This document shows positions 1-64,000 of a DNA stretch of 64,000 nt, in pieces. The stretch spans positions 62,001 to 126,000 of the forward strand of contig NZ_JAIELN010000007.1 of assembly GCF_019753045.1 (NCBI RefSeq), in the 5' to 3' direction. Below the pieces are notes generated by a model. The model saw only the letters and a list, made by a program, of their open reading frames with translations. It ran no database searches and was not told the DNA's origin. Position numbers and translations under genes: made by a program. Source of the DNA: Hyphomicrobium sp. GTDB lineage: Bacteria > Pseudomonadota > Alphaproteobacteria > Rhizobiales > Hyphomicrobiaceae. Every line of letters starts with the position of its first letter. Position 1 is the stretch's first letter.

Positions 1-96
1 GAAACGCCTGAGCGACGCGGCCTAGTCTTCGTTTCGATGTGTGCCGTGGCCGACAATCGAAACGCGGTCATTCAGAGTGTTGTGGTCGGTAGAACA

Positions 97-537
97 ATGT
101 CCTCGGTCTTGACCCTCGAACCGGGAAGCCAAAGCGAAGGTTTTTGCGACTGCTGTGGCTATGCCAGTCGAACAGTCTGGGGCTATGTTTACTCCGATGG
201 GCGGCCTCGCGCGGCATACTTTGTCCAATGGACACCAGGACGCGTCCGTTCGTGCGGAGCGAATATCGATGTGATCATTGGAGAGTGGGGCGAAGGGATG
301 TTGGCAAACAACAGAAATGCGGTTGCCCTAGAATATCGTGTTCTCGACACCGGACCGGCAATGATGTTGATCGACGCTAGCTCGCGTACCTTTTCTGTAA
401 GCCCTCTTGTGGGCAAAGTTCTCGATCGGAACCAAGTCTTTAAATTGGAACTTGCGAGCGAGACGTTTGCGCTCGCGGATGTAATACTACTAAACGATGG
501 TCGCGTTTCGGAACTGATGGATAGGTCCCGGCCCTAA
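97..537 (+). CDS. Conserved hypothetical protein
   Basis: A 146-residue protein of unknown function. It has no signal peptide or membrane segment that I can see. Near the N-terminus is a cysteine cluster (CDCCG, about residues 17-21) followed by a patterned beta-rich segment (WGYV, YFVQWTPGR), and the C-terminal half is well-formed alternating hydrophobic sequence. The cysteine pair could bind a metal, but only one cluster is visible. The frame also stays open to an ATG at position 37; I prefer 97 because the extra 20 residues look unlike coding sequence, though no strong ribosome site marks either start. It converges with the DUF2939 gene, 12 bases away. Confidence 0.6.
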   Translation: MSSVLTLEPGSQSEGFCDCCGYASRTVWGYVYSDGRPRAAYFVQWTPGRVRSCGANIDVIIGEWGEGMLANNRNAVALEYRVLDTGPAMMLIDASSRTFSVSPLVGKVLDRNQVFKLELASETFALADVILLNDGRVSELMDRSRP

Positions 538-549
538 ACTCGACCCGGG

Positions 550-1158
550 CTACATATTTGTATCGGTGAACTTCTGCACCGCGTTCTTGGCCGTCGTCAG
601 AAATTTCACGCGCAGCTCCGTGAGCTTCCATCCGACCGATCGAAGCTCGAGCTTGCCGAGATAAATCCGCGTCGGATCGTACTTGTCTTCCATGTCGATC
701 TCGAAGCTCGTCGGACTTGTGAACTCCGCGCGCTTCACGCGAGCCCATGCGCGTTGGATCCGGTCGAGAATGGGCATGGTCTTCGCTTCGTCGGCGTCGC
801 TGCCGACCAGATCGCGATACTTACCGCGAAGCGTGAAAAGCTGCGGAAGCCCCTCTGGCGTTACATACGTCTCGACAACGCTGTCGACGGCGCTTTGGCC
901 CCAATAGGCCTTGAAACGCGTCCAGAGCCCATTGCTGGCGGCCGGATCGGCATTTGGATCGGGAAGATTGAGCGCGATCCTCGCGATCGAGGGCTTCAGC
1001 GTTTCGCGAACCGTCGGCCATTCGATGGCGCTGGCAAGGTACTCCGAATCGCCGTTGCGGACCGCTTCGCGAATGCCCCAGGCCGTCGCGAAGGGCGAGC
1101 CGATATAAATCGCTGCGGCAACAAGAAAAAATCCGAATACGATTGAAACCGGCTTCAT
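550..1158 (-). CDS. DUF2939 family membrane-anchored protein
   Basis: A 202-residue protein with one N-terminal hydrophobic segment (about residues 4-22) that would anchor it to, or carry it across, the inner membrane. The following region (AVRNGDSEYLASAIEWPTVRETLK) matches the DUF2939 pattern, in which a short helix-rich segment after the anchor reads roughly 'aixxgDxxxLaxxvdfpxvResLk'. The molecular function of the family is not known. It lies on the same strand as the downstream M48 protease gene region but 100 bases after that gene's stop, so co-transcription is possible and unproven. Confidence 0.72.
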   Translation of the reverse strand: MKPVSIVFGFFLVAAAIYIGSPFATAWGIREAVRNGDSEYLASAIEWPTVRETLKPSIARIALNLPDPNADPAASNGLWTRFKAYWGQSAVDSVVETYVTPEGLPQLFTLRGKYRDLVGSDADEAKTMPILDRIQRAWARVKRAEFTSPTSFEIDMEDKYDPTRIYLGKLELRSVGWKLTELRVKFLTTAKNAVQKFTDTNM

Positions 1159-1258
1159 GCAGAGTTCCGTTGAAACGCGCGATCATCTCGCGCTGTCATT
1201 GTCCTCTTACGAACAAAATCTGACGAACTTCGGGCCAAGCATGCCGCGTTCCGTGCCG

Positions 1259-2389
1259 CTATTCAGCCTGATCCGGGTCGCGCGTTTTCTTGCACACCGA
1301 TTTCAGACTTTGCCAGGCTTCCGCAGTGAGGGCCGGGCTCGACTGATAGTCCTTCTGCTCGCTGACGAGGCGCGCACGTTCGGCGGCCGGAGGGTGCGTG
1401 CGAAACCAGCTGAAAGCGCCGGGCCCTTCATCGCCGTCTTCAGCTTCCATCTTCGTGACGCGGGTGAAGAAGTTTCCGAGACCTTTGGGCGAAATATCGG
1501 CCGCCTTCAGAAGCTCCAGCGCATGCTTGTCGGCCTCGCGTTCGGCGCTCCGGGAATATCCGAGCTGCGCCAGCATAAGCCCGACGTTGGCAAGCCCGCC
1601 CCCCGTCGTATTGCCAAGCATGACCTCGAGCGTCGCCCCAAGACCGACGCCGCGAATGATCGCAGACTCCGGATGGAGTTCGATCCCGTGTCCCATTTCG
1701 TGGGCGAGCACACCGGCGGCTTCGTCTGGGCTTTCCGATTTGTCGAGCAACCCGCTGGTCAAGACGATCTGGCCGCCCGGCACGGCAAAGGCGTTCATCA
1801 GAGGCCAGTCGTAAACGTGGATATGGAATGGGACGCTTCCCGACGCGCCTTTCGAAAGCCGTTCGGTCAACCGCGTGAGAGCCGCGAGACCTGCAGGGTC
1901 GACGCACTCCTTATGCCCCTTGGTCATCGATGACCGGGTGGCATCGCCGAGCCGTTCGCGCCAGCTGTTGGGCAGGTGTCGCGCGATCGATTTCGACGGA
2001 CTGACGTCGAGCAGGTAGACCGCAAAGATCAGCCCCGCGATGAGCGCGAGAATTAAAAACCACATGCGCTTCTCGCGAAGCCATGCCGCGCGCACGGACA
2101 GGCGCGGCGCGCGCTCTCTGAGTGCTGCGGCAAAGCCCGCTCCCTGGACGAACAGCGATGCGCCGGGCTCATCGCCCGAGGTCAGAAGAACGTCGATGGC
2201 GTTTGGCCGGATGGGCTCCTCGGAGCGGAGTTTGCCGTACGTCCAGATATGCCGTGAACCCCCAGGGAGGTCGATCTCGATACCGGACGCGCCAAGGGAC
2301 ACGGTGCCGTCGACGGGGATAGCCCCACGGCGGGCGATAAAGCGGCAATAACTCGGGAATGCCGGATTGGCAGCCGGGGCTGAAGTCAT
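1259..2389 (-). CDS. M48-family zinc metalloprotease, membrane-anchored
   Basis: A 376-residue peptidase. Residues 1-105 form a cytosolic or beta-rich N-terminal domain, residues 109-127 are a transmembrane helix, and the M48 catalytic domain follows. The zinc-binding HEMGH motif is at residues 230-234, and a downstream SAEREAD segment supplies the third zinc ligand glutamate, so the site looks intact. Members of the family (BepA, LoiP, HtpX, Oma1 relatives) degrade or mature envelope proteins. The unusual feature is the long N-terminal domain before the membrane helix; it resembles proteases annotated as M48 with an extra N-terminal DUF. Substrate cannot be inferred. Confidence 0.88.
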   Translation of the reverse strand: MTSAPAANPAFPSYCRFIARRGAIPVDGTVSLGASGIEIDLPGGSRHIWTYGKLRSEEPIRPNAIDVLLTSGDEPGASLFVQGAGFAAALRERAPRLSVRAAWLREKRMWFLILALIAGLIFAVYLLDVSPSKSIARHLPNSWRERLGDATRSSMTKGHKECVDPAGLAALTRLTERLSKGASGSVPFHIHVYDWPLMNAFAVPGGQIVLTSGLLDKSESPDEAAGVLAHEMGHGIELHPESAIIRGVGLGATLEVMLGNTTGGGLANVGLMLAQLGYSRSAEREADKHALELLKAADISPKGLGNFFTRVTKMEAEDGDEGPGAFSWFRTHPPAAERARLVSEQKDYQSSPALTAEAWQSLKSVCKKTRDPDQAE

Positions 2390-2806
2390 CGAACGATTCC
2401 GAGCAGGTTGGAGCGCGACCGCCTACATTTAAGCATGGCTGCCCATAAAGAAATGTCTCCCGGTCGACAAACTCGGGCCCTTGTCGCGTCGAATTCTCAG
2501 CCCAAATGGCAAGGCCAGCGGCCGTCGTCGATGAGACCCGCAGAGCCAGGATTTTCGACACAGTCAGCGCACCCGTTAACGATGATCGGTGGGTTGCATA
2601 GCTGATGTGGCGGTTAAGCAACTTTCTGGAGCCACCGCGCCACTTTCGAGCCACAATGACCGCGCACCAGCTGACTTCCGACGTCGGCTTATGCAGCGTC
2701 ATTTTTTATCAGGCAGAGCACTTTCGCCGAGCCCACGCGACTGGCATCCCTGCGCCATCCGAATTCGGGTGGTTTGACAAGGGCAAGGATGCCCAAAGAG
2801 GAATAA
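2390..2806. other. Gene-free stretch before ilvD
   Basis: This 417-base gap separates the divergent M48 protease and ilvD. Short open frames occur on both strands, but none has convincing coding character or a ribosome site. It presumably holds the promoters of both flanking genes. Just before ilvD there is a ribosome site, GAGGAAT (about 2798-2804). I looked for a leader peptide rich in Val, Leu or Ile followed by an attenuator, as some ilv genes have, and saw none. Confidence 0.5.
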
Positions 2807-4531
2807 ATGGACGCCAAGACGTTCGATAAATCGAAGCTTCCGAGCCGTCACGTGACTGAGGGTCCCTCGAGGGCGCCGCACCGTTCGTATTATTATGCGA
2901 TGGGCCTGACCGAGGAGGAGATCAACCGTCCGTTCGTCGGCGTCGCCTCGTGCTGGAACGAAGCCGCGCCATGCAACATCTCGCTGATGCGCCAGGCGCA
3001 AGCGGTCAAGACCGGCGTCAAGGAAGCAGGCGGCACGCCGCGCGAATTCTGCACCATCACCGTCACCGACGGCATCGCCATGGGCCACCAGGGCATGAAG
3101 TCGAGCCTCGTCTCGCGCGAAGTCATCGCCGACTCGATTGAGCTGACGATGCGTGGCCATTCCTATGACGCTCTCGTCGGCATCGCCGGCTGCGATAAGA
3201 GCTTGCCCGGCATGATGATGTCGATGCTGCGGCTCAACGTGCCGAGCGTCTTCATGTACGGCGGCTCGATCCTGCCCGGCCGCTTCAAGGACCGCGACGT
3301 TACCGTCGTCGACGTTTTCGAGGGCGTGGGCATGCATAACGCCGGCAAAATGTCTGCGGCAGAGCTCCACGAGCTTGAATGCGTCGCCTGCCCGTCGGCC
3401 GGCTCTTGCGGTGGGCAGTTTACCGCGAACACGATGGCCTGCGTTTCGGAAGCCATCGGCTTGGCGCTTCCGGGTTCGGCCGGCGCGCCGGCTCCGTTCG
3501 AAAGCCGCGATGCCTACGCACACGAAAGCGGCAAGGCCGTCATGCGTCTCATCGCCGATGGCCTGCGTCCGCGCGAAATCTGCACGCGCAAGGCCTTCGA
3601 GAACGCCGCCATCGTCGTTGCGGCAACCGGCGGCTCGACCAACGGCGCGCTGCATTTGCCCGCCATGGCGCACGAGGTCGGCATTGACTTCGATCTGTTC
3701 GACGTCGCCGAGATCTTCAAGCGCACGCCCTACATCGCCGACTTGAAGCCGGGTGGAAAATACGTCGCCAAGGACGTCTACGACATCGGTGGTGTTCAGC
3801 AGATCCTGAAGGCTTTGCTCGAAGGCGGAATTTTGCACGGCGACTGCATCACCGTGACCGGTAAGACACTCGCGCAAAATCTCGAGAGCGTGAAATTCAA
3901 TCACGATCAGAAAGTCGTATTTCCGGTTTCCAATCCGATCACGCCGACGGGCGGCGTCGTAGGCCTCAAGGGCACGCTCGCACCAGACGGTGCGATTGTG
4001 AAAGTCGCGGGTCTGAAGACGCAGAAGTTCCGCGGCACAGCATTGTGCTTCGACTGTGAGGAAGATGCGTTCCAGGCGGTTGAAGATCGGAAGTACAAGG
4101 CGGGCGACGTGATCATCATCCGTTACGAGGGGCCGAAGGGCGGTCCGGGCATGCGCGAAATGCTGTCGACGACGGCCGCACTTTACGGCCAAGGCGCTGG
4201 CGATAACGTAGCACTTATAACGGACGGACGCTTCTCAGGCGGCACGCGCGGACTCTGCATCGGCCACGTTGGACCCGAAGCAGCCGTCGGTGGTCCGATT
4301 GCGCTGGTTCAGGATGGCGACATCATCTCGATCGACGCTGAAAACGGCACACTCGACCTCGAGGTCAGTGAGGAAGAGCTTGAACGGCGTCGCAAGACCT
4401 GGAAGGCGCCGCCGAACATGTACCAGTCGGGGGCACTGAGAAAATTTGCGGACCAAGTGGGACCGGCGCGCTATGGCGCTGTTACCCATGCGGGAGGAAA
4501 GGCGGAAGTTCTCTGCTATGCGGACATTTAG
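2807..4531 (+). CDS. ilvD: Dihydroxy-acid dehydratase
   Basis: Catalyses the dehydration of 2,3-dihydroxyisovalerate and 2,3-dihydroxy-3-methylvalerate, the penultimate step in valine, leucine and isoleucine synthesis, in the cytosol. Length (574 residues) is normal for the shorter IlvD type. Conserved segments are [10 protein letters not shown] (about residues 128-137) and [16 protein letters not shown] (about 196-211), which carry iron-sulfur ligand cysteines, and a C-terminal GGPGMREM block with SGGTRG. Start ATG at 2807 has a GAGGAA ribosome site. Its last 14 bases overlap the start of the exoR-like gene, so the two are probably co-transcribed although functionally unrelated. Confidence 0.97.
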
Positions 4532-5615
4532 GCTTGCACTTGCGGGAAGTGTTGCAACCCTGCTGATGCTGGGTTCGGCGATGGCGGGAGACATTGTCTT
4601 CCGCTCGCCGGACGATGCGATGAAGCAAGGAATATCGGCGTTCAACGGCGGTTACTACGAACTGGCGTTGCCCGCATTCGAAGCTCTCGAGACTTCGAAA
4701 CCGCAGATCGCGCGCTTTTACATGGCGCGCATCTACGGCGATAACGAAGGTGCCTACACCGATCACGGCAAAGCTTTCCGCTTGTACAAGTCGCTTGCGG
4801 ACGATCTGCAAGACGTCGATCCGGACGACGACAATCTCGCGCCGATCGCCGCGAAATCCCTCACGGCCGTTTCGACATATCTGCGAAATGGCGTTGCAAA
4901 TGCCGGCGTGAAACCGGACGTCGAGGCAGCGAATCGCGCATTGCAACGCGCCGCGCTGACCTTCAACGACGAGGACGCGCAGTTTGAACTCGCGAAGGTG
5001 TTTCTGAGAGGCGAGGGGCCGGACATTTCGGTCGCCGGCTTCGAAGACCCGTCGAGCAAGATTGCGAACGGCCGCCATTGGCTGTCGCGCCTGTCGCAAG
5101 CCGGTCATCCTGGCGCCCAGGCGTTCCTCGCGGATTTGATGTGGCGCGGAAAGTTCGTCGAGAAGAACCCGACCGCCGCGCTGAACCTCATCGACGTCGC
5201 CGTCGCCAACGCGCCGCCGAGCGAGCGCGTGTGGATCGAGGACATCTATCAGAACATTTTCTGCAATGCGGGCGAGGGCGTCCGCCGGCAGGCGACGGGG
5301 CGCGTCGCCGAGTGGCATAACCTCTATGGCCGCAGTCCCGCGGCGCGCGACGATAAGGACGGCCTGGATAACTTGGCGGCCGAACCGGTGAGAACGTGCG
5401 CTAACGGCGAACTCGTGCGTCCGATGGGCGTCGCGACGCCGACACCCGCGGCGCAGCAGGTGATCACGTCGGCGCCGTCTGTTTCGCCTCAACGAAACGC
5501 GGTTATTCCGGCGGCGACTTCATTGCAGCCAGCAGCGGCGTCGCCGTCGGCACCTGCATTGTCGTCCTCTGCCCCAATGCTCGGCTTTGGAGCAAGCGAG
5601 TCCACCGCTCGCTAA
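4518..5615 (+). CDS. exoR: ExoR-like periplasmic Sel1-repeat protein
   Basis: A 365-residue secreted protein with a Sec signal peptide (cleavage likely after SAMA, about residue 22) and Sel1-type helical repeats. The segments [23 protein letters not shown] and [18 protein letters not shown] closely follow rhizobial ExoR, the periplasmic inhibitor of the ExoS sensor kinase that controls exopolysaccharide and motility. The C-terminal 70 residues are a Pro/Ala-rich tail that ExoR of Sinorhizobium (268 residues) lacks. Start chosen at 4518, where the signal peptide begins; it lies inside the end of ilvD. No exoS or chvI gene is in the window, so the regulatory role is inferred from the family. 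Confidence 0.75.
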
Positions 5616-5630
5616 GAGTTTTCGATTGTC

Positions 5631-5667
5631 GTTTGGCGGCAGGCTCCCCGAAGGGAAGTCGCCAAAC
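5631..5667. terminator. Hairpin between convergent exoR-like and xthA genes
   Basis: GTTTGGCG at 5631-5638 pairs with CGCCAAAC at 5660-5667, with an inner TCCCC...GGGA pairing. It sits in the 55-base gap between converging genes. There is no long T-run on either side, so it may end transcription in both directions only weakly, or protect 3' ends. Confidence 0.5.
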
Positions 5668-5670
5668 CCA

Positions 5671-6453
5671 TTAAGTATCCAGTTTGATCCAGACCGGCAC
5701 GTGATCGGAGGGCTTTTCTTGCGCCCGGGTATCGCGGTCGATGCCTGACGAGCGCAAGAGATCGGCGGCTTGGCTCGACAGCAGCATGTGGTCGATCCGG
5801 ATGCCGTCGTCTTTCTGAAACGCACCGGCCTGATAATCCCAGAACGTGTAGACGCCGGGACCCGGATGGCAGGCGCGAGTCGCATCCGTAAAACCGAGAT
5901 TGACGAGCGTGCGCCAAGCGGCACGGCTCTCAGGCTGAAACAGCGCGTCGTTCACCCAGGCCTGCGGACGCTTCGCATCTTCACTTTCCGGAATGACGTT
6001 GAAGTCGCCCGCGAGCACGAGCGGCATCTCGTCTTTGAGCAGAACAGCTGCCCGTGCCTGCATCCGCTTCATCCATGCGAGCTTGTAGGCGAACTTCTCG
6101 GTGCCGATCGGATTGCCGTTCGGCAGATATAGCGAAACGACGCGAGCCATGCGGTCGCCGAGCGCGACCGACGCTTCGATCCACCGCGCATGCTGATCGA
6201 GTTCGTCGCCGGGCAAACCGCGCGTCACATCCTCGAGCGGAGACTTCGAGAGAATCGCAACCCCATTGAACCCCTTCTGCCCAAGTGTCGCGACGTTGTA
6301 GCCGAGATCCTGAAACGCCGAAGTCGGGAAGCCTTCGTCGACCGACTTGATTTCCTGAAGACAGACGACGTCGGGGGAATGCTGGCGCAGATATCCGAGC
6401 GCCGACTCAAGCCGCGCCTTGACGCCGTTTATATTCCAAGTTGCGATGATCAT
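5671..6453 (-). CDS. xthA: Exodeoxyribonuclease III (AP endonuclease)
   Basis: A 260-residue member of the exonuclease III/APE1 family, which cuts DNA 5' of abasic sites and trims 3' ends during base-excision repair. The family motifs are all visible: N-terminal ATWNINGVKAR, QEIKS with the metal-binding glutamate, NGVAILSK, AGDFNVIPE and the C-terminal SDHVPVW carrying the catalytic Asp-His. Length is typical. It is followed in the same direction from erpA after a gap of about 110 bases. Confidence 0.95.
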   Translation of the reverse strand: MIIATWNINGVKARLESALGYLRQHSPDVVCLQEIKSVDEGFPTSAFQDLGYNVATLGQKGFNGVAILSKSPLEDVTRGLPGDELDQHARWIEASVALGDRMARVVSLYLPNGNPIGTEKFAYKLAWMKRMQARAAVLLKDEMPLVLAGDFNVIPESEDAKRPQAWVNDALFQPESRAAWRTLVNLGFTDATRACHPGPGVYTFWDYQAGAFQKDDGIRIDHMLLSSQAADLLRSSGIDRDTRAQEKPSDHVPVWIKLDT

Positions 6454-6563
6454 GGCGTGGCAGGTTTCTCAGACGAAGGGGTCGCCGGTTCGCGCGAAGA
6501 CGACGCGACAAACCGAGAGGCGAGATGTGCCACTCAATCCGCGACAAATCAAATCCGGAAGGA

Positions 6564-6896
6564 TCAGATCGAAAAACTGGTCCCGCAGCCGCATGAGGCG
6601 GTGGCGACCGGGTTGGTGATCTTGAAAGCAGCGCCGATGAGATCATCGACGAAATCGATCTGGGCGCCCTCCATGTACTGCGCCGAAACCGGGTCGATGA
6701 CGACGACTGCGCCGTTTCGTTCGATGACGATATCGTCATCGGTGCGGGCGCCGACCAGATCGAACTTATATTGAAAACCAGAGCAACCGCCGCCCTCGAC
6801 CGAAACGCGCAAAATCGGTGATTCCGTTTCGGTCGCGGTTATTTCGGAAATTCGGTTCGCGGCGCGCTCTGTGACGGTAATGGTCATTTGTGTCAT
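6564..6896 (-). CDS. erpA: Iron-sulfur cluster insertion protein ErpA (A-type carrier)
   Basis: A 110-residue HesB/IscA-family protein that hands iron-sulfur clusters to apo-enzymes. The three cluster-binding cysteines are present: one in GGCSGFQY (about residue 40) and two in the C-terminal SCGCGTSF. Translation may begin at 6896 or three codons later at 6887 (MTITVTERA). It is divergent from dgt, with 107 bases between them that must hold both promoters. The pairing of an ErpA gene with dgt and xthA is common in Rhizobiales. Confidence 0.93.
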   Translation of the reverse strand: MTQMTITVTERAANRISEITATETESPILRVSVEGGGCSGFQYKFDLVGARTDDDIVIERNGAVVVIDPVSAQYMEGAQIDFVDDLIGAAFKITNPVATASCGCGTSFSI

Positions 6897-7003
6897 CGGT
6901 TGCAGACAGTTATCCGGCCATAGTCGCTAGGGCCTACTAGCGGTGGCGGTACGCAAGAGATAGGAAAGCGGCTGACGAAGTCAAATACTAAGCGCATCGA
7001 ACA

Positions 7004-8230
7004 ATGACAGCGAGCCTTAAACCGGTCTCCGAGACCCTGGATTACGGGCTGAGCCTAAGGCCTGGGGAGCGCTCGCCGGCCCCCTATGCCGCAAGCGGAG
7101 TTCCATCCCGAGGCCGCTACCATGCCGAATCGGAATGCGGCGCACGCGGTCCATTCCAGCGCGATCGCGACCGGGTGCTCCATTCGACCGCTTTCCGGCG
7201 CTTGACCTATAAGACGCAAGTCTTCTTGCCGCACGAGGGCGATCACTTTCGAACGCGCCTGACCCATTCATTGGAAGTGGCGCAGATCGCTCGCACGATT
7301 GCACGGCAGCTTCGCCTCGACGAAGACCTCGCCGAAACGATCGCACTCGCCCACGATCTCGGACACTCTCCGTTCGGACATGCGGGCGAGCGCGCGCTCG
7401 ATACCGAGATGCGTCCCTTCGGCGGCTTCGATCACAACGCGCAGTCGCTTCGCGTCGTGACGACGCTCGAACGCAAGTATCTATCGTTCGATGGTCTGAA
7501 CCTCACCTGGGAAACGCTCGAAGGGCTTGCAAAGCACAATGGCCCCGTGCGGAGCGCGTCCGCCGTCGCCAAAGTCGCGCGCAACATCGAGGCATGGTGT
7601 TCCCTGAAGCTCGAGCAATGGCCCTCCGCCGAAGCGCAAGTCGCGAGCCTCGCCGACGATATCGCCTACCTCTCGCACGATGTCGACGACGGGCTTCGCG
7701 CCGGACTGATCACGTTCGATACGCTCCATGGCGCACCGCTCGCCGGACCGATCGCGAGTGAGGTGAAGGCCCTCGCACGCGGCGCCGAGAGTGGCCGTGC
7801 CATCTACGAAGTGACCCGGCGCATGATCACCGCGATGGTCGGTGACGTCGTGACCGAAAGTCGGCGGCGGCTTGCGGGCTTGGCTCCGGGCTCGCCCGAC
7901 GACATCCGCGCCGCGGGCCACGCGGCAATCGCTTTTTCGGATGCCATGACGCTCGACCTCGCGCACCTGAAGAACTTTCTGTTCGGGGCCGTCTATCACC
8001 ACCGGCGGGTTCTCGACGTCATGGAAAAGGCCGAAAACGTGGTTCGCGACCTGTTTAGGAAATACTATTCCGATGCCGCTGCGCTGCCCGCTGGCTGGCG
8101 CGAGGCGCTGCGGGGCCTGGATGACCGTCACCGGGCGCGCGTCGCTTGCGACTTTCTGGCTGGACAGACCGACCGCTACGCCCTCGCGGAGCACCGCCGC
8201 CTGTTTGACGCCACCCCGGAACTGGGCTAG
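7004..8230 (+). CDS. dgt: Deoxyguanosinetriphosphate triphosphohydrolase-like protein
   Basis: A 408-residue HD-domain enzyme expected to hydrolyse dNTPs to deoxynucleosides and tripolyphosphate, helping to balance nucleotide pools. Metal-binding residues of the HD domain appear in RLTHSLEVAQ and LAHDLGHSPFGHAGE (about residues 85-130), followed by the DDIAYLSHDVDDGL segment that carries the last HD aspartate. Length matches the alphaproteobacterial type. argS follows on the same strand after 67 bases, the usual neighbour in this group. Confidence 0.93.
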   Translation: MTASLKPVSETLDYGLSLRPGERSPAPYAASGVPSRGRYHAESECGARGPFQRDRDRVLHSTAFRRLTYKTQVFLPHEGDHFRTRLTHSLEVAQIARTIARQLRLDEDLAETIALAHDLGHSPFGHAGERALDTEMRPFGGFDHNAQSLRVVTTLERKYLSFDGLNLTWETLEGLAKHNGPVRSASAVAKVARNIEAWCSLKLEQWPSAEAQVASLADDIAYLSHDVDDGLRAGLITFDTLHGAPLAGPIASEVKALARGAESGRAIYEVTRRMITAMVGDVVTESRRRLAGLAPGSPDDIRAAGHAAIAFSDAMTLDLAHLKNFLFGAVYHHRRVLDVMEKAENVVRDLFRKYYSDAAALPAGWREALRGLDDRHRARVACDFLAGQTDRYALAEHRRLFDATPELG

Positions 8231-8297
8231 GCGCGAAGCTCAAGTTTAATCGCAAAATGGGCCCTGGGCCCGCAAAGACCAAAGGCATCTAGCTTTT

Positions 8298-10058
8298 ATG
8301 AATGTTTTCGCTGACGTCGCAGCCCGGGTCCGCACTGCGCTGACGGATCTTCAATCCGAGGGCTTCCTTCCCGCGGACCTCGTTCTCCCGGCGTTCGATG
8401 CCGAGCCTCCACGCGATCCGAGCCACGGCGATGTCGCCGTCAACGCCGCGATGGTTCTCGCGAAGTCAGCAAAGATGAAGCCGCGCGACATCGCCGAAGC
8501 ATTGAAGGCCAAGCTCGAAGCCGCGCCAAATATCGCCAAGATCGACGTCGCGGGTCCGGGCTTCTTGAACATCACATTCAAAAGCAGCGTCTGGCACGAC
8601 TTGGTGCGCACGATCCTCCAGCAAGGATTGGCTTACGGCGCGGGCGGAACGGGCAGAGGCGAGAAGCTCAACGTCGAATACGTTTCGGCAAACCCAACGG
8701 GTCCGATGCACGTCGGACATTGCCGCGGCGCCGTCTTCGGCGATGCGCTAGCAAACTTGCTCGTCTTCTCAGGCTTCGACGTGACGCGCGAATACTACAT
8801 CAACGACGCGGGAGGCCAGGTGAACGTGCTCGCACGTTCCGCATTCCTCCGTTACCGCGAGGCGCTGGGCGAGAACATCGGCGCCATCCCAGAGGGGCTT
8901 TATCCGGGCGAATATCTGAAGCCGGTCGGCGAAGCGCTCGCGGCCGAGCACGGCTCCTCGCTGCTCGACATGCCCGAAGACCGCTGGCTACCGCTCGTTC
9001 GGTCGTTCGCCATCGCGAAAATGATGGAGATGATCAAGGACGATCTGGCGGCCCTCAACATTCGCCATGACGTCTTTTTCTCGGAAGCGTCGCTCACGTC
9101 GAACGGCCGCGATCAGGTCAAAGCCGCGATCGAAGTACTGCGCGGGAAAGGGCTGATCTACGAGGGCACGCTCGAGAAGCCCAAGGGACACGACGATGCC
9201 GAGTGGGAAGATCGCGTCCAGACGCTCTTCAAGTCGACCGCCTTCGGCGACGACGAGGACCGCGCGCTGCAGAAATCGGATGGAAGCTACACGTACTTCG
9301 CCGGTGACGTCGCCTACCACTACGACAAGTTGCAACGCGGCTTCCGCCACCTGATCAACGTCTTCGGTGCGGATCACGTCGGCTACATCCCGAGAATGAA
9401 GGCGGCGGTCGCGGCGCTTTCCGATGGGAAGGCAGACCTCGACGTGAAGGTCGTGCAACTTGTGCGGCTCTTCAAAGCGGGCGAGCCGTACAAGATGTCG
9501 AAGCGGGCAGGCACCTTCGTCACGCTGCGCGATGTTGTCGACGAGGTCGGCCGCGATCCCGTTCGCTTCATGATGCTCTATCGGAAAAATCAGGAAACGC
9601 TGGACTTCGACTTCGCCAAAGTGACGGAGCAGTCGAAGGACAATCCTGTCTTCTACGTGCAATACGCGCATGCTAGGGCGGCGAGCGTTCTACGGAACGC
9701 AGTCGAGCAGGTTGCCGGACTAGACGTATCTGTTGAAGCTCTCGAGAAGGCTGACCTCTCGATCCTGACGGATCCGGGGGAGCTCGACCTGATCCGGCGC
9801 CTCGCGAGTTTCCCTCGCCTGATCGAGGGAGCGGCGACGGCGCACGAGCCGCACCGGGTTGCCTTCTATCTCTACGACCTCGCGAGCGCTCTCCACACCC
9901 AATGGACGCGAGGCAATGATTCGCCACATTTACGTTTTATTCAGGCAAATGACGGGGTTGCGACTTCGGCGAGGTTGGGGCTGATTTTCGCGACAAAGAC
10001 GGTGATAAGATCGGGGCTTCAAATCCTCGGCGTCGAGGCGCCCGAAGCGATGCGCTAA
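8298..10058 (+). CDS. argS: Arginine--tRNA ligase
   Basis: A 586-residue class I aminoacyl-tRNA synthetase that charges tRNA-Arg. The N-terminal Arg-tRNA additional domain (residues 1-110) is followed by the nucleotide-binding HVGH version of the HIGH signature (in [13 protein letters not shown], about residue 137) and the KMSKR motif (about residue 400, in [11 protein letters not shown]). The C-terminal helical anticodon-binding domain ends normally. The SPOR-domain gene starts 62 bases downstream. Confidence 0.97.
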
Positions 10059-10120
10059 AGTCTCGAATCGACGATTAGGCGCAACCACTGCTTGCGCCCC
10101 ACTCTAAGGGGGTTTCCGCG

Positions 10121-11875
10121 ATGTCCTCGCAGAACGCATTTCCCGGGCCGAACGCCGCCAGGCCGGCTGCCCGCCCCAACGCGCAAACGCATAACTCTCA
10201 GCCGCCGTGGGTCAATCCGCAGCCGCAGGCACACCGTGCGCCGCAATCGGACAACGGCTGGCCAAGCCAGCACCAGCAAGGCCAGCACCAGCAGCCCGCA
10301 CCGAACTATCCAACCTTTCCCCAGCCCGGTTTTGGCGCCCAGGCCCCCGAGCCGCAGCCTTATGGCGGCGGTGGCCAGTGGAGCGAGCTGCAGCCGTCTG
10401 CCGCCCCGAGCCGCGGAGGCTACGGCGGTTATCAGCAGCCGGCCCGCGCCGAGCAGTCTGACCCTTATGCACCGCAATTCGAGCCCTATGTACCGCCGTC
10501 GCGGCCAAGCTTCGCCCCCCAGCAGGCGCAGCCGGCGCAGGGTTACGGTGCCCAGAGCCAACCGGCGCCCCAGTGGCCTTCGAGGAACGCAGACCCGCAC
10601 GGTTTTGATAACGGCAGCTACGCCGCCCCGTCGTTCGCCCCGCAGCCTGCACCGCAGCCGATGCAGCCGACCTACGGTCAGCAGCAGTATCACGACAACG
10701 AGTTGAGCGCGGCCGACTGGGCGGGCCCTCACGACAGTTTTGGGCACGACCCGTATCAGCAGAATCACGGGGATGCACAACTCGGCTTCGGCCAAGCCGA
10801 AGGCGGCGACTTGGAGCCCGTCTACGGCGAGGAAGACGTTGAATACGAGGACGAGGAAGAGGCGCCGCGCGGCCGCCGCCCGTTGATGATCGTGGCGGCT
10901 CTCGTTGGCGCCATCGTGATCGGCGGCACCATGGCCTACGGGTACAAAAAGCTTACCGGCCCCACCAATCCGCAGGGCGATCCGCCGGTCATCAAGAGCG
11001 CAGAATTGCCCTCGAAGACGAAGCCCGCCGACGCTGGCGGAAAGCAGTTTCCCTATTCCGATACGAAGATCATGGGCCGCCTGGGCGACGGTACATCGTC
11101 GGCGCAAGCGGATGAGTCGAACAATTCCGGCCAAGGCGTGCCGTCCGACAGCTCCGGCGACTCAGCGAATGCATCGCCCGCCGACGATGGCGGCGCGCGC
11201 AAAGTCTCGACTTTGGTTGTCGGCCGCGACGGGTCGATCCAGTCGTCCACCCCACCTGAACAGCGGCCCCAGCCGGGTGATACAGGCGTTCCCGGCACTG
11301 CGTTGGTCGACTTCGGGCAGCACCCGAGTGTGGGCATGGGCGGTCCGGCGACCGCCCCCACGATGAATAGCCCGCCCGTACGGCCGCAACCGATGAATGC
11401 CGAGGCTGCAACGCCCGCGCCGGTCAAGAAGGTGGTGAAACCCGTCAAGGTCGCGAAGATCAATTCCGTCGATGCGACCGGCAGCGCCGACGACAGCGCC
11501 GAAGCTCCAGCCGCGCCGCCGAAGAAACTCAAGAAGGTCGCGCGCGCCGAGCCGACGGTCGAAACGGACGCCACCGCGGATGCGCCGCCGGTCATCGCAT
11601 CTTCGGCAGGAAGCGCAGGCTTCGTCGCCGTGCTCGCATCCGTGCCCCGCTCCGATACAAGCCGCATTGACGCTTTGAAGCGCTTTGCCGACATGCAGCA
11701 GAAATACGGTAGCGCACTTGCAGGAAAAACGCCGGACATCGCGTCGGCGACCCTTGCCAAGGGCCCGTACGACCGCCTTGTCGTCGGCCCGCCGGGATCG
11801 CGGGAAGAGGCGAACAACGTGTGTTCGCAGCTCAAGGCCCAAGGCTACAAAGATTGCTGGGTTACCTCTTACTGA
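10121..11875 (+). CDS. SPOR-domain membrane protein, septal peptidoglycan binding
   Basis: A 584-residue bitopic protein. Residues 1-230 are a Pro/Gln/Gly-rich, probably disordered cytosolic segment, ending in an acidic stretch (EEDVEYEDEEE). Residues 254-275 form one transmembrane helix. A second low-complexity linker rich in Pro, Ala and Lys follows, and a SPOR domain occupies about residues 505-584 (GFVAVLASVPR ... GYKDCWVTSY). SPOR domains bind denuded glycan strands at the division septum. Its place directly before nagZ and scpAB is the usual Rhizobiales order. The ribosome site is AAGGGGG, 8 bases before the ATG. Confidence 0.85.
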   Translation: MSSQNAFPGPNAARPAARPNAQTHNSQPPWVNPQPQAHRAPQSDNGWPSQHQQGQHQQPAPNYPTFPQPGFGAQAPEPQPYGGGGQWSELQPSAAPSRGGYGGYQQPARAEQSDPYAPQFEPYVPPSRPSFAPQQAQPAQGYGAQSQPAPQWPSRNADPHGFDNGSYAAPSFAPQPAPQPMQPTYGQQQYHDNELSAADWAGPHDSFGHDPYQQNHGDAQLGFGQAEGGDLEPVYGEEDVEYEDEEEAPRGRRPLMIVAALVGAIVIGGTMAYGYKKLTGPTNPQGDPPVIKSAELPSKTKPADAGGKQFPYSDTKIMGRLGDGTSSAQADESNNSGQGVPSDSSGDSANASPADDGGARKVSTLVVGRDGSIQSSTPPEQRPQPGDTGVPGTALVDFGQHPSVGMGGPATAPTMNSPPVRPQPMNAEAATPAPVKKVVKPVKVAKINSVDATGSADDSAEAPAAPPKKLKKVARAEPTVETDATADAPPVIASSAGSAGFVAVLASVPRSDTSRIDALKRFADMQQKYGSALAGKTPDIASATLAKGPYDRLVVGPPGSREEANNVCSQLKAQGYKDCWVTSY

Positions 11876-11983
11876 TATCCTGAACGTCCGTGATATTTAT
11901 CCGGCTGGTGCACTCGCACCGGCCGGTTGCATTTGAGCGGCGTTCGAAACGCCAAGACATCGGCCCCGGAGGGCCAAGTTGCG

Positions 11984-13006
11984 ATGACCGCAAGCCTGAT
12001 TGCCGGCCTCTCCGGCGTCGCCATGACCGACGACGAACGCCGCTTTTATCGCGACGTCCAGCCCGCAGGATTGATCCTGTTCGCCCGCAATGTCGCCGAC
12101 CGGGACCAGCTGAAGCGATTGGTCGAGGAAGCGCGTGACGCCGTCGGCCGCAATGATTTCCTGGTTCTGATCGATCAGGAGGGCGGCCGCGTCCAGCGCC
12201 TGCGGCCCCCGATTGCGCGATCGCTTCCGCCCGCAGCCGTCTATGCCCAATGCTACGCTCAGGATCCGGAACGGGCGAAGCGTGCAGCCTTTGCGGTGGC
12301 GAGGCTCACGGGCGAGGAACTCCGGGCGTTCGGCATTACGATGAACTGCGCGCCCGTCGCCGACCTTCCCGTCGACGGGTCGCACGAGATCATCAGCGAC
12401 CGCGCCTATGGCTCGACCGTCGCGGAGGTCGTGGCGTTGGCTAAGGCCGTTGCCGAGGGCTACCTCGCAAGTGGCGTCGTTCCGGTCGTAAAGCACATTC
12501 CCGGTCACGGCCGGGCGACGGCCGACAGCCATCTCGCGTTGCCCGTCGTCCCGACCTCGCGCCAGACCCTGTCGGAAACGGACTTCGCCCCCTTCAAGGC
12601 GCTCGCAGGCCTCCCGGCGGCAATGACGGCCCACGTCGTCTATTCGGCAATCGATGCCGCGAATCCGGCGAGCACGTCGGCAATCGTGACGCGTGAGGTC
12701 ATCCGCGGCGAAATCGGCTTCGATAACCTTCTGATGAGTGACGATCTCAGCATGAAAGCGCTGAGCGGGCCGATGCGAGCCCGGGCCGAAGCGGTTATTG
12801 CCGCAGGGTCGGACCTCGCGCTCCATTGCAACGGCGATCTCGACGAAATGCGCGCTGCGGCGGAAGGCGTGCCGGCCCTCGACGGGCGGGCCGCCGAAAG
12901 ATTCGCAGCCGCTTGCTCTTGCATCGCTCGTATCGAACCCTACGATAAAGAGGAGGCTCTGCAACTCTTGGCAGGCCTCCAGGGCCAGCAGACTCCCGCT
13001 GTCTGA
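11984..13006 (+). CDS. nagZ: Beta-N-acetylhexosaminidase, peptidoglycan recycling
   Basis: A 340-residue family 3 glycoside hydrolase that removes GlcNAc from cytosolic 1,6-anhydromuropeptides. The signature KHIPGHGRATADSH (with the His of the NagZ Asp-His pair) and the nucleophile aspartate in LMSDDLSMKAL are both present, and LIDQEGGRVQRL marks the substrate loop. I chose the ATG at 11984 because a CGGAGGG ribosome site precedes it and the protein begins there in its relatives; an upstream GTG/ATG-type extension (from 11927) adds unmatched residues. Confidence 0.93.
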   Translation: MTASLIAGLSGVAMTDDERRFYRDVQPAGLILFARNVADRDQLKRLVEEARDAVGRNDFLVLIDQEGGRVQRLRPPIARSLPPAAVYAQCYAQDPERAKRAAFAVARLTGEELRAFGITMNCAPVADLPVDGSHEIISDRAYGSTVAEVVALAKAVAEGYLASGVVPVVKHIPGHGRATADSHLALPVVPTSRQTLSETDFAPFKALAGLPAAMTAHVVYSAIDAANPASTSAIVTREVIRGEIGFDNLLMSDDLSMKALSGPMRARAEAVIAAGSDLALHCNGDLDEMRAAAEGVPALDGRAAERFAAACSCIARIEPYDKEEALQLLAGLQGQQTPAV

Positions 13007-13074
13007 ATCAGTGTAGAGTCAACGCCGCGCCTTCGATCGCGAGCGGCGCGAAGCAGGAACAAAATCGAGATCCG

Positions 13075-13911
13075 ATGGACGAGACGGCAGCGCAAGGCGA
13101 AAGCGGTGACTCGGGCTGGGACGCTTCCGGCCTTGAGAACATGCCGGCCGAGGGCGAAGCCTTCGTCGTCGATATCGAGGGCTTCGAAGGTCCGCTTGAC
13201 CTGTTGCTGGCTCTTGCCCGGACTCAAAAAGTCGACCTGACGAAGATTTCGATCCTTGCCTTGGTCGAGCAGTACCTCGGCTTCATCGCCGAAGCGCAGC
13301 GCATGAAGCTTGAACTCGCCGCCGATTACCTCGTCATGGCGGCATGGCTGGCTTACCTCAAATCGCGCCTTCTGCTGCCGAAGGAAAAGGACAACGCCGA
13401 GACCGCGTCCGCCGAAGAGATGGCGCAGCGTCTGTCGTTCCGCCTGATGCGGCTCGAAGCGATGCGCGACAAGGCTGCGATATTGCTGACGCGCCGTCGC
13501 CTCGATCAGGATGTGTTTGCGCGCGGCCTGCCCGAGCACGTCAAGGTCACGCGCGACACGACCTACACCGCGACCGTCTACGATCTGCTGAAGGCCTATG
13601 CCGACCAGAGAAAACGCACCATTCGCGTCGTCCACGTCGTGAAGGCGCGGCGCGTGTGGTCGATCAAGGAGGCGAGGCAACGCCTCGAAAGTCTGGTGGG
13701 AGCAAGCGCCGGCGACTGGGCTCAGCTCGATCTGTTCCTCGAGCAATATCTGCCGAGGAACGAGGAAGAACGCTCCGCACTCGCAAGCTCTTTCGGCGCG
13801 ACGCTCGAGATGGCGCGCGAAGGGTTGATCGAGCTTCGCCAGGATGAACCTTTCGCGCCGATCTATATGCGCAAACGCGAAGCAGGGGCGACGTGGGAAA
13901 AGATCGGCTAG
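13075..13911 (+). CDS. scpA: Segregation and condensation protein A
   Basis: A 278-residue kleisin subunit of the SMC-ScpAB condensin complex, which compacts and helps segregate the chromosome. The N-terminal EGFEGPLDLLLALARTQKVDL block (residues 39-59) is characteristic of ScpA and binds the SMC neck; the middle is a charged helical region, and the C-terminus is a winged helix that binds the SMC head. scpB follows 40 bases on, as is usual. Confidence 0.94.
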   Translation: MDETAAQGESGDSGWDASGLENMPAEGEAFVVDIEGFEGPLDLLLALARTQKVDLTKISILALVEQYLGFIAEAQRMKLELAADYLVMAAWLAYLKSRLLLPKEKDNAETASAEEMAQRLSFRLMRLEAMRDKAAILLTRRRLDQDVFARGLPEHVKVTRDTTYTATVYDLLKAYADQRKRTIRVVHVVKARRVWSIKEARQRLESLVGASAGDWAQLDLFLEQYLPRNEEERSALASSFGATLEMAREGLIELRQDEPFAPIYMRKREAGATWEKIG

Positions 13912-13951
13912 CAACGCCGAAAACACGGTTATAAGGGGGCTCGAAGAAGCC

Positions 13952-14818
13952 ATGGTTCCGCCGAGACTGACACTGGTGTCGGATAACACGCGCGAGAAAA
14001 GTGAAACGGCTCCCGGCGAGGACGTGGAAGCGACGCGCGCCGGTGGAACAACGAGCCGGCCAACCGCCGCTCTGAGCGACCCCGACTCCGCAATCGACCA
14101 CCTCTCGAAGAGTGTCGAGCGTGAGAAGCTGCGCCGGCTCGAAGCCATGCTTTTCGCTTCATCCCAACCCCTCGACGCCAAGTCGCTCGCGCGCTGCCTT
14201 GATGCCAACGACGATGTCCATAGCCTGCTGATCGCCCTGCAGGCCGAATATAAGGATCGCGGCGTGACGCTCGTTCGCGTCGCGGGTCGCTGGCAGTTCC
14301 GCACGGCTGACGACCTCTCGTTTCTGCTCGAACGTCAGCAGAAGGAAGAGCGCAAGCTTTCCAAAGCGGCGCTCGAGACGCTCGCCATCATCGCCTATCA
14401 TCAGCCGGTGACCCGGGCCGAGATCGAAGAGATCAGGGGCGTATCGACGTCCCCCGGAACGCTGGACGTTTTGATGGAGGCGGGCTGGATCCGTCCGCGC
14501 GGACGCCGCAGGGCGCCGGGACGGCCGCTCACCTACGGCACGACGGAAGATTTCCTCATCCATTTCGGGCTCGACAACATCAAGGATCTTCCGGGCCTCG
14601 CCGATCTCAAGGCGGCAGGCCTTCTGGATGCCAACTTGCCGCCGGGGTTCACCGTACCGTCACCGACGGACGTCGCAGCGCTGATGCCGGATGAACTCCC
14701 GCTGACCGACGATGGCGACGAGGAGGAAGAAGAGCAGTCGGTGTTGCCCCTCGAGGACGATGGCGAAGAGCGAAGCGGGCCCCAAGGGCCCGACGAGAGC
14801 GGAGAGCCCGAGAAATAA
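13952..14818 (+). CDS. scpB: Segregation and condensation protein B
   Basis: A 288-residue partner of ScpA in the condensin complex. Tandem winged helices are recognisable at about residues 50-215 (LEAMLFASSQPLDAKSLA, ALETLAIIAYHQPVTRAEIE, GTTEDFLIHFGL). The tail after residue 245 is highly acidic (DDGDEEEEE). The frame is open upstream into scpA, but the start at 13952 has an AAGGGGG site about 14 bases before it and fits the family; spacing is longer than ideal, so the exact start is less certain. Confidence 0.92.
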   Translation: MVPPRLTLVSDNTREKSETAPGEDVEATRAGGTTSRPTAALSDPDSAIDHLSKSVEREKLRRLEAMLFASSQPLDAKSLARCLDANDDVHSLLIALQAEYKDRGVTLVRVAGRWQFRTADDLSFLLERQQKEERKLSKAALETLAIIAYHQPVTRAEIEEIRGVSTSPGTLDVLMEAGWIRPRGRRRAPGRPLTYGTTEDFLIHFGLDNIKDLPGLADLKAAGLLDANLPPGFTVPSPTDVAALMPDELPLTDDGDEEEEEQSVLPLEDDGEERSGPQGPDESGEPEK

Positions 14819-15080
14819 GAGGGCGAGAACTGACCGCTTCCGGGTTCGCCGGTCGTTGGCAGGGGGCAATATTACTTATCATTAATTTGAGCGCCCTCTG
14901 TCTGCTCACCCCGTGAAGCGGGCCTAAACCACCACTCCGAATAGGAATTTTGCGGCCTCTGCCGATCCGCCACGCGTTCGCAAACCTTGCCGCGCACTGG
15001 TGGTTCTGCGATAAGGGCTTAGATACGAGGAAGCGGTTCAGCCGATGGCCGACGCCGTGCTGCCGCCGAGAGGTTTTCCA

Positions 15081-15290
15081 ATGGGTTTTAGCGCACAACA
15101 CATTCTTCTGCTCCTGGTCATCGCCCTGCTGCTTTTCGGCCGCGGCAAGATTTCGGAGTTGATGGGCGATGTCGCCAAGGGCATCAAGAGCTTCAAGAAG
15201 GGCATGGCCGACGACGAAGAGCCGGTTAAGCCTGCGCCGCGTACGATCGAGAACGAGGCCGTGAATCCTGACCGCACCAAGGTTGGATGA
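15081..15290 (+). CDS. tatA: Twin-arginine translocase subunit TatA
   Basis: A 69-residue subunit that polymerises to form the Tat export pore for folded proteins. One N-terminal transmembrane helix ([16 protein letters not shown]) is followed by the amphipathic helix ([14 protein letters not shown]) and a short acidic/polar tail. The FGRGKI motif is the usual TatA hinge (F-G). The start at 15081 has a GAGAGG ribosome site; an in-frame ATG at 15045 is further from any site. tatB and tatC follow within 50 and 5 bases. Confidence 0.93.
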
Positions 15291-15337
15291 TCCCTTAACG
15301 CTCATAGGTTCGCGGCTGATTCCGACAAGGTTGCTGG

Positions 15338-15787
15338 ATGTTTGATATCAGCTGGAGCGAGCTTCTGATCCTCGGGATCGTGACGCTGGTTTTCGTCGGC
15401 CCGAAGGAACTGCCGGTGTTCATGCGGACGCTCGGCCGCTACGCTGGGGTCGCGCGTCGCCACGCCAACGAGTTCAAGGCACAATTCGATGCCGCCATGC
15501 GCGAAGCCGAGCTCGACTCGATGCGCAAGGAAGTCGAGCAGATGCAGAACTCGATCAATTCGGAAGTCATGAAGGCGAAGTCCTCGATCGACGAAGCGAG
15601 CACTGCGACGAAAATAGAAACGAACGCGAGCGCGCCGCAGCCTTCGCCCGCGATTTCGCCTCAGCCGCCACTGCCGTCGCTGGAGGTGGCGCCATCTCCG
15701 CCAATAGCTGCAGCTCCGTCGCCGGAGCCGCCTCTACCGGCGTCGCCAGAGAAATATTCATCTCCCGCAGAGCGGACGGAGTCCTAA
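15338..15787 (+). CDS. tatB: Twin-arginine translocase subunit TatB
   Basis: A 149-residue subunit that, with TatC, recognises twin-arginine signal peptides. The N-terminus FDISWSELLILGIVTLVFVGPKELP is a canonical TatB membrane helix with the hinge and the following amphipathic helix; a Pro/Ala-rich C-terminal tail follows from about residue 95. The ATG has only a modest ribosome site (AAGG, 8-11 bases upstream). It ends 4 bases before tatC starts. Confidence 0.94.
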   Translation: MFDISWSELLILGIVTLVFVGPKELPVFMRTLGRYAGVARRHANEFKAQFDAAMREAELDSMRKEVEQMQNSINSEVMKAKSSIDEASTATKIETNASAPQPSPAISPQPPLPSLEVAPSPPIAAAPSPEPPLPASPEKYSSPAERTES

Positions 15788-15791
15788 CGCG

Positions 15792-16625
15792 ATGCAGGAG
15801 CGGTTACCGCCGACGGCAGCAGCCCCGGGTATCGAACCCGTGCGCGAAGGCCAAGATGAGATCGACGCCAGCAAGGCACCGTTGCTCGATCACCTGATCG
15901 AGCTGCGCCAGCGGCTGATCTGGGCTCTCGGCGCTTTCGTCGTGATGTTCTTCCTGTGCTTCTCGGTTGCCGGTCACATCTATAACGTGCTCGTGTGGCC
16001 CTACATGTGGGCGTCCGGCAGCGACCACGTGAAGTTGATCGCGACCCACTTTCTTGAGCAGATCATGACGCAAGTGAAGCTCGCCATGTTTGGCGCGGCC
16101 TTCCTGTCGTTCCCGGTCGCCGCAACGCAGATCTATAAGTTCGTCGCGCCCGGGCTCTACAAAAACGAACGCCGCGCCTTCCTGCCGTATTTGCTCGCAA
16201 CGCCCGTGCTTTTCGTTATCGGCGCAATGATGGTCTACTTCATCGCGATGCCGGTGCTGATCCGCTTTTCGATCGGCCTGACGCATATGTCGGGCGAGGG
16301 CGTGCCCGAGATCGAGCTGCTGCCGAAGGTGTCCGAATACCTGTCGCTGATCATGACGCTGATCTTCGGCTTTGGCATCGTCTTCCAGTTGCCCGTCATC
16401 CTGACGCTTCTTGCGCGGACGGGGATCGTGACGTCGGAAGCCTTGGCCAAAGGCCGTCGCTACGCCATCGTCGGAATCTTTGCTGCCGCCGCGCTTCTCA
16501 CGCCGCCGGATGCCTTGAGCATGTGCATTATGGCGATCCCGACCGTCGGGCTCTATGAACTGTCGATCCTTGCCGTCCGCTTCGTTGAGAGACAGCAGGC
16601 CAAGGCCCGGGCGGAGCAAACATAG
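15792..16625 (+). CDS. tatC: Twin-arginine translocase subunit TatC
   Basis: A 277-residue polytopic membrane protein with six predicted helices, the receptor for Tat signal peptides. The start of the family domain (APLLDHLIELRQRLIWAL) and the conserved periplasmic loop before helix 3 (FVAPGLYKNERR) are clear. It completes a tatABC operon; one likely substrate in this window is the RRKFL-type protein at 49086. Confidence 0.96.
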   Translation: MQERLPPTAAAPGIEPVREGQDEIDASKAPLLDHLIELRQRLIWALGAFVVMFFLCFSVAGHIYNVLVWPYMWASGSDHVKLIATHFLEQIMTQVKLAMFGAAFLSFPVAATQIYKFVAPGLYKNERRAFLPYLLATPVLFVIGAMMVYFIAMPVLIRFSIGLTHMSGEGVPEIELLPKVSEYLSLIMTLIFGFGIVFQLPVILTLLARTGIVTSEALAKGRRYAIVGIFAAAALLTPPDALSMCIMAIPTVGLYELSILAVRFVERQQAKARAEQT

Positions 16626-16771
16626 CAGCCATTCGTTTCTGCGCTGACAAAACACGCGCATTCCACAAATGCCGCAGTAACGCATCCCAATCATCAAACA
16701 TACTTCCAACGACGAGCGTCGCTTCGGTGGGCGGCGCTCGTTACGTTCCAATTGTCACTAGGAGATTTTTG

Positions 16772-16921
16772 ATGAGCAGATTTTTGAAAGTCTTTTTGGC
16801 CTCCATCGCACTGTCTTCTGCCGCCGGCACCTTGGCGATAGCCTCGCCAATCGATGAGGGGATAGTCGATGCCTGCCAGGCTCACGATTTGACTAGGTTT
16901 GGCATGTGGGACTGCCGTTAA
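16772..16921 (+). CDS. Small secreted peptide of unknown function
   Basis: A 49-residue protein with an AGGAGA ribosome site 8 bases before the ATG. Residues 1-25 form a Sec signal peptide (MSRFLKVFLASIALSSAAG..., cleavage near AIA-SP), leaving a mature peptide of about 24 residues with two cysteines (in DACQAH and the terminal WDCR) that could form a disulfide. A strong terminator follows 12 bases after the stop, so it is probably a monocistronic transcript. I recognise no family. Confidence 0.65.
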   Translation: MSRFLKVFLASIALSSAAGTLAIASPIDEGIVDACQAHDLTRFGMWDCR

Positions 16922-16932
16922 AGGCCCCGCTG

Positions 16933-16970
16933 GGATGGCGTCCGCTGTTGCGGGCGTCATCCTTTTTTTC
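16933..16970 (+). terminator. Intrinsic terminator of the small secreted peptide gene
   Basis: GGATGGCGTCCGC at 16933-16945 pairs with GCGGGCGTCATCC at 16950-16962 (one bulge/mismatch), with a TGTT loop, and is followed by seven T. This is a textbook rho-independent terminator. Confidence 0.9.
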
Positions 16971-17003
16971 GCAGCCCTGGACCGGGGGAAAAGCATCGTA
17001 TAG

Positions 17004-18320
<1,317 letters not shown>

Positions 18321-18324
18321 AATT

Positions 18325-18445
18325 CCCTCTCCCCATGCCCTGCACTTCGCATGGGGAGAGGGTTAGGGTGAGGGGCGGCCGCTTGCCGTGTCGCTGTTGC
18401 GGCCCCTCACCCCGACCCTCTCCCCGTAAGGACGGGGCGAGGGAG
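18325..18445. repeat. Intergenic palindromic C/G-rich repeat (REP-like)
   Basis: Between serS and surE lies a 121-base element of two palindromic units. CCCTCTCCCCATGC (from 18325) pairs with GCATGGGGAGAGGG (to 18362), and the motif AGGGTGAGGGGC (about 18364) is answered by GCCCCTCACCCCGACCCTCTCCCC and GGGGCGAGGGAG. Elements of this CCCTCTCCCC/GGGTGAGGGG type are spread through many alphaproteobacterial genomes. In RNA it would form stable hairpins in the serS 3' end or the surE leader. Confidence 0.85.
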
Positions 18446-18465
18446 ACAATGCGGCGGAAAAACAA

Positions 18466-19230
18466 ATGCGAATCCTGATCACCAACGACGACGGCATCAA
18501 CGCGCGGGGATTGGAAATCCTGAAAGCGATTGCGCTCGGCATTTCGCCTGACGTCTGGACGGTCGCGCCGGAGACGAACCAATCGGGCACGTCGCATTCG
18601 ATGACGCTGCACACACCGCTCCGCCTGCGAAAGCTCGATGAACGCACGTACGCAATCGCGGGTACCCCGACGGACTGCGTAATCATGGCGGTGCGCCACA
18701 TCCTCAAACAGCAGCCGCCGGATCTCATTTTATCGGGCGTCAATCACGGCTCTAACCTTGCCGAGGACACCACCTATTCCGGTACCGTCGCAGCAGCGAT
18801 GGAAGGCACGCTTCTCGGCATCCGCTCGATCGCGCTGTCGCTGATGATGGGCTTCGAGGAAGGCGCAAAGCGCGCGCTCTGGGAAACGCCGCTCGCGCAT
18901 GCGCCATCGCTCATCAAGAAATTACTCGAACAGGAATGGGAACCGAAAACTCTCATCAACATCAATTTCCCCGACGCCGATCCACATGATGTGAAAGGTA
19001 TTGCCGTCACATCGCAGGGTGTCAGAGATCAAGCGCTGCTCGATATCGACAGCCGGATCGATCCGTGGGGTACGCCGTATTTCTGGTTTGGATTCGAACG
19101 GCGTAAATCGACGCTCGTCCCCGGAAGCGATCTTGCGGCAATTGCGGAAAACAAAATTTCCGTCACGCCGCTAAGCGTCGATCTTACCAATCACGGCTCG
19201 TTGAAAATGCTCAAAGCCAAGCTGAGCTGA
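18466..19230 (+). CDS. surE: 5'/3'-nucleotidase SurE
   Basis: A 254-residue metal-dependent nucleotidase/polyphosphatase. The metal-site signature ITNDDGINARG is at residues 4-14, SGTSHSMT near residue 40 and SGVNHGSNLAEDTTYSGTVAAAMEG near residue 88. The start lies 20 bases after the REP-like element and has a GGCGG-type site only, so the leader is short. In many genomes pcm and nlpD follow; here pcm is absent and the LytM lipoprotein gene comes after a 287-base gap. Confidence 0.95.
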   Translation: MRILITNDDGINARGLEILKAIALGISPDVWTVAPETNQSGTSHSMTLHTPLRLRKLDERTYAIAGTPTDCVIMAVRHILKQQPPDLILSGVNHGSNLAEDTTYSGTVAAAMEGTLLGIRSIALSLMMGFEEGAKRALWETPLAHAPSLIKKLLEQEWEPKTLININFPDADPHDVKGIAVTSQGVRDQALLDIDSRIDPWGTPYFWFGFERRKSTLVPGSDLAAIAENKISVTPLSVDLTNHGSLKMLKAKLS

Positions 19231-19517
19231 ACGGCGACTGCTCCGCCGGCTGACGTGTGCGAAAGTCGTCATAAAGACGAAATCCGTCCGCGAATAGAGC
19301 GCAATTCTCATCTAATTCGAAAAAACTCCGGCGGTGTGCAAAGCACCGTCGAAGGTCACTCACGTTCCTATTCGGGTCGTATTTCTTGTGACGGCGGGGA
19401 AGCCACCTCAATCGCAGGCAAATGCAACTCGAGACTTCTACATAAAAACACAGCTGAACGTTTACTCTCCGTTAACCGGTTAAAGGTTAATGGATGGTGC
19501 GAGTAGAGGTGCGTACC

Positions 19518-21158
19518 ATGATGAGTTGTTTTGGCGTTAGCCAATGCGGGCGCTTGAGCCTCAAGTCCGCGACGGCTGTTTCTCTAATAATTGCAAGCCT
19601 TGGCCTCAGCGGCTGCAGCGCGGATGTTACGCGCTTCGACAGCACGTCCTTCAATTTTAACGATAGTCCGGGCGCGACGCCGATCCCGTCCGAACCCGTG
19701 CGCACAAGTTCACTGGGCGATAACCAAACCGTCGGCGGCTCAACCCCGCGCGGCCCCTACGGCGCCGGCGCTTCGTCTGTGCAAGTAGCAGCGCTTCCCG
19801 AGGCGACCGGCGATCACGGCTCAACATCCTATGATGCGCCGCCGCCGCCACCGCAGCAGCCTTCACCGTCGGCGTCCTATCGCCCGGCGAAGCCCTTCGC
19901 GCGCACGCCGAGCGAGCCGAGCTACGGCCGTGATACAGCAGCAGCTCGATCGACGCCGCCGGTCACGCCAGTCGCCGCCAAGGGTGAGATGATCGAGGTG
20001 CAGCCGGGCGATACGCTCTATGGGCTTTCGCGGCGTCACCAGGTCTCGCTTACCGAATTGACCTCGCTGAACGGCCTGAGCAACCCGAACTTGAAGCCTG
20101 GGCAGAAGCTTTATCTCCCGGCCGCAGGCGCTTCATCCGATCGTAGCAGCGTTGCTGCGGCGAAGGCCATCGAGGCCGCAACGCCGTTGCCTGCGCCGCT
20201 TGCGCCAGCTGCTCCTGACGTCGTGGCGAACTACAACGGCTCCTACACAGTGAAGCCCGGCGATTCCCTTTACGGCATCGCGCGGTCGAATAATGTCAAA
20301 TTGGCCGAGCTGCAGCAGGTCAATGGCATCAGCGATCCGCGTCGCGTGAAGCCCGGTACGGTGCTGAAGGTGCCAGGCGAAAGCGCAAGCGAAGCGCCGT
20401 CTCGCATGGCCGAGAGCACATCCGCGCCTCAGCCACCGCATACTCCGCCGCCGCTCCCCGCGGCGTCGGCCCCGGCAGCTCCGCTCCCGCCGGCTCAATC
20501 GACTGCGGCCGTGGTCCCCCCGATCACGCCCTCGGAACCCGCGCGCTACGGCGACGCGACGACGGCCCAGCCGACCGTGATCAACGGCGAGAAGCGCGTT
20601 GCATCGCTTTCGGATAACAAGGTGACGGACGCATCGCCGGATTCTTCGCCGGCCGTTGCACCTGTGCAGCCCACGCAGCCGGCCGCTCCGGCGCAGAAGA
20701 TCTCGCCGCCAGAGGAAAAGGTCGCGGTTGCAGTTCCCTCCGCAGTCGCGGAAGGGGCGGCAAGCTCTGCGAACAATTCCGGCAAGCTCCGTTGGCCGAC
20801 GATCGGCAAGATCGTAGCAGGCTTCGGCGGTCGCTCCGACGGCACCCATAACGACGGCATCAATCTGCAGGTGCCGCTCGGAACGGAAGTCCACGCCGCA
20901 GAGTCAGGCATCGTCGCCTACGCAGGCAGCGAGCTGAAGGGCTATGGCAACCTCGTGCTGCTTCGCCACGATAACGGCTGGGTCACCGCCTACGCGCACA
21001 ACGACGAACTGCTCGTGAAGCGCGGCGACAAGATCAAGCGCGGGCAGGTCATCGCGAAGGCCGGTAAAACGGGCTCTGTTGATCAGCCGCAAGTCCACTT
21101 CGAATTGCGTCAAGGCTCGAAACCGGTCGATCCGATGCCGTATCTCGAGAAGCTCTGA
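19518..21158 (+). CDS. LysM/LytM-domain lipoprotein, NlpD-like (probable amidase activator)
   Basis: A 546-residue lipoprotein: signal peptide with lipobox LSGC (Cys 33), a Pro-rich linker, LysM domains at about 158-201 and 240-287, another linker, and a C-terminal M23/LytM domain at about 428-545. The usual peptidase metal residues look changed: the H-x-G-x-D block reads HNDGINL and the H-x-H block reads QVHFELR. That degeneracy fits the NlpD/EnvC type, which activates cell-wall amidases at the septum instead of cutting peptidoglycan. Start 19518 has an AGAGGT site; an upstream GTG at 19494 is also in frame. Confidence 0.88.
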   Translation: MMSCFGVSQCGRLSLKSATAVSLIIASLGLSGCSADVTRFDSTSFNFNDSPGATPIPSEPVRTSSLGDNQTVGGSTPRGPYGAGASSVQVAALPEATGDHGSTSYDAPPPPPQQPSPSASYRPAKPFARTPSEPSYGRDTAAARSTPPVTPVAAKGEMIEVQPGDTLYGLSRRHQVSLTELTSLNGLSNPNLKPGQKLYLPAAGASSDRSSVAAAKAIEAATPLPAPLAPAAPDVVANYNGSYTVKPGDSLYGIARSNNVKLAELQQVNGISDPRRVKPGTVLKVPGESASEAPSRMAESTSAPQPPHTPPPLPAASAPAAPLPPAQSTAAVVPPITPSEPARYGDATTAQPTVINGEKRVASLSDNKVTDASPDSSPAVAPVQPTQPAAPAQKISPPEEKVAVAVPSAVAEGAASSANNSGKLRWPTIGKIVAGFGGRSDGTHNDGINLQVPLGTEVHAAESGIVAYAGSELKGYGNLVLLRHDNGWVTAYAHNDELLVKRGDKIKRGQVIAKAGKTGSVDQPQVHFELRQGSKPVDPMPYLEKL

Positions 21159-21210
21159 CGCTTTCATCTAGCGCGGGGGAAAACGCGCTGGCACTGAGGG
21201 AAAACTGGGG

Positions 21211-21239
21211 GCCGGATCGAACGATCCGGCTCTCTTTTT
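21211..21239 (+). terminator. Intrinsic terminator after the NlpD-like gene
   Basis: GCCGGATCG at 21211-21219 pairs with CGATCCGGC at 21222-21230 around a two-base centre, then TCTCTTTTT. Perfect nine-base stem with a T-run. Confidence 0.9.
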
Positions 21240-21263
21240 GTTTGTCGCTTGGCGTTCAAGGTT

Positions 21264-21307
21264 TCCGCGCTTGCGGCCGGCTCCGCGAAGCGGAGTCGCA
21301 AGCGCCC
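21264..21307. repeat. Long hairpin between convergent genes
   Basis: GCGCTTGCG (about 21267) pairs with CGCAAGCGC (about 21297), enclosing GCTCCGC-GAA-GCGGAG. The nested inverted repeat lies just downstream of the DUF815 gene on the minus strand and may end or protect its transcript. No T-run follows it. Confidence 0.6.
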
Positions 21308-21315
21308 AAAAAGAC

Positions 21316-22170
21316 TCAAATCGAAGTTCCCGTCCGGCCTGCGAGATCCTGCACGTATTGCCACGCGACACGGCCCGAGCGTGCGCCGCGCGTCGTCGCC
21401 CATTCGAGTGCGTCCCGCTGCAATTCGTCGTCCGCGACCTTGATGCCGAAGTGCTCGACATAGGCTCTGACCATCGCGAGATAGTCGTCCTGGCTCGCGT
21501 TGTGAAAGCCGAGCCAGAGGCCGAAACGATCCGAAAGCGATACTTTTTCTTCGGTCGCTTCGCCGGGATTGATGGCCGTCGCCCGCTCGTTGTCGATCAT
21601 GTCGCGCGGCATGAGGTGACGGCGGTTGGATGTCGCGTAGAAGATCACGTTCTTCGGGCGCCCCTCGATCCCGCCGTCGAGAACTGCCTTGAGCGATTTG
21701 TAGCTCGTATCGTCATGATCGAAGGAAAGATCGTCGCTGAAGACGATGAATCGATGCGGCGCAGATTTAAGGATGGCGAGGCATTTGGGCAGCGAGCCGA
21801 TATCCTCGCGATGGATCTCGATGAGCTTCAGGCCGCCGTCTGTCCCGAGCGCGTCGGCGTGCGCCGCTTTTACGAGGCTCGATTTGCCCATGCCGCGCGC
21901 GCCCCAGAGCAGGGCGTTGTTGGCGGGCAGGCCCGCTGCGAAGCGCCGCGTATTGTCGAGCAGAATGCCGGCGGTCCGGTCGATACCTTTGAGAAGCCTC
22001 AAAGGAACGCGGCTGACCTCCAAGACCGGCTCGAAGGTCGCTGCATCAGCCTGCCACACGAAGGCGTCGGCTGCGGTGAAGTCGGCAGTCCGGGGCGGGG
22101 AAGGGCTCAAGCGCTCAAGAGCGTCTGCGATCCGCTCCAGAATCGGGCGATAGGTGTTTGCGTCGGTCAT
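21316..22170 (-). CDS. DUF815 family AAA-like ATPase
   Basis: A 284-residue ATP-binding protein. The P-loop is WGARGMGKSSLVKA (about residues 88-101) and the Walker B region is IVFSDDLSFD; ATSNRRHLMPRDM and a sensor-type block follow, as in DUF815 proteins. The family resembles AAA+ regulators but its role is unknown. I set the start at 22170 (MTDANTYRP), where family members begin; the frame is open seven codons further. It is divergent from yajC. Confidence 0.88.
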   Translation of the reverse strand: MTDANTYRPILERIADALERLSPSPPRTADFTAADAFVWQADAATFEPVLEVSRVPLRLLKGIDRTAGILLDNTRRFAAGLPANNALLWGARGMGKSSLVKAAHADALGTDGGLKLIEIHREDIGSLPKCLAILKSAPHRFIVFSDDLSFDHDDTSYKSLKAVLDGGIEGRPKNVIFYATSNRRHLMPRDMIDNERATAINPGEATEEKVSLSDRFGLWLGFHNASQDDYLAMVRAYVEHFGIKVADDELQRDALEWATTRGARSGRVAWQYVQDLAGRTGTSI

Positions 22171-22397
22171 TAAGGAATTCCAGGGGGCCAAAAGCCCGGC
22201 GCGCTACATGCCGGGAAAAAGCGTGTTTAATCGCTGCGGAAGGCAGTGCCAACGGCCTTTCACAACCCTATGCGAGGTTGCAAAAGAGCATCGGACCACT
22301 ATAGTCCGCCCGAATTTGAGGGGCTCATCCCTCCGGCCCATTGGGATCCGGGGCGGTAGTGCTTATTTCAATCGCATCCAGAGGACTATCTTTCCCA

Positions 22398-22736
22398 ATG
22401 TTTACGACTTCCGCCTTCGCGCAGACCGCCGCAGCCAGCCCGATGGACCCCTTGGGCGGCCTTCTGATTCCGATGCTGGCGATGCTGGCGATCTTCTATT
22501 TCCTCCTGATCCGTCCGCAATCGCAGCGCGCGAAGCAACTCCGGGAGCGTTTGAACGCCGTCCGCCGCGGCGACACGGTTGTCACGGCAGGAGGCATGCT
22601 CGGCAAGGTTACGAAGGCTTCCGACACGAGCGACGAAATCGAGGTCGAGCTTGCCGACAATCTGAAGGTCCGCATCGTGAAGGGCACCCTTTTGGATGTG
22701 CGCGCCAAGGGCGAACCTGTCAAAGACGCAACGTGA
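22398..22736 (+). CDS. yajC: Sec translocase accessory subunit YajC
   Basis: A 112-residue single-span membrane protein that associates with SecDF. The single helix is at about residues 20-38 (LLIPMLAMLAIFYFLLIRPQ, with the RPQSQR motif after it), and the GDTVVTAGGMLGKVTK block is the family domain. I chose the ATG at 22398, which keeps the short N-terminus usual in the family; the frame remains open to a TTG at 22341. secD and secF follow, giving a yajC-secD-secF unit. Confidence 0.93.
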   Translation: MFTTSAFAQTAAASPMDPLGGLLIPMLAMLAIFYFLLIRPQSQRAKQLRERLNAVRRGDTVVTAGGMLGKVTKASDTSDEIEVELADNLKVRIVKGTLLDVRAKGEPVKDAT

Positions 22737-22824
22737 TTGACCGACGCCCGCGTGCGAGAACGTAGCTGCGCCAGATGCGCAAGTTTTGATCCGCGCATCT
22801 CCTAACGCCCGAGACCCTATTCCG

Positions 22825-24444
22825 ATGCTGCAATTCACCCGCACGAAAATCATCCTGATCCTGCTGACCTGCTTCGCAGGTATCGCAGTCGCGATGCCGA
22901 ACTTCTTCTCGAAGGAGACGGTCGCATCCTGGCCATCATTCGTACCGAAGAAACAGCTGCCTCTGGGGCTCGACCTCCAGGGCGGCGCGCATCTTCTGCT
23001 CGCGATGGACCAGGACGAGATCAAGAAGGATTGGATGAACAACCTTCGCGATGAATCGCGCAAGGTTCTTCGCGATGCGAAAATTGGATTCACCGGCATC
23101 GGCATCCAGGGCTCGCAACTTGTCGTCAAGCTCGCAAAGCCGGAAGAGCGCGACGAGGCGATCAAGCAACTCCATAAGGTCAGGCAAACGATCGGCAGCG
23201 CCGTGCTCGGCACCGGCGGCTACGATGTCGACGTCTCGGCCGGAACCGACCCCGGCACGGTGATCGTGAAGCCGACAGAGGCGGGTCTCCGCGCGCGTAT
23301 TTCCAATGCCGCGGCCGCCTCCATCGAGACGATCAACCGCCGCGTCAATAATTTGGGCACGTCGGAATCGACGATCGTGCGCCAGGGCGCCGACCGCATT
23401 CTGATTCAGTTTCCTGGCCTGAAAGACACCAAGGAGCTGAAGGCGCTCATCGGCGAAACCGCCAAGCTGACGTTCCACGAAGTGCATCCCTCGCTCAGTG
23501 CCGAAGAGGCCAAGCAGACGAGCATTCCCGCAGGCTACAAGATCTATCCGGGCGACAAGAGCGAGGGACCGTCCGAGTATCTGCTGCGTGAGCAGCCGGT
23601 CGTGCAGGGCGATGACCTCGCCGACGCGCAGCCGGGCTTTGACAGCCGCACGAACGAGGCGGTGATCAACTTCCGCTTCAATCAAAGCGGCGCGCGCAAG
23701 TTCGGCAACTTCACCAAAGATAACGTAGGCAAACCTTTTGCGATCGTGCTCGATAATAAGGTGCTTTCGGCGCCGGTTATCCGCGAGCCGATCCTCGGAG
23801 GTTCCGGCCAGATTTCCGGCAGCTTCGACGTCGACAGCTCGAACCGGCTTGCCGTTCAGCTGCGGTCCGGCTCGCTGCCGGCAAAGCTGACGATTGTCGA
23901 GGAGCGAACCGTCGGTCCATCCCTTGGCGCTGACTCGATTGCCGACGGTAAGCGCGCCGGCATCATCGGCGGCATCGCGGTCGTCATTCTGACGGTCCTC
24001 GCCTATGGCACGTTCGGCATTTTCGCGTGCGTAGGCCTCGTCGTGCACTTGATCTTGACGCTCGCCCTCATGACGCTCATCGGCTCCACGTTGACGCTGC
24101 CCGGCATCGCGGGCTTGGTCCTGGGTGTCGCGATGGCCGTCGACGCGAACGTGCTGATCTACGAGCGTATTCGTGAAGAATTGCGGGCGGGCAAAACGGC
24201 GATCTCCGCTATCGATGCTGGGTTCCAGCGTGCCTTCGTGACGATCGCCGACAGCCAGCTGACGACACTGGCCTGCGCCATCATCATGTTCTGGCTGGGT
24301 TCAGGCCCTATCCGCGGCTTCGCCGTAACGCTGACAATCGGCATTCTGACGTCGATCTTCGCATCCGTGACGGTCGTCAGGCTGCTCATCTCGTTCTGGC
24401 TCAAGGCTCAGCCGAAGGGCCGTATCCAAATCGTGCCGGTCTAG
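22825..24444 (+). CDS. secD: Protein translocase subunit SecD
   Basis: A 539-residue component of the proton-driven SecDF complex that aids the late stages of Sec export. One N-terminal helix is followed by a large periplasmic domain (LGLDLQGGAHLLLAMD at about residue 48, then P1 head) and a C-terminal block of five helices with the GIAGLVLGVAMAVDANVLIYERIREE signature. The start at 22825 (MLQFTRTK) fits the family; a start at 22786 would add 13 unmatched residues. Confidence 0.96.
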   Translation: MLQFTRTKIILILLTCFAGIAVAMPNFFSKETVASWPSFVPKKQLPLGLDLQGGAHLLLAMDQDEIKKDWMNNLRDESRKVLRDAKIGFTGIGIQGSQLVVKLAKPEERDEAIKQLHKVRQTIGSAVLGTGGYDVDVSAGTDPGTVIVKPTEAGLRARISNAAAASIETINRRVNNLGTSESTIVRQGADRILIQFPGLKDTKELKALIGETAKLTFHEVHPSLSAEEAKQTSIPAGYKIYPGDKSEGPSEYLLREQPVVQGDDLADAQPGFDSRTNEAVINFRFNQSGARKFGNFTKDNVGKPFAIVLDNKVLSAPVIREPILGGSGQISGSFDVDSSNRLAVQLRSGSLPAKLTIVEERTVGPSLGADSIADGKRAGIIGGIAVVILTVLAYGTFGIFACVGLVVHLILTLALMTLIGSTLTLPGIAGLVLGVAMAVDANVLIYERIREELRAGKTAISAIDAGFQRAFVTIADSQLTTLACAIIMFWLGSGPIRGFAVTLTIGILTSIFASVTVVRLLISFWLKAQPKGRIQIVPV

Positions 24445-24456
24445 GAGACCACTTCC

Positions 24457-25434
24457 GTGTTGATGAAATACATTCCGGTCTTCAAGGGGTTCGACTTCTT
24501 CCCGCACGACCTGAACTTGCCCTTTATGAAGTTCAAAGGGCCGGCGCTTGCCGCATCCATCATCGCGATGCTGCTATCCATCGCGCTCTGCATGACCCTC
24601 GGTCTGAACTACGGTGTCGACTTCAAGGGCGGGTCTCTGATCGAGTTACAGACGAAGAGCGGTAACGCTGACATCTCGTCGCTGCGTGAAAAGCTCAACG
24701 CTCTCGGGCTCGGCAACGTCCAGATTCAGGAGTTCGGCACGCCGAACGACGTGCTCGTGCGGCTCGAGGAGCAGCCAGGCGGCGAAACCGCTCAACAGCC
24801 CGCCGTTCAGAAGGTAATTGATGCAACGAGCGCCGACTTTGTTCAGCGTCGTGTCGAAGTGGTCGGCCCGGCCGTATCGAGCGAATTGCGCATGACCGGT
24901 TTTATCGCGGTCGCCGCCGGTATCTTGGCGATCGTGGCCTACGTCTGGTTCCGTTTCGAATGGCAGTTCGCCCTCGGCGCCGTCGTCGCGTTGACCCACG
25001 ACGTCCTTCTCACCGCGGGCATCTTTTCGCTGTTTCAGCTGGAATTCGATCTCTCGACCGTGGCCGCGCTGCTGACCATTCTCGGCTATTCGGTGAACGA
25101 CACCGTCGTTGTGTCTGACCGAATTCGCGAGAATTTGCGCAAGTTCAAGAAAATGGAGCTCAACCAGCTCTTGAACTTGTCGATCAACGAGACGCTGTCG
25201 CGCACGATCCTGACCGGCGTGACGGCGATCGCGGTGCTGGTCTCGCTCTACATTTTCGGCGGCGAAGTCATCCGCAGCTTCAACCTCGCGATGCTCTTGG
25301 GCGTGGTGATCGGCACCTACTCGTCGATCTTCATCGCGGCCCCGCTGCTGGGCTACCTCGGCGTCAAGCGCGACTGGAGCGACGCGGCTGCAAAAGCGGT
25401 TGCCGAGACCAAGGCGAGCCGCGCCAAGGCCTGA
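24457..25434 (+). CDS. secF: Protein translocase subunit SecF
   Basis: A 325-residue partner of SecD. It has the N-terminal helix, a small periplasmic domain beginning GVDFKGGSLIELQ, and five C-terminal helices with the LLTILGYSVNDTVVVSDRIREN signature, which carries the conserved Asp of the proton path. Translation begins at GTG 24457 or at the ATG two codons on, 12 bases after secD stops. Confidence 0.96.
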   Translation: MLMKYIPVFKGFDFFPHDLNLPFMKFKGPALAASIIAMLLSIALCMTLGLNYGVDFKGGSLIELQTKSGNADISSLREKLNALGLGNVQIQEFGTPNDVLVRLEEQPGGETAQQPAVQKVIDATSADFVQRRVEVVGPAVSSELRMTGFIAVAAGILAIVAYVWFRFEWQFALGAVVALTHDVLLTAGIFSLFQLEFDLSTVAALLTILGYSVNDTVVVSDRIRENLRKFKKMELNQLLNLSINETLSRTILTGVTAIAVLVSLYIFGGEVIRSFNLAMLLGVVIGTYSSIFIAAPLLGYLGVKRDWSDAAAKAVAETKASRAKA

Positions 25435-25464
25435 CGCTCGGCGCGAACGAGGAACGCCGCCGTA

Positions 25465-25842
25465 ATGACACCCGAGGTCGCCAGCTACCCTTATGAAACG
25501 GCGATCACGGCCTACGGCAACGGCGGCTTCCGTTTCGCCGAGATGAGTCATCGCGGCTCGATTATCTGCTTGCCGAGCGGCGTCTACGCCTGGGGCGCGA
25601 CCAACGCCGAAGAACTCGATGCCGAGGACATCGACTTTCTTCTGAGCCGCCTCGATCCACCGATCACGGTGCTGCTCGGCACGGGCGAGAAGCAACTCTG
25701 GCCTTCAGCCGAAGTCTATTCCGCATTCGCGAAAGCCGGCATCGGCCTCGAACCGATGTCGACAGGAGCCGCGGCGCGCACGTACAACATCCTGATCGCC
25801 GAAAAGCGAACGATCGCAGCGGCGCTGATCGCAGTGCCGTGA
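25465..25842 (+). CDS. Mth938/NDUFAF3-like domain protein
   Basis: A 125-residue single-domain protein of the Mth938 (DUF498) fold. GSIICLPSGVYAW, VLLGTGEKQLWPS and STGAAARTYNILIAEKRTIAAALI are the conserved strands and helix. A eukaryotic relative, NDUFAF3, helps to assemble respiratory complex I, but the bacterial role is not established. It sits between secF and the squalene/phytoene synthase gene, the usual alphaproteobacterial arrangement, suggesting one operon. Confidence 0.88.
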   Translation: MTPEVASYPYETAITAYGNGGFRFAEMSHRGSIICLPSGVYAWGATNAEELDAEDIDFLLSRLDPPITVLLGTGEKQLWPSAEVYSAFAKAGIGLEPMSTGAAARTYNILIAEKRTIAAALIAVP

Positions 25843-25879
25843 CCCCTGCGAGGAACCGCCTTCAATCCACGAGTGACGT

Positions 25880-26713
25880 GTGAGCAACTCCGGCACGCGA
25901 GCGATCGATTACGATGCGGTACGGTCGGCCGCTCGCGCGTCAGCGCCGGATCGTTACTACGCTGCGCTCTTCGCCCCCGTCGAAGCCCGTGACGATCTCA
26001 TCGCGCTCGCGGCATTTACCGGCGAGATCGAACGGATATCGCGCCAAGTCAGCGAGGCGGCTCTCGGCGAAATTCGCGTAGCATGGTGGCGGGACGCGTT
26101 TTTGAGCCGCGGCGAAAGCGGCCGCTCCGGCAATCCGACGCTCGATGCTTTTGCCGAAGTCATCCGGCGCCGCGCTCTCTCGCTCGGTGTCATCGAAGAT
26201 TATCTCGCGGCCCACGCACACGCGCTCTACGGCGAACCGCCGGCGGATGATGCGGAACTCCGCGAAACATTGCGCAACATCGACGGCACGCCGTTCGCAT
26301 TTGCAGGCTCGATCCTGGGGCTCGAATTGGATGAGCAAACCATCGACGCGGCAGCCCGCGCATCGGGCTTCGCCCGCATCGGGATCGAGCTGCCATATGC
26401 TCTGATGCGCGGGCGTGCGCTGCTGCCGAAGGCGAGGTCTCCAAACCCCTTTGCAGCGGACGAAGCGGAAGATTGGCGCCCGCAAATGGCGTGGCTCGCG
26501 AGCGAAGGGCTCGCCGCTCTCGCCGAACTGCGGCGTCATCTCAGGGGCAAACCCAGAACGTTCACAACGGCTTTGTTGCCGCTTGCCCTCGTTGAGCCCT
26601 ATTTTCGCGCTTTGCAGAACCCTCGGCACGAGCCGGCGCGCGACATATTGGAAATCGCGCCTATCGCTCGATTGTGGCGTATTGCACGCGCGCATTGGTC
26701 AGGTCGCGTCTGA
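25880..26713 (+). CDS. Squalene/phytoene synthase family protein
   Basis: A 277-residue isoprenoid synthase-fold protein. It shows FAPVEARDDLIALAAFTGEIERI and WWRDAF near the N-terminus. The aspartate-rich motifs that bind diphosphate in true squalene synthases (DxxxD) are only partly recognisable, so catalysis is uncertain; relatives in this position (for example NDUFAF6-type) are thought to have lost synthase activity. GTG start at 25880 with a GACGTGTGA context. Together with the Mth938-like gene this mirrors two mitochondrial complex I assembly factors, an inference from family names only. Confidence 0.8.
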   Translation: MSNSGTRAIDYDAVRSAARASAPDRYYAALFAPVEARDDLIALAAFTGEIERISRQVSEAALGEIRVAWWRDAFLSRGESGRSGNPTLDAFAEVIRRRALSLGVIEDYLAAHAHALYGEPPADDAELRETLRNIDGTPFAFAGSILGLELDEQTIDAAARASGFARIGIELPYALMRGRALLPKARSPNPFAADEAEDWRPQMAWLASEGLAALAELRRHLRGKPRTFTTALLPLALVEPYFRALQNPRHEPARDILEIAPIARLWRIARAHWSGRV

Positions 26714-26733
26714 CGACCAGGCGAAGAGGGCAG

Positions 26734-29184
26734 ATGGCATCAATTTCAAGACGGGGGCTGAAAGGCGTACGTTTGCGCCCGGCGGCTGGTGTTCCGCGAA
26801 CCGGCTGCAAAGCCTGGTCACGCATAGGGGCGCTGTTCCTTTCGCTTGCCTTCGTCGCGACGAGCTTGATCGCGCCGAACCACGCTGAAGCTGCTTCGCC
26901 TGTCATTACCTGGAAGCTCGAAAACCCGTTCCGCTTCTTCATTGACCCTCACGATACGGAAGCGCACCGCGCGACGTATCGGGCGCTCGGGCCGACAGAA
27001 CGGGCAACGCCGGTCTTAGCAGCAGAGCACGCGCTCCAGAGCGGCGACCGCGACGGCTGGGCCGCATCCATGTTCCGCAAGACGTGCTGGAACAACAACC
27101 GCTTCAAGTGCGATGCCTACGATGACTACATCAACCCCTCGAACCACGCCGTCATCGTTGAGGTCACGGGCGTTGAAGATGCGTCGACGCTGACGTGCAC
27201 GTGGCTCACGGCGCCGCGCGGCGATTCCAAGAATCCGCGTGGCGACGCGATCACGCAACCGTGCAGCGAGTCGGCGCGCTTCGTCGTGCCCTATCCGGGC
27301 GGAGCAATGGTCACCGTCCAAATCGGCGGCCGGGAAGTTTCCAAGACGCTAATCAAGGTTCGCGACGTCCTGATCGCCGGAATGGGAGACAGCTTTGCGT
27401 CGGGCGAAGGCAACCCCGACCGGGCTGTCCGTTTTTCGCGCGAGCGGACGTCCGACTACAGCACCATCGGACTTTATAGCGGTCTCACCGGATATCCCGC
27501 GCGCATCGGGCCATGGCGGGATCTCGGCGATAAAACCTTCATCAAGGAGAATGCGCGCTGGCTCGACCAAGCCTGCCATCGTTCGCTCTATTCCGAACAA
27601 TTGCGCACGGCATTGCAGCTCGCCGTCGAAGACCCGCATCGCGCCGTCACATTCGTCGGCGTCTCGTGCGCAGGCGCCGAGATCACCGACGGACTTTTTC
27701 TGAGGTACAAGGGCAACGAATGGGTTCCGAACCCGCCGCGCCTTTCGCAAATCTCGGCGGTCGCTGAAGCGCAGTGCGGAAACAATAAAACGCAGCCGCT
27801 CGATCTGCCCGAGGCCTTTCACATGAACGGCCAAATCCCTCAACTGCAGAATATCGTCCTTCGTAAATGCCCGCAGGACGACGCGCGCAAGATCGACCTC
27901 GTGCTGCTCTCCATTGGCGGCAACGATATCGGCTTCTCGCGGCTTCTGGCGAATGCGGTCCTCTCGAATGTATCCCTGTTGCGTGAACTCGGCGGCTGGC
28001 TGGGTCAGGTCCACGGCGAGGCAGAAGCTTCCGCCGAACTCGCCACATTGGGCGCACGCTATAAGTCGCTCAACCGCGCCATTCACAGCATCCTCTACGT
28101 GCCCTGGCAGGAAAGCGATCGCATTCTGCTCGTCGCCTATCCGGGTCTCGCCCTCGAAGGCGACGGCAGCCAGATGTGCGGTGACGGCAACTCCGGCATG
28201 GAAGTCGTGCCCGACTTCCAATTGGACCGAACCAAGCTGAAGCTCGGCACATGGTTCGCCGACAAGCTGCATCGTCTCATGCGTGATGCCTCTTACGAAT
28301 TCGGCTGGACGTTCGTTGAAACGCACAGGCGTGCCTTCATCGGACGCGGAATATGCGCGGGCCTGAGTGTCGAAGGTGTGAGCGAGGTCGATGACCTCCG
28401 GCTTCCCCGCAAGATCGATGGCGTATGGACCCCGTATAACCCGGCCGATTATCAGGCCTACGCGGCGCGTCAGCGATGGTTCAGAACGCCGAACGATGCC
28501 TTCATGACGGGCAATTTCCACGTTGAGGCCGGGTTGTTGACGAAGGTTCTGCGCATCGAGCCGTTCGCGCCGTTCCAGCTCATACTGGCGTCGACGTACT
28601 CCGGCGCGTTCCATCCGACCGCGGAAGGCCAAGCGGCCATCGCCGATGCCGTCGTCGATAAGGCACGATCGGTCCTGGCGAAATATGGTGCAGGCCCCGA
28701 TGCCGATCCCACGGGCTATACGGTGCCTTCTCCTGAGGATACGCCGGCACCCGCAGCGGACGAACCCAATGCGCAAATCCCAGACATCAATTCGGTGTTG
28801 TCGAAGTCGGGTGGCGAAAAAGGTGTAACCGGCGCATTGCCAGCAGCGAACGCTTCGCCAGCTGCCGCCGTGCCGGCGACGGATGACGACGGGAAGTCCG
28901 GCGCGACGGTCGGAGTTACGTCTGGTGATCCTTCCGACGAGCCGCCGCCGGAAGCCGTTGTCGGACCGCCTCCGACCGAGACGGCAGTCGTTCCGTCGCC
29001 ATCTCCGCCTGCAGAGCCTTCGGCGACGCCCATAGAAATCCGCCCGCTCAACCGGGGACCACAGCAGACGCAGACGTCGACGGAACCCGCGCCAGCACCG
29101 GCTTCGCCGCCTCCCGATCAGGAGCAGTTCACGCCGCAACGTTTCGCTCCGGCTTCCGGTGGAACGACGAACGCGGCGCCCTAG
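26734..29184 (+). CDS. Secreted SGNH-hydrolase with Pro-rich C-terminal tail
   Basis: An 816-residue exported protein. After a long signal peptide (residues 1-53, ending NHAEA) comes an unassigned domain, then a GDSL/SGNH hydrolase: GDSFASGEG with the nucleophile Ser (about residue 219), SIGGNDIGFS (about 392) and FHPTAEGQ with the catalytic His (about 626). The Asp normally three residues before that His is absent (GAFH), as in some SGNH lipases. From about residue 655 on, the protein is a Pro/Ala/Thr-rich low-complexity tail of roughly 160 residues. It interrupts the usual squalene synthase-trmFO order. Substrate is unknown; lipase, esterase or polysaccharide deacetylase are all possible. 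Confidence 0.8.
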   Translation: MASISRRGLKGVRLRPAAGVPRTGCKAWSRIGALFLSLAFVATSLIAPNHAEAASPVITWKLENPFRFFIDPHDTEAHRATYRALGPTERATPVLAAEHALQSGDRDGWAASMFRKTCWNNNRFKCDAYDDYINPSNHAVIVEVTGVEDASTLTCTWLTAPRGDSKNPRGDAITQPCSESARFVVPYPGGAMVTVQIGGREVSKTLIKVRDVLIAGMGDSFASGEGNPDRAVRFSRERTSDYSTIGLYSGLTGYPARIGPWRDLGDKTFIKENARWLDQACHRSLYSEQLRTALQLAVEDPHRAVTFVGVSCAGAEITDGLFLRYKGNEWVPNPPRLSQISAVAEAQCGNNKTQPLDLPEAFHMNGQIPQLQNIVLRKCPQDDARKIDLVLLSIGGNDIGFSRLLANAVLSNVSLLRELGGWLGQVHGEAEASAELATLGARYKSLNRAIHSILYVPWQESDRILLVAYPGLALEGDGSQMCGDGNSGMEVVPDFQLDRTKLKLGTWFADKLHRLMRDASYEFGWTFVETHRRAFIGRGICAGLSVEGVSEVDDLRLPRKIDGVWTPYNPADYQAYAARQRWFRTPNDAFMTGNFHVEAGLLTKVLRIEPFAPFQLILASTYSGAFHPTAEGQAAIADAVVDKARSVLAKYGAGPDADPTGYTVPSPEDTPAPAADEPNAQIPDINSVLSKSGGEKGVTGALPAANASPAAAVPATDDDGKSGATVGVTSGDPSDEPPPEAVVGPPPTETAVVPSPSPPAEPSATPIEIRPLNRGPQQTQTSTEPAPAPASPPPDQEQFTPQRFAPASGGTTNAAP

Positions 29185-29197
29185 CGATCCAGCCGCT

Positions 29198-30631
29198 TCA
29201 AGCAGATTGCTTCACAGGCGCCGTCTCGCCGAGCCAACCCGCGAGATCGGCAAGCGCGCGGCGCGACATCGCCCGCTTCTTTTCGCGGCCGCGCTCCGGG
29301 CCTTTGAGTTTCTTGCCGCTCTGATCGTGGGTCGGATTAGAGTCGAGATCAGGAAGCAGACCGTAATTAATGTTCATCGGCTGGAATGAACGGGCAGCGC
29401 CGCGTTCGCTGTCGTCGCTGACGAGATGGCCGCCCGTGATATGGTCAAGCAGCGCTCCGAGTGCAGTCGTAGCGGGCGGCGCGTCGCTCACAACACCCAT
29501 CGCATCCGCGGCGGCAAAGCGACCTGCAAGCAAGCCGATGGCGGCGCTCTCGATATAGCCTTCGACACCGGTAATTTGTCCTGCGAAGCGCAGCCGCGGC
29601 ATCGCTTTGAGCCGCAGCGAGCGATCCAGGAGCTTCGGCGAATTGAGATACGTGTTGCGATGGAGGCCGCCAAGACGCGCGAATTCGGCGTTCTGCAACC
29701 CGGGGATCATCCGGAAAATGCGCACCTGTTCGGCATGCTTCAGCTTCGTCTGGAAGCCGACCATGTTCCATAGCGTCCCGAGCGCGTTGTCCTGGCGGAG
29801 CTGAACGACAGCATATGGCCAACGTCCCGTACGCGGATCATCGAGACCAACCGGCTTCATCGGCCCAAACCGAAGTGTTTCGCGGCCGCGTTCCGCCATC
29901 ACCTCGACCGGCAGGCAGCCGTCGAAGTAGGGCGTGGACGCTTCCCATTCCTTGAAAGACGTCTTATCGCCCGCGAGAAGCGCATCGATGAACGCCTCGT
30001 ATTCGTCTTTCGACATCGGGCAGTTGAGATAGTCCGCGCCCGTTCCCGCAGGACCGGCTTTGTCATAACGTGACTGGAACCACGCTATCTCGGTATCGAT
30101 TGAATCGCGATGAATGACGGGCGCGATCGCATCGAAGAACGCGAGGGAATCTTCTCCAGTCAGCGTCGCGAGCGCACTGCTCAGCGCCGGAGACGTCAGC
30201 GGTCCCGTCGCAATGATCACGTTACTCCAGTCTTCTGGCGGAAGGCCTTCTAGCTCGCCGCGTACGATCGTGATCAGCGGGTTTGCCGATATCCGCGCAG
30301 TCACTTCCGCAGAGAACGCGTCGCGATCGACGGCGAGAGCGCCGCCCGCCGGCAACTTGTGCTCATCGGCAGCCGCCATGATGAGTGACCCCGCGCGGCG
30401 AAGTTCCTCATGCAGGAGACCGACGGCGTTATTCTCCCAATCGTCGGAACGAAACGAATTCGAGCAGACGAGTTCGGCAAAACCGTCAGTCTTGTGAGCT
30501 TCGGTCGAGCGCATCGGCCGCATCTCGTGCAGCACGACGGGCGTCCCACTGGCCGCGATTTGATGTGCTGCTTCTGAGCCTGCGAGCCCTGCACCAATGA
30601 CGTGGACGGAGGATGATTTAGCGATATGCAC
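29198..30631 (-). CDS. trmFO: Methylenetetrahydrofolate--tRNA-(uracil-5-)-methyltransferase
   Basis: A 477-residue flavoenzyme that makes ribothymidine at position 54 of tRNA using methylenetetrahydrofolate. The FAD-binding glycine motif [12 protein letters not shown] is at about residues 10-21, and the two conserved cysteines are in ELVCSNS and [12 protein letters not shown]. The C-terminal block around [12 protein letters not shown] is also typical. It converges with the SGNH hydrolase gene with 13 bases between stops. Confidence 0.95.
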
Positions 30632-30754
30632 AGCGGCTCCACAGCGGAGGAACGAAGTTCCATTGAGTCATTTTGAAGCGAATCGGCCGAGTGCTAAGCG
30701 ACGTTGCGCAGGAAGCACCAGAGCGGCCTGTCGCAGTTACTTAAGCGGGGCGGC

Positions 30755-31405
30755 ATGGGCTTGCAACGTGTTGTGTGGTCTGCGCTGCTTTCGATAGCGA
30801 TCGCGGGATGTACGCATGACCGTTTGGGCCCCGTCGAGGGCCATTATCAGGATTTCCAGGTCGATCCGCCAAACAAAAACACGGTTACCGTCTGTCACGC
30901 CTACACGTGCAAGATGATGACGAAGTTCCGCTTCACCGACGCGGACATCGACGAGCTTCGAGCAATTTTCAAGAAGATCAAGAAGGCCGATACGGCGGAG
31001 GAAGAGCGCCGCGCGGTCGCCTATTCGATCGGCTGGATCGAAACGCGCGTCGGCGCCGCAATCGGCACATCGACGGACCGCGCCGGCATGGACTTCGCGG
31101 CGTCGGGCGATCCGACGCAAATGGACTGCGTCGATGAATCGACGAATACGACGAGCTATATGCTCGTCATGCAGAACAACGGCCTTCTCAAATATCACAC
31201 TGTCGGCACGCCGTTCTCGAAAGATCAGCTCTGGAAAGGCGTCTCCGGGTGGACGCATTGGACCGCGGTGCTGAAGGAAAATTCGAACGGCCAGCGCTGG
31301 GCCATCGACAGCTGGATCTACGCCAACGGCGTGAACCCGGCAGTCGTCGAGGTCGAGAAATGGTACATCGAAGATCTAGGAAGCCTTCCGGTCGCGCAGA
31401 AGTAG
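30755..31405 (+). CDS. Conserved hypothetical lipoprotein
   Basis: A 216-residue protein with a lipoprotein signal (lipobox IAGC at about residue 17). The mature part contains conserved-looking segments: TVCHAYTCKMM, IGWIETRVG, MDCVDESTNTTSYM and WAIDSWIYANGVNPA. Similar proteins are common in Rhizobiales genomes without a known function. The CVDE and H/D residues could form an active or metal site, but this is speculation. I chose 30755 because the lipoprotein signal begins there; an upstream ATG at 30704 would add 17 residues. Confidence 0.75.
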   Translation: MGLQRVVWSALLSIAIAGCTHDRLGPVEGHYQDFQVDPPNKNTVTVCHAYTCKMMTKFRFTDADIDELRAIFKKIKKADTAEEERRAVAYSIGWIETRVGAAIGTSTDRAGMDFAASGDPTQMDCVDESTNTTSYMLVMQNNGLLKYHTVGTPFSKDQLWKGVSGWTHWTAVLKENSNGQRWAIDSWIYANGVNPAVVEVEKWYIEDLGSLPVAQK

Positions 31406-31411
31406 CTGCCG

Positions 31412-32782
31412 TTAGCCCGCGAAGTAATCCCACGTCAGCTTCGCGTTGAGCGCGATGATCAACAGCGCAATGATCGCGGCGATGACGGTCAACCAGCGGG
31501 GCGACACGAGCTCGCCGAGCTTGCTGCGGCTCGCCGTGAACTGCACGAGCGGCACGACCGCGAAAGGAAGCTGCAAGCTCAGCACCACTTGCGACAGGAT
31601 CAACAGCTTGGCCGTTTCCGCTTCACCATAGAGAAGGGTCACGCCCGCTGCCGGTATGAGCGCAACGGAACGCGTAATGAGCCGCCGCAACCAAGGCGCC
31701 AGCCCGATTTGCAGGAAGCCCTCCATAACGGTCTGGCCCGCGAGCGTCGCGGTAACGGTCGAGTTCAAGCCGCAGCAAAGCAGCGCGATGCCGAAGAGCG
31801 TCGGCGCGATGGCCGACCCGAGCAGCGGATGCAGCAACGATTGCGCTTGGCCAAGTTCCACGACTTCGGTGTTTCCGGATTTGTAGAACGCAGCAGCGGC
31901 GAGGATCAGGATCGATGCGTTGACGAGCAGCGCCAGGCACAACGCAATCGTCGAGTCGATTGTCGCGAATTTCAGCGCCTCGCGCTTCTCTTTGGTCGAT
32001 GTGCCGAACGCGCGCGTCTGCACGATTGCCGAATGCAGATAGAGATTATGCGGCATCACGGTCGCGCCGATGATCCCGAGGGCCAGATAGAGCATTTCGG
32101 GATTCCGCACGAGCTCCGTCGTGGGCGCGAAGCCGCGGATGACGGCGCCCCATTCTGGATCTGCAAGCGCGATCTGAACGGCGAAGCAAATCGCGATGAC
32201 GATGAGCATCGTGATGATGAAGGCTTCGAGGTACCGGAAGCCCGCCCGCTGCAAAAGCAGAACGACGAACACGTCGAGCGCGGTCAGCAAGACGCCGATC
32301 TCGAGCGGGATGCCGAAGAGAAGATTGAGGCCGATGGCCGTGCCGATCACTTCCGCGACGTCGGTTGCGATGATCGCAAGCTCAGCGAGGAGCCATAAAG
32401 GAAAGGAAGCCCACTGCGGATAACCGTCGCGGCACGCCTGCGCGAGATCGCGCCCCGATCCGATGGCGAGGCGCGCGCACAGCGACTGCAGGATGATCGC
32501 CATGATGTTCGAAAGAAGCGCGACGAACAGCAGGGCGTAGCCGAATTTCGCTCCCCCCGCGATCGACGTCGCCCAGTTGCCCGGGTCCATGTAGCCGACA
32601 GCCACCAGGTAGCCAGGGCCGAAAAATGCAGCGAGACGTCGCCATGTACTCGCGTGCCCCGCGACCTTCACGGTGCGGAAAACGTCGCCCAGAGAACGCT
32701 CCGAAATGGGCTTCCGCCAGCTGCTGCCTGCCTGCTCGGCGGTTTCGGCTGGGGGAGCGGCAATTTCCGTACGGGCGTCCAT
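31412..32782 (-). CDS. mntH: Nramp-type Mn2+/Fe2+ transporter
   Basis: A 456-residue, 11- to 12-helix divalent-metal/proton symporter. The metal-binding signature in helix 1 is DPGNWATS (about residues 71-78, within GYMDPGNW), and the helix 6 motif is [10 protein letters not shown] (about 254-263). Together these identify the MntH/Nramp family. The gene is preceded by a Fur/Mur-like operator, so it is presumably repressed by manganese or iron. It converges with the lipoprotein gene upstream of its 3' end. Confidence 0.95.
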
Positions 32783-32794
32783 GGATCACTTTTC

Positions 32795-32813
32795 GCAAAT
32801 GACAATCATTCGC
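32795..32813. promoter_or_regulatory. Fur/Mur-like operator before mntH
   Basis: The 19-bp sequence GCAAATGACAATCATTCGC lies 13 bases upstream of the mntH ATG. It keeps the AATGAnAATCATT core of the Fur box, and the flanking TCGCAAAT/ATTCGCAA also resembles the Mur-responsive element of rhizobial mntH promoters. In alphaproteobacteria Fur is often a manganese sensor (Mur), which fits the target gene. Confidence 0.8.
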
Positions 32814-33022
32814 AACTAGAGTGGTCGAGAAGCGGCCAGCCGTCAAGAACCGGTGCGAACAGGGCTGCTGTGACAAATACGGTAGGGGAGAATTGAGGAT
32901 AAATATCGCGAGTGGGGGGAATTCGCCGGCATCACACGGCCGCCGCCATCTAGCCAAGGCACCGCCGTCGTGGTCTGCAATTGTCACAGAAAAAGCAACA
33001 ATACAGGCGGTGAAGCCTCGAG

Positions 33023-34129
33023 ATGTGGTCCCCCTATAAAAACCGTATCAAGCGCGACCTCGAGCGCTGGCATTCGAACGGCTGGGTCAGCGCCGAAGGG
33101 CGGGCAGCGATTGCCGCCGACGTCGACAGCAGCGGACGCGAATTCGGCCTCGCACCGGCGCTCGGAATTCTAGCGAGCGTCCTGTTCGGGTTCGCCGCGA
33201 TTTCATTCGTTGCCGCGCACTGGGAAGACATGCCGCGATTGGGCCGCCTCGCCCTGCTGCTCGCCTGCGTTTGGTCGGGTTACGGAGCGGCCGGTTGGCT
33301 TGTTACGCGCGGTCATACGCTGCTGGCCGATGCGGCGGTGCTGTTCGCTTGCGGAATGTTCGGCGCCAGCATCATGCTGATCAGCCAGATGTACAACATC
33401 GCCGGCAATCCGTCGGACGGCGTACTGATGTGGTGGGTCGGGACGCTCCTTGCAGGAACTGCCCTGCGGTCGAACCCGGCACTCGCTTTGGCGATGATCC
33501 TCGTCTGCGTTTGGTCGTGCATGCAAACATTGGATCGCAACGAAGTCCACTGGCCGTTTCTTATCGGCTGGGCGCTAGTCACCGCGGCCTTCATCTGGCA
33601 GCGCTGGCGCCCGGGCCTCCATCTTTCGGCTTTGGCGTTGTCGGCGTTCGTGGTCTCGCTTGGGTACCAGTTGGACGGAGGCCACCAGCATGGTCTCGTC
33701 GCCATGATCGGGATCCTTGCCGCCGTCGCCGCGATCGCGGCGGAAAAGCTGCGGCCGGACATTGATGCCGCTAACGATCACATCGCGGCCCCGCTTTTTG
33801 CTTACGCGCTCGCCGTCGCATTCGCGGGCCTGTTTGCACTGCAATTCTTGGAGGTACCGCGGATGGCCACGCTGATCGTCCTCGCTGCGGCGTCTCTCGT
33901 TTCGATCCTCGGAGCCATCGCCTACGCCTTGTCGACGGGGAACCGCGGCGCGCTTTGGATCGGCTATTTGGCCTTCTCGGCCGAAATACTCACGCTCTAC
34001 GGGGTCACGGTCGGCACCATCCTCGGAACGTCTCTGTTCTTCCTGATAGCCGCGATCATCGTCTCGCTTCTCGCCTACGCGGCTTTGCGATTGGCGCGTC
34101 GATCGGCGAGTGGAGGGGGCTTCGCATGA
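33023..34129 (+). CDS. DUF2157 polytopic membrane protein
   Basis: A 368-residue protein. Residues 1-45 form a soluble helical segment (RDLERWHSNGWVS) and the rest holds about ten hydrophobic helices starting LGILASVLFGFAAISFVAAHWEDMPRL, the DUF2157 signature. Function is unknown. Its last codon overlaps the start of the next gene (ATGA), so the two are translationally coupled. Confidence 0.85.
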   Translation: MWSPYKNRIKRDLERWHSNGWVSAEGRAAIAADVDSSGREFGLAPALGILASVLFGFAAISFVAAHWEDMPRLGRLALLLACVWSGYGAAGWLVTRGHTLLADAAVLFACGMFGASIMLISQMYNIAGNPSDGVLMWWVGTLLAGTALRSNPALALAMILVCVWSCMQTLDRNEVHWPFLIGWALVTAAFIWQRWRPGLHLSALALSAFVVSLGYQLDGGHQHGLVAMIGILAAVAAIAAEKLRPDIDAANDHIAAPLFAYALAVAFAGLFALQFLEVPRMATLIVLAAASLVSILGAIAYALSTGNRGALWIGYLAFSAEILTLYGVTVGTILGTSLFFLIAAIIVSLLAYAALRLARRSASGGGFA

Positions 34130-34713
34130 TTACCAGGCGGACTTTGATCTGGCCGCTGCTGGGCGCAGTGGCGTTGGCCCAGTCGGCGGCGCTCTTCAAT
34201 ATGGTCTACGCGCGTGACCGGCTGCTGAAAAAGGGACGCGAAATTACGCTGGCCGTACGGCCGCTCGATCCGCGAGACATCTTCCGCGGCGATTACGTGA
34301 CGCTCGGCTACGACATCAGCACGCTCAAGAAGTCGTCGACCGAAACAGACCCGGATTTCAATGGCGTCTCACCGGGCTCGGCCGCTTACGTCACCCTGAA
34401 GGGGGCGGCGGGAGGCGACTGGACGGTAACCCACGTTGGCAGTCGATATCCATCTGAGGTTGCACCGGACGAGGTCGTTCTCAAGGGCCGCGTAAAGTAT
34501 GTCTGGAGTGCCGGCAACGACGCGGAATCGACCATCCAAGTGCTCTACGGCATCGAAAACTACTTCGTCCCGGAGGGCACGGGCCGCGCGCTCGAAGATA
34601 AGGTGCGCTCCCACAAGATCGAGGCGGTCGTAGCGGTTGCGGCCGACGGAACGGCGGCCCTCAAGGGTCTTATCGTCGATGGTGAGCGGCACGAGGACCC
34701 ACCGCTTCTTTGA
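34126..34713 (+). CDS. GDYXXLXY-domain membrane-anchored protein
   Basis: A 195-residue protein with one N-terminal membrane helix (about residues 5-26) and an outside domain carrying the signature DIFRGDYVTLGYDIS (about residues 49-63), which names the GDYXXLXY family. Such genes commonly sit directly after DUF2157 membrane proteins, as here with a 4-base overlap, so the two probably work together. No function is known. Confidence 0.85.
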   Translation: MITRRTLIWPLLGAVALAQSAALFNMVYARDRLLKKGREITLAVRPLDPRDIFRGDYVTLGYDISTLKKSSTETDPDFNGVSPGSAAYVTLKGAAGGDWTVTHVGSRYPSEVAPDEVVLKGRVKYVWSAGNDAESTIQVLYGIENYFVPEGTGRALEDKVRSHKIEAVVAVAADGTAALKGLIVDGERHEDPPLL

Positions 34714-34791
34714 GGCTTCAGGCGCGCCCGGCCACCTGCTATGAGGCGGCCGCAGAACTCGAAATGGCAAAGCCGGAAATGGAGACCTCAA

Positions 34792-35139
34792 GTGACCGTC
34801 ACCCGCTATGAAACATCACCCGTCTATTCGAAGGTCACGGAGGCAAACGGCTTCGTATTTACCGCAGGCGTTATCCCGACAGACCTTTCCAAGGACGTCG
34901 AAGGCCAGACCGCCGAAGTACTGACCGAGATCGACCGCCTGCTGGCGCTGGCCGGTACCGACAAGTCGAAAGTCGTCCAGGCAACCGTCTGGCTCAACGA
35001 CATCCGCCATCGCGATGGAATGAACAAAGCATGGGGCGTTTGGCTTGATGGCAAGGGCGCACCCGCCCGCGCGTGCGTCGAAGCCAAGGTCATCGATCCG
35101 AGAATGCTCGTCGAGATCTCGGTCGTCGCCGTCAAGTAG
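34792..35139 (+). CDS. RidA family protein (YjgF/YER057c/UK114)
   Basis: A 115-residue protein of the RidA family, whose best-known members hydrolyse reactive enamine/imine intermediates from amino-acid metabolism. The C-terminal block with ARACVEAKVIDPRMLVEISVVAV holds the conserved Arg that binds the substrate carboxylate (here in PARACVEA). A GTG at 34792 is the likely start; the frame is open to 34741 upstream. Confidence 0.9.
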   Translation: MTVTRYETSPVYSKVTEANGFVFTAGVIPTDLSKDVEGQTAEVLTEIDRLLALAGTDKSKVVQATVWLNDIRHRDGMNKAWGVWLDGKGAPARACVEAKVIDPRMLVEISVVAVK

Positions 35140-35345
35140 GACGCTCGCGTCCACAGAGTCGGATGACCAACATTTGCCGAAGCGCGATCGAAGGGTTTGC
35201 GCTTCGACAACAATCTGTGCCCCGATTGCCTCTCATGTAGAAATTCTTTCAACGCCGCTCGAAAAGGCCAGCGAGAGCATCGCTGAATCTGCGAAATACG
35301 CGATGGGGGATCTGGCCCTCGATTGTCTTCGGAGACGGTAAGAAA

Positions 35346-35693
35346 ATGATTCGCTTCGGATTGATGAGGCCGGCATTTGCCGTGGCCGCGCTCTTTGCCT
35401 GCGCCGCCCCTGCGCTCGCTGACGACACGGGCGTTGCTGCAATTCACGAACAGCGCCGCGAAGGCGGCCGCCTCTGCTTCGTGGATCATTACCACTATGG
35501 ATCGAGCGCGGGGCTCCCGTCGAAGAAGACGGCTCTTGCTGCCGGAATTAAATCCTGGGCCGATTTCACCGACTTCGAATATGGTTCGGACTGGGCGCGC
35601 TGGGGCCGGGCGGCGGAGAAGAGCGCGAAGTGCTCGCAAGCCGGTATCGGTGGTTCCTGGAGCTGCGATATCAGCGCCAGACCCTGCCGCTAG
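35346..35693 (+). CDS. Small secreted protein of unknown function
   Basis: A 115-residue protein with a Sec signal peptide (residues 1-24, cleavage after PALA). The mature part has four cysteines (in RLCFVDHYHYG, AKCSQ, WSCDI, RPCR) and a His/Tyr cluster, suggesting a disulfide-bonded periplasmic protein. I recognise no family. The preceding 206 bases (35140-35345) hold no gene that I can see. Confidence 0.7.
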   Translation: MIRFGLMRPAFAVAALFACAAPALADDTGVAAIHEQRREGGRLCFVDHYHYGSSAGLPSKKTALAAGIKSWADFTDFEYGSDWARWGRAAEKSAKCSQAGIGGSWSCDISARPCR

Positions 35694-35780
35694 AGACGTG
35701 TGATCTCCGGGATCCAGAAAGGCCGCGCTTTCGAGCCGGTCTTTTTCTTTGGCGCTAGGTGGCGAACGCCGCTCGCAACG

Positions 35781-36683
35781 TTAGCGGCGCACCAGCACTT
35801 GCGACAGCACCCGGCGCACGATCGAAGCGATCCAGCGGATCAGGAACAGCTTTATCATCGTGCCGACGATGCCGCTGTTCGAGCCGAGAAGATTCCCGAG
35901 GATCGAGCGGATGACATTTTCCAGCGAGCCGCCGTCGGGTCCCGGAACCTGCTCACCGCCACGGCGGACGATATCGGGAAGCCGGCTGTAGGGATTGTCT
36001 TCGGGCTCGGACGCGGGACCTTGATAGCGGCCACGCCGCCCAAGACCCGGAATGTCGTCGCCCGGAATGGGAAGAGGACTGCCGCCATCCATCGGGCGCG
36101 ATGGTCCGGGCGTTTTATCCGGCCCATTCCCTTCGAAAGGCGGCCGGTCATCGGGCTGCGTGTAGACGTCTCGTCCGGTTGGCGGAAACGTGTCGCCCGG
36201 CATCGGCAACGGGCTTCCGCCGGCGCCCGAAAACCCCGGAATGGTGCTCGCAACCTTCGCTATCGCGGGGCCCGATTGTTTTTGCAGTTCGCCGATCACC
36301 AAGGTAGCGACCACGGGCAGAAGCTTTTGGACGGTCGAAGCATCGACACCAGAGCTCGATGCCGTTCGCGCAGCGATTCCGCGGCTCACATGCTTGTTGC
36401 CGATCAGCACATCGAGGATCTGATCGCCGTTCGCGACAAACTCCGGCGAGGCGAAGCCGGCACCGTCGGCCGGTGTCCGGGTCGCGCCTGGAGCCGTAAC
36501 GAGAGAAACCACATCGGCCACGCCACCGCGCGAGAGCATGGAGCGCTGAATGCGCGCCTGCAGTTCATCGGCGAGTAATTGAACGGCACGTTGCGCGCTT
36601 TGCTCGTCGATGTCGTAGGCGTCGGCAATTTTTCCAACAAGTTCTTGTCCCGACGCACTCCGGAAGCTGTCATCAATGGTCAC
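35781..36683 (-). CDS. DUF937 family protein
   Basis: A 300-residue protein. Residues 1-150 are helix-rich and match the DUF937 pattern (LVGKIADAYDIDEQSAQRAVQLLADEL, QILDVLIGNKHVSRGIAARTASSSGVDASTVQKLLPVVATLVIGELQKQ). A Pro/Gly-rich segment with two repeats of GGSPLPxPGD (about residues 157-240) follows, and the last 60 residues are hydrophobic with a terminal RRVLSQVLVRR. Function of the family is unknown. Confidence 0.82.
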   Translation of the reverse strand: MTIDDSFRSASGQELVGKIADAYDIDEQSAQRAVQLLADELQARIQRSMLSRGGVADVVSLVTAPGATRTPADGAGFASPEFVANGDQILDVLIGNKHVSRGIAARTASSSGVDASTVQKLLPVVATLVIGELQKQSGPAIAKVASTIPGFSGAGGSPLPMPGDTFPPTGRDVYTQPDDRPPFEGNGPDKTPGPSRPMDGGSPLPIPGDDIPGLGRRGRYQGPASEPEDNPYSRLPDIVRRGGEQVPGPDGGSLENVIRSILGNLLGSNSGIVGTMIKLFLIRWIASIVRRVLSQVLVRR

Positions 36684-36942
36684 GCCGGTCTCCGGTGATT
36701 GTCGAAGTCAGACCTGAACTAATTAGCACGGCGGTAAGCGGCCGCCAGCCATCCGGATACGTATCCGCCATACAATGCTGCTGTTTCCGTTCATCGAGAG
36801 TTCAGGTGCTCGCGATTTTACTGGTGCAAAGAGGGTACAGTGATACATGCGAAACCGTACCGGCACGATCCGCATTCGGAATGCGCCGGGTCTACGTCCG
36901 GAGAAGACGTCCGGGGCCGAATGACCTTTCTGGGAGAGACCA

Positions 36943-37335
36943 ATGCGAAAGCTTGTAATATCCATATCCGTGCTCGCCGGACTTCTGTTAGCGGGAGCAG
37001 GCCCAGCATCTGCCAATGCAGCTGCTGGCTTAACCACTATGCAAGTGCAGGTTGACAAGTCTCCGGGCCTGGTCACCAAGGCCCGTTGGCGTCATGGGGG
37101 GCATCACCGCGGATGGCGCCATCACCGCCGCTGGGGTCGCGGTATCTATTTCGGATTCGGGTCGCCTTACTACTACGGCTACTATCCTCGCCATCACCGT
37201 TGGGGCCACCGTGGCTGGGGCCACCGTGGCTGGGGTCATGGCGGCTGGGGCGGCCGTCACCACGGTGGTGGCCACGGCGGACATCGTGGTGGCCATGGTG
37301 GTGGACACGGCGGACATGGTGGTGGCCACCACTAG
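36943..37335 (+). CDS. Secreted His/Gly-rich repeat protein
   Basis: A 130-residue protein with a Sec signal peptide (residues 1-25). The mature region is built of His, Gly, Arg and Trp repeats: HRRWG, three copies of WGHRGWGH-type units near residue 88, and a tail of GGHGG units (about residues 107-130). Such His-rich tails can bind zinc, nickel or copper, but no metal operator is visible. A GAGAGA-type ribosome site precedes the start. The next 70 bases contain a probable terminator. Confidence 0.75.
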   Translation: MRKLVISISVLAGLLLAGAGPASANAAAGLTTMQVQVDKSPGLVTKARWRHGGHHRGWRHHRRWGRGIYFGFGSPYYYGYYPRHHRWGHRGWGHRGWGHGGWGGRHHGGGHGGHRGGHGGGHGGHGGGHH

Positions 37336-37354
37336 AATCGGCCTAAATTCAAAC

Positions 37355-37407
37355 AAGCGACTTTCGAGCGATCCGCGTGGTCCATCCGCCGGGTCGCTTT
37401 ATTTTTT
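37355..37407 (+). terminator. Probable terminator after the His/Gly-rich gene
   Basis: AGCGAC at 37356-37361 pairs with GTCGCT at 37393-37398 around an interrupted loop, followed by TTATTTTTT. The T-rich tail is clear; the loop is long. Confidence 0.6.
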
Positions 37408-37606
37408 CCGCGTATTCTCCGACTGTCCGAGTTGCAACACTGCGACACTTTTGGCATGGTCCGCCCCGACTCTCAGCCGACGACAAAAATGAGAGAGAGC
37501 GAGAAATGCCGGGGGCGGGATAGCTGTTTCGGCGGCGCCTGAAAGCACCTGGAATACAGGTCCGGTCAACGGGCCTCGATGGAAGCGTGCCAAAAGGGAC
37601 CACTCA

Positions 37607-39763
37607 ATGAGCAATATACTTTGGGGGATCATCGCCTGTGGGGCGTTGTCGATCCTCTACGCATTCGTAACGTCCAATGCTGTGATGGGCGCCGACCAGG
37701 GCAATGCCCGGATGCAGGAAATCGCTGCAGCCGTGCGCGAAGGTGCGCAAGCCTATCTCAACAGACAGTACCGCACGATTGGCATCGTCGGCGTGGTCAT
37801 CTTCGTATTGGCGTGGCTGCTTCTCGGGCCGCTTCAGGCATTTGGATTTTTGATTGGCGCGGTCCTGTCGGGCCTTGCTGGCTTCATCGGCATGAACGTG
37901 TCGGTGCGGGCCAACCTTCGAACCGCTCAGGCGGCGACGGTTTCGCTCGCCAAGGGCCTGGACATCGCATTCAAGGCCGGTGCGATCACCGGCATGCTGG
38001 TTGCGGGCTTGGCGCTGCTCGGCGTCGCCGTCTACTACGCGTTCCTCACAGCCGGTCTCGGCAAGGAGCCGGGTAGCCGCGACGTCGTCGACGCGCTTGT
38101 CTCGCTGGGCTTCGGCGCATCGCTCATTTCGATCTTCGCTCGTCTCGGCGGCGGCATCTTTACAAAAGGTGCGGACGTCGGCGGCGATCTCGTCGGCAAG
38201 GTCGAGGCAGGCATTCCGGAAGACGACCCGCGCAATCCCGCAACCATTGCCGACAACGTCGGTGACAACGTGGGTGACTGCGCAGGCATGGCGGCGGATC
38301 TCTTCGAGACCTACGCCGTGACCGTCGTCGCCACGATGGTGTTGGCTGCCATCTTCTTTGCAGGCCAGCAGAATCTCGCGGCCTTGATGCTTTACCCGCT
38401 CGCTATTTGCGCGGCCTGCATCGTGACTTCGATCGTCGGTACATACTTCGTGAAGCTCGGCACCAATGGCTCGATCATGGGTGCCCTCTATCGCGGCGTG
38501 ATCGCCTCGGCGGTCTTGTCGATCGCGGGTCTCTGGGCGGCGACCGAATATGTGCTTGGCGGCTTTGGAGACGTCGGCACCGCGGCCGGCCAGACGATCT
38601 CCGGCTGGAACCTGTTCCTCTGCGGCCTCGTCGGTTTGGGTCTTACTGGCCTCATCGTCTGGATCACCGAATACTACACGGGCATCGGTTATCGCCCGGT
38701 TCGGTCCATCAGCCAGGCGTCCGTCACAGGGCACGGCACGAACGTGATCCAGGGTCTCGCTGTCTCGCTCGAAGCCTGCGCGCTGCCGACGATCGCCATC
38801 GTGGCCGCCATCATCGCGACCTACAAACTCGGCGGCCTGTTCGGGACGGCGATCGCGACGACGACGATGCTCGGCCTCGCCGGCATGATCGTGGCTCTCG
38901 ATGCTTTCGGGCCCGTCACGGACAACGCTGGCGGCATCGCCGAGATGGCCGGACTGCCGAAGGAAGTGCGCCGTTCGACCGACGCGCTCGACGCCGTCGG
39001 CAACACTACCAAGGCCGTCACGAAAGGCTACGCGATCGGCTCGGCCGGTCTCGGCGCTCTCGTGCTCTTCGCAGCCTACAACTACGACCTGCAGCACTTC
39101 ATCGCCGAGGGTAACGCTCCAGGCGCGACGGGCTATCAGTTCTTCAAGGACGTGCAGGTGAACTTCGGCCTCGACAATCCCTACGTCGTCGCAGGCCTTC
39201 TGCTTGGCGGTCTCATCCCCTTCCTGTTCGGCGGCCTCGCCATGACGGCCGTCGGCCGCGCAGCGGGCTCGATCGTCGAAGAGGTGCGCCGCCAGTTCAA
39301 GGCGAACCCGGGGATCATGAAAGGTACCTCGAAGCCTGATTACGCACGCGCCGTTGACTTGCTGACCCGTGCAGCGATCAAGGAAATGGTCGTGCCGTCG
39401 TTGCTGCCGGTGCTCTCGCCGATCGTGCTGTTCATCGTCGTCAACGCGATTGCCGGCAAAGGCGCGGCGTTCTCCGCGGTCGGTGCGATGTTGCTCGGTG
39501 TCATCGTCACCGGCATCTTCGTCGCCATCTCGATGACGTCGGGCGGCGGCGCCTGGGACAACGCGAAGAAGAGCTTCGAAGACGGCTTCGTCGACAAGGA
39601 CGGCGTCAAGCACGTGAAAGGTTCGGAAGCCCACAAGGCATCCGTGACCGGCGATACGGTCGGCGATCCCTACAAGGATACGGCCGGCCCAGCCGTCAAC
39701 CCGGCGATCAAGATCACCAACATCGTGGCGCTCCTGCTGCTCGCCGTGCTTGCGCACTGGTAA
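37607..39763 (+). CDS. hppA: Proton-pumping membrane pyrophosphatase, K+-independent type
   Basis: A 718-residue, roughly 16-helix integral membrane pump that couples hydrolysis of pyrophosphate to proton export. The pyrophosphate and metal-binding motif [22 protein letters not shown] and the following [19 protein letters not shown] (about residues 195-240) are intact. In the segment [10 protein letters not shown] (about residues 465-474) the Lys and Thr are the residues of the K+-independent class; K+-dependent pumps have Ala and Gly there. A strong terminator follows. A long open frame on the opposite strand is a mirror artefact of GC-rich coding sequence. Confidence 0.97.
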
Positions 39764-39787
39764 TCGGCAATACGCTTTGAAATGACG

Positions 39788-39819
39788 AAGGCCCCGGAGT
39801 TCGCTTCGGGGCCTTTTTT
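39788..39819 (+). terminator. Intrinsic terminator after hppA
   Basis: AAGGCCCCG at 39788-39796 pairs with CGGGGCCTT around GAGTTCGCTT, followed by six T. It may serve both strands, because the A-rich side also faces the gene at 39853. Confidence 0.9.
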
Positions 39820-39852
39820 GTATCCGTTCGCCTGCCGTCGTCTAAGCCGAGA

Positions 39853-40107
39853 TCAGCCGACCAGCTTCGGGTCTTCGCTGTCGTGCACGTGCCCGATGGC
39901 TTTGAGAAAGCGCTTGTCGAGAAGCGAAGGCCTCAGAAGCACCTTTTCCGAGTGGACATCCTTCACGGCCGAGCGCGGTATGACGAACTCGCCTGCGTTC
40001 TCCACGTAGATGACGAGTGAGGTGGGGGTGACTTCGCGGACGGCGCCGATGCCGTCCTTGCCGTCAACCAGGAAAGCCATGAAGCCAACTTCTATGTGTT
40101 CGGTCAT
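39853..40107 (-). CDS. Conserved hypothetical protein, small beta-rich
   Basis: An 84-residue protein beginning MTEHIEVGFMAFLVDGKDGIGAVREVTPTSLVIYVEN. The pattern of short strands, with DGIGAVREV and EFVIPRSAVKDVHSEKVLL, resembles PRC-barrel or DUF2171 proteins, but I cannot assign the family firmly. It lacks a signal peptide and membrane span. Between it and bamE (40108-40305) I see no gene. Confidence 0.65.
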   Translation of the reverse strand: MTEHIEVGFMAFLVDGKDGIGAVREVTPTSLVIYVENAGEFVIPRSAVKDVHSEKVLLRPSLLDKRFLKAIGHVHDSEDPKLVG

Positions 40108-40305
40108 GTGTTATCCCTGCGCTGTTGCGTAGAGGGCCGACCATGGAACGGGCCGCCCGAACCAAGGTTGATCTGCGTCTTTCGCGGTGCCGTTGCAAGC
40201 GCAGCGCCGCTGTGAGGAAAGAATATAGCAGTCGCCGCGCCCGAAACGATAGGCAACGATAGGCGAGATCATGCGATTGCGAGATCAGGTAAAGTAAATA
40301 TCCGG

Positions 40306-40794
40306 TTAGCCGCCGCCGAAGAGCTGTTGCTTGCCGAGGTTCCGGAACAATTGCTTCAGGATGCCTTCGTCTTTGCCGCCAGGGGCCGGTGTTTTGCGGC
40401 TGGCGAAATCGAAGATCTTTCCGTCCTTCAGGCCGTAATTCGCAATACTGTCGACGGTGCCGCCCTGGTTGAAATAGACCGCGACGACTTGCCGGTCGGT
40501 CTCGGTCGGAAGGAAAAACGACTTTTGACTGTCGGTGCTCGATATATAGTAGAAGGCGCGTCCGTCGCCGACGACCGCCGTGGTCGCCGGAGTGCCGAGC
40601 GATGTGCGCACTTGGTCCTGGCTCATTCCGGGCTGAATGGACTGCAAGTCGGTCGCCCTGAACTGCTGGCCGTGCTTGGTGATCGTCGGACTGCCGCACG
40701 CCGCCAGGAAGACGGTTGACGCCAGTAAGCCTGAGCGAAGGATCGCCTTGAGTAGCTCACTTGAATGGCCGTGCTTTTTCATTTGAACTTTCAT
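40306..40794 (-). CDS. bamE: Outer membrane assembly factor BamE
   Basis: A 162-residue lipoprotein (lipobox FLAAC, Cys about residue 33) of the BamE/SmpA/OmlA family, a subunit of the beta-barrel assembly machine. The family signature HGQQFRATDLQSIQPGMSQDQVRTSLGTP is at about residues 41-69. The C-terminal 50 residues (SRKTPAPGGKDEG...) are a non-conserved tail, as usual in alphaproteobacteria. It is divergent from the chaperone gene at 40935. Confidence 0.92.
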   Translation of the reverse strand: MKVQMKKHGHSSELLKAILRSGLLASTVFLAACGSPTITKHGQQFRATDLQSIQPGMSQDQVRTSLGTPATTAVVGDGRAFYYISSTDSQKSFFLPTETDRQVVAVYFNQGGTVDSIANYGLKDGKIFDFASRKTPAPGGKDEGILKQLFRNLGKQQLFGGG

Positions 40795-40934
40795 TCTGGC
40801 GCGAATCTCTTCGCCCTATCGCCGCCGTGTGTTTAGATTGTGCGTCAAAAGCCGGCAACTGCGCGCCCCCGTGGCCGCACGGCATGATCCCCAGACATTT
40901 GCTCTGCTCGTGCTGCTAACCAAGGAATCCGATT

Positions 40935-41513
40935 ATGTTGCGATGGCTAAGGCAACGGGCCGAAACCAGCCGCAAAGCAGAAGAGCTTTATGGCAGCGTC
41001 GTGGCCGCGGCGCGGCAGCCGGATTTTTACGGTGCCCTCGGTGTTCCGGACACACCGGAAGGCCGGTTCGAGCTGGTTGCACTCCATCTTTTTCTCGCGC
41101 TCGAAGGCTTGCGGGGGCAAGGGACCGCCGCCGAAGCGCTCGCGCGGCGCACGATCGAAACTTTCGTCATTGATATGGACGACTGCATGCGCGAGATGGG
41201 GGTTGGGGACCTAACGGTGCCGAAGAAGGTTAAGCGGGCGGCGGCGGCCTTCTACGAGCGCGCTTCGATCTATCGCCAAGATCTGATTGAGGATCGGGCC
41301 GGCGCAGGCGCTCCGCGCCTAACCAAAAGCGTCCGCGGCTATGTCTTTGCGGATTCCGTTGAGCGGGAAGGCGGCGCAGCCGGACTTGCGCACTACATGC
41401 AAGCCGCTTCATCCGCCCTCGCGGATCACGCATTCGGTGAATTCGTAGATGCCGGAATGGCGAGCCGGCTGCTTGCCACTGCCACATCAAAACACAAGGT
41501 ATCAATGACGTGA
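40935..41513 (+). CDS. Ubiquinol-cytochrome c chaperone family protein
   Basis: A 192-residue helical protein of the Cbp3/UQCC1-like family, which helps to assemble the cytochrome bc1 complex in mitochondria and probably in alphaproteobacteria. Conserved segments: AEELYGSVVAAARQPDFYGALGVPDTPEGRFEL and FVIDMDDCMREMGVGDLTVPKKVK. It overlaps the next gene by 4 bases (GTGA), so the two are co-translated, although their roles differ. Confidence 0.9.
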   Translation: MLRWLRQRAETSRKAEELYGSVVAAARQPDFYGALGVPDTPEGRFELVALHLFLALEGLRGQGTAAEALARRTIETFVIDMDDCMREMGVGDLTVPKKVKRAAAAFYERASIYRQDLIEDRAGAGAPRLTKSVRGYVFADSVEREGGAAGLAHYMQAASSALADHAFGEFVDAGMASRLLATATSKHKVSMT

Positions 41514-42028
41514 CCGACCAACTGAATTGGATCGAAAAGGCGGCGGAAATTCCGGCCAGCGGATTGGAACGCGACCGCGCGGCGACGTCCGCTGAGCTTC
41601 AAGCCATTGCCCAGGCTCTCGATATCCTGAAAGTCGCCAGCCTTTCCACGAACTATCGCATCAATGCGATAGCCGGAAACGGCTACCGGCTGCGCGGCAC
41701 GATCACGGCGAACGTCGAGCAGGCATGCGTTGTGTCGCTCGAGCCCGTGAGCGGCAAGGTGGAAGCTCCTTACGAGGTCGAGTTCTTTCCGACCGTCGAC
41801 GTCAAGGATGACGAAGAGGAAGCCTCGATCCTCGAAGGCACCGATATCGAGGTCCTTGAACACGGCATCATTCCGGTCGGCCGGATCGTCTACGAGACGC
41901 TGTCTGCGTCCCTCGACCCATATCCGCGCCGTCCGGACGCCGAGTTCAATTGGGAGGACCCGAAGGCCAAGGACCCCGACAAGGTGAGCCCCTTCGCGGC
42001 TTTGTCCAAGCTCAAGCCTCCCGGCTGA
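41510..42028 (+). CDS. DUF177 (YceD-like) protein
   Basis: A 172-residue protein. The DUF177 core runs at about residues 50-150 (GYRLRGTITANVEQACVVSLEPV...EYEVEFFPTV with the PRRPDAEF end block). In many bacteria yceD genes precede rpmF and plsX; here rpmF is absent and plsX follows directly. YceD is linked to 23S rRNA or ribosome assembly, though the mechanism is uncertain. Translation starts with a GTG that overlaps the stop of the previous gene. Confidence 0.88.
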   Translation: MTDQLNWIEKAAEIPASGLERDRAATSAELQAIAQALDILKVASLSTNYRINAIAGNGYRLRGTITANVEQACVVSLEPVSGKVEAPYEVEFFPTVDVKDDEEEASILEGTDIEVLEHGIIPVGRIVYETLSASLDPYPRRPDAEFNWEDPKAKDPDKVSPFAALSKLKPPG

Positions 42029-42238
42029 AGTGACCCCGTTTCGGCGCTGGGAGGCGGCCGAAGTGGATAAAATGTCAAGCCAAAACCGGGGGATATGAGT
42101 GCTTCTGTCACGAGGCGCGATTTCGCCTTGTGGGCGGGCTCCAAAAGGCTATGGTCTCGCCCGATTTCGGGGAAATATAAGGCCCATGCCGGGTCTGGCA
42201 CCTCCTCAGTGCCAATATGGCTTCAACGGCAATCAAGA

Positions 42239-43324
42239 ATGGCGAGTCCAAAGACTATCGCGCTGGACGCAATGGGTGGCGATCACGGTCCGGAGGTTGT
42301 CGTCCCCGGGGCGGCATTGTCCCTGGAGCGCCAACCTGCGCTGAGCTTCATCTTCTACGGCGACCAGCCGCGCATTGAAGCCGCTATCGCGCGACATCCC
42401 TCACTGCGCGCCAAAGCGCGTATCGTGCACACGGATCATGTGATCGCGATGCACGAGAAGCCGAGCCAAGCCTTGCGCCGTGGCAAGGGCTCCAGCATGT
42501 GGCTGCCGCTCGAAGCCGTGAAGTCCGGCGAGGCTGATGCTGCGGTTTCGGCAGGAAACACCGGCGCCCTGATGGCCATAGCGAAGCTGGTGCTTCGGCC
42601 GATCGCCGGCATTGAACGCCCGGCAATCGCAGCCATTTGGCCGACGATCAAATCGGAATGCATCGTCCTCGATGTTGGTGCCAATATCGGCGCGACAGCC
42701 GGCCAGCTTGCTGATTTTTCGCTGATGGGCGCCGCGATGGCGCGCGCCGTATTCCATATCGAGCGGCCGTCCGTCGGCCTCTTGAACGTCGGCACCGAAG
42801 AGATGAAGGGCAACGAAGACGTCAAGGCCGCACACGCGCTGCTGAAGTCGATCGACGCCCTGCCGCTCGAATACAAAGGCTTTGTCGAAGGCGATCAGAT
42901 CGGTCGCGGCACGGTCGATGTCATCGTCGTGGAAGGCTTCGCAGGCAACATCGCCTTGAAAACGGCGGAAGGCACGGCAAAGCAGATCAGCAGCTATCTT
43001 CGCGCCGCCATGACGAGTTCCGTGCTGAGCAAGATCGGCGCCTTCCTGGCGCAAGGCGGCTTCCGCGTGCTGAAGGAAAAGATGGACCCGAGGCGCGTCA
43101 ACGGCGGTACGTTCCTCGGCCTGAACGGTATCGCGGTGAAGAGCCATGGCGGCACGGACGCCTTTGGATTTGCGAGCGCGGTGGATCTTGCTTACGAAAT
43201 GGCCGATTCCGGTTTGATCGCGCGCCTGACGGCGGATATCGACGTTTTTCATCATAGGCTTTCCGGCGCCGCCGGCGGTTCGCAGCCGCAGAGCGCGACG
43301 GGCAGCCCACTCGGAAAGGCATAG
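42239..43324 (+). CDS. plsX: Phosphate acyltransferase PlsX
   Basis: A 361-residue enzyme that turns acyl-ACP into acyl-phosphate for phospholipid synthesis. The start of the family domain, [19 protein letters not shown], is at residues 6-24, with the [10 protein letters not shown] and [14 protein letters not shown] blocks later. The true start is the ATG at 42239; an upstream in-frame ATG at 42095 gives 48 residues without family match. fabH follows after 2 bases. Confidence 0.95.
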
Positions 43325-43326
43325 AT

Positions 43327-44304
43327 TTGGCAGTCCTTCGTTCTGTCATTCGCGGCGTCGGCGCACATTTGCCGAAGCGCATTGTGACCAATGACGACCT
43401 CGCAAAAATCGTCGATACGAGCGACAGCTGGATTCAAGAACGATCCGGCATCGTCTGCCGCCATATCGCCGATGAAAATGAGTTGACGTCGGACCTCGGC
43501 GCCGCGGCAGCCAAGCAGGCATTGGTCCGGGCAGGGATCGATCCCGTCGACATCGACCTCATCGTCTGTGCGACGGCAACCCCCGACCGCACGTTCCCAG
43601 CAACGGCAGTCAGAATCCAGTCGATGCTCGGCGTCACGAAGGGCGCAGCGTTCGACGTACAGGCGGTGTGCTCGGGCTTCGTCTACGCCATGACCATTGC
43701 CGACAACTTCCTGAAACTCGGGCAATCCAAGCGCGCGCTCGTCATCGGCGCCGAAACCTTCTCGCGCATTCTCGATTGGTCGGATCGTTCGACGTGCGTT
43801 CTATTCGGCGACGGCGCCGGCGCGGTCGTGCTCGAGGCGCAGCCGCAGCACGGAACCAACGACGACAAGGGCATTCTCTCGACGAGAATTCGCTCGGACG
43901 GCCGCTTCGAGGATTTGCTCTACGTCGACGGCGGCCCGGGATCGACCAAAACCGTTGGCCACCTCCGCATGAATGGCCGCGAGGTTTTCCGGCATGCCGT
44001 CCAGAAGATTTCGGGCGTCATCGAAGAAACGCTCGTCGAAACAGGCTACGCAGCCGACGAAATCGATCTCTACATTCCCCACCAGGCCAACAAGCGCATT
44101 CTCGACGGTATTGCGAAAAAGCTGGGCGTTGCGCCCGAGAAAATCGTGATGACGCTCGACAGGCACGGCAACACGTCGGCCGCGTCCATCCCATTGGCTC
44201 TCAATGACGCCTTCGAGGCCCACCGCGTTAAGGAGGGCAGCCTCATCCTGATGGAAGCGATGGGTGGTGGCTTTACCTGGGGCGCCGTACTTGCCCGCTG
44301 GTAG
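43327..44304 (+). CDS. fabH: Beta-ketoacyl-ACP synthase III
   Basis: A 325-residue condensing enzyme that starts fatty-acid synthesis from acetyl-CoA and malonyl-ACP. The catalytic triad is visible: Cys in [10 protein letters not shown] (about residue 116), His in PHQANKRIL (about residue 252) and Asn in [10 protein letters not shown] (about residue 281). Translation begins with TTG at 43327, immediately after the plsX stop, so the pair is co-translated. Confidence 0.95.
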
Positions 44305-44431
44305 GCAAATTGGTGCACTGCAGCGTAGAAAGTCGTGATTTTTCAGTCGCTTGTTCGCCCCTCCCGTTGACCCCGCGACCAACCGCCGCTACCATAACCG
44401 GTCAGAACGGATGTTCGGCTGGGAGAACAAA

Positions 44432-44737
44432 ATGGCGGGCAAGACGTTGACGCGGGCAGATCTTGCTGAAGCCGTCGTCGAAAAAGTTGGGTTGCCGCGC
44501 AACGAGAGCCAGGATCTCGTTGAGCGTGTCCTGGATGAGATTTCGGGAAGCTTGGCGGAAGGCGATGCGGTTAAGCTTTCGTCCTTCGGATCCTTCGGCA
44601 TCCGCCAAAAAGGCGAACGCGTCGGACGCAATCCGAAAACCGGCGAGGAAGTTCCGATCACGCCGCGGCGCGTCTTGGTGTTCCGCCCATCGAACATCAT
44701 GAAGGACCGTATCAACAAGGGTCACGCGAAACGTTAG
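44432..44737 (+). CDS. ihfA: Integration host factor alpha subunit
   Basis: A 101-residue DNA-bending protein of the HU/IHF family; with IHF beta it bends DNA in transcription, replication and phage integration. The DNA-binding arm reads [23 protein letters not shown], and [14 protein letters not shown] precedes it. Start at 44432 has a GGGA site; an upstream in-frame ATG at 44411 is possible. Its presence near a phage attachment site is coincidental as far as I can tell. Confidence 0.94.
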
Positions 44738-44810
44738 AGATCCGATTGCATCGCGACGGAACTGAGCGTTCAATCGTTCGTAGCTACGGTACTCGCGAGG
44801 GCACGATACC

Positions 44811-45338
44811 ATGAACAAGTCTGCGGAGGCATTTCGCACGATCGGTGAAGTGGCTGACGAGCTGCAGATTCCGAAGCATGTTCTGCGCTTTTGGGAAGGA
44901 CGATTCCCGCAGATCCGTCCGATGAAGCGCGGAGGCGGACGGCGTTATTACCGCCCTGAGGATATGGAGTTGCTGCGGGGCATCCGCGCGCTGCTTCATG
45001 CTGAAGGCTACACGATACGCGGCGTCCAGAAGATCCTCCGGGAACACGGCGTCGAGCAGGTCAAGGCCGCGGCTCACCGGGTTGCGGCAGCGCAGGCCGC
45101 GGCGGCTCCGGCCGAGCCGGCGAGCCGCAAGCGCGGAAGGAAGCCCGTAGCGAGAGCGACGGCAACGGCCGCACAACCCGAAGACAAAGGATCCGAAAAA
45201 ACCGTCGTCCCGGTCAAAGTTCAGATTCTGGCTGCAATCCGCGAACTCGAAATCGCGCGCGCCATTCTCCGCGGCCAGCCGCTCAATGCAACGGATGGTG
45301 CCGACGATCTGAAGAAGCCGCGTGCAGGCCGGTCGTAA
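44811..45338 (+). CDS. MerR family transcriptional regulator
   Basis: A 175-residue regulator. The N-terminal winged helix-turn-helix ([48 protein letters not shown], residues 9-58) is a clear MerR DNA-binding domain. A coiled linker follows, and the C-terminal part is Ala/Pro-rich with no effector cysteines. MerR genes of this type follow ihfA in many Rhizobiales, and there they lie next to a tRNA-Pro gene; here about 5 kb of other genes separates the two. Confidence 0.9.
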
Positions 45339-45363
45339 GCATCAAGCCGCGGTGCAAACAGAC

Positions 45364-46098
45364 ATGCCCGCTCATAACGAGGGCCGCGACAAGGCCCCCA
45401 ACGATCTTGAGGTATTCTTCGTCGATCTCGTCAAATCGGCGGCGCTTCTCGAAGCCGAGGAAGAGGCGACACCCCGACTTTCCGCATCCGACGACGAACG
45501 CGCGAGCGCCATGGCCGATCGCGAGGCAGCGCGGCATTGGCGTGCCACGCGCATTGCGACCCGCATCGTGCTTGAACGCGCTGGAGGCGACGCGTTCCGG
45601 AGATTGAATTTCGAGATCGAAACCGGGGGCCGCCCGAGACTAGCCGGAGCTCCGCATTTCAACGTCTCTCACACCGGCGAAGCCGCACTCATCGTCGTCT
45701 CGAAAGAGATGCAGCCCGGCGTCGACCTCGAGCGAAGGGAACGTCGCCTCCGGATGTCGGATGAGCGACGGCAGCGGATCATCAGCGCCGCCCAACGAAT
45801 GGGAGCCCGACAGGCATTGTCGCCGGCGTCCGACACCGACGTCATCGTGGCGTGGGTCCGCCTTGAAGCTGCCGCCAAGGCGCTTGGTTCGGGTATCGGC
45901 CGATTGCTGACGGAGCATGGCGTCGTCGGAGGCAGTCGCGCGGTCCACGCGCAAGACTCAGAATTTGATCTCCAGATCCGGGATCTGGTCGTCGGAGATC
46001 AGTTCGTGGCGGCAGTCGCAGCCCAACGTCTTCCTGAAAGAATAGACGTGACTTTGTTCCCGGCCGATAACCTCGGCGGGTTCATAAGCGGCAAATGA
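45364..46098 (+). CDS. 4'-phosphopantetheinyl transferase family protein
   Basis: A 244-residue enzyme of the Sfp/AcpT superfamily, which activates carrier proteins of fatty-acid, polyketide or peptide synthesis by attaching phosphopantetheine. The signature region reads HFNVSHTGEAALI, GVDLERRER (metal-binding Asp and Glu) and WVRLEAAAKALGSGIG. The usual Lys before the catalytic Glu is Leu here. No synthase gene is nearby, so the target is unknown. Confidence 0.82.
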   Translation: MPAHNEGRDKAPNDLEVFFVDLVKSAALLEAEEEATPRLSASDDERASAMADREAARHWRATRIATRIVLERAGGDAFRRLNFEIETGGRPRLAGAPHFNVSHTGEAALIVVSKEMQPGVDLERRERRLRMSDERRQRIISAAQRMGARQALSPASDTDVIVAWVRLEAAAKALGSGIGRLLTEHGVVGGSRAVHAQDSEFDLQIRDLVVGDQFVAAVAAQRLPERIDVTLFPADNLGGFISGK

Positions 46099-46126
46099 CA
46101 GCCAGTGTCCGGAACGTGATCCGCAA

Positions 46127-47416
46127 TCAGGGAGCGTAGCCGAATAGCTTCGGCCACGGATTGCTGACCGTCTTCTGCTCCCGGTTATGCCGGTTGCGTT
46201 GCCGGGGGGGAGTATCGGACTTCGACTCAGCCTTTGCATTCGTGACCGAACCGCTCTCGGAGTCCGACGCGCTCTGCTTGCCCGTCGCCGGAGCGGCCTC
46301 GAAAGCCGTCGCGGACGGATCTTTGACTGCGAGCAGGATGTTCGACTCCGTCGGCCGCCAGCGGTAGCCGAGGCTGAAATCGATCGGTTTCGCGTTCCCC
46401 TTTGCGAAAACGTCCTTGAGCCTCGCCTGATATTGCCCGCCGAAGAGGCTGATGGGACCCACGTAACGGCCGTAGGGATGAAGCTGCCAGCCTTGCGCGA
46501 AGAAGCGTATCGGGATGCCGGAGTCGTCCTCAAGCAGCGAAACGCTGTGCGAAAGCAGGAAGTCGCGCACGGTCGAGAAATGATCCGAGTGCATCAGGTA
46601 CGACGCGCTCTTCAAGAAGCTGTCGCCGTGCCCGAGCGTTTCGCAGAAGGTGAGAAACCCGCTGCTCTTGATGCCGCTGTCGGACAAGTCCGTGCTGAAA
46701 TAGTAGATCGTGCGTTTCTTGCCGACATTGGCGTCCGAGAATACGATCTTCGCGCCCCGGCCGGTGGCGTTCGCGATGTTCTCTTCGACCGGATGCAGTG
46801 TGCCGTCGCTCTGCAGATCGAACAGCGAGATGTCGTAGATCGTCTTGCCGGAGCGCGCCAGGAAGGTCATCAGCACAGGCAGTGTGCCGTTGAGCTTGGC
46901 GCGGCTGAAATCGACGCGCATGAATTTCGTCTGGAAGAAGCTGTAGCTCAGAACAGAGCTCAACGACGAGCGAAGGTCCCGGAGGGAACTCGCAATCTCG
47001 CCGCGGGAAAACTTGCGCAGATCCGGGATCTGGCCCGGAGGCTCGAGACCCGCCATCACATAAGTGTCGGCCGACGGAAAGAATGCGTCCGCATATAGAA
47101 AGTCCGGCCCGCTGAAGAGATAGAACAGCACCGGCTGAGGGTTATTGAAATCGCGCGCAACCATGGTGCGGATCTTCGACAGCTGGCGCCGCTCAAGTCC
47201 GTCCCAGGCCTCGTCGAAACTGCGGGAGTATTGCTTCCAATACCCTTCGTTCGTGTACGCCGTAAGGGGCGACCCCGCCGACGGTTGCAACCCGGCGATG
47301 AAACGGGCCGTATCGTTGATACTGGCGCTCGGTTCGGCCTGCGCGGAAAAGGGAATGATCGCGAACGCAACAGCCACGACGGCGGCGATCGCAACGGAGA
47401 CGCGCATTCTAGCCAT
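46127..47416 (-). CDS. Secreted hypothetical protein
   Basis: A 429-residue protein with a Sec signal peptide (residues 1-27, cleavage after AQA). The mature region is well structured (NDTARFIAGLQPS, RDFNNPQPVLFYLFSGPDFLYADAFFP, VYFSTDLSDSGI) and ends in a charged, probably disordered tail (about residues 380-429, with PPRQRNRHNREQK). I recognise no family. It lies 8 bases after the stop of the permease gene on the same strand, so the two are probably one transcript. Confidence 0.72.
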   Translation of the reverse strand: MARMRVSVAIAAVVAVAFAIIPFSAQAEPSASINDTARFIAGLQPSAGSPLTAYTNEGYWKQYSRSFDEAWDGLERRQLSKIRTMVARDFNNPQPVLFYLFSGPDFLYADAFFPSADTYVMAGLEPPGQIPDLRKFSRGEIASSLRDLRSSLSSVLSYSFFQTKFMRVDFSRAKLNGTLPVLMTFLARSGKTIYDISLFDLQSDGTLHPVEENIANATGRGAKIVFSDANVGKKRTIYYFSTDLSDSGIKSSGFLTFCETLGHGDSFLKSASYLMHSDHFSTVRDFLLSHSVSLLEDDSGIPIRFFAQGWQLHPYGRYVGPISLFGGQYQARLKDVFAKGNAKPIDFSLGYRWRPTESNILLAVKDPSATAFEAAPATGKQSASDSESGSVTNAKAESKSDTPPRQRNRHNREQKTVSNPWPKLFGYAP

Positions 47417-47424
47417 GTTTGGTC

Positions 47425-48783
47425 CTATTGAGGTCTTGCATCAACCAACGAACGCCGTTGCGAAAAGGCATAAACGGCCAAACCCGTCAGCATGATGGCA
47501 AGACCAGCCAGCGACTGCAGAGGACGCTCGACAACGAGGTAGTACATCATGAAAGCGGTCACGCCGAGGAAGATAAACGGCGTCACCGGATAGCCCCAGG
47601 TTCGATAGGGACGGGGTAGATCGGGTTCGGTCCAGCGCAGCACGATCACGCCGAGCACGGCCAGGAAAGAGCAAAGCGTGAGGCTGAACTGGATCGTGTC
47701 GAGAACAGCCTCAAAGCTCTGCGTCATGAGCAGCACAGTGACGATACCGAGCTGCAACAGAATTGCGGTCTTGGGAACGCCGTCGCTCGTCGTGTACGAA
47801 AGCGCCCGCAGCAGCGCATGATCTTTGCCCATCGCCATCGTGACGCGAGGTCCGATCCACGTCATGGCGCTGATCGAGGAAATGAGGCCGATGCAGATCA
47901 GCCCTCCGACGATCCGTCCGCCGAATTCGCCGAAAATGTGTTTGCCGGCGACCAGCGCGACGTCGAGCTGTCCGGCCATGGCTGAAATCGGCGTCGTGTA
48001 AAGGAACACGGCGTTGAGAGCGACATAGCCTGCGATGACGATCAAAGTCGCTGCAACGATCGAGCGCGGCAAACTGACGGAAGGTTCGCGAATTTCGCCG
48101 GCGATATAGGTCGCAGCGTTCCAGCCGGAGTAGGCGTACATCACGAAGACAAGGCTGACCGCGAACGGCGCGCTCGCGACATAGGTCCAGTCGTCGGCCG
48201 AGGGGGCGAAGGAAATGGGCTGTGGCGTCCCGTAGGCGAGCCCGGCGATGATCAGCGCAACGATGAGCGCGCCTTTGATCAGCGTCGAGATGTTCTGGAA
48301 TTTGCTGGAGTGCTTGATGCCGCTGAGATGCACTGCGGTTACGATCCAGACGACGGCGAGCCCGAGAAAAAGCGGCGGAATGTCAGGCGAGATCGCTTTG
48401 AAGTAGACGCCGAAGGCCATCGCCGCGAGCGCGATTGGGGCCGAGAACCCGACTGTCGCGGATATCCAGCCTGCGAGAAAGCCGACGGCCGGATGATAGA
48501 TGCGCGAGAGGAAATTGTATTCCCCGCCTGACCGTGGAAACGCCGCAGCCAACTCCGCATAGGCGAGGGCGCCACAAAGCGCCGCAACGCCTCCGACGAT
48601 CCAGAGCAACAGCACCGAGAATGCAGAGGGAATGCTCGCGACCTGAAAGCCAAGGCTGGTGAAAACACCGATGCCGATCATATCGGCAACGGCGAGAGCG
48701 GTGGCGGTGACCGTGGAGACTGTCCGGATATCGAGACCGGAACCCATCGAAGACGGTGCGCGGATGCTGGCGGCAGATGTCAT
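47425..48783 (-). CDS. APC-superfamily amino-acid permease
   Basis: A 452-residue, roughly 12-helix transporter of the amino acid-polyamine-organocation superfamily. The helix 1 signature GIGVFTSLGF (with the unwound GIG segment that holds substrate) and the FVMYAYSGWNAATYIAGEIREP block are typical. Substrate is not deducible. I chose the start at 48783 (MTSAASIRAP) because the 33 residues upstream are Cys/Ser-rich and look non-coding. Confidence 0.88.
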   Translation of the reverse strand: MTSAASIRAPSSMGSGLDIRTVSTVTATALAVADMIGIGVFTSLGFQVASIPSAFSVLLLWIVGGVAALCGALAYAELAAAFPRSGGEYNFLSRIYHPAVGFLAGWISATVGFSAPIALAAMAFGVYFKAISPDIPPLFLGLAVVWIVTAVHLSGIKHSSKFQNISTLIKGALIVALIIAGLAYGTPQPISFAPSADDWTYVASAPFAVSLVFVMYAYSGWNAATYIAGEIREPSVSLPRSIVAATLIVIAGYVALNAVFLYTTPISAMAGQLDVALVAGKHIFGEFGGRIVGGLICIGLISSISAMTWIGPRVTMAMGKDHALLRALSYTTSDGVPKTAILLQLGIVTVLLMTQSFEAVLDTIQFSLTLCSFLAVLGVIVLRWTEPDLPRPYRTWGYPVTPFIFLGVTAFMMYYLVVERPLQSLAGLAIMLTGLAVYAFSQRRSLVDARPQ

Positions 48784-49085
48784 GAAATAGCTTAACCGTG
48801 GCCGACTCGGGGACAGTATTGACTCGGATGCACAGCAACAACTGCCGACAGAACATGTTGAATCCGCGTTGCTAAAATACATCTAGCGCGTTGCGCGCAA
48901 GAACCTGTGCGTGGATTCGCCAAGTGCAGCATAACGTCATCCCTTCGGCATTCGGGCCGGCGCATCTCACGAATTGAACAACTTTGGACTTTACAGCCAC
49001 ACGTCAATTCGTGGGCGAATCGTGGCTGACTCTTCTGTGCGAGGGTAAACGCAACTCTAATGAACGACGACGGAGTGTCGAGCGC
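48784..49085. other. Intergenic region between permease and hydrolase genes
   Basis: About 300 bases between divergent genes. I see no convincing gene or strong terminator. It probably contains the promoters of both genes. Confidence 0.5.
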
Positions 49086-50117
49086 ATGGCGCCGGCGGCA
49101 ATAAACGACGGGCGACGGAAATTTCTTGCGCAAGCTCTCGGCGCAAGCGTGGCCTGGACGCTGAATGTTTCGGATGCTGGCGCAGCGAGCAAGACGGGCA
49201 AGCATCCAGTCGCGCCTTCCAAGACTGAAGTGAAATCGAGAAGCGGCCCGACCAAGGCCGCAAAGACGAGCCTTGTGCCGTTCGATACGGCGCCCTTTCC
49301 GTATCATGGAACGATGCCGGGCTCCGCCGCACCGTTTCTGAATGTCGATGAAGGCGGCCGCAAAGGTCATCGCACGGGATCGGGGCGCGTCTATTGGGAA
49401 GATCAGACCTACAACGATAATCGTGTGCTGTTGCACATTCCGAAGGGCTTCGACATTCGCCGCCCCGCATTGATGATGGTCTTCTTTCACGGCCACGGCG
49501 CAACGCTTCAACGCGACGTTCTCGAGCGCCAGAAAGTTCCGGATCAGATCTCGGCATCCAACGCGAATGTCGTTCTTGTTGCGCCTCAGCTTGCGGTCGA
49601 TGCCGCGGATTCGAGCGCCGGAAAATTCTGGCAGCCCGGCGTCTTCGGGCGTTTCATCGGCGAGGCCGGACAGCAGCTTGCGCGCATGCACGGCGACCGC
49701 AAATCGCTGCGAACTTTTGCGAGCATGCCGGTCATCGTCGTCGCCTATAGCGGAGGATACGTGGCGGCGGCTTCCGCGATCGAGCGCGGCGGTTTGAAGA
49801 AGCGCGTTCGAGGCGTCGTCCTTCTCGATTCACTCTATGGCGATCTCGACAAGTTCGCGCATTGGATAGAGGCGGATCCGTCGGCCTTCTTCGTAAGCGT
49901 CTATCTCGGCTCGACGCGCAATCAGAATGCCCAGTTCGAAAGTATTCTCGCAGCCCACGATGTCGACGTCAGCCCCGAGATAAATAAACGCCTTGCAACC
50001 GGCGGCGTTGCCGTGGTTCCGGGAGGCGACGTCCGCCACCGCGATCTCGTGACCCATGCCTGGGTCGAGAACCCGATCATCGATATCTTGAAGAGATTGC
50101 CCGAATATCGGCGTTGA
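49086..50117 (+). CDS. Probable Tat-exported alpha/beta-hydrolase-like protein
   Basis: A 343-residue protein with a twin-arginine leader (GRRKFLAQALGASVAW, residues 8-25), followed by a Lys/Ser/Thr-rich linker to about residue 75. The rest resembles the alpha/beta-hydrolase fold: FHGHGAT (oxyanion-type loop, about residue 143), AYSGGY (possible nucleophile Ser, about residue 222), an Asp in LLDSLYGD and HRDLV (about residue 319). Function is unknown. I chose 49086 because an upstream extension (from 48984) does not look like part of a signal peptide. The tatABC operon in this window could export it. Confidence 0.7.
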   Translation: MAPAAINDGRRKFLAQALGASVAWTLNVSDAGAASKTGKHPVAPSKTEVKSRSGPTKAAKTSLVPFDTAPFPYHGTMPGSAAPFLNVDEGGRKGHRTGSGRVYWEDQTYNDNRVLLHIPKGFDIRRPALMMVFFHGHGATLQRDVLERQKVPDQISASNANVVLVAPQLAVDAADSSAGKFWQPGVFGRFIGEAGQQLARMHGDRKSLRTFASMPVIVVAYSGGYVAAASAIERGGLKKRVRGVVLLDSLYGDLDKFAHWIEADPSAFFVSVYLGSTRNQNAQFESILAAHDVDVSPEINKRLATGGVAVVPGGDVRHRDLVTHAWVENPIIDILKRLPEYRR

Positions 50118-50316
50118 TGGCCGAGGTTTCGTGCTGTTCGCCGCCCGATACAACGTAATCAAGGGCCCCCGATTAGCCAAGATACGCGCCCGCCAGGTAC
50201 ATCCTCCTTGACGGGGGGGAGTGTTCCGGGTACCCAACGCCGAGATCGACCGGCCAGATCGACCGGGTGGCCCTCCTGACGCGAAGTTCAGGCTGGAGCC
50301 ATCGAGATTTCCAAAT

Positions 50317-50394
50317 CGGAGCGTAGCGCAGCCTGGTTAGCGCACCAGTCTGGGGGACTGGGGGTCGGAGGTTCAAATCCTCTCGCTCCGACCA
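50317..50394 (+). tRNA. tRNA-Pro (GGG anticodon), phage integration target
   Basis: Acceptor stem CGGAGCG/CGCTCCG, D-arm (GCGC...GCGC), anticodon stem CCAGT/ACTGG with the loop CTGGGGG (T33, anticodon GGG), T-arm GGAGG-TTCAAAT-CCTCT, discriminator A and encoded CCA. The sequence is complete. It lies exactly at the border between host genes and phage genes, so the phage probably integrated at its 3' end and restored the gene. Confidence 0.95.
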
Positions 50395-50426
50395 ATCTAA
50401 AGCCCTGAAAAACAAGAAGAAAAGCC

Positions 50427-50540
50427 GTTCTCCTGGGTGTTCTCCTGGGAGAACGGGACCAGAACAAAACCTCCAAAAAGTCCCGGAAAGTCCCGGACCG
50501 GGCACAAGAGTCCCGGAATAATCCCGGACTTTTCCCGGCC
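50427..50540. repeat. Direct and inverted repeats next to the attachment site
   Basis: GTTCTCCTGGG occurs at 50427-50437 and again at 50439-50449, where the second copy forms the inverted repeat GTTCTCC-TG-GGAGAAC (50439-50454). Then AGTCCCGGA occurs at 50479-50487, 50489-50497 and 50509-50517, with relatives ATCCCGGAC (50521-50529) and TTCCCGGCC (50531-50539). Clustered short repeats beside a tRNA-borne attachment site are what tyrosine integrases use as arm-type sites. That use is an inference; the sequence shows only the repeats. Confidence 0.65.
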
Positions 50541-50656
50541 TCGAGCCGGCCGCAGCCCGCTTCATCCCGATCGCTGATCACCGTTCAACGAGGCGCGTTG
50601 ACAATGGCTCTCCGTCTGAAAGGCTGCCCGCCTTGTCGCGCGTAATGGAGACGGAA

Positions 50657-50890
50657 ATGGCTAAGTCTAAGGGACCTGAGAACGATGGCGTTCTGGCGTA
50701 CGCTCGTAGGTGGTCCGAGCATTGGCAGAACCAAATCGATCTGTTCACGAGTGGTGTAAAGACAACCCACGAAGTGCGGAACGGAGTGCGAGTGGACACT
50801 ACTGAGGAGAGCTTAGTCTTCGCGGTAGAGAAGCTTGGCGAGATGAATGCCCTGGCCGAAAGACAAGAGGCGCATCACAGAAAGTCCTAG
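50657..50890 (+). CDS. Small phage hypothetical protein
   Basis: A 77-residue acidic, helical protein (MAKSKGPENDGVLAYARRWSEHWQ...). A GGAG site lies 6 bases before the ATG at 50657. The frame also includes an ATG four codons upstream and a TTG at 50633. I recognise no family. It is the first gene after the tRNA. Confidence 0.6.
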   Translation: MAKSKGPENDGVLAYARRWSEHWQNQIDLFTSGVKTTHEVRNGVRVDTTEESLVFAVEKLGEMNALAERQEAHHRKS

Positions 50891-50918
50891 CTGCGCCCGA
50901 CTCGTGACCGCCGTGCGG

Positions 50919-51105
50919 AGCCATCCCCTGAAAAGGGGATGATTGCCTGACGCAGGCACGAGGGGTTGCCAGGCCGAGCGAAATTAACGAGCCAGAAAGG
51001 TGCGGAGCGGGAAACCACTCCAGACAGAAATGGTGCGGCCGGGAAGCCTGCGCCACCGAAAAAGGCCTAGGCACGCCCTCAAGAGCGTGCAATTAATTGC
51101 AGTTG
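50919..51105 (+). ncRNA. Candidate structured RNA, no known family
   Basis: This 190-base gene-free stretch holds at least five local hairpins: a perfect 7-bp stem with a GAAA loop (50923-50940), GCCTG/CAGGC (50945-50957), GGAG...CTCC with an inner GAAA loop (51004-51021), GGTG...CACC (51032-51057) and GCACGC/GCGTGC (51071-51090). AGGCC near 50971 can also pair with GGCCT near 51064. Two GNRA loops and long-range pairing suggest a folded RNA. The last hairpin runs into the first palindrome. It resembles no ribozyme or riboswitch that I know. Confidence 0.45.
51088..51101. repeat. Phage palindrome copy 1 (TGCAATTAATTGCA)
   Basis: Perfect 14-bp palindrome, ending 17 bases before the start codon of the gene at 51119, whose ribosome site is GAGGGGGAG. 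Confidence 0.92.
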
Positions 51106-51118
51106 TAGAGGGGGAGTC

Positions 51119-51601
51119 ATGCTTGCGAACGAGACGCTTTTTGGTGAGAAACCGCAGCCTCCAGACGAAGGGCTTGCGAGCGAGCGGGTGAGGCTCGATC
51201 GTGTGCAGTACGCGGGGCAGTTCCGGGCGATATGGTCGTTGGCGCTACCGGGCCGGCATCCGGTCTGGGACGAGTATCTGATTTGCCTGTACGACTTACC
51301 CGCTTCGGGCGAGGTGCCCGTCATCAGATACAGGGAGGACGTAACGCACGAACTCATAGTCGTGGCCCTCGCGCCCGAGGTCAGGATCGACTTCGACCGG
51401 GACGTCTTTGCTCAGTCGCAGCTCATACCGCTCATGGGACCGAACCACGGCTATCAGTTCACGGCTGAGAGCGACGACGCAGCCCTTTCACGAGCCCGTG
51501 TCATCGTCTGCAGCGTGCTCGCTGGAACGCTGTCGCCCGAGGACGACGCCAGGGAGCGCTGGGACATGCTGTTCGACGACGGGGTACGGCTGGTCACTTA
51601 G
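51119..51601 (+). CDS. Phage hypothetical protein
   Basis: A 160-residue acidic protein without recognised domain. It contains long beta-type segments (YAGQFRAIWSLALPG, ELIVVALAPEVRIDF) and a C-terminal acidic helix (SPEDDARERWDML). Ribosome site GAGGGGGAG, 6 bases before the ATG. A palindrome stands in its leader and another behind its stop. Confidence 0.65.
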   Translation: MLANETLFGEKPQPPDEGLASERVRLDRVQYAGQFRAIWSLALPGRHPVWDEYLICLYDLPASGEVPVIRYREDVTHELIVVALAPEVRIDFDRDVFAQSQLIPLMGPNHGYQFTAESDDAALSRARVIVCSVLAGTLSPEDDARERWDMLFDDGVRLVT

Positions 51602-51646
51602 ACCAGCCACGTTAACCGCTCTCGGCGAATACCGTTGCCTAAGTAG

Positions 51647-51660
51647 TGCAATTAATTTCA
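51647..51660. repeat. Phage palindrome copy 2 (one mismatch)
   Basis: TGCAATTAATTTCA: the 14-bp element with one change in the right half. Lies 13 bases before the start codon at 51673. Confidence 0.85.
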
Positions 51661-51672
51661 CTGGAGGATAGG

Positions 51673-51912
51673 ATGGCTGCAAAGCCAACGAAGTTAGACA
51701 AGCTGCTCTTGAAGGTCATGCAGGAGCTAACGGAGGCGATGCCTGCCAACGGGTTCATCGTCGTCTCGATGGGCGAGAAGCACGGCAAAGACCATCTGCT
51801 GACGTACTCGAACCTGCCTGACGACGAGGTCCAGCACGTGGCGGCACTGATCCTAGACGTCGGGTCTGTACCCGAGGTGTCAGCTCCGAAGGACCGCAAG
51901 ATGCTGCATTAG
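51673..51912 (+). CDS. Small phage hypothetical protein
   Basis: A 79-residue protein (MAAKPTKLDKLLLKVMQELTEAM...). GGAGG at 51663-51667 marks the ATG at 51673; the frame is open to a TTG at 51646. No recognised domain. It ends 14 bases before thyX, with which it probably forms one transcript. Confidence 0.65.
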   Translation: MAAKPTKLDKLLLKVMQELTEAMPANGFIVVSMGEKHGKDHLLTYSNLPDDEVQHVAALILDVGSVPEVSAPKDRKMLH

Positions 51913-51926
51913 GAAAGGATGTTCCG

Positions 51927-52811
51927 ATGACGACGATTAGCGCCGAGACAATTCTGCGCTCCCGCAACCGCTCACGCCCCGACAAGGTGCTGACGACACT
52001 GCTGCTACGCTATCCGCGCTGGATACACGCTGAGTTCCTGACGCACCGAGCCTTCAGCCGGAACGCCGCGAGTTCCCGCGCAATACCGGTGGAGAAGATC
52101 ATCGCCGACATCATGGCAGATCCGGCAGTGCCGCTGTATTGGGGCAAGAACCAGAAAGGGATGCAGGCCTCTGAAGAATGCAACGCCGAAGTCTACGTCC
52201 CGGTGCTAGAGCCCAGGCACTCGGTTTATAACGTTCCCAAAATGAGCAATTCCGAGGCTTGGCTGGCAGCTCGTGATCTGGCCGTAGAAGCTGCTGAGGG
52301 GTTTGTCGCTGCCGGGTATCACAAGCAGATCGTGAACCGTCTTCTTGAGCCGTTTGCCCATATAACGACGCTGGTGTCTGCAACTGAATGGGACAACTTC
52401 CTGGAGCTGCGCGATCATGCTGCGGCCGAACCGCACTTCCAGATACTCGCCCAGGCGATCCGAAAATGTCTCGACCACGATGTGCAGGAGCTGTCGCCCG
52501 GTGATTACCATCTGCCGTTCGTCACGGCGGAAGCGCGTCTGGCTGCTGGCACGTCATGCACGGGTTTGCACGACCTGAAGGTCCTGTCCATCGCCCGATG
52601 TGCCTCGACCAGCTACAAGACGGTCGATGGCTTCGAGATGACGCAAGAGAAGGCGCAAGACATCTACGCCAAGCTCGTCGGATCGAGGCCAGTACACGCA
52701 TCGCCGTCCGAGCACGTGGCGTTCGCCGACTTCTGGGACGAAACAAGCTGGACGGGCCGCCAGCTCCACGGCAACTTCGTCGGCTTCTGCCAATCTCGAT
52801 TTGGGCTGTAG
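51927..52811 (+). CDS. thyX: Phage-borne flavin-dependent thymidylate synthase (ThyX-like)
   Basis: A 294-residue ThyX-family protein, expected to methylate dUMP to dTMP using methylenetetrahydrofolate and FAD. The signature RHRxxSxNxxSxR appears as THRAFSRNAASSR (about residues 37-49), so the first Arg is Thr; other nearby residues fit the FAD/dUMP site. Many tailed phages carry thyX to supply dTTP while copying DNA. The protein is longer than compact bacterial ThyX (about 220 residues). A ribosome site, AGGAAAGGA, precedes the ATG. Confidence 0.82.
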   Translation: MTTISAETILRSRNRSRPDKVLTTLLLRYPRWIHAEFLTHRAFSRNAASSRAIPVEKIIADIMADPAVPLYWGKNQKGMQASEECNAEVYVPVLEPRHSVYNVPKMSNSEAWLAARDLAVEAAEGFVAAGYHKQIVNRLLEPFAHITTLVSATEWDNFLELRDHAAAEPHFQILAQAIRKCLDHDVQELSPGDYHLPFVTAEARLAAGTSCTGLHDLKVLSIARCASTSYKTVDGFEMTQEKAQDIYAKLVGSRPVHASPSEHVAFADFWDETSWTGRQLHGNFVGFCQSRFGL

Positions 52812-52819
52812 ACAAGATG

Positions 52820-52833
52820 TGCAATTAATTGCA
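52820..52833. repeat. Phage palindrome copy 3
   Basis: Perfect TGCAATTAATTGCA, 8 bases after the thyX stop. It is followed by an isolated AAAGGAGGA and about 80 bases of leader before the acetyltransferase gene. Confidence 0.92.
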
Positions 52834-52839
52834 AAAGGA

Positions 52840-52915
52840 GGAGTCCTTGGACCGCTGACCCCCCGGTCCTAGTGTCGACAACGGCCGGCACCCAGCTGGC
52901 CGTAGGGGACCTTAC
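52840..52915 (+). promoter_or_regulatory. Structured leader before the acetyltransferase gene
   Basis: Two hairpins can form: GGACCG/CGGTCC (about 52848-52869) and CGGCC/GGCCG (about 52881-52901). An AAAGGAGGA ribosome-like site just upstream is not followed by a long open frame (only TTG-GAC-CGC-stop). A translation- or transcription-control leader is possible but unproven. Confidence 0.35.
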
Positions 52916-53338
52916 GTGAGCAAGATCGTCTACAACCGCAGTTGTGCGAATACCGATGCCTTCGCTTTGTTGGTCGAAGGCTGGAACGAACTCGTCCAGG
53001 ATGGCTTCACGCCGGATGGACTGGCTTCGCCACCGATCTCGGCAGAGAAGGAAGTCCTCTTTGCCGTCAGCAAGGAAGGCGACATCGTCGGCACGATCGC
53101 CTTCGACTACGTGGCCGGCCGCGACGCCCTCGTCATAGCGCTGGGCTACGTCGAGGCCTCAAGCCGCCGCAAGGGTGTCTTCACCGAGCTCTACGCCGCT
53201 CTCAAAGCCCGCGCGACCGAAGCCGGTGTCAAACGTATCCTGATCCCCGTCGCCCCGAACAACGCAGTAGCTCTCGCCGTCCTGGCGAAACTCGGTTCCG
53301 TTGCCGAGTCCGTGCTCTACGCGGCCGATACCGCTTAA
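52916..53338 (+). CDS. GNAT-family acetyltransferase
   Basis: A 140-residue GNAT-fold protein. The core reads DIVGTIAFDYVAGRDALVIALGYVEASSRRKGVFTELYAALKARATEAGVKRILIPVAPNNAVALAVLAKLGS, with the acetyl-CoA-binding segment near RRKGVFTELY (about residues 82-91). The usual glycine-rich RxGxG is RRKGVF here. GTG start with an AGGGGAC site. It probably forms an operon with the XRE gene 9 bases downstream. Target unknown. Confidence 0.82.
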   Translation: MSKIVYNRSCANTDAFALLVEGWNELVQDGFTPDGLASPPISAEKEVLFAVSKEGDIVGTIAFDYVAGRDALVIALGYVEASSRRKGVFTELYAALKARATEAGVKRILIPVAPNNAVALAVLAKLGSVAESVLYAADTA

Positions 53339-53347
53339 GGCCGACGC

Positions 53348-53644
53348 ATGGACAACTTCTGGGGACAGCTGGTCAAGAAACTCAGGGAGGAGCAAGGCGT
53401 CTCCCAACGAGTGCTCGCCAGCCGTACGGAGGTCGGCCGCTCGGCGTTGCGTCGGTTGGAAGCCGGCGGCGCTCCAGGCACGATCGACGTCATCGAACGC
53501 CTGCTCGATTACCTCGGCTACGAACTCGAAGCCATCAAGCGCGAAGACCACGCCACGGCCCTGAAGGATCAGGCCCAGGCGGAGGCAGACACGAAGCGCC
53601 GTTCCCGTATTGCCCTGAACCGGATACTGGCAATTTCACTTTAA
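53348..53644 (+). CDS. XRE-family helix-turn-helix regulator
   Basis: A 98-residue DNA-binding protein. The HTH at about residues 6-60 reads LVKKLREEQGVSQRVLASRTEVGRSALRRLEAGGAPGTIDVIERLLDYLGYELE, and a basic tail (KRRSRIALNRI) follows. It resembles antitoxin-like and small repressor-like XRE proteins. It is the only DNA-binding regulator I see in the phage part of the window and therefore a candidate to bind the palindromes. Confidence 0.85.
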   Translation: MDNFWGQLVKKLREEQGVSQRVLASRTEVGRSALRRLEAGGAPGTIDVIERLLDYLGYELEAIKREDHATALKDQAQAEADTKRRSRIALNRILAISL

Positions 53645-53648
53645 TCAG

Positions 53649-53662
53649 TGCAATCAATTGCA
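53649..53662. repeat. Phage palindrome copy 4 (one mismatch)
   Basis: TGCAATCAATTGCA: one change in the left half. It begins 4 bases after the XRE gene stop and 55 bases before the next start codon. Confidence 0.85.
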
Positions 53663-53716
53663 CCTCGCCGCCACTCCGTTAGAGTGTTCTGAAGTCCACG
53701 GAACAAGGAGTGACAG

Positions 53717-54142
53717 GTGGAGCAGCTAGAAGCCCTTAAGCTCGTTAGGGCGATGGCCCAGCAGTACATGCTGAAGGCCGATGACTACAGCTCGCTCGGC
53801 GTCGAAGCCGTCGCAGAGGTTACTAAGCTTATCAAGGAGACAGAGGAGGCCGCCGAGGACCCGATCAAGCACGGCTTGGATTTCCTCGAGACGCACGGCC
53901 TGTTCGTCTACGGCACGCTGCATTCTGAGAGCGTCATAGACAACGCCGACTTTTTGGTCGCTGACGATCACCCGTTACACGCCATCGACGAGAAGCAGAA
54001 GGCGGCGCTGATACCGGCGATCATGGAGCTTTGCAACGTCAAGGGCGACTTGATCGACCTCGATATCGTCTATGGCGAGTTCAGGGACATGGTCACGGAG
54101 CAGCTGATTAAAAACATGGATGATGGAGTGCTGAAAGTATGA
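53717..54142 (+). CDS. Phage hypothetical protein
   Basis: A 141-residue acidic helical protein (EQLEALKLVRAMAQQYMLK..., HGLDFLETHGLFVYGTL, IVYGEFRDMVTEQLIKN). GTG start with an AAGGAG ribosome site. Its stop overlaps the RapZ-like ATG (ATGA), so the two are coupled. No family recognised. Confidence 0.65.
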   Translation: MEQLEALKLVRAMAQQYMLKADDYSSLGVEAVAEVTKLIKETEEAAEDPIKHGLDFLETHGLFVYGTLHSESVIDNADFLVADDHPLHAIDEKQKAALIPAIMELCNVKGDLIDLDIVYGEFRDMVTEQLIKNMDDGVLKV

Positions 54143-54471
54143 AGATCGTATCGTTTGGCTACCGCCGCGGCTTGCCGCTCGGCGACATGGACCGGATTTT
54201 CGACTGCCGCGTGATGCGGAACCCGCACAACGACCCGAAGCTCCGCGACCAGTCAGGGCTCGATGGCGAAGTCCAAGGCTTCGTTGCGCAAGATCCGCAC
54301 TGCATCCCGATGCGTGACCTCGCAGTCGAAGCCGTGAAGAACGGCGCGCAAACGATCGCGTTCGGATGCTACGGCGGACGTCACCGCTCGGTCGCAATGG
54401 CAGAGCTCGTTGCCGACCAGCTGCGCGGCCGTAACCTTGATGTCGAAGTCGAGCATCGAGACCTCGAATAG
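54139..54471 (+). CDS. Stand-alone RapZ C-terminal-like protein
   Basis: A 110-residue protein that matches the C-terminal domain of RapZ (YvcJ) without the N-terminal P-loop domain. It keeps the sequence order: SFGYRRGLPL, DMDRIFDCRVMRNPHNDPKLRDQSGLD, FVAQDP and IAFGCYGGRHRSVAMAELVADQL, then EVEHRDLE. In RapZ this domain binds sRNA and the metabolite GlcN6P and controls glmS. A free phage copy could bind RNA or a small ligand and hijack host regulation, but that is an inference. Confidence 0.8.
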   Translation: MKIVSFGYRRGLPLGDMDRIFDCRVMRNPHNDPKLRDQSGLDGEVQGFVAQDPHCIPMRDLAVEAVKNGAQTIAFGCYGGRHRSVAMAELVADQLRGRNLDVEVEHRDLE

Positions 54472-54495
54472 GCGTTGCCTTCGCCTGGCAGTTAG

Positions 54496-54509
54496 TGCAA
54501 TTAATTGCA
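54496..54509. repeat. Phage palindrome copy 5
   Basis: Perfect TGCAATTAATTGCA, 24 bases after the RapZ-like stop and 18 bases before the aminotransferase start. Confidence 0.92.
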
Positions 54510-54527
54510 CTTCTGCTAGGAGGGTGC

Positions 54528-55412
54528 ATGTCGTTGCCGTTTGCTCGACCGGATATCGGAGACGATGAAGTCGAGGCTGTTGTTGAGTGCATGAAGTCCG
54601 GCTGGCTAACCAGCGGCTCGAAAGTCCAGGAATTTGAGGCGAAGTTCGCGGCCTTCACGGGCGCTAAGCACGCAATCGCCGTATCGAGTGCCACCGTCGG
54701 CGCTCTGCTGATCCTCGACGCCTTGGGGATCGGATTAGGCGACGAGGTCATCGTCCCGGCCATGACGTTCTCAGGCCCCGCCATGATGGCGCACAGGCTC
54801 GGTGCCAACGTCGTCCTCGCAGACTGCTTACCCGGCAGCCACCAGCTCGATCCCGCAGATGTTGCCCGCAAGATCACGCCCCGCACCAAGGTCGTCATGC
54901 CCACGCACTTCGCAGGCGAGGCGTGCGATCTCGAGGCGCTGCAATCGCTGTGCGCCACGCACGGGGTGCTACTGATTGACGACGCAGCCCACGCTCTTCC
55001 GACCGTCGACAAGTCCGGCGATCGCGTCGGCTCCGGTGCATCGTCGCTCGCCACGTTTTTCTCGTTCTACGCCACGAAGACGCTGACGACCGGCGACGGC
55101 GGCATGATCACGACCAATGAAGACTGGCTCGCCGAGCGTATTCGCCCGCTCCGCAGCCACGGCATGAGCCGGCCGGTGTTCGACCGCTACTCGCGCCTCG
55201 GCGCTTCCTGGCAGTACGACATTGAGCTACACGATGCTGAAGCTGCCCGACGCTCACACGCCTTATGGCGTTCCGCGCTGGGTCAGCCAGCTCCCGTCCG
55301 TACTCGGCTCCCGCAAGGCCGAGGAGTTCAACATGGAGTTCTTCGACAACGGCGGCATCCCGCCGGTTCTGATCACGCTGCAAGGCGGCACGCTGCAGGA
55401 GCAGACCCGTAA
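54528..55412 (+). pseudogene. DegT/DnrJ/EryC1-type aminotransferase, 3' part lost to a fusion
   Basis: The first 230 residues match PLP-dependent sugar aminotransferases: an N-terminal segment (LPFARPDIGDDEVEAVVECMKSGWLTSGSKVQEFE), LIDDAAHALP, SFYATKTLTTGDGGMITTNE with the PLP Lys in ATKTL, then RSHGMSR. The match stops near 55220 (SWQYDIEL). From there the frame runs as an unrelated Arg/Pro-rich tail to a stop at 55412, because the DNA has switched to the portal gene in another frame. The C-terminal substrate-binding half is absent, so it cannot be a complete enzyme. Ribosome site AGGAGGG is intact. Confidence 0.85.
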
Positions 55413-56349
55413 GGCGCTCGAGCAGAAGATGACGGGTGGCGCTTCCAAGCAGAACCGGGTGCAGATCCTCGAAGTCGAACCGTCCGGCGGCTCGATGGAG
55501 CATCCGACGCAAGCGCGTGTCACGGTTGAACGCTTCGGCGGCGATCGCCAGAACGACTCCATGTTCGAAGGCTACGACGACAAGTGCGAGAACCGCGTCC
55601 GTCGCGCGTTCCGCTTGGCACCGATCTTCCTCGGTATGTCGGAAGATTACTCGTTCGCCTCGGCTTACGTCAGCTACACGGTCACAGAGGCTCAGGTGTT
55701 CAAGCCCGAGCGCGATGAGTTCGACGAGGTCATCAACAACAATCTTATCGTCGTTATGGGTTTCAGCGACTACAAGATGACGTCGAAGCCGCTCGTGATC
55801 GAAGACGTCAATCTGAAGCTCGAAGGCCTGCAGGTCGCTATCGGCACGAACCGCGTCGACATGGCCGACGTGATCTACGAGCTGAACGAAGCAACCGGCC
55901 TCAGCCTCAAAGTCACCGAAGAACCGGAGCCGCCGGCAGTACCGTCCGGCCTTGAGTCGACGCACACGGTCGACAATGCGGGCAATCTCGTACCGATAAA
56001 GCCGGTGCACGTCGAAGCGCCCAGTAACACGAACGCTCCTGGCGGAATGCCGACGGGCTCCTCGAGCAAGGTCAGCTCAAGCACGACCACGACCAAGTCG
56101 GACCAGCCGCTTGGCGTCCTAGCGCTTGCCAAGGACACGCTGACGTCTCTGCGCGAACGCGATTTCGGCCAGCTGACGAAGAACCTCGTGCTTATCAAGT
56201 CGCTCGATCCGCGCGGCTTGAGTGCTTTCCATATAGCCTGCGCCGAGCTGCAGTTCGTCAATCCCGCACACGATGTCGAAGGGCTCGGAGAGCTCGCCGG
56301 CTGCACGATCGCCGTCATGAGCAAGAGCTGCGGCTGCGACGCCCACTGA
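55222..56349 (+). CDS. Phage portal protein, N-terminally truncated
   Basis: Residues match the C-terminal two-thirds of PBSX-type portal proteins: YGVPRWVSQLPSVLGSRKAEEFN at the start, LITLQGGTLQ, and RRAFRLAPIFLGMSEDYSFASAYVSYTVTEAQVF. Portal proteins form the 12-fold ring through which DNA enters the capsid and normally carry 150-200 more residues before this point. Those are missing at the junction with the aminotransferase gene. The listed TTG start (55222) is arbitrary; no ribosome site is visible. The tail (residues 240-340) is Ser/Thr-rich. Confidence 0.85.
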   Translation: MSYTMLKLPDAHTPYGVPRWVSQLPSVLGSRKAEEFNMEFFDNGGIPPVLITLQGGTLQEQTRKALEQKMTGGASKQNRVQILEVEPSGGSMEHPTQARVTVERFGGDRQNDSMFEGYDDKCENRVRRAFRLAPIFLGMSEDYSFASAYVSYTVTEAQVFKPERDEFDEVINNNLIVVMGFSDYKMTSKPLVIEDVNLKLEGLQVAIGTNRVDMADVIYELNEATGLSLKVTEEPEPPAVPSGLESTHTVDNAGNLVPIKPVHVEAPSNTNAPGGMPTGSSSKVSSSTTTTKSDQPLGVLALAKDTLTSLRERDFGQLTKNLVLIKSLDPRGLSAFHIACAELQFVNPAHDVEGLGELAGCTIAVMSKSCGCDAH

Positions 56350-56357
56350 GGTGATGA

Positions 56358-57461
56358 ATGCCGTCTATGAGAGCCTACCTGTCGCTCGAAGCATCCGTCG
56401 CCTCGACGATGCACAGCGAATGGCGTAAGTCCGCCGAAACGCTCATGGAACAGATGCACCCGCTTGTGGAGACGGGGAAGTTCGATGAGGCACACGCAGC
56501 CGTCGATCGTATGTCGATGCGTGGTGTCGTCCAAAAGTCGCGGAACCGGCTTGAAGAGCTCGGCACCAGCGCGCTGCTTTTCGGAGCCCACAACGCTGCC
56601 GGCAAACTTTCAGAGACGCAGTACCTGAAGGGCGAACCGATCCCGCACGCTCTGCAGGATGCCTGCACGCAGCTTGCCGTCATGATCGAGGACAACGGTG
56701 GAGAGTTCATTCGCAAGGCGCTCCATGAACTAATCCGGGACGAAGAGCTTGCCGCCAAGGCCGAGCTGCATAAGGGCGACGAAGTCCATGTGCAGAAAGC
56801 CGCCACCAAGACGCTTTCCGAGCGCCTGAATGACGCCGTGCTCGGTACAGGCAGGGCCGTTATCGATGTCGGTGCCAACCTGACGACGAGCCGGCTTGTG
56901 ACGTTCGGCTTCCTGGCTGAAGCTCAGTCACGCTCGATCACGTCGTACCAGATCTCCGAGGAGCTGGACGATAAGACCTGCCCTGTATGCGAGTACATGC
57001 ACGGCAAGACGTTCGACGTTGCCCAGGAGTATTCCCGGGTTCTTTCAGCGCTCACGACGCAAGACCCGAAGGAACTCCGGTCGACCGCACCGTGGCCGAG
57101 CCAGACGAGGGCTGGGCTAGCCAGCTTGAACGGAATGAGTAACGAGGAGCTGCAGGCGAATGGCTACGGCTCGCCGCCGTTTCACCCGTTGTGCCGTGGC
57201 AGCCTCGTCAATGTCGGCACGGTTGAGGAAACGATACCGCTCGGCCGTATGGAGCTGCCGTCCGCACCGGTTTACGTGCCTCCGACGCCAGAACCGGAAC
57301 TAATGCCGGCCATCTTGCCGTCGAAGCCGTTGCACCTTTTGGACCTGATCAACGATCTGCGCGATCAGGCGGCGCGGGAAAAGGCGCTTCTAGCCTGGTC
57401 CGACAACGATTTGGATCTCGTCGAGAAGATCCTGCGCGAGGCAAAGCTGCTGTCAAACTGA
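56358..57461 (+). CDS. MuF-like phage head morphogenesis protein
   Basis: A 367-residue minor head protein. The N-terminal half is helical; the C-terminal part contains DDKTCPVCEYMHGKTFDVAQEYS and GYGSPPFHPLCRGSLV, in which paired cysteines and a His-Pro segment are typical of MuF domains (PF04233 type). Such proteins sit next to portal genes and are ejected with DNA or help to organise the portal. Ribosome site GAGGTGAT. Confidence 0.82.
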   Translation: MPSMRAYLSLEASVASTMHSEWRKSAETLMEQMHPLVETGKFDEAHAAVDRMSMRGVVQKSRNRLEELGTSALLFGAHNAAGKLSETQYLKGEPIPHALQDACTQLAVMIEDNGGEFIRKALHELIRDEELAAKAELHKGDEVHVQKAATKTLSERLNDAVLGTGRAVIDVGANLTTSRLVTFGFLAEAQSRSITSYQISEELDDKTCPVCEYMHGKTFDVAQEYSRVLSALTTQDPKELRSTAPWPSQTRAGLASLNGMSNEELQANGYGSPPFHPLCRGSLVNVGTVEETIPLGRMELPSAPVYVPPTPEPELMPAILPSKPLHLLDLINDLRDQAAREKALLAWSDNDLDLVEKILREAKLLSN

Positions 57462-57488
57462 CGTGGGTCGCTAACGGCCCGCCGTTTG

Positions 57489-57502
57489 TGCAATTAATTG
57501 CA
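57489..57502. repeat. Phage palindrome copy 6
   Basis: Perfect TGCAATTAATTGCA, 27 bases after the MuF-like stop and 62 bases before the likely protease start. Confidence 0.92.
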
Positions 57503-57564
57503 AATGCTCAGAACGCATGGGATACGTCCGGCGTGACATTCGTCATGAATGGGGGCGGAGAAGC

Positions 57565-58239
57565 GTGCTCGCTAAGACTGCTAGTAACGGTGGCGTCGCT
57601 GGTTATGCCGGCAAGTCAACGGTTTCGGCTGTCCAAGAGAGCAACACATCCGTCACCATTAAGAAGTTGGACGAGGAACAGCAGCTCGTTTTCGGAGAAG
57701 TCTACGCTCCCGGTTTCCCTGACAGTCAGGGCGACTTCATGAGTGTCGAGACGATCCAGAACATGGCTCACGAGTTTCTGCGCAAGGGCCGGGTCGCCAA
57801 TATCGACCTGAACCACAACCAGGAACTTAGCGGCTGCTACGTCGTCGAAAGCTTCATCGCACGTGACGATGACAAGACCTTCATTCCGGGAAGCTGGGTG
57901 CTGGGAGTCAAAATCCCCGATCCCGAGATCTGGAACTTGGTCAAGTCCGGAGAGCTCAACGGGTTCTCGCTCGACGGCGCGGCGGTGCAAGTCCCCACGG
58001 TACTCGAGATCGAGATGCCCCAGGTGCTGACGGGCAAGACCGAAGAGAACGACGGTCACAGTCACACGTTCGAAGTCCGGTTCGACAACGAAGGAAACTT
58101 CCTTGGCGGCACGACCAGTCCCGGTCCGGACGGGCACGTACACAAGATTGCTCGCGGCACGATCACTGAGAAGAGCAGCGGGCATGACCACAGGTTCTCG
58201 TTCGTGGAAGGCATCCTGAATGTCCAAGCATCAAATTGA
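57565..58239 (+). CDS. Phage prohead protease-like protein (XkdF type)
   Basis: A 224-residue protein with QQLVFGEVYAPGFPDSQGDFMSVETIQNMAHEFL and DLNHNQELSGCYVVES, then GSWVLGVKIPDPEIWNLVKSGELNGFSLDGAAV: the core of XkdF/prohead protease proteins, with the His-containing HNQE segment as the probable catalytic region. The last third holds HSHT and GHDHRFSF His-rich motifs. I prefer GTG 57565, which has a GGGGGCGGAG ribosome site; the frame is open to an ATG at 57517. It overlaps the next gene by 20 bases. Confidence 0.8.
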   Translation: MLAKTASNGGVAGYAGKSTVSAVQESNTSVTIKKLDEEQQLVFGEVYAPGFPDSQGDFMSVETIQNMAHEFLRKGRVANIDLNHNQELSGCYVVESFIARDDDKTFIPGSWVLGVKIPDPEIWNLVKSGELNGFSLDGAAVQVPTVLEIEMPQVLTGKTEENDGHSHTFEVRFDNEGNFLGGTTSPGPDGHVHKIARGTITEKSSGHDHRFSFVEGILNVQASN

Positions 58240-59515
58240 AGCGAACGAGCTACTCGGCGCGGACGTGAATTTCGTTTCGCTGGTCAAGCGGGGCGCCAAT
58301 CGCATCCCGTTTCGGATTACAAAAGAGGACGGTAACATGATCGACCTGCACAAGATCGGCCGGGGTTTCTTCAAGAAGGCCGACCCTAAGCCAGAGATCG
58401 TCGCCGCCATCGTGCAGAAGGGAGCCGACCTTGCAAAGGTTGCCGCGATCTTCGCCGCTGCCGGTCTCGAGCTCAAAGATTTCGCCAAGTCCGAAAAGGA
58501 CGGCATCGTTTCGTTTGCCAAGGCTGACGCAGAGTCGGCCGAAGGTGCAGCTCTCCTGAAGGTTTCCGAAGAAGTCGGTCTCCTGGTGAGCGGTTTGAAG
58601 AAGGCGTTCGGCACTGATTACGACTCGACGTCGTTCAGTGAGCGCGTTGCGACCGAAGGGTTTTACTCGTCGGCTTGCGTCGCGGTCGACGTGCTCAAGT
58701 CGGTTGTCAGCAACATCCTGTACGAGGCGGAAAGCTCCGCGGACGCTGCCGCAGACGTCGGCTCGGCCGTCGATGAATTGAAAACGTATCTGGTCGCTCT
58801 GACCAACGGTCTCCCAGTCCAAGCCTTCAAAGCCGATGTCGAGGTCTCTCGCGCAGGCTCGCTAGCTAAAGCAGACGCATCGGCCTCTGAAGCCGCAGAA
58901 CTTGAAAATGCGGAAGTTTCAAAGACTGAGCGCGACGCCGAGAAAGTGTCAGTCTCGGAGCCGGCCAAGAAGGGTGAGTCAGTATCGGAAAATCCGGTCG
59001 CTGGCAGCACGACTACCGACACCAGTCTCGGCACGAAGCGCCCCGACAACAATATCGACGAAGACCCGGCTGAGGGCAATGCCACACCGCCGGCTTCCGG
59101 CGGCAAGTCGAACGTTGGTGAGAAATCTCCATCGAACGACGTGGAAGGAAACCCCGCCGTTACGAAGTCTTCCGAAACAGACAAGGACAAGGACCAAGAG
59201 CTTGACGACAGCAAGAGCGGTGCCGGCGCAGAAGATCGCGGCCCGAAAGCTCCTGCAGTCAAGACCGACGAAAGCAAAGTGCTCGAGGCAATCGCAGCAC
59301 TGCGCAAGTCGGTGGACGAAGCCATTGCTGCCGTCAAGCAAGACGTCGCAGCGGTGAGCGACCGAGTCGATCAGGTGGCCGTCCAGGCCAAGAAGACCGA
59401 CGAGGCACTGCACGGCACTGTGTTCAACGAAACTGTTGGAGACGCGGCTAACGTCAAGAAGGCCGACGCACCCATCCCGCTCTTGGACACGGCGTATTCT
59501 CGCAGAACCGCTTAA
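58220..59515 (+). CDS. Phage head scaffold-like protein, XkdF C-terminal-like
   Basis: A 431-residue protein, overlapping the protease gene. It starts EANELLGADVNFVSLVKRGANRIPFRITK, a signature seen next to phage proteases, and then consists of Ala/Glu/Lys-rich helical segments with a disordered Ser/Pro/Asp linker (about residues 220-345) and a coiled-coil end (EAIAALRKSVDEAIAAVKQDV, about residues 355-400). Position between protease and capsid genes fits a scaffold. Function inferred from context. Confidence 0.65.
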   Translation: MSKHQIEANELLGADVNFVSLVKRGANRIPFRITKEDGNMIDLHKIGRGFFKKADPKPEIVAAIVQKGADLAKVAAIFAAAGLELKDFAKSEKDGIVSFAKADAESAEGAALLKVSEEVGLLVSGLKKAFGTDYDSTSFSERVATEGFYSSACVAVDVLKSVVSNILYEAESSADAAADVGSAVDELKTYLVALTNGLPVQAFKADVEVSRAGSLAKADASASEAAELENAEVSKTERDAEKVSVSEPAKKGESVSENPVAGSTTTDTSLGTKRPDNNIDEDPAEGNATPPASGGKSNVGEKSPSNDVEGNPAVTKSSETDKDKDQELDDSKSGAGAEDRGPKAPAVKTDESKVLEAIAALRKSVDEAIAAVKQDVAAVSDRVDQVAVQAKKTDEALHGTVFNETVGDAANVKKADAPIPLLDTAYSRRTA

Positions 59516-59551
59516 TGCGGAGGCGTATTTAACCTCAAAGGGGAAGCATAG

Positions 59552-60526
59552 ATGTCTTCAAACTCCAGTCTCCTCCGCAAGGCGGACCTCGCAATCGAGG
59601 ACTTGCGGGCTGATGGCGGCGAACTCCTGCCCGAGCAGGGCGCGTCGTTCATCCGCAAGCTCATCAAGCAGCCGACGCTCGTTCGCGTCTGCCGCGTCGT
59701 TGAGATGACGGCTCCGAAGCGTAAGATCAACAAGATCGGCTTCGGCTCGCGCATCTTGCGCAAAGCTACTTCGGCAGTTCCTCTGACCGAAGCGCAGCGC
59801 GCGAAGCCGACGACCGAACAGATCGAGCTCGACGTCAAAGAGCAGATCGCGGAAGTCCGCATCCCGTACGACGTTATGGAAGACAACATCGAGCGCGCTG
59901 CTGCAGCGAACAACGAGTCGTCTAACACCGGTCCGTCGGGCCTCCGTCAGACGATCATCGACCTGATCGCCGAACGCGCCGCGCTCGACATCGAAGAGCT
60001 CGCGCTCCTCGCAGACAAGAACTACACGTCGTCCAACGCGGACGACCAGGCGTACCTCGCTCAGCTCGACGGCTGGCTCAAGCGTACCGACGCTGACGGC
60101 AACGTTGTCGACGCCGAAGGAGAGTCGATCTCCAAGGCGATCTTCAAACAGGGCCTGAAGACGTTGCCGTCGCAGTACCAGCGGAACAAGGCTGCTATCC
60201 GTCACTTCGTCTCGGTCAACAACGAGACTGAGTACCGCGATACGCTCGCTGACCGCGGCACCGCACTCGGCGATCAGATGACCCAGGGCACGTCTCCGAC
60301 GTTCGCCTACGGTTCTCCGATCGAGGGCGTCGCTATGATGCCGGAAGACAAGGGCCTGTACACCGACCCGCTGAACCTGATCTTCGGCATTCAGCGCCAG
60401 GTGTCGATGGAGTTCGACAAGGACATCACGTCCCGCGTCTACATCATCGTGTTGACGACCCGTATCGACTTCCAGATCGAAGAGACGGAAGCGATCGTCG
60501 AATACACGAACATCGGCACGGTCTGA
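59552..60526 (+). CDS. Phage major capsid protein
   Basis: A 324-residue protein. Place after the protease and scaffold-like genes, length, and an HK97-type pattern (an N-terminal helical segment, then VPYD-type strand IPYDVMEDNIERAA, long central domain and C-terminal DITSRVYIIVLTTRIDFQIEETEAIVEY) make it the best candidate for the main shell protein. Ribosome site AAAGGGGAAG precedes the ATG. Sequence similarity could be checked against XkdG and other capsid families. Confidence 0.78.
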   Translation: MSSNSSLLRKADLAIEDLRADGGELLPEQGASFIRKLIKQPTLVRVCRVVEMTAPKRKINKIGFGSRILRKATSAVPLTEAQRAKPTTEQIELDVKEQIAEVRIPYDVMEDNIERAAAANNESSNTGPSGLRQTIIDLIAERAALDIEELALLADKNYTSSNADDQAYLAQLDGWLKRTDADGNVVDAEGESISKAIFKQGLKTLPSQYQRNKAAIRHFVSVNNETEYRDTLADRGTALGDQMTQGTSPTFAYGSPIEGVAMMPEDKGLYTDPLNLIFGIQRQVSMEFDKDITSRVYIIVLTTRIDFQIEETEAIVEYTNIGTV

Positions 60527-60546
60527 TCTTAGCGGTCTGACGATTG

Positions 60547-60560
60547 TGCAATTAATTGCA
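60547..60560. repeat. Phage palindrome copy 7
   Basis: Perfect TGCAATTAATTGCA, 20 bases after the capsid stop and directly before an intrinsic terminator. Confidence 0.92.
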
Positions 60561-60598
60561 ACAAGGCCCGGGGTCATGTACTCTGGGCCTTGTTTTTT
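60560..60598 (+). terminator. Intrinsic terminator after the capsid gene
   Basis: CAAGGCCC at 60562-60569 pairs with GGGCCTTG at 60585-60592, followed by six T. It directly follows palindrome copy 7 and precedes the ribosome site of the next gene, so it can stop or attenuate transcripts between cassettes. Confidence 0.88.
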
Positions 60599-60609
60599 GG
60601 AGGTGTAGG

Positions 60610-61146
60610 ATGCCAACGATTGAACTGAAGAAGCATCGGCGTTTGAACGTCGGTGGCCAGATTTACGAAAAAGGCAGGGAGCTCGAGGTCGACGACGATA
60701 CGGCTGAGCTGTTCTCACACGACGACCGCTTCAAGGTGAGCGGCTACGGCGACGAGACCCCGAAGCCAGTCAGGGTTCCGCCGAAGTCTATGAACGTCAA
60801 GATCAGAGAAGCGGCAGACTCGCTCGACGTAGATGTGGAGAAGAACTTCACGGACTACGGCTCTCCGTCCGCCGACGCGATCTCGGAAGTCCTCCGCCAG
60901 AAGGTCGTGCAGGCCGACGTCGACCGCGCCCTCGGCATCAAGGCTCCGAAGGCGCCCGCCAAGGTCGAAGAGAAAAAGACCGACGAGAAGAAGGTCGAAG
61001 AGAAGAAGCCCGGCGTCGTCATCAAGCACAAGAAGGCTGAAGAGCCGAAGCCCGCTGAGACGCTCACCAACGGTGTTCCTGGTGTCCAGGCCTCGGCCGG
61101 CGCCGACGTCAAGGACCCGACCACCGAAGGCGCTATGGAGGCTTAA
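60610..61146 (+). CDS. Phage hypothetical structural protein
   Basis: A 178-residue protein. The first 60 residues look like a small beta domain (IELKKHRRLNVGGQIYEKGRELEVDDDTAELF); the end is a Lys/Glu/Pro-rich tail with repeated KKxEEKK units (about residues 122-140). Relatives between capsid and connector genes are often head-completion or decoration proteins, but I cannot tell. Ribosome site GGAGGTG precedes the ATG at 60610. Confidence 0.6.
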   Translation: MPTIELKKHRRLNVGGQIYEKGRELEVDDDTAELFSHDDRFKVSGYGDETPKPVRVPPKSMNVKIREAADSLDVDVEKNFTDYGSPSADAISEVLRQKVVQADVDRALGIKAPKAPAKVEEKKTDEKKVEEKKPGVVIKHKKAEEPKPAETLTNGVPGVQASAGADVKDPTTEGAMEA

Positions 61147-61149
61147 GCC

Positions 61150-61728
61150 ATGCTGCTGACTTCCGTTCAAACGATCCGCGAAGAAATCGGTTTCGACGAC
61201 ATGAAGGACATCAACGCCGCCATTACGATGGCGTTGAATGCTGCCGAGACGCTAATCGCCTCAACTCTTCGTACGACGTTTGAACGGAAGACAGTCACCG
61301 ACCGCTTCTGGGTGCCGGAGCCGAGCTTCGTGCAAGGCGCGCACCGGCGGACCGAGTTTCTGCTGAGTGCCGGCTTCATCGCCGATACGCCCGCCATCAC
61401 CGGCGGCCCAGCCAACATGCTCCTCGACAAGGAGAAGGGCATAGCCCGGGATTTTTCGACGTTCTACGTCCAGCAGATCGTGGAGTTCACGTACACCTGC
61501 GGGTTTGAGAAGTCCGACGAACAGAACGGCGAAGAGGCAGACACGTATAAGGACGTTCCGGCCTGGCTGCAGCAAGCGGCGAAGCTGAAGACGCTGCTCC
61601 TCGTCGCCAAGCTGCCCGCGGTAACGGAAGCCGGTATCAGCCTCGAGACCAACCTGCTCGACCAGCAGTACGCCTCGCTGATCAACTCGCACATCCGATA
61701 CGCACCCGCCGCAATTCTGCCGATCTGA
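61150..61728 (+). CDS. Phage head-tail connector protein
   Basis: A 192-residue, mostly helical protein of the gp6-like head-tail connector type: INAAITMALNAAETLIASTLRTTFE at the N-terminus and VPAWLQQAAKLKTLLLVAKLP in the middle. It follows the capsid genes and precedes a gp10-like gene, the usual connector position. Function inferred from context and helical pattern. Confidence 0.68.
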   Translation: MLLTSVQTIREEIGFDDMKDINAAITMALNAAETLIASTLRTTFERKTVTDRFWVPEPSFVQGAHRRTEFLLSAGFIADTPAITGGPANMLLDKEKGIARDFSTFYVQQIVEFTYTCGFEKSDEQNGEEADTYKDVPAWLQQAAKLKTLLLVAKLPAVTEAGISLETNLLDQQYASLINSHIRYAPAAILPI

Positions 61729-61735
61729 GGCCGAC

Positions 61736-62389
61736 GTGGCGACAGACATCAGTTTCCAACTCGAGTTCCGCAACAAGCGTTTCAACGCGGCGTCGAAGGG
61801 GCTCGCGGCTTTCGCCAAGGAGCTGAGCGCCAGCTGGGATGGCTCGGCGCAGGTGCTGAGCTCGGAACTCAAGGACTTCCTGCAGTCGGTCGCTCAGGCG
61901 CTGGCCGACCGTCACAGCAGCCCCTGGCCGGGCGGCACCGGCAAGCAGACGCTCTCTAGGCGGTCCGGCAACTTGACGGCCTCGATCCTCGGCTCCGTCC
62001 GCGTCGAAGGTACGGCGTGGGCCAATATCGAAGGCCACATAGCCGCCGCATTCCCGGGTGTCGTCCACGAGTACGGCGCAACGATCCGCCCGAAGTCGGC
62101 GAAGTTCCTGACCGTCCCTCTGCCTGCCGCTCTCGATGGACGCGGCGTACCCCTGAAACGCTCGGCCCGCGATTGGCAGCACACGTTCGTCGCCAAGAGC
62201 CGTGCCGGCAACCTGATCATTTTCCAGAGGCGGGGCTCGTCGGTAGTCCCGCTTTACGTGCTGAAGACCGAGGTCAAGATCCCGCCACGGCTCGGCATGC
62301 GGACGACGCTCGACGCGGGCATCCCGTATTTCGTTGACCGCGCTGCAGACCAAGTAGTGAAGGCGATGCTCAAAGGAGCGAGCGCATGA
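61736..62389 (+). CDS. HK97 gp10-like phage morphogenesis protein
   Basis: A 217-residue protein that resembles HK97 gp10/virion morphogenesis proteins: LKDFLQSVAQALADRHSSPWPGGTG, SGNLTASILGSVRVEGTAWANIEGHIAAAFPGVVHEYGATIRP. GTG start. It overlaps the next gene (ATGA), which is typical of head-tail joining clusters. Confidence 0.72.
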   Translation: MATDISFQLEFRNKRFNAASKGLAAFAKELSASWDGSAQVLSSELKDFLQSVAQALADRHSSPWPGGTGKQTLSRRSGNLTASILGSVRVEGTAWANIEGHIAAAFPGVVHEYGATIRPKSAKFLTVPLPAALDGRGVPLKRSARDWQHTFVAKSRAGNLIIFQRRGSSVVPLYVLKTEVKIPPRLGMRTTLDAGIPYFVDRAADQVVKAMLKGASA

Positions 62390-62901
62390 CGACGATGACC
62401 GGCGACAGCATCAGGCTGCGCATACTGAACGCTATCAAGGACGCCGCCAAGGCGATCGATGTGCCGGACACGACCGATCCGAATTACGTGGCAGGTCCGG
62501 CGGACTGGCCGTTGAAGTTCTCGACCGTGGCGCTCGGTCCGCTGGGAGACGAGGACAACCGCAAGCGCTACTCGCTCGGCATCGTGCCGGGACCTGAGAA
62601 GCACTCGCACCTGTTCCCGTTCATCGTCTGCGATCAGCAGATCGGCCTCGAGTTCCGGGCGACGAAGAACAAGGGCGACGACGATCCGCTGGTCATGGCT
62701 GAGCACCTGATGACAGTCGTCAAGCGCCTCGCCCTGAAGGACAAGCAGTGGACCGGTCTCGCGATCGACACGGAGCTCGTCAACAACGAGATCGACCTCG
62801 TGAGTTTCGGGGACCGCTCGATCGTCGGCGTGCTTTTCATCGTGGTCAAATACCGCCACTCGCAGTTCGATCCGAGAGATCCAGACGCCAGCATAATCTG
62901 A
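62386..62901 (+). CDS. Phage tail terminator/completion-like protein
   Basis: A 171-residue alpha-beta protein (SIRLRILNAIKDAAKAID, FPFIVCDQQIGLEFRAT, SIVGVLFIVVKYRHSQFDP). Position and pattern fit tail terminator or tail-completion proteins that cap the tail tube. Assignment is from context; no diagnostic motif. Confidence 0.62.
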   Translation: MTTMTGDSIRLRILNAIKDAAKAIDVPDTTDPNYVAGPADWPLKFSTVALGPLGDEDNRKRYSLGIVPGPEKHSHLFPFIVCDQQIGLEFRATKNKGDDDPLVMAEHLMTVVKRLALKDKQWTGLAIDTELVNNEIDLVSFGDRSIVGVLFIVVKYRHSQFDPRDPDASII

Positions 62902-62955
62902 GCTGGGCCGATTACGCACCGGACGCCGTGACTTTCGTTGCGCTGTATGTGCATT

Positions 62956-62969
62956 TGCAATTAATTGCA
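62956..62969. repeat. Phage palindrome copy 8
   Basis: Perfect TGCAATTAATTGCA, with a T before and AT after extending the match to TTGCAATTAATTGCAA. It lies 26 bases before the start codon of the next gene. Confidence 0.92.
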
Positions 62970-62995
62970 ATTGTCAAGACAGCGAGGAGAGATCC

Positions 62996-63256
62996 GTGCG
63001 CAAGCCTGTTCGCCTAGCGAAGAAGCCCGAAGAAAAGCTCGAGAAGGAAGTGCCCGAACCCACGCTCGTGGACGAGCCGTTCCTGCCGAACATCATTTTG
63101 GCTGAACCCGTGAAAGTCGAAGCGCCTGCTCCGGCTCCCAAGCCTGTCGCCAAAGCCGCTACTGCACCGCAGCCCGTCAGCCAGAACAACGGCGACGGCT
63201 ACGGATCAGGCGGCGTCTATCGGTCCATCGGAGGCGGCAAGCGCATCAAGTGCTGA
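62996..63256 (+). CDS. Small phage protein, Lys/Pro-rich
   Basis: An 86-residue basic protein rich in Lys, Pro and Ala (KLEKEVPEPT, APAPAPKPVAKAA) ending SIGGGKRIKC. GTG start with a GAGGAGA ribosome site. Low-complexity; function unknown. Confidence 0.6.
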   Translation: MRKPVRLAKKPEEKLEKEVPEPTLVDEPFLPNIILAEPVKVEAPAPAPKPVAKAATAPQPVSQNNGDGYGSGGVYRSIGGGKRIKC

Positions 63257-63288
63257 CCGCCGCACCAACCAAGGAAAGGTGCTCCTAA

Positions 63289-64000
63289 ATGGCTATCAAA
63301 GTTAGAAGTTCGCATTTCGTCGGTACGTCGAAGGTCTTCGGCCGTGAGAAGGACGCTCTTGCAGCCATCCTGCGCGGCCTCGCAGCCGACAACGCGGTGA
63401 TCGCCGTCAGAACGGCTATCGCTGACGAGTCGCTCGCCATCTCTGGCCTGAAGTTTACCGACAACTCGACCGGTACTGCAGGTACGGCCGTCGGCTCTCC
63501 TGCGCTTCCGAAGGAGGCTATCGCTGCAACCGGTTCGCTCGGTGCCGATCTCGCGGCGTTCAACGCTGCCATCAGCAAGTTGACGAACGCTATGGCCGTC
63601 ATCACCGGCCGGGCGAACACGCTCCGCGCTGTCGTCGGTCTGCCGAACCTCGTGTCTGCAGGTACCGTCGCAACCGCGGGCACGATCCCGGCACAGGACA
63701 AGTCGGTCGCGGGCGCCAGCGGCTCTTCGGCTGCTTCGTTCGTAAGCGCCAAGGCAGTCCTCGAGAAGGTCTCGGCCAACCTCGGTCGCCTCGTCGAAGG
63801 CGTCAACGACACGCTCGTTGCTTTCGGTGCCCCCGCGATCCCGACGGACGTCGAAGCTCCGATCTCGGCAACTGGCGTCCTATCGCCGGGTACCGCGGTC
63901 GCTGCCGCCGCCACCGGTTCGGTCGCTCTATCGAAGGCTGATGCCGACGCGTTCCTGGCAAAGACCGCGAACGACGTCGCAACCATCGCAGCACTCTGGG
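63289..64000 (+). CDS. Phage structural protein, partial (runs off the window)
   Basis: At least 237 residues, open at the end of the window. Start ATG at 63289 with an AAGGAAAGG site. The sequence is rich in Ala, Val, Thr and Gly, with helical segments (ADNAVIAVRTAIADE, LSKADADAFLAKTANDVATIAAL). It could be a tail or decoration protein; I recognise no family. Confidence 0.65.
   Translation, partial: MAIKVRSSHFVGTSKVFGREKDALAAILRGLAADNAVIAVRTAIADESLAISGLKFTDNSTGTAGTAVGSPALPKEAIAATGSLGADLAAFNAAISKLTNAMAVITGRANTLRAVVGLPNLVSAGTVATAGTIPAQDKSVAGASGSSAASFVSAKAVLEKVSANLGRLVEGVNDTLVAFGAPAIPTDVEAPISATGVLSPGTAVAAAATGSVALSKADADAFLAKTANDVATIAALW

Follow-up and report, generated by a model that had tools for sequence, protein, structure and literature searches.

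Phage-specific palindromes dispersed through a defective prophage and its large siphophage relatives: predicted operators of a KorB/OB-like repressor system

The window (the whole 64-kb stretch of DNA analysed) contains the left attachment core of a defective prophage of 153 kb, which sits in a tRNA-Pro gene and is bounded by 49-bp attachment repeats. A 14-bp palindrome recurs within the prophage. The features are listed here, with window coordinates unless a contig is named; no strand is given for the palindrome.

50350..50398, + strand: left attachment core, one copy of an exact 49-bp repeat, within the 3' part of tRNA-Pro(ggg) (repeat search)
51088..51101: perfect palindrome copy (TGCAATTAATTGCA), with the next gene's start 17 nt further on
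51647..51660: copy with one mismatch (motif scan and gene calls)
52820..52833: perfect copy, directly 3' of a ThyX-type (Thy1) gene (Pfam)
53348..53644, + strand: XRE (HTH_3 / HTH_31) protein (Pfam), not supported as the binder
53649..53662: copy with one mismatch, centre TCAA (motif scan and gene calls)
54496..54509: perfect copy (motif scan and gene calls)
57489..57502: perfect copy, upstream of a capsid protease family gene
60547..60560: perfect copy, with a terminator-like hairpin directly after it
60561..60593, + strand: terminator-like hairpin, then a T run (RNA fold)
62956..62969: perfect copy (motif scan and gene calls)
Contig C4 265518-265566, outside the window: right attachment core, 49 bp, beside an integrase gene

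A preliminary description of this DNA had reported eight copies, six of them perfect, all intergenic and none in the preceding 50 kb of host DNA, and each of these observations was reproduced. The window contains exactly eight matches at up to two mismatches (six perfect, two with one mismatch) vs 0.11 expected (100 dinucleotide shuffles, maximum 1). All eight lie in gaps between genes called with our own gene caller, and positions 1-51087 contain no match at up to two mismatches. At up to one mismatch, 36 positions match in the whole genome (4.52 Mb, 35 contigs), 26 of them perfectly and 10 with one mismatch, and all are inside the prophage (contig C4 113088-169761 and 229437-263542). No copy turned up elsewhere in the host genome at this threshold, and the reversed-sequence control gave 0 matches. 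The strictly intergenic placement did not extend beyond the window: counted over the whole prophage, 5/29 exact-stem copies are fully within genes (own gene calls).

The prophage is related to DLP5 (Delepquintavirus) and RcZahn, with MCP identities of 58% and 75%, respectively. It shares with the DLP5-like phages core genes for capsid, tail, recombination and replication in a common order, and some core genes are absent from the damaged prophage. The comparison set comprised 14 motif-bearing phages, with 57 protein families common to at least 7 of the 14, and covered proteins of at least 35 aa outside the inserted 80 kb. DLP5 and DLP3 were used as whole records and G106, G108, RcZahn and Y1_11 up to base 100,000; G102, G105 and G107 are contigs shorter than complete phages.

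The element takes the form TGCAA-N4-TTGCA. Alphaproteobacterial and gammaproteobacterial phages have the half-site in common; the 4-base centre is phage-specific (TTAA, TCAA, CTAG, CAAA, TCGA as in RcTiptonus, ACGT as in JP1, and others). Copies occur after stop codons and before start codons, and most phages favour gaps before genes. In the five TTAA phages, where most centres are symmetric, 66/76 gaps of 80-120 nt carry a copy; among gaps shorter than 20 nt, only 1/842 does (summed over the 14 phages). A site lies within 250 nt upstream of the capsid protease gene in 14/14 phages. Of two further families considered as binders, copies stand upstream of 56% of AAA ATPase members and 8% of replication initiator O-like members. 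The earlier suggestion that copies mark cassette borders fits the many that lie between genes but not DLP5 and DLP3, in which 22/31 exact-stem copies are inside genes (own gene calls) and occur there in both orientations. Asymmetric centres are biased in orientation (53:24 intergenic, 47:24 in genes), and where copies lie in genes the encoded protein sequence follows the centre.

A minority of copies are followed by a sigma-70-like promoter whose -35 box lies 8 nt after the copy (copy centre near -50). Among intergenic sites, 22/404 have a -10 box at +30 (2.3 in shuffled sequence), and 17/83 nearby promoter matches have the -35 box at +7/+8. Control runs showed that the +30 signal comes mainly from three phages. 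The proposal of a symmetric DNA-binding protein acting at many sites was upheld in part: the copies are operator-like and phage-specific and some are at promoters, but none of the window copies is followed by a sigma-70-like promoter at the distance found in the relatives.

A host factor is an unlikely binder: the half-site recurs in phages from both Alphaproteobacteria and Gammaproteobacteria, and host DNA beyond the prophage is free of copies (at up to one mismatch). The most likely candidate, by prediction, is the phrog_17202 protein, which occurs together with the motif even in distant phages. Its gene follows directly after ruvC and in this prophage encodes 371 aa (C4:158575-159690, outside the window). 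A copy lies upstream of this gene at 29/42 loci and is combined with a promoter at 18/42; 8/18 of these promoters have the consensus -35 box TTGACA. If the candidate is the regulator, an operator would stand at the regulator's own promoter, as in KorB/OB.

The 42-locus count took L120, L121, L123-L126, L130, L148 and L150 as contigs or phages already counted, and was also made without L128, L137 and L152; contig G100 (that of L121) thereby went entirely uncounted. For L136 and L140 the scan used each locus's own switched stem, and both are within the 29/42. In viral loci, a gene was taken to start at the frame's first ATG or GTG. A -10 box with 3/6 matches already passed the promoter rule, and 2/18 are weak (GAGACT, GATACT). 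The permuted-stem count took all 34 loci with near-duplicates included (L127/L128, L136/L137, L146/L152 of one contig), and one of the permuted stems it used is that of L140 (4 copies there).

The candidate consists of a low-complexity, variable N-terminal part, about 100 residues shorter in DLP5, and a helical domain. Its structure model is all-helical; among the matches listed for this predicted fold, the DNA-binding domains of ParB, Spo0J and Noc come nearest, followed closely by Raf1. Pfam gave no ParB match in the candidate, and a search of the 371-aa and 267-aa proteins with Pfam ParBc (E up to 0.1) recognised no CTP-binding domain at the N-terminus. Alignment against 30 ParB proteins with hhalign gave a probability of 0.7, no better than the controls (0-1.0).

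We read the whole as a predicted, dispersed repressor system resembling KorB/OB. On balance, the copies probably serve as operators, dispersed over the genome, for a single dimeric DNA-binding protein that the phage encodes, most likely the ruvC-linked one; they are conserved over a supergroup of large siphophages. Protein bound at a copy 8 bp upstream of a -35 box (centre near -50) would repress the promoter, its own gene's included, as KorB does from OB sites. In operon gaps or inside genes, the bound protein may block or coat the DNA and so keep the prophage silent. It could also confer immunity to phages with identical central bases, and perhaps help the inheritance of the group's extrachromosomal prophages. 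KorB of plasmid RK2 is a ParB-type protein; its OB-proximal sites precede promoters by 4-10 bp, and at the korA promoter an OB stands immediately before the -35 (PMC11790492). The phage copies resemble these sites in lying near promoters (in a minority of copies, ending 8 bp before the -35 box) and, as at korA, before the candidate's own gene. Unlike KorB/OB, the system is borne by a phage rather than a plasmid, its site is the 14-bp TGCAA-N4-TTGCA rather than the 16-bp OB, no CTP-binding domain is recognised in the candidate and no KorA partner is known. Because the +30 promoter signal comes mainly from three phages, we lowered our trust in this explanation and raised its rivals slightly.

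Ogr/Delta-type late activators of P2-like phages act from about -55, and protein bound at the copies might likewise recruit RNA polymerase from about -50. The fixed promoter distance, the copy before the capsid protease gene in every phage compared and the encoded zinc-ribbon proteins, which give NrdR-type and weak Ogr-type matches, speak for such activation. We consider it unlikely: the consensus -35 boxes before the candidate gene are of a kind usually independent of activators, many copies have no promoter behind them, and the zinc-ribbon protein of this prophage belongs to none of the 57 shared families. Alternatively, the copies could form a Noc/ParB-like centromere array for condensing, segregating or marking the phage genome and have no direct role in transcription control. 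Such an array would suit the candidate's predicted fold, the in-gene copies of DLP5 and DLP3 in both orientations, and the descriptions of the DLP5 prophage as replicating as a phagemid (PMC5834331) and of VHS1 as extra-chromosomal (PMC3148565). This too we judge unlikely, given the promoter spacing, the copy before the candidate's own gene, the preference of most phages for gaps before genes and the integrated state of this prophage.

The remaining alternatives fit less of the evidence. The preliminary description had named the XRE protein at 53348 as a possible binder; it has a clear HTH, and fourteen-base palindromes are typical for XRE repressors. Its family is found in only 8/14 motif-bearing phages, with a copy upstream of 12% of its members; the six in which no ortholog was found are DLP5 and DLP3 (whole records), G106 and G108 (100,000 bases each) and the incomplete contigs G105 and G107. 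We rejected it on this distribution, and binding by it or by another HTH protein outside the ruvC-linked gene is very improbable. Equally hard to credit is a role at the RNA level, with the copies as short hairpins at the ends of messages that serve processing, termination or translation control. Copies do follow stop codons and precede start codons, and the terminator reported beside 60547 was confirmed as a predicted hairpin (positions 60545-60602, -27.7 kcal/mol, z -4.7, with a U run after it), which a simple terminator scan restricted to loops of 3-8 did not return. Two copies without a terminator nevertheless fold with ordinary energies (z -0.3 and -0.9), in-gene copies occur in both orientations, and transcription from a promoter would not include a copy upstream of its -35 box. 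Least probable of all are recombination linkers, marking gene cassettes and aiding modular exchange: the between-gene copies of the TTAA phages and the near absence of copies from the shortest gaps would agree with them, but the centre changes phage by phage, the promoter distance is set, and in-gene copies also occur, with the protein sequence following the centre.

A broader and more tentative extension of the operator reading is that the supergroup (DLP5-, RcZahn-, V-YDF132-, RcTiptonus-, JP1-, SM1- and L338C-like phages) might share one ancient genome-wide operator system. In it, a stand-alone protein with a ParB/Noc-type DNA-binding domain would bind tens of palindromes of near-fixed half-site and free centre, the centre would be the 'immunity code' that sets phages apart, and the protein would serve both the silencing of promoters and the upkeep of extrachromosomal prophages. 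ParB would then be split over two genes, with the ParBc-like gene upstream of terL as the missing nucleotide-binding half. Temperate phages that infect clinical and environmental bacteria are among those concerned; if the operator reading is right, their control circuit would come down to one protein and one kind of site, and shared immunity could be predicted from four bases. Studies of how DNA-binding specificity changes would also gain dozens of naturally diverged protein-site pairs, in addition to the ParB/Noc pair. For DLP3 and DLP5, the published accounts list annotated genes for transcriptional regulators and repressors, and the text consulted contained no test of one (PMC7326821, PMC5834331).

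Other known systems share parts of this arrangement. The Noc/NBS sites of Bacillus are scattered over the genome (PMC4331003), and ParB/Noc site specificity is switched by few bases (PMC7383237). The phage system resembles these in scattered sites, in a putative specificity switch by few bases and perhaps in the predicted fold of the candidate's DNA-binding domain, and differs in its site, its phage-borne and promoter-linked nature and the candidate's lack of a sequence-profile match. The likeness to stoperators and SPbeta repeats drawn earlier is apt as to layout. L5-like phages have more than 20 sites across the genome, at promoters and short intergenic spaces, for one repressor; these are 13-bp, asymmetric, oriented with transcription and bound by a monomer (PMC9283540). 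Our copies are likewise numerous, at promoters and between genes, whereas the TTAA-phage centres are mostly symmetric and strict L5-type orientation is replaced by a bias of asymmetric centres (53:24 for intergenic copies). The SPbeta repeat, a 15-bp intergenic motif at promoters, was later shown to be the site of the master repressor MrpR, which is tyrosine-recombinase-like (PMC10516654). Both elements are repeated, intergenic and at promoters in large temperate phages; they differ in motif length and repressor type, and no similarity was seen, fold and motif not having been compared directly. The model of our candidate matched folds other than tyrosine recombinase.

All eight copies of the 14-bp palindrome TGCAA-N4-TTGCA previously placed in the window, six of them perfect, were found when the window was searched with TGCAATTAATTGCA at up to two mismatches (8 matches; 0.11 expected from shuffled sequence). 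The 14-mer search, which the preliminary description had proposed for the whole prophage and related phages, was extended to the whole genome. With up to one mismatch allowed it gave 36 positions, 26 of them perfect and every one on the Hyphomicrobium sp. contig C4, and related phages carry copies too. The reversed 14-mer gave no match in the genome at up to one mismatch. As the window is C4:62001-126000, most copies lie beyond its end. Perfect copies were identified in 7 of 100 genomes searched (this one included), and a control motif had none in the same 100. A related prophage of the same genus (G003) carries 28 perfect copies; five other genomes of the genus (G014, G016, G017, G018 and G019) have one or two each.

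A 49-bp exact repeat joins the 3' part of a tRNA-Pro gene (window 50350) to C4:265518, which gives the carrier prophage a size of ~153 kb. The second repeat adjoins an integrase gene:

C4:264295-265476, phage-integrase gene

Judged by its capsid protein, the prophage is related to RcZahn (Rhodobacter phage; 75% identity), RHph_Y1_11 (Rhizobium phage; 64%) and DLP5 (Stenotrophomonas phage; 58%). It is defective. Near window 55230 (C4:117230; placed by eye) a DegT-type aminotransferase gene continues into a portal gene that lacks its start, and the ~22 kb that separate these genes in G003 are absent. That stretch of G003 includes the families of terL, DNA polymerase and PPDK, all found in the 13 other phages and lacking here; loss of this region reflects either a deletion or an assembly error. 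Relative to G003, a second gap (C4:151186-151930) has removed the DnaB helicase family along with its neighbours and the primase gene's start. An insert of ~80 kb (C4 ~170-251 kb) separates a pair of genes that in G003 stand 5 kb from each other; its translations, read by eye, look like metal transport/resistance, mobile-element and defence-like genes, and it holds a lone perfect copy (C4:229437) that overlaps the end of a called ORF. The XRE gene earlier suggested as possibly encoding the binder follows a GNAT acetyltransferase gene, the pair spanning window 52916-53644, and the two families are also adjacent in G003 and RcZahn.

Our comparison set comprised 14 phages, namely this prophage, G003, DLP5, DLP3, RcZahn, RHph_Y1_11 and eight IMG/VR contigs. 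The commonest centre (the four middle bases) differs among them and is phage-specific. The half-site (stem) is kept in the more distant phages V-YDF132, RcTiptonus, JP1, SM1 and L338C.

Table. Exact-stem copies and their centres
This prophage: 29; TTAA 26/29
G003: 30; TTAA 27/30
G102: 26; TTAA 26/26
G103: 27; TTAA 25/27
G105: 32; TTAA 22/32
G104: 15; CTAG 14/15
DLP5: 31; TCAA or its reverse 26/31
DLP3: 31; TCAA or its reverse 24/31
RHph_Y1_11: 15; CAAA 7/15
G111: 21; CAAA 9/21
RcZahn: 9; TCAA and TTAA
G107: 21; TTAA and TTGA
G106: 19; mixed
G108: 2; an asymmetric version in which one half is strong, TAATTGCAC
V-YDF132: 12 in 44 kb; all TTAA
RcTiptonus: 17 in 50 kb; TCGA 14
JP1: 16 in 50 kb; ACGT 10, ACAT 5
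SM1: 13 in 45 kb; GCGT, ACGC, GCGC
L338C: 23 in 45 kb; C-NN-G
SIO-2: just 2 in 41 kb, and 13 at one stem mismatch

With sites called by weight matrices and genes by our own caller (this prophage counted over C4:112.9-170 kb only), a copy occupies 66 of 76 co-directional gaps of 80-120 nt in the five TTAA phages (10/13, 13/14, 16/17, 17/20 and 10/12), 39 of 113 in the other nine, and 1 of 842 gaps shorter than 20 nt in all 14. Two placements are prominent, 10-20 nt 5' of a start codon, or directly past a stop codon and 50-90 nt 5' of the next start. Most copies of DLP5 and DLP3 (22/31 each) lie within genes, in both orientations. The ParBc-like gene shows that copies inside genes are under selection. 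In its protein cluster, 7 of 11 members have a (V/L)Q-x-(I/M)A-like stretch, encoded at a copy in 6 of those 7, RcZahn having no copy; the other four lack the stretch. Residue x varies with the centre of the phage in question: Ser for TCA, Leu for TTA and Gln for CAA.

Fourteen protein families, mostly virion proteins or DNA enzymes, are common to all 14 phages. The main ones without known function are the product of the gene right after ruvC, a protein of 110 aa, and another whose gene lies 5' of the capsid gene. The first is our candidate binder:

C4:158575-159690, ruvC-linked gene, phrog_17202, function not annotated

It has tblastn matches in 45 phage records (Vibrio, Rhizobium, Stenotrophomonas, Rhodobacter, Aeromonas), and diverged forms occupy the same place after ruvC in RcTiptonus, JP1, SM1 and L338C (recognised by eye, then aligned); in Foldseek the first model of the protein matches an SM1 protein (E 1e-5). 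When viral contigs were scanned with only this family, 34 loci emerged. Of these, 28 carry one or more exact-stem copies, whereas 59 permuted stems each average between 0 and 0.08 copies per locus; 31 carry at least two copies at up to one mismatch, a level that eight permuted stems reach at 0 to 8 loci. A scan of bacterial genomes gave 8 loci, of which 5 have an exact-stem copy; two (L191, L192) are weak partial matches, and L190 has no such repeated motif. In place of the TGCAA form, viral loci L136 and L137 and bacterial locus L189 repeat GCACTTAAGTGC, and L140 repeats TGACATTAATGTCA. Because L189 and L136 share 62% identity, GCACTTAAGTGC counts as one switch, not two. At L136, L137 and L189 the residues of the predicted helix-turn-helix stretch also differ (GLG[LF]RKA, IYT), and together with the changed motif this may represent a natural specificity switch.

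A -10-like TANNNT starts exactly 30 nt past the copy at 22 of 404 intergenic sites (2.3 when the 60 nt behind copies are shuffled, largest 6 in 200). Elsewhere the count is 0-4 per offset, apart from -9, which falls within the copy (11), +17 (9), +7 and -19 (7 each), and +4 and +18 (5 each). The 22 sites come from G103 (8), G102 (6), G107 (5), and this prophage, DLP3 and G105 (one each), and eight of the 14 phages have none. Sigma-70-like promoters close to a copy number 83. In 17 of them the -35 falls at +7 or +8, and five of these 17 are in AT-rich G107; further groups at -16/-15 (22) and -9 to -4 (12) arise at least partly because the copy contains TTGCA. Thus, a minority of copies are centred near promoter position -50. 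In this prophage's main part, a single intergenic site out of 31 has this spacing, and none of the eight window copies does.

With one stem mismatch allowed, and L136 and L140 scored by their own stems, a copy lies within 260 nt 5' of the ruvC-linked gene in 29 of 42 upstream regions. In 18 of the 42, a promoter begins 5-12 nt past a copy (up to two mismatches). The distance is exactly 8 nt in 13 of these, two of which (G102, G103) take -35 bases from a second copy. Control offsets of 13-20, 21-28 and 29-36 gave 6, 1 and 2, and shuffling 2.0 (largest 6). The arrangement is copy-8-TTGACA-17-TAGATT in L338C and copy-8-TTGACA-17-TATAAT in L149, and L140 has its switched palindrome, with one mismatch, 8 nt 5' of TTGACA. 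This prophage and G003 have copies upstream of the gene, but without this spacing; in the former, the TTGCAA within the copy is found 16 nt 5' of TAGGAT. A copy alone is no mark of the regulator gene, since two further families, the protease gene (14/14) and one tail-region gene (11/11), are preceded by a copy as regularly as the ruvC-linked gene (13/14).

From the sequence, distribution and spacing of the palindromes and their co-occurrence with the ruvC-linked protein, we infer that they behave as operators of one phage protein, which would bind them and act there. Because consensus -35 boxes stand behind several copies, repression is favoured over activation. The copy-promoter layout is that of KorB, whose OB sites, in the passages of PMC11790492 consulted, are either distant from promoters or 4-10 bp upstream of them. 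According to the consulted text of its announcement (PMC5834331), DLP5 is maintained as a phagemid, so a role in inheritance is possible; the same text makes no mention of such an element. In listings, abstracts and passages of the literature (subscription papers and supplements being outside the scope) we found no description of the system, and motif strings gave one match there, a 12-mer in a Salmonella Typhi paper. By word counts, 'palindrom' and 'promoter' are absent from the main texts of the DLP3, Rhodobacter, R21Y, LV6, Virtus and UF_RH6 papers.

Two phage proteins of 95 and 71 residues (L012:14680-14964 and, in RcZahn, L066:26724-26936) pass the Pfam cut-off for an NrdR-type zinc ribbon and for no further family. 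Near 32723, 33894 and 34623 of RcZahn, a copy is followed by a GGAGGTGTTTTT-like stretch, three times in all, in what by eye is a longer repeated cassette.
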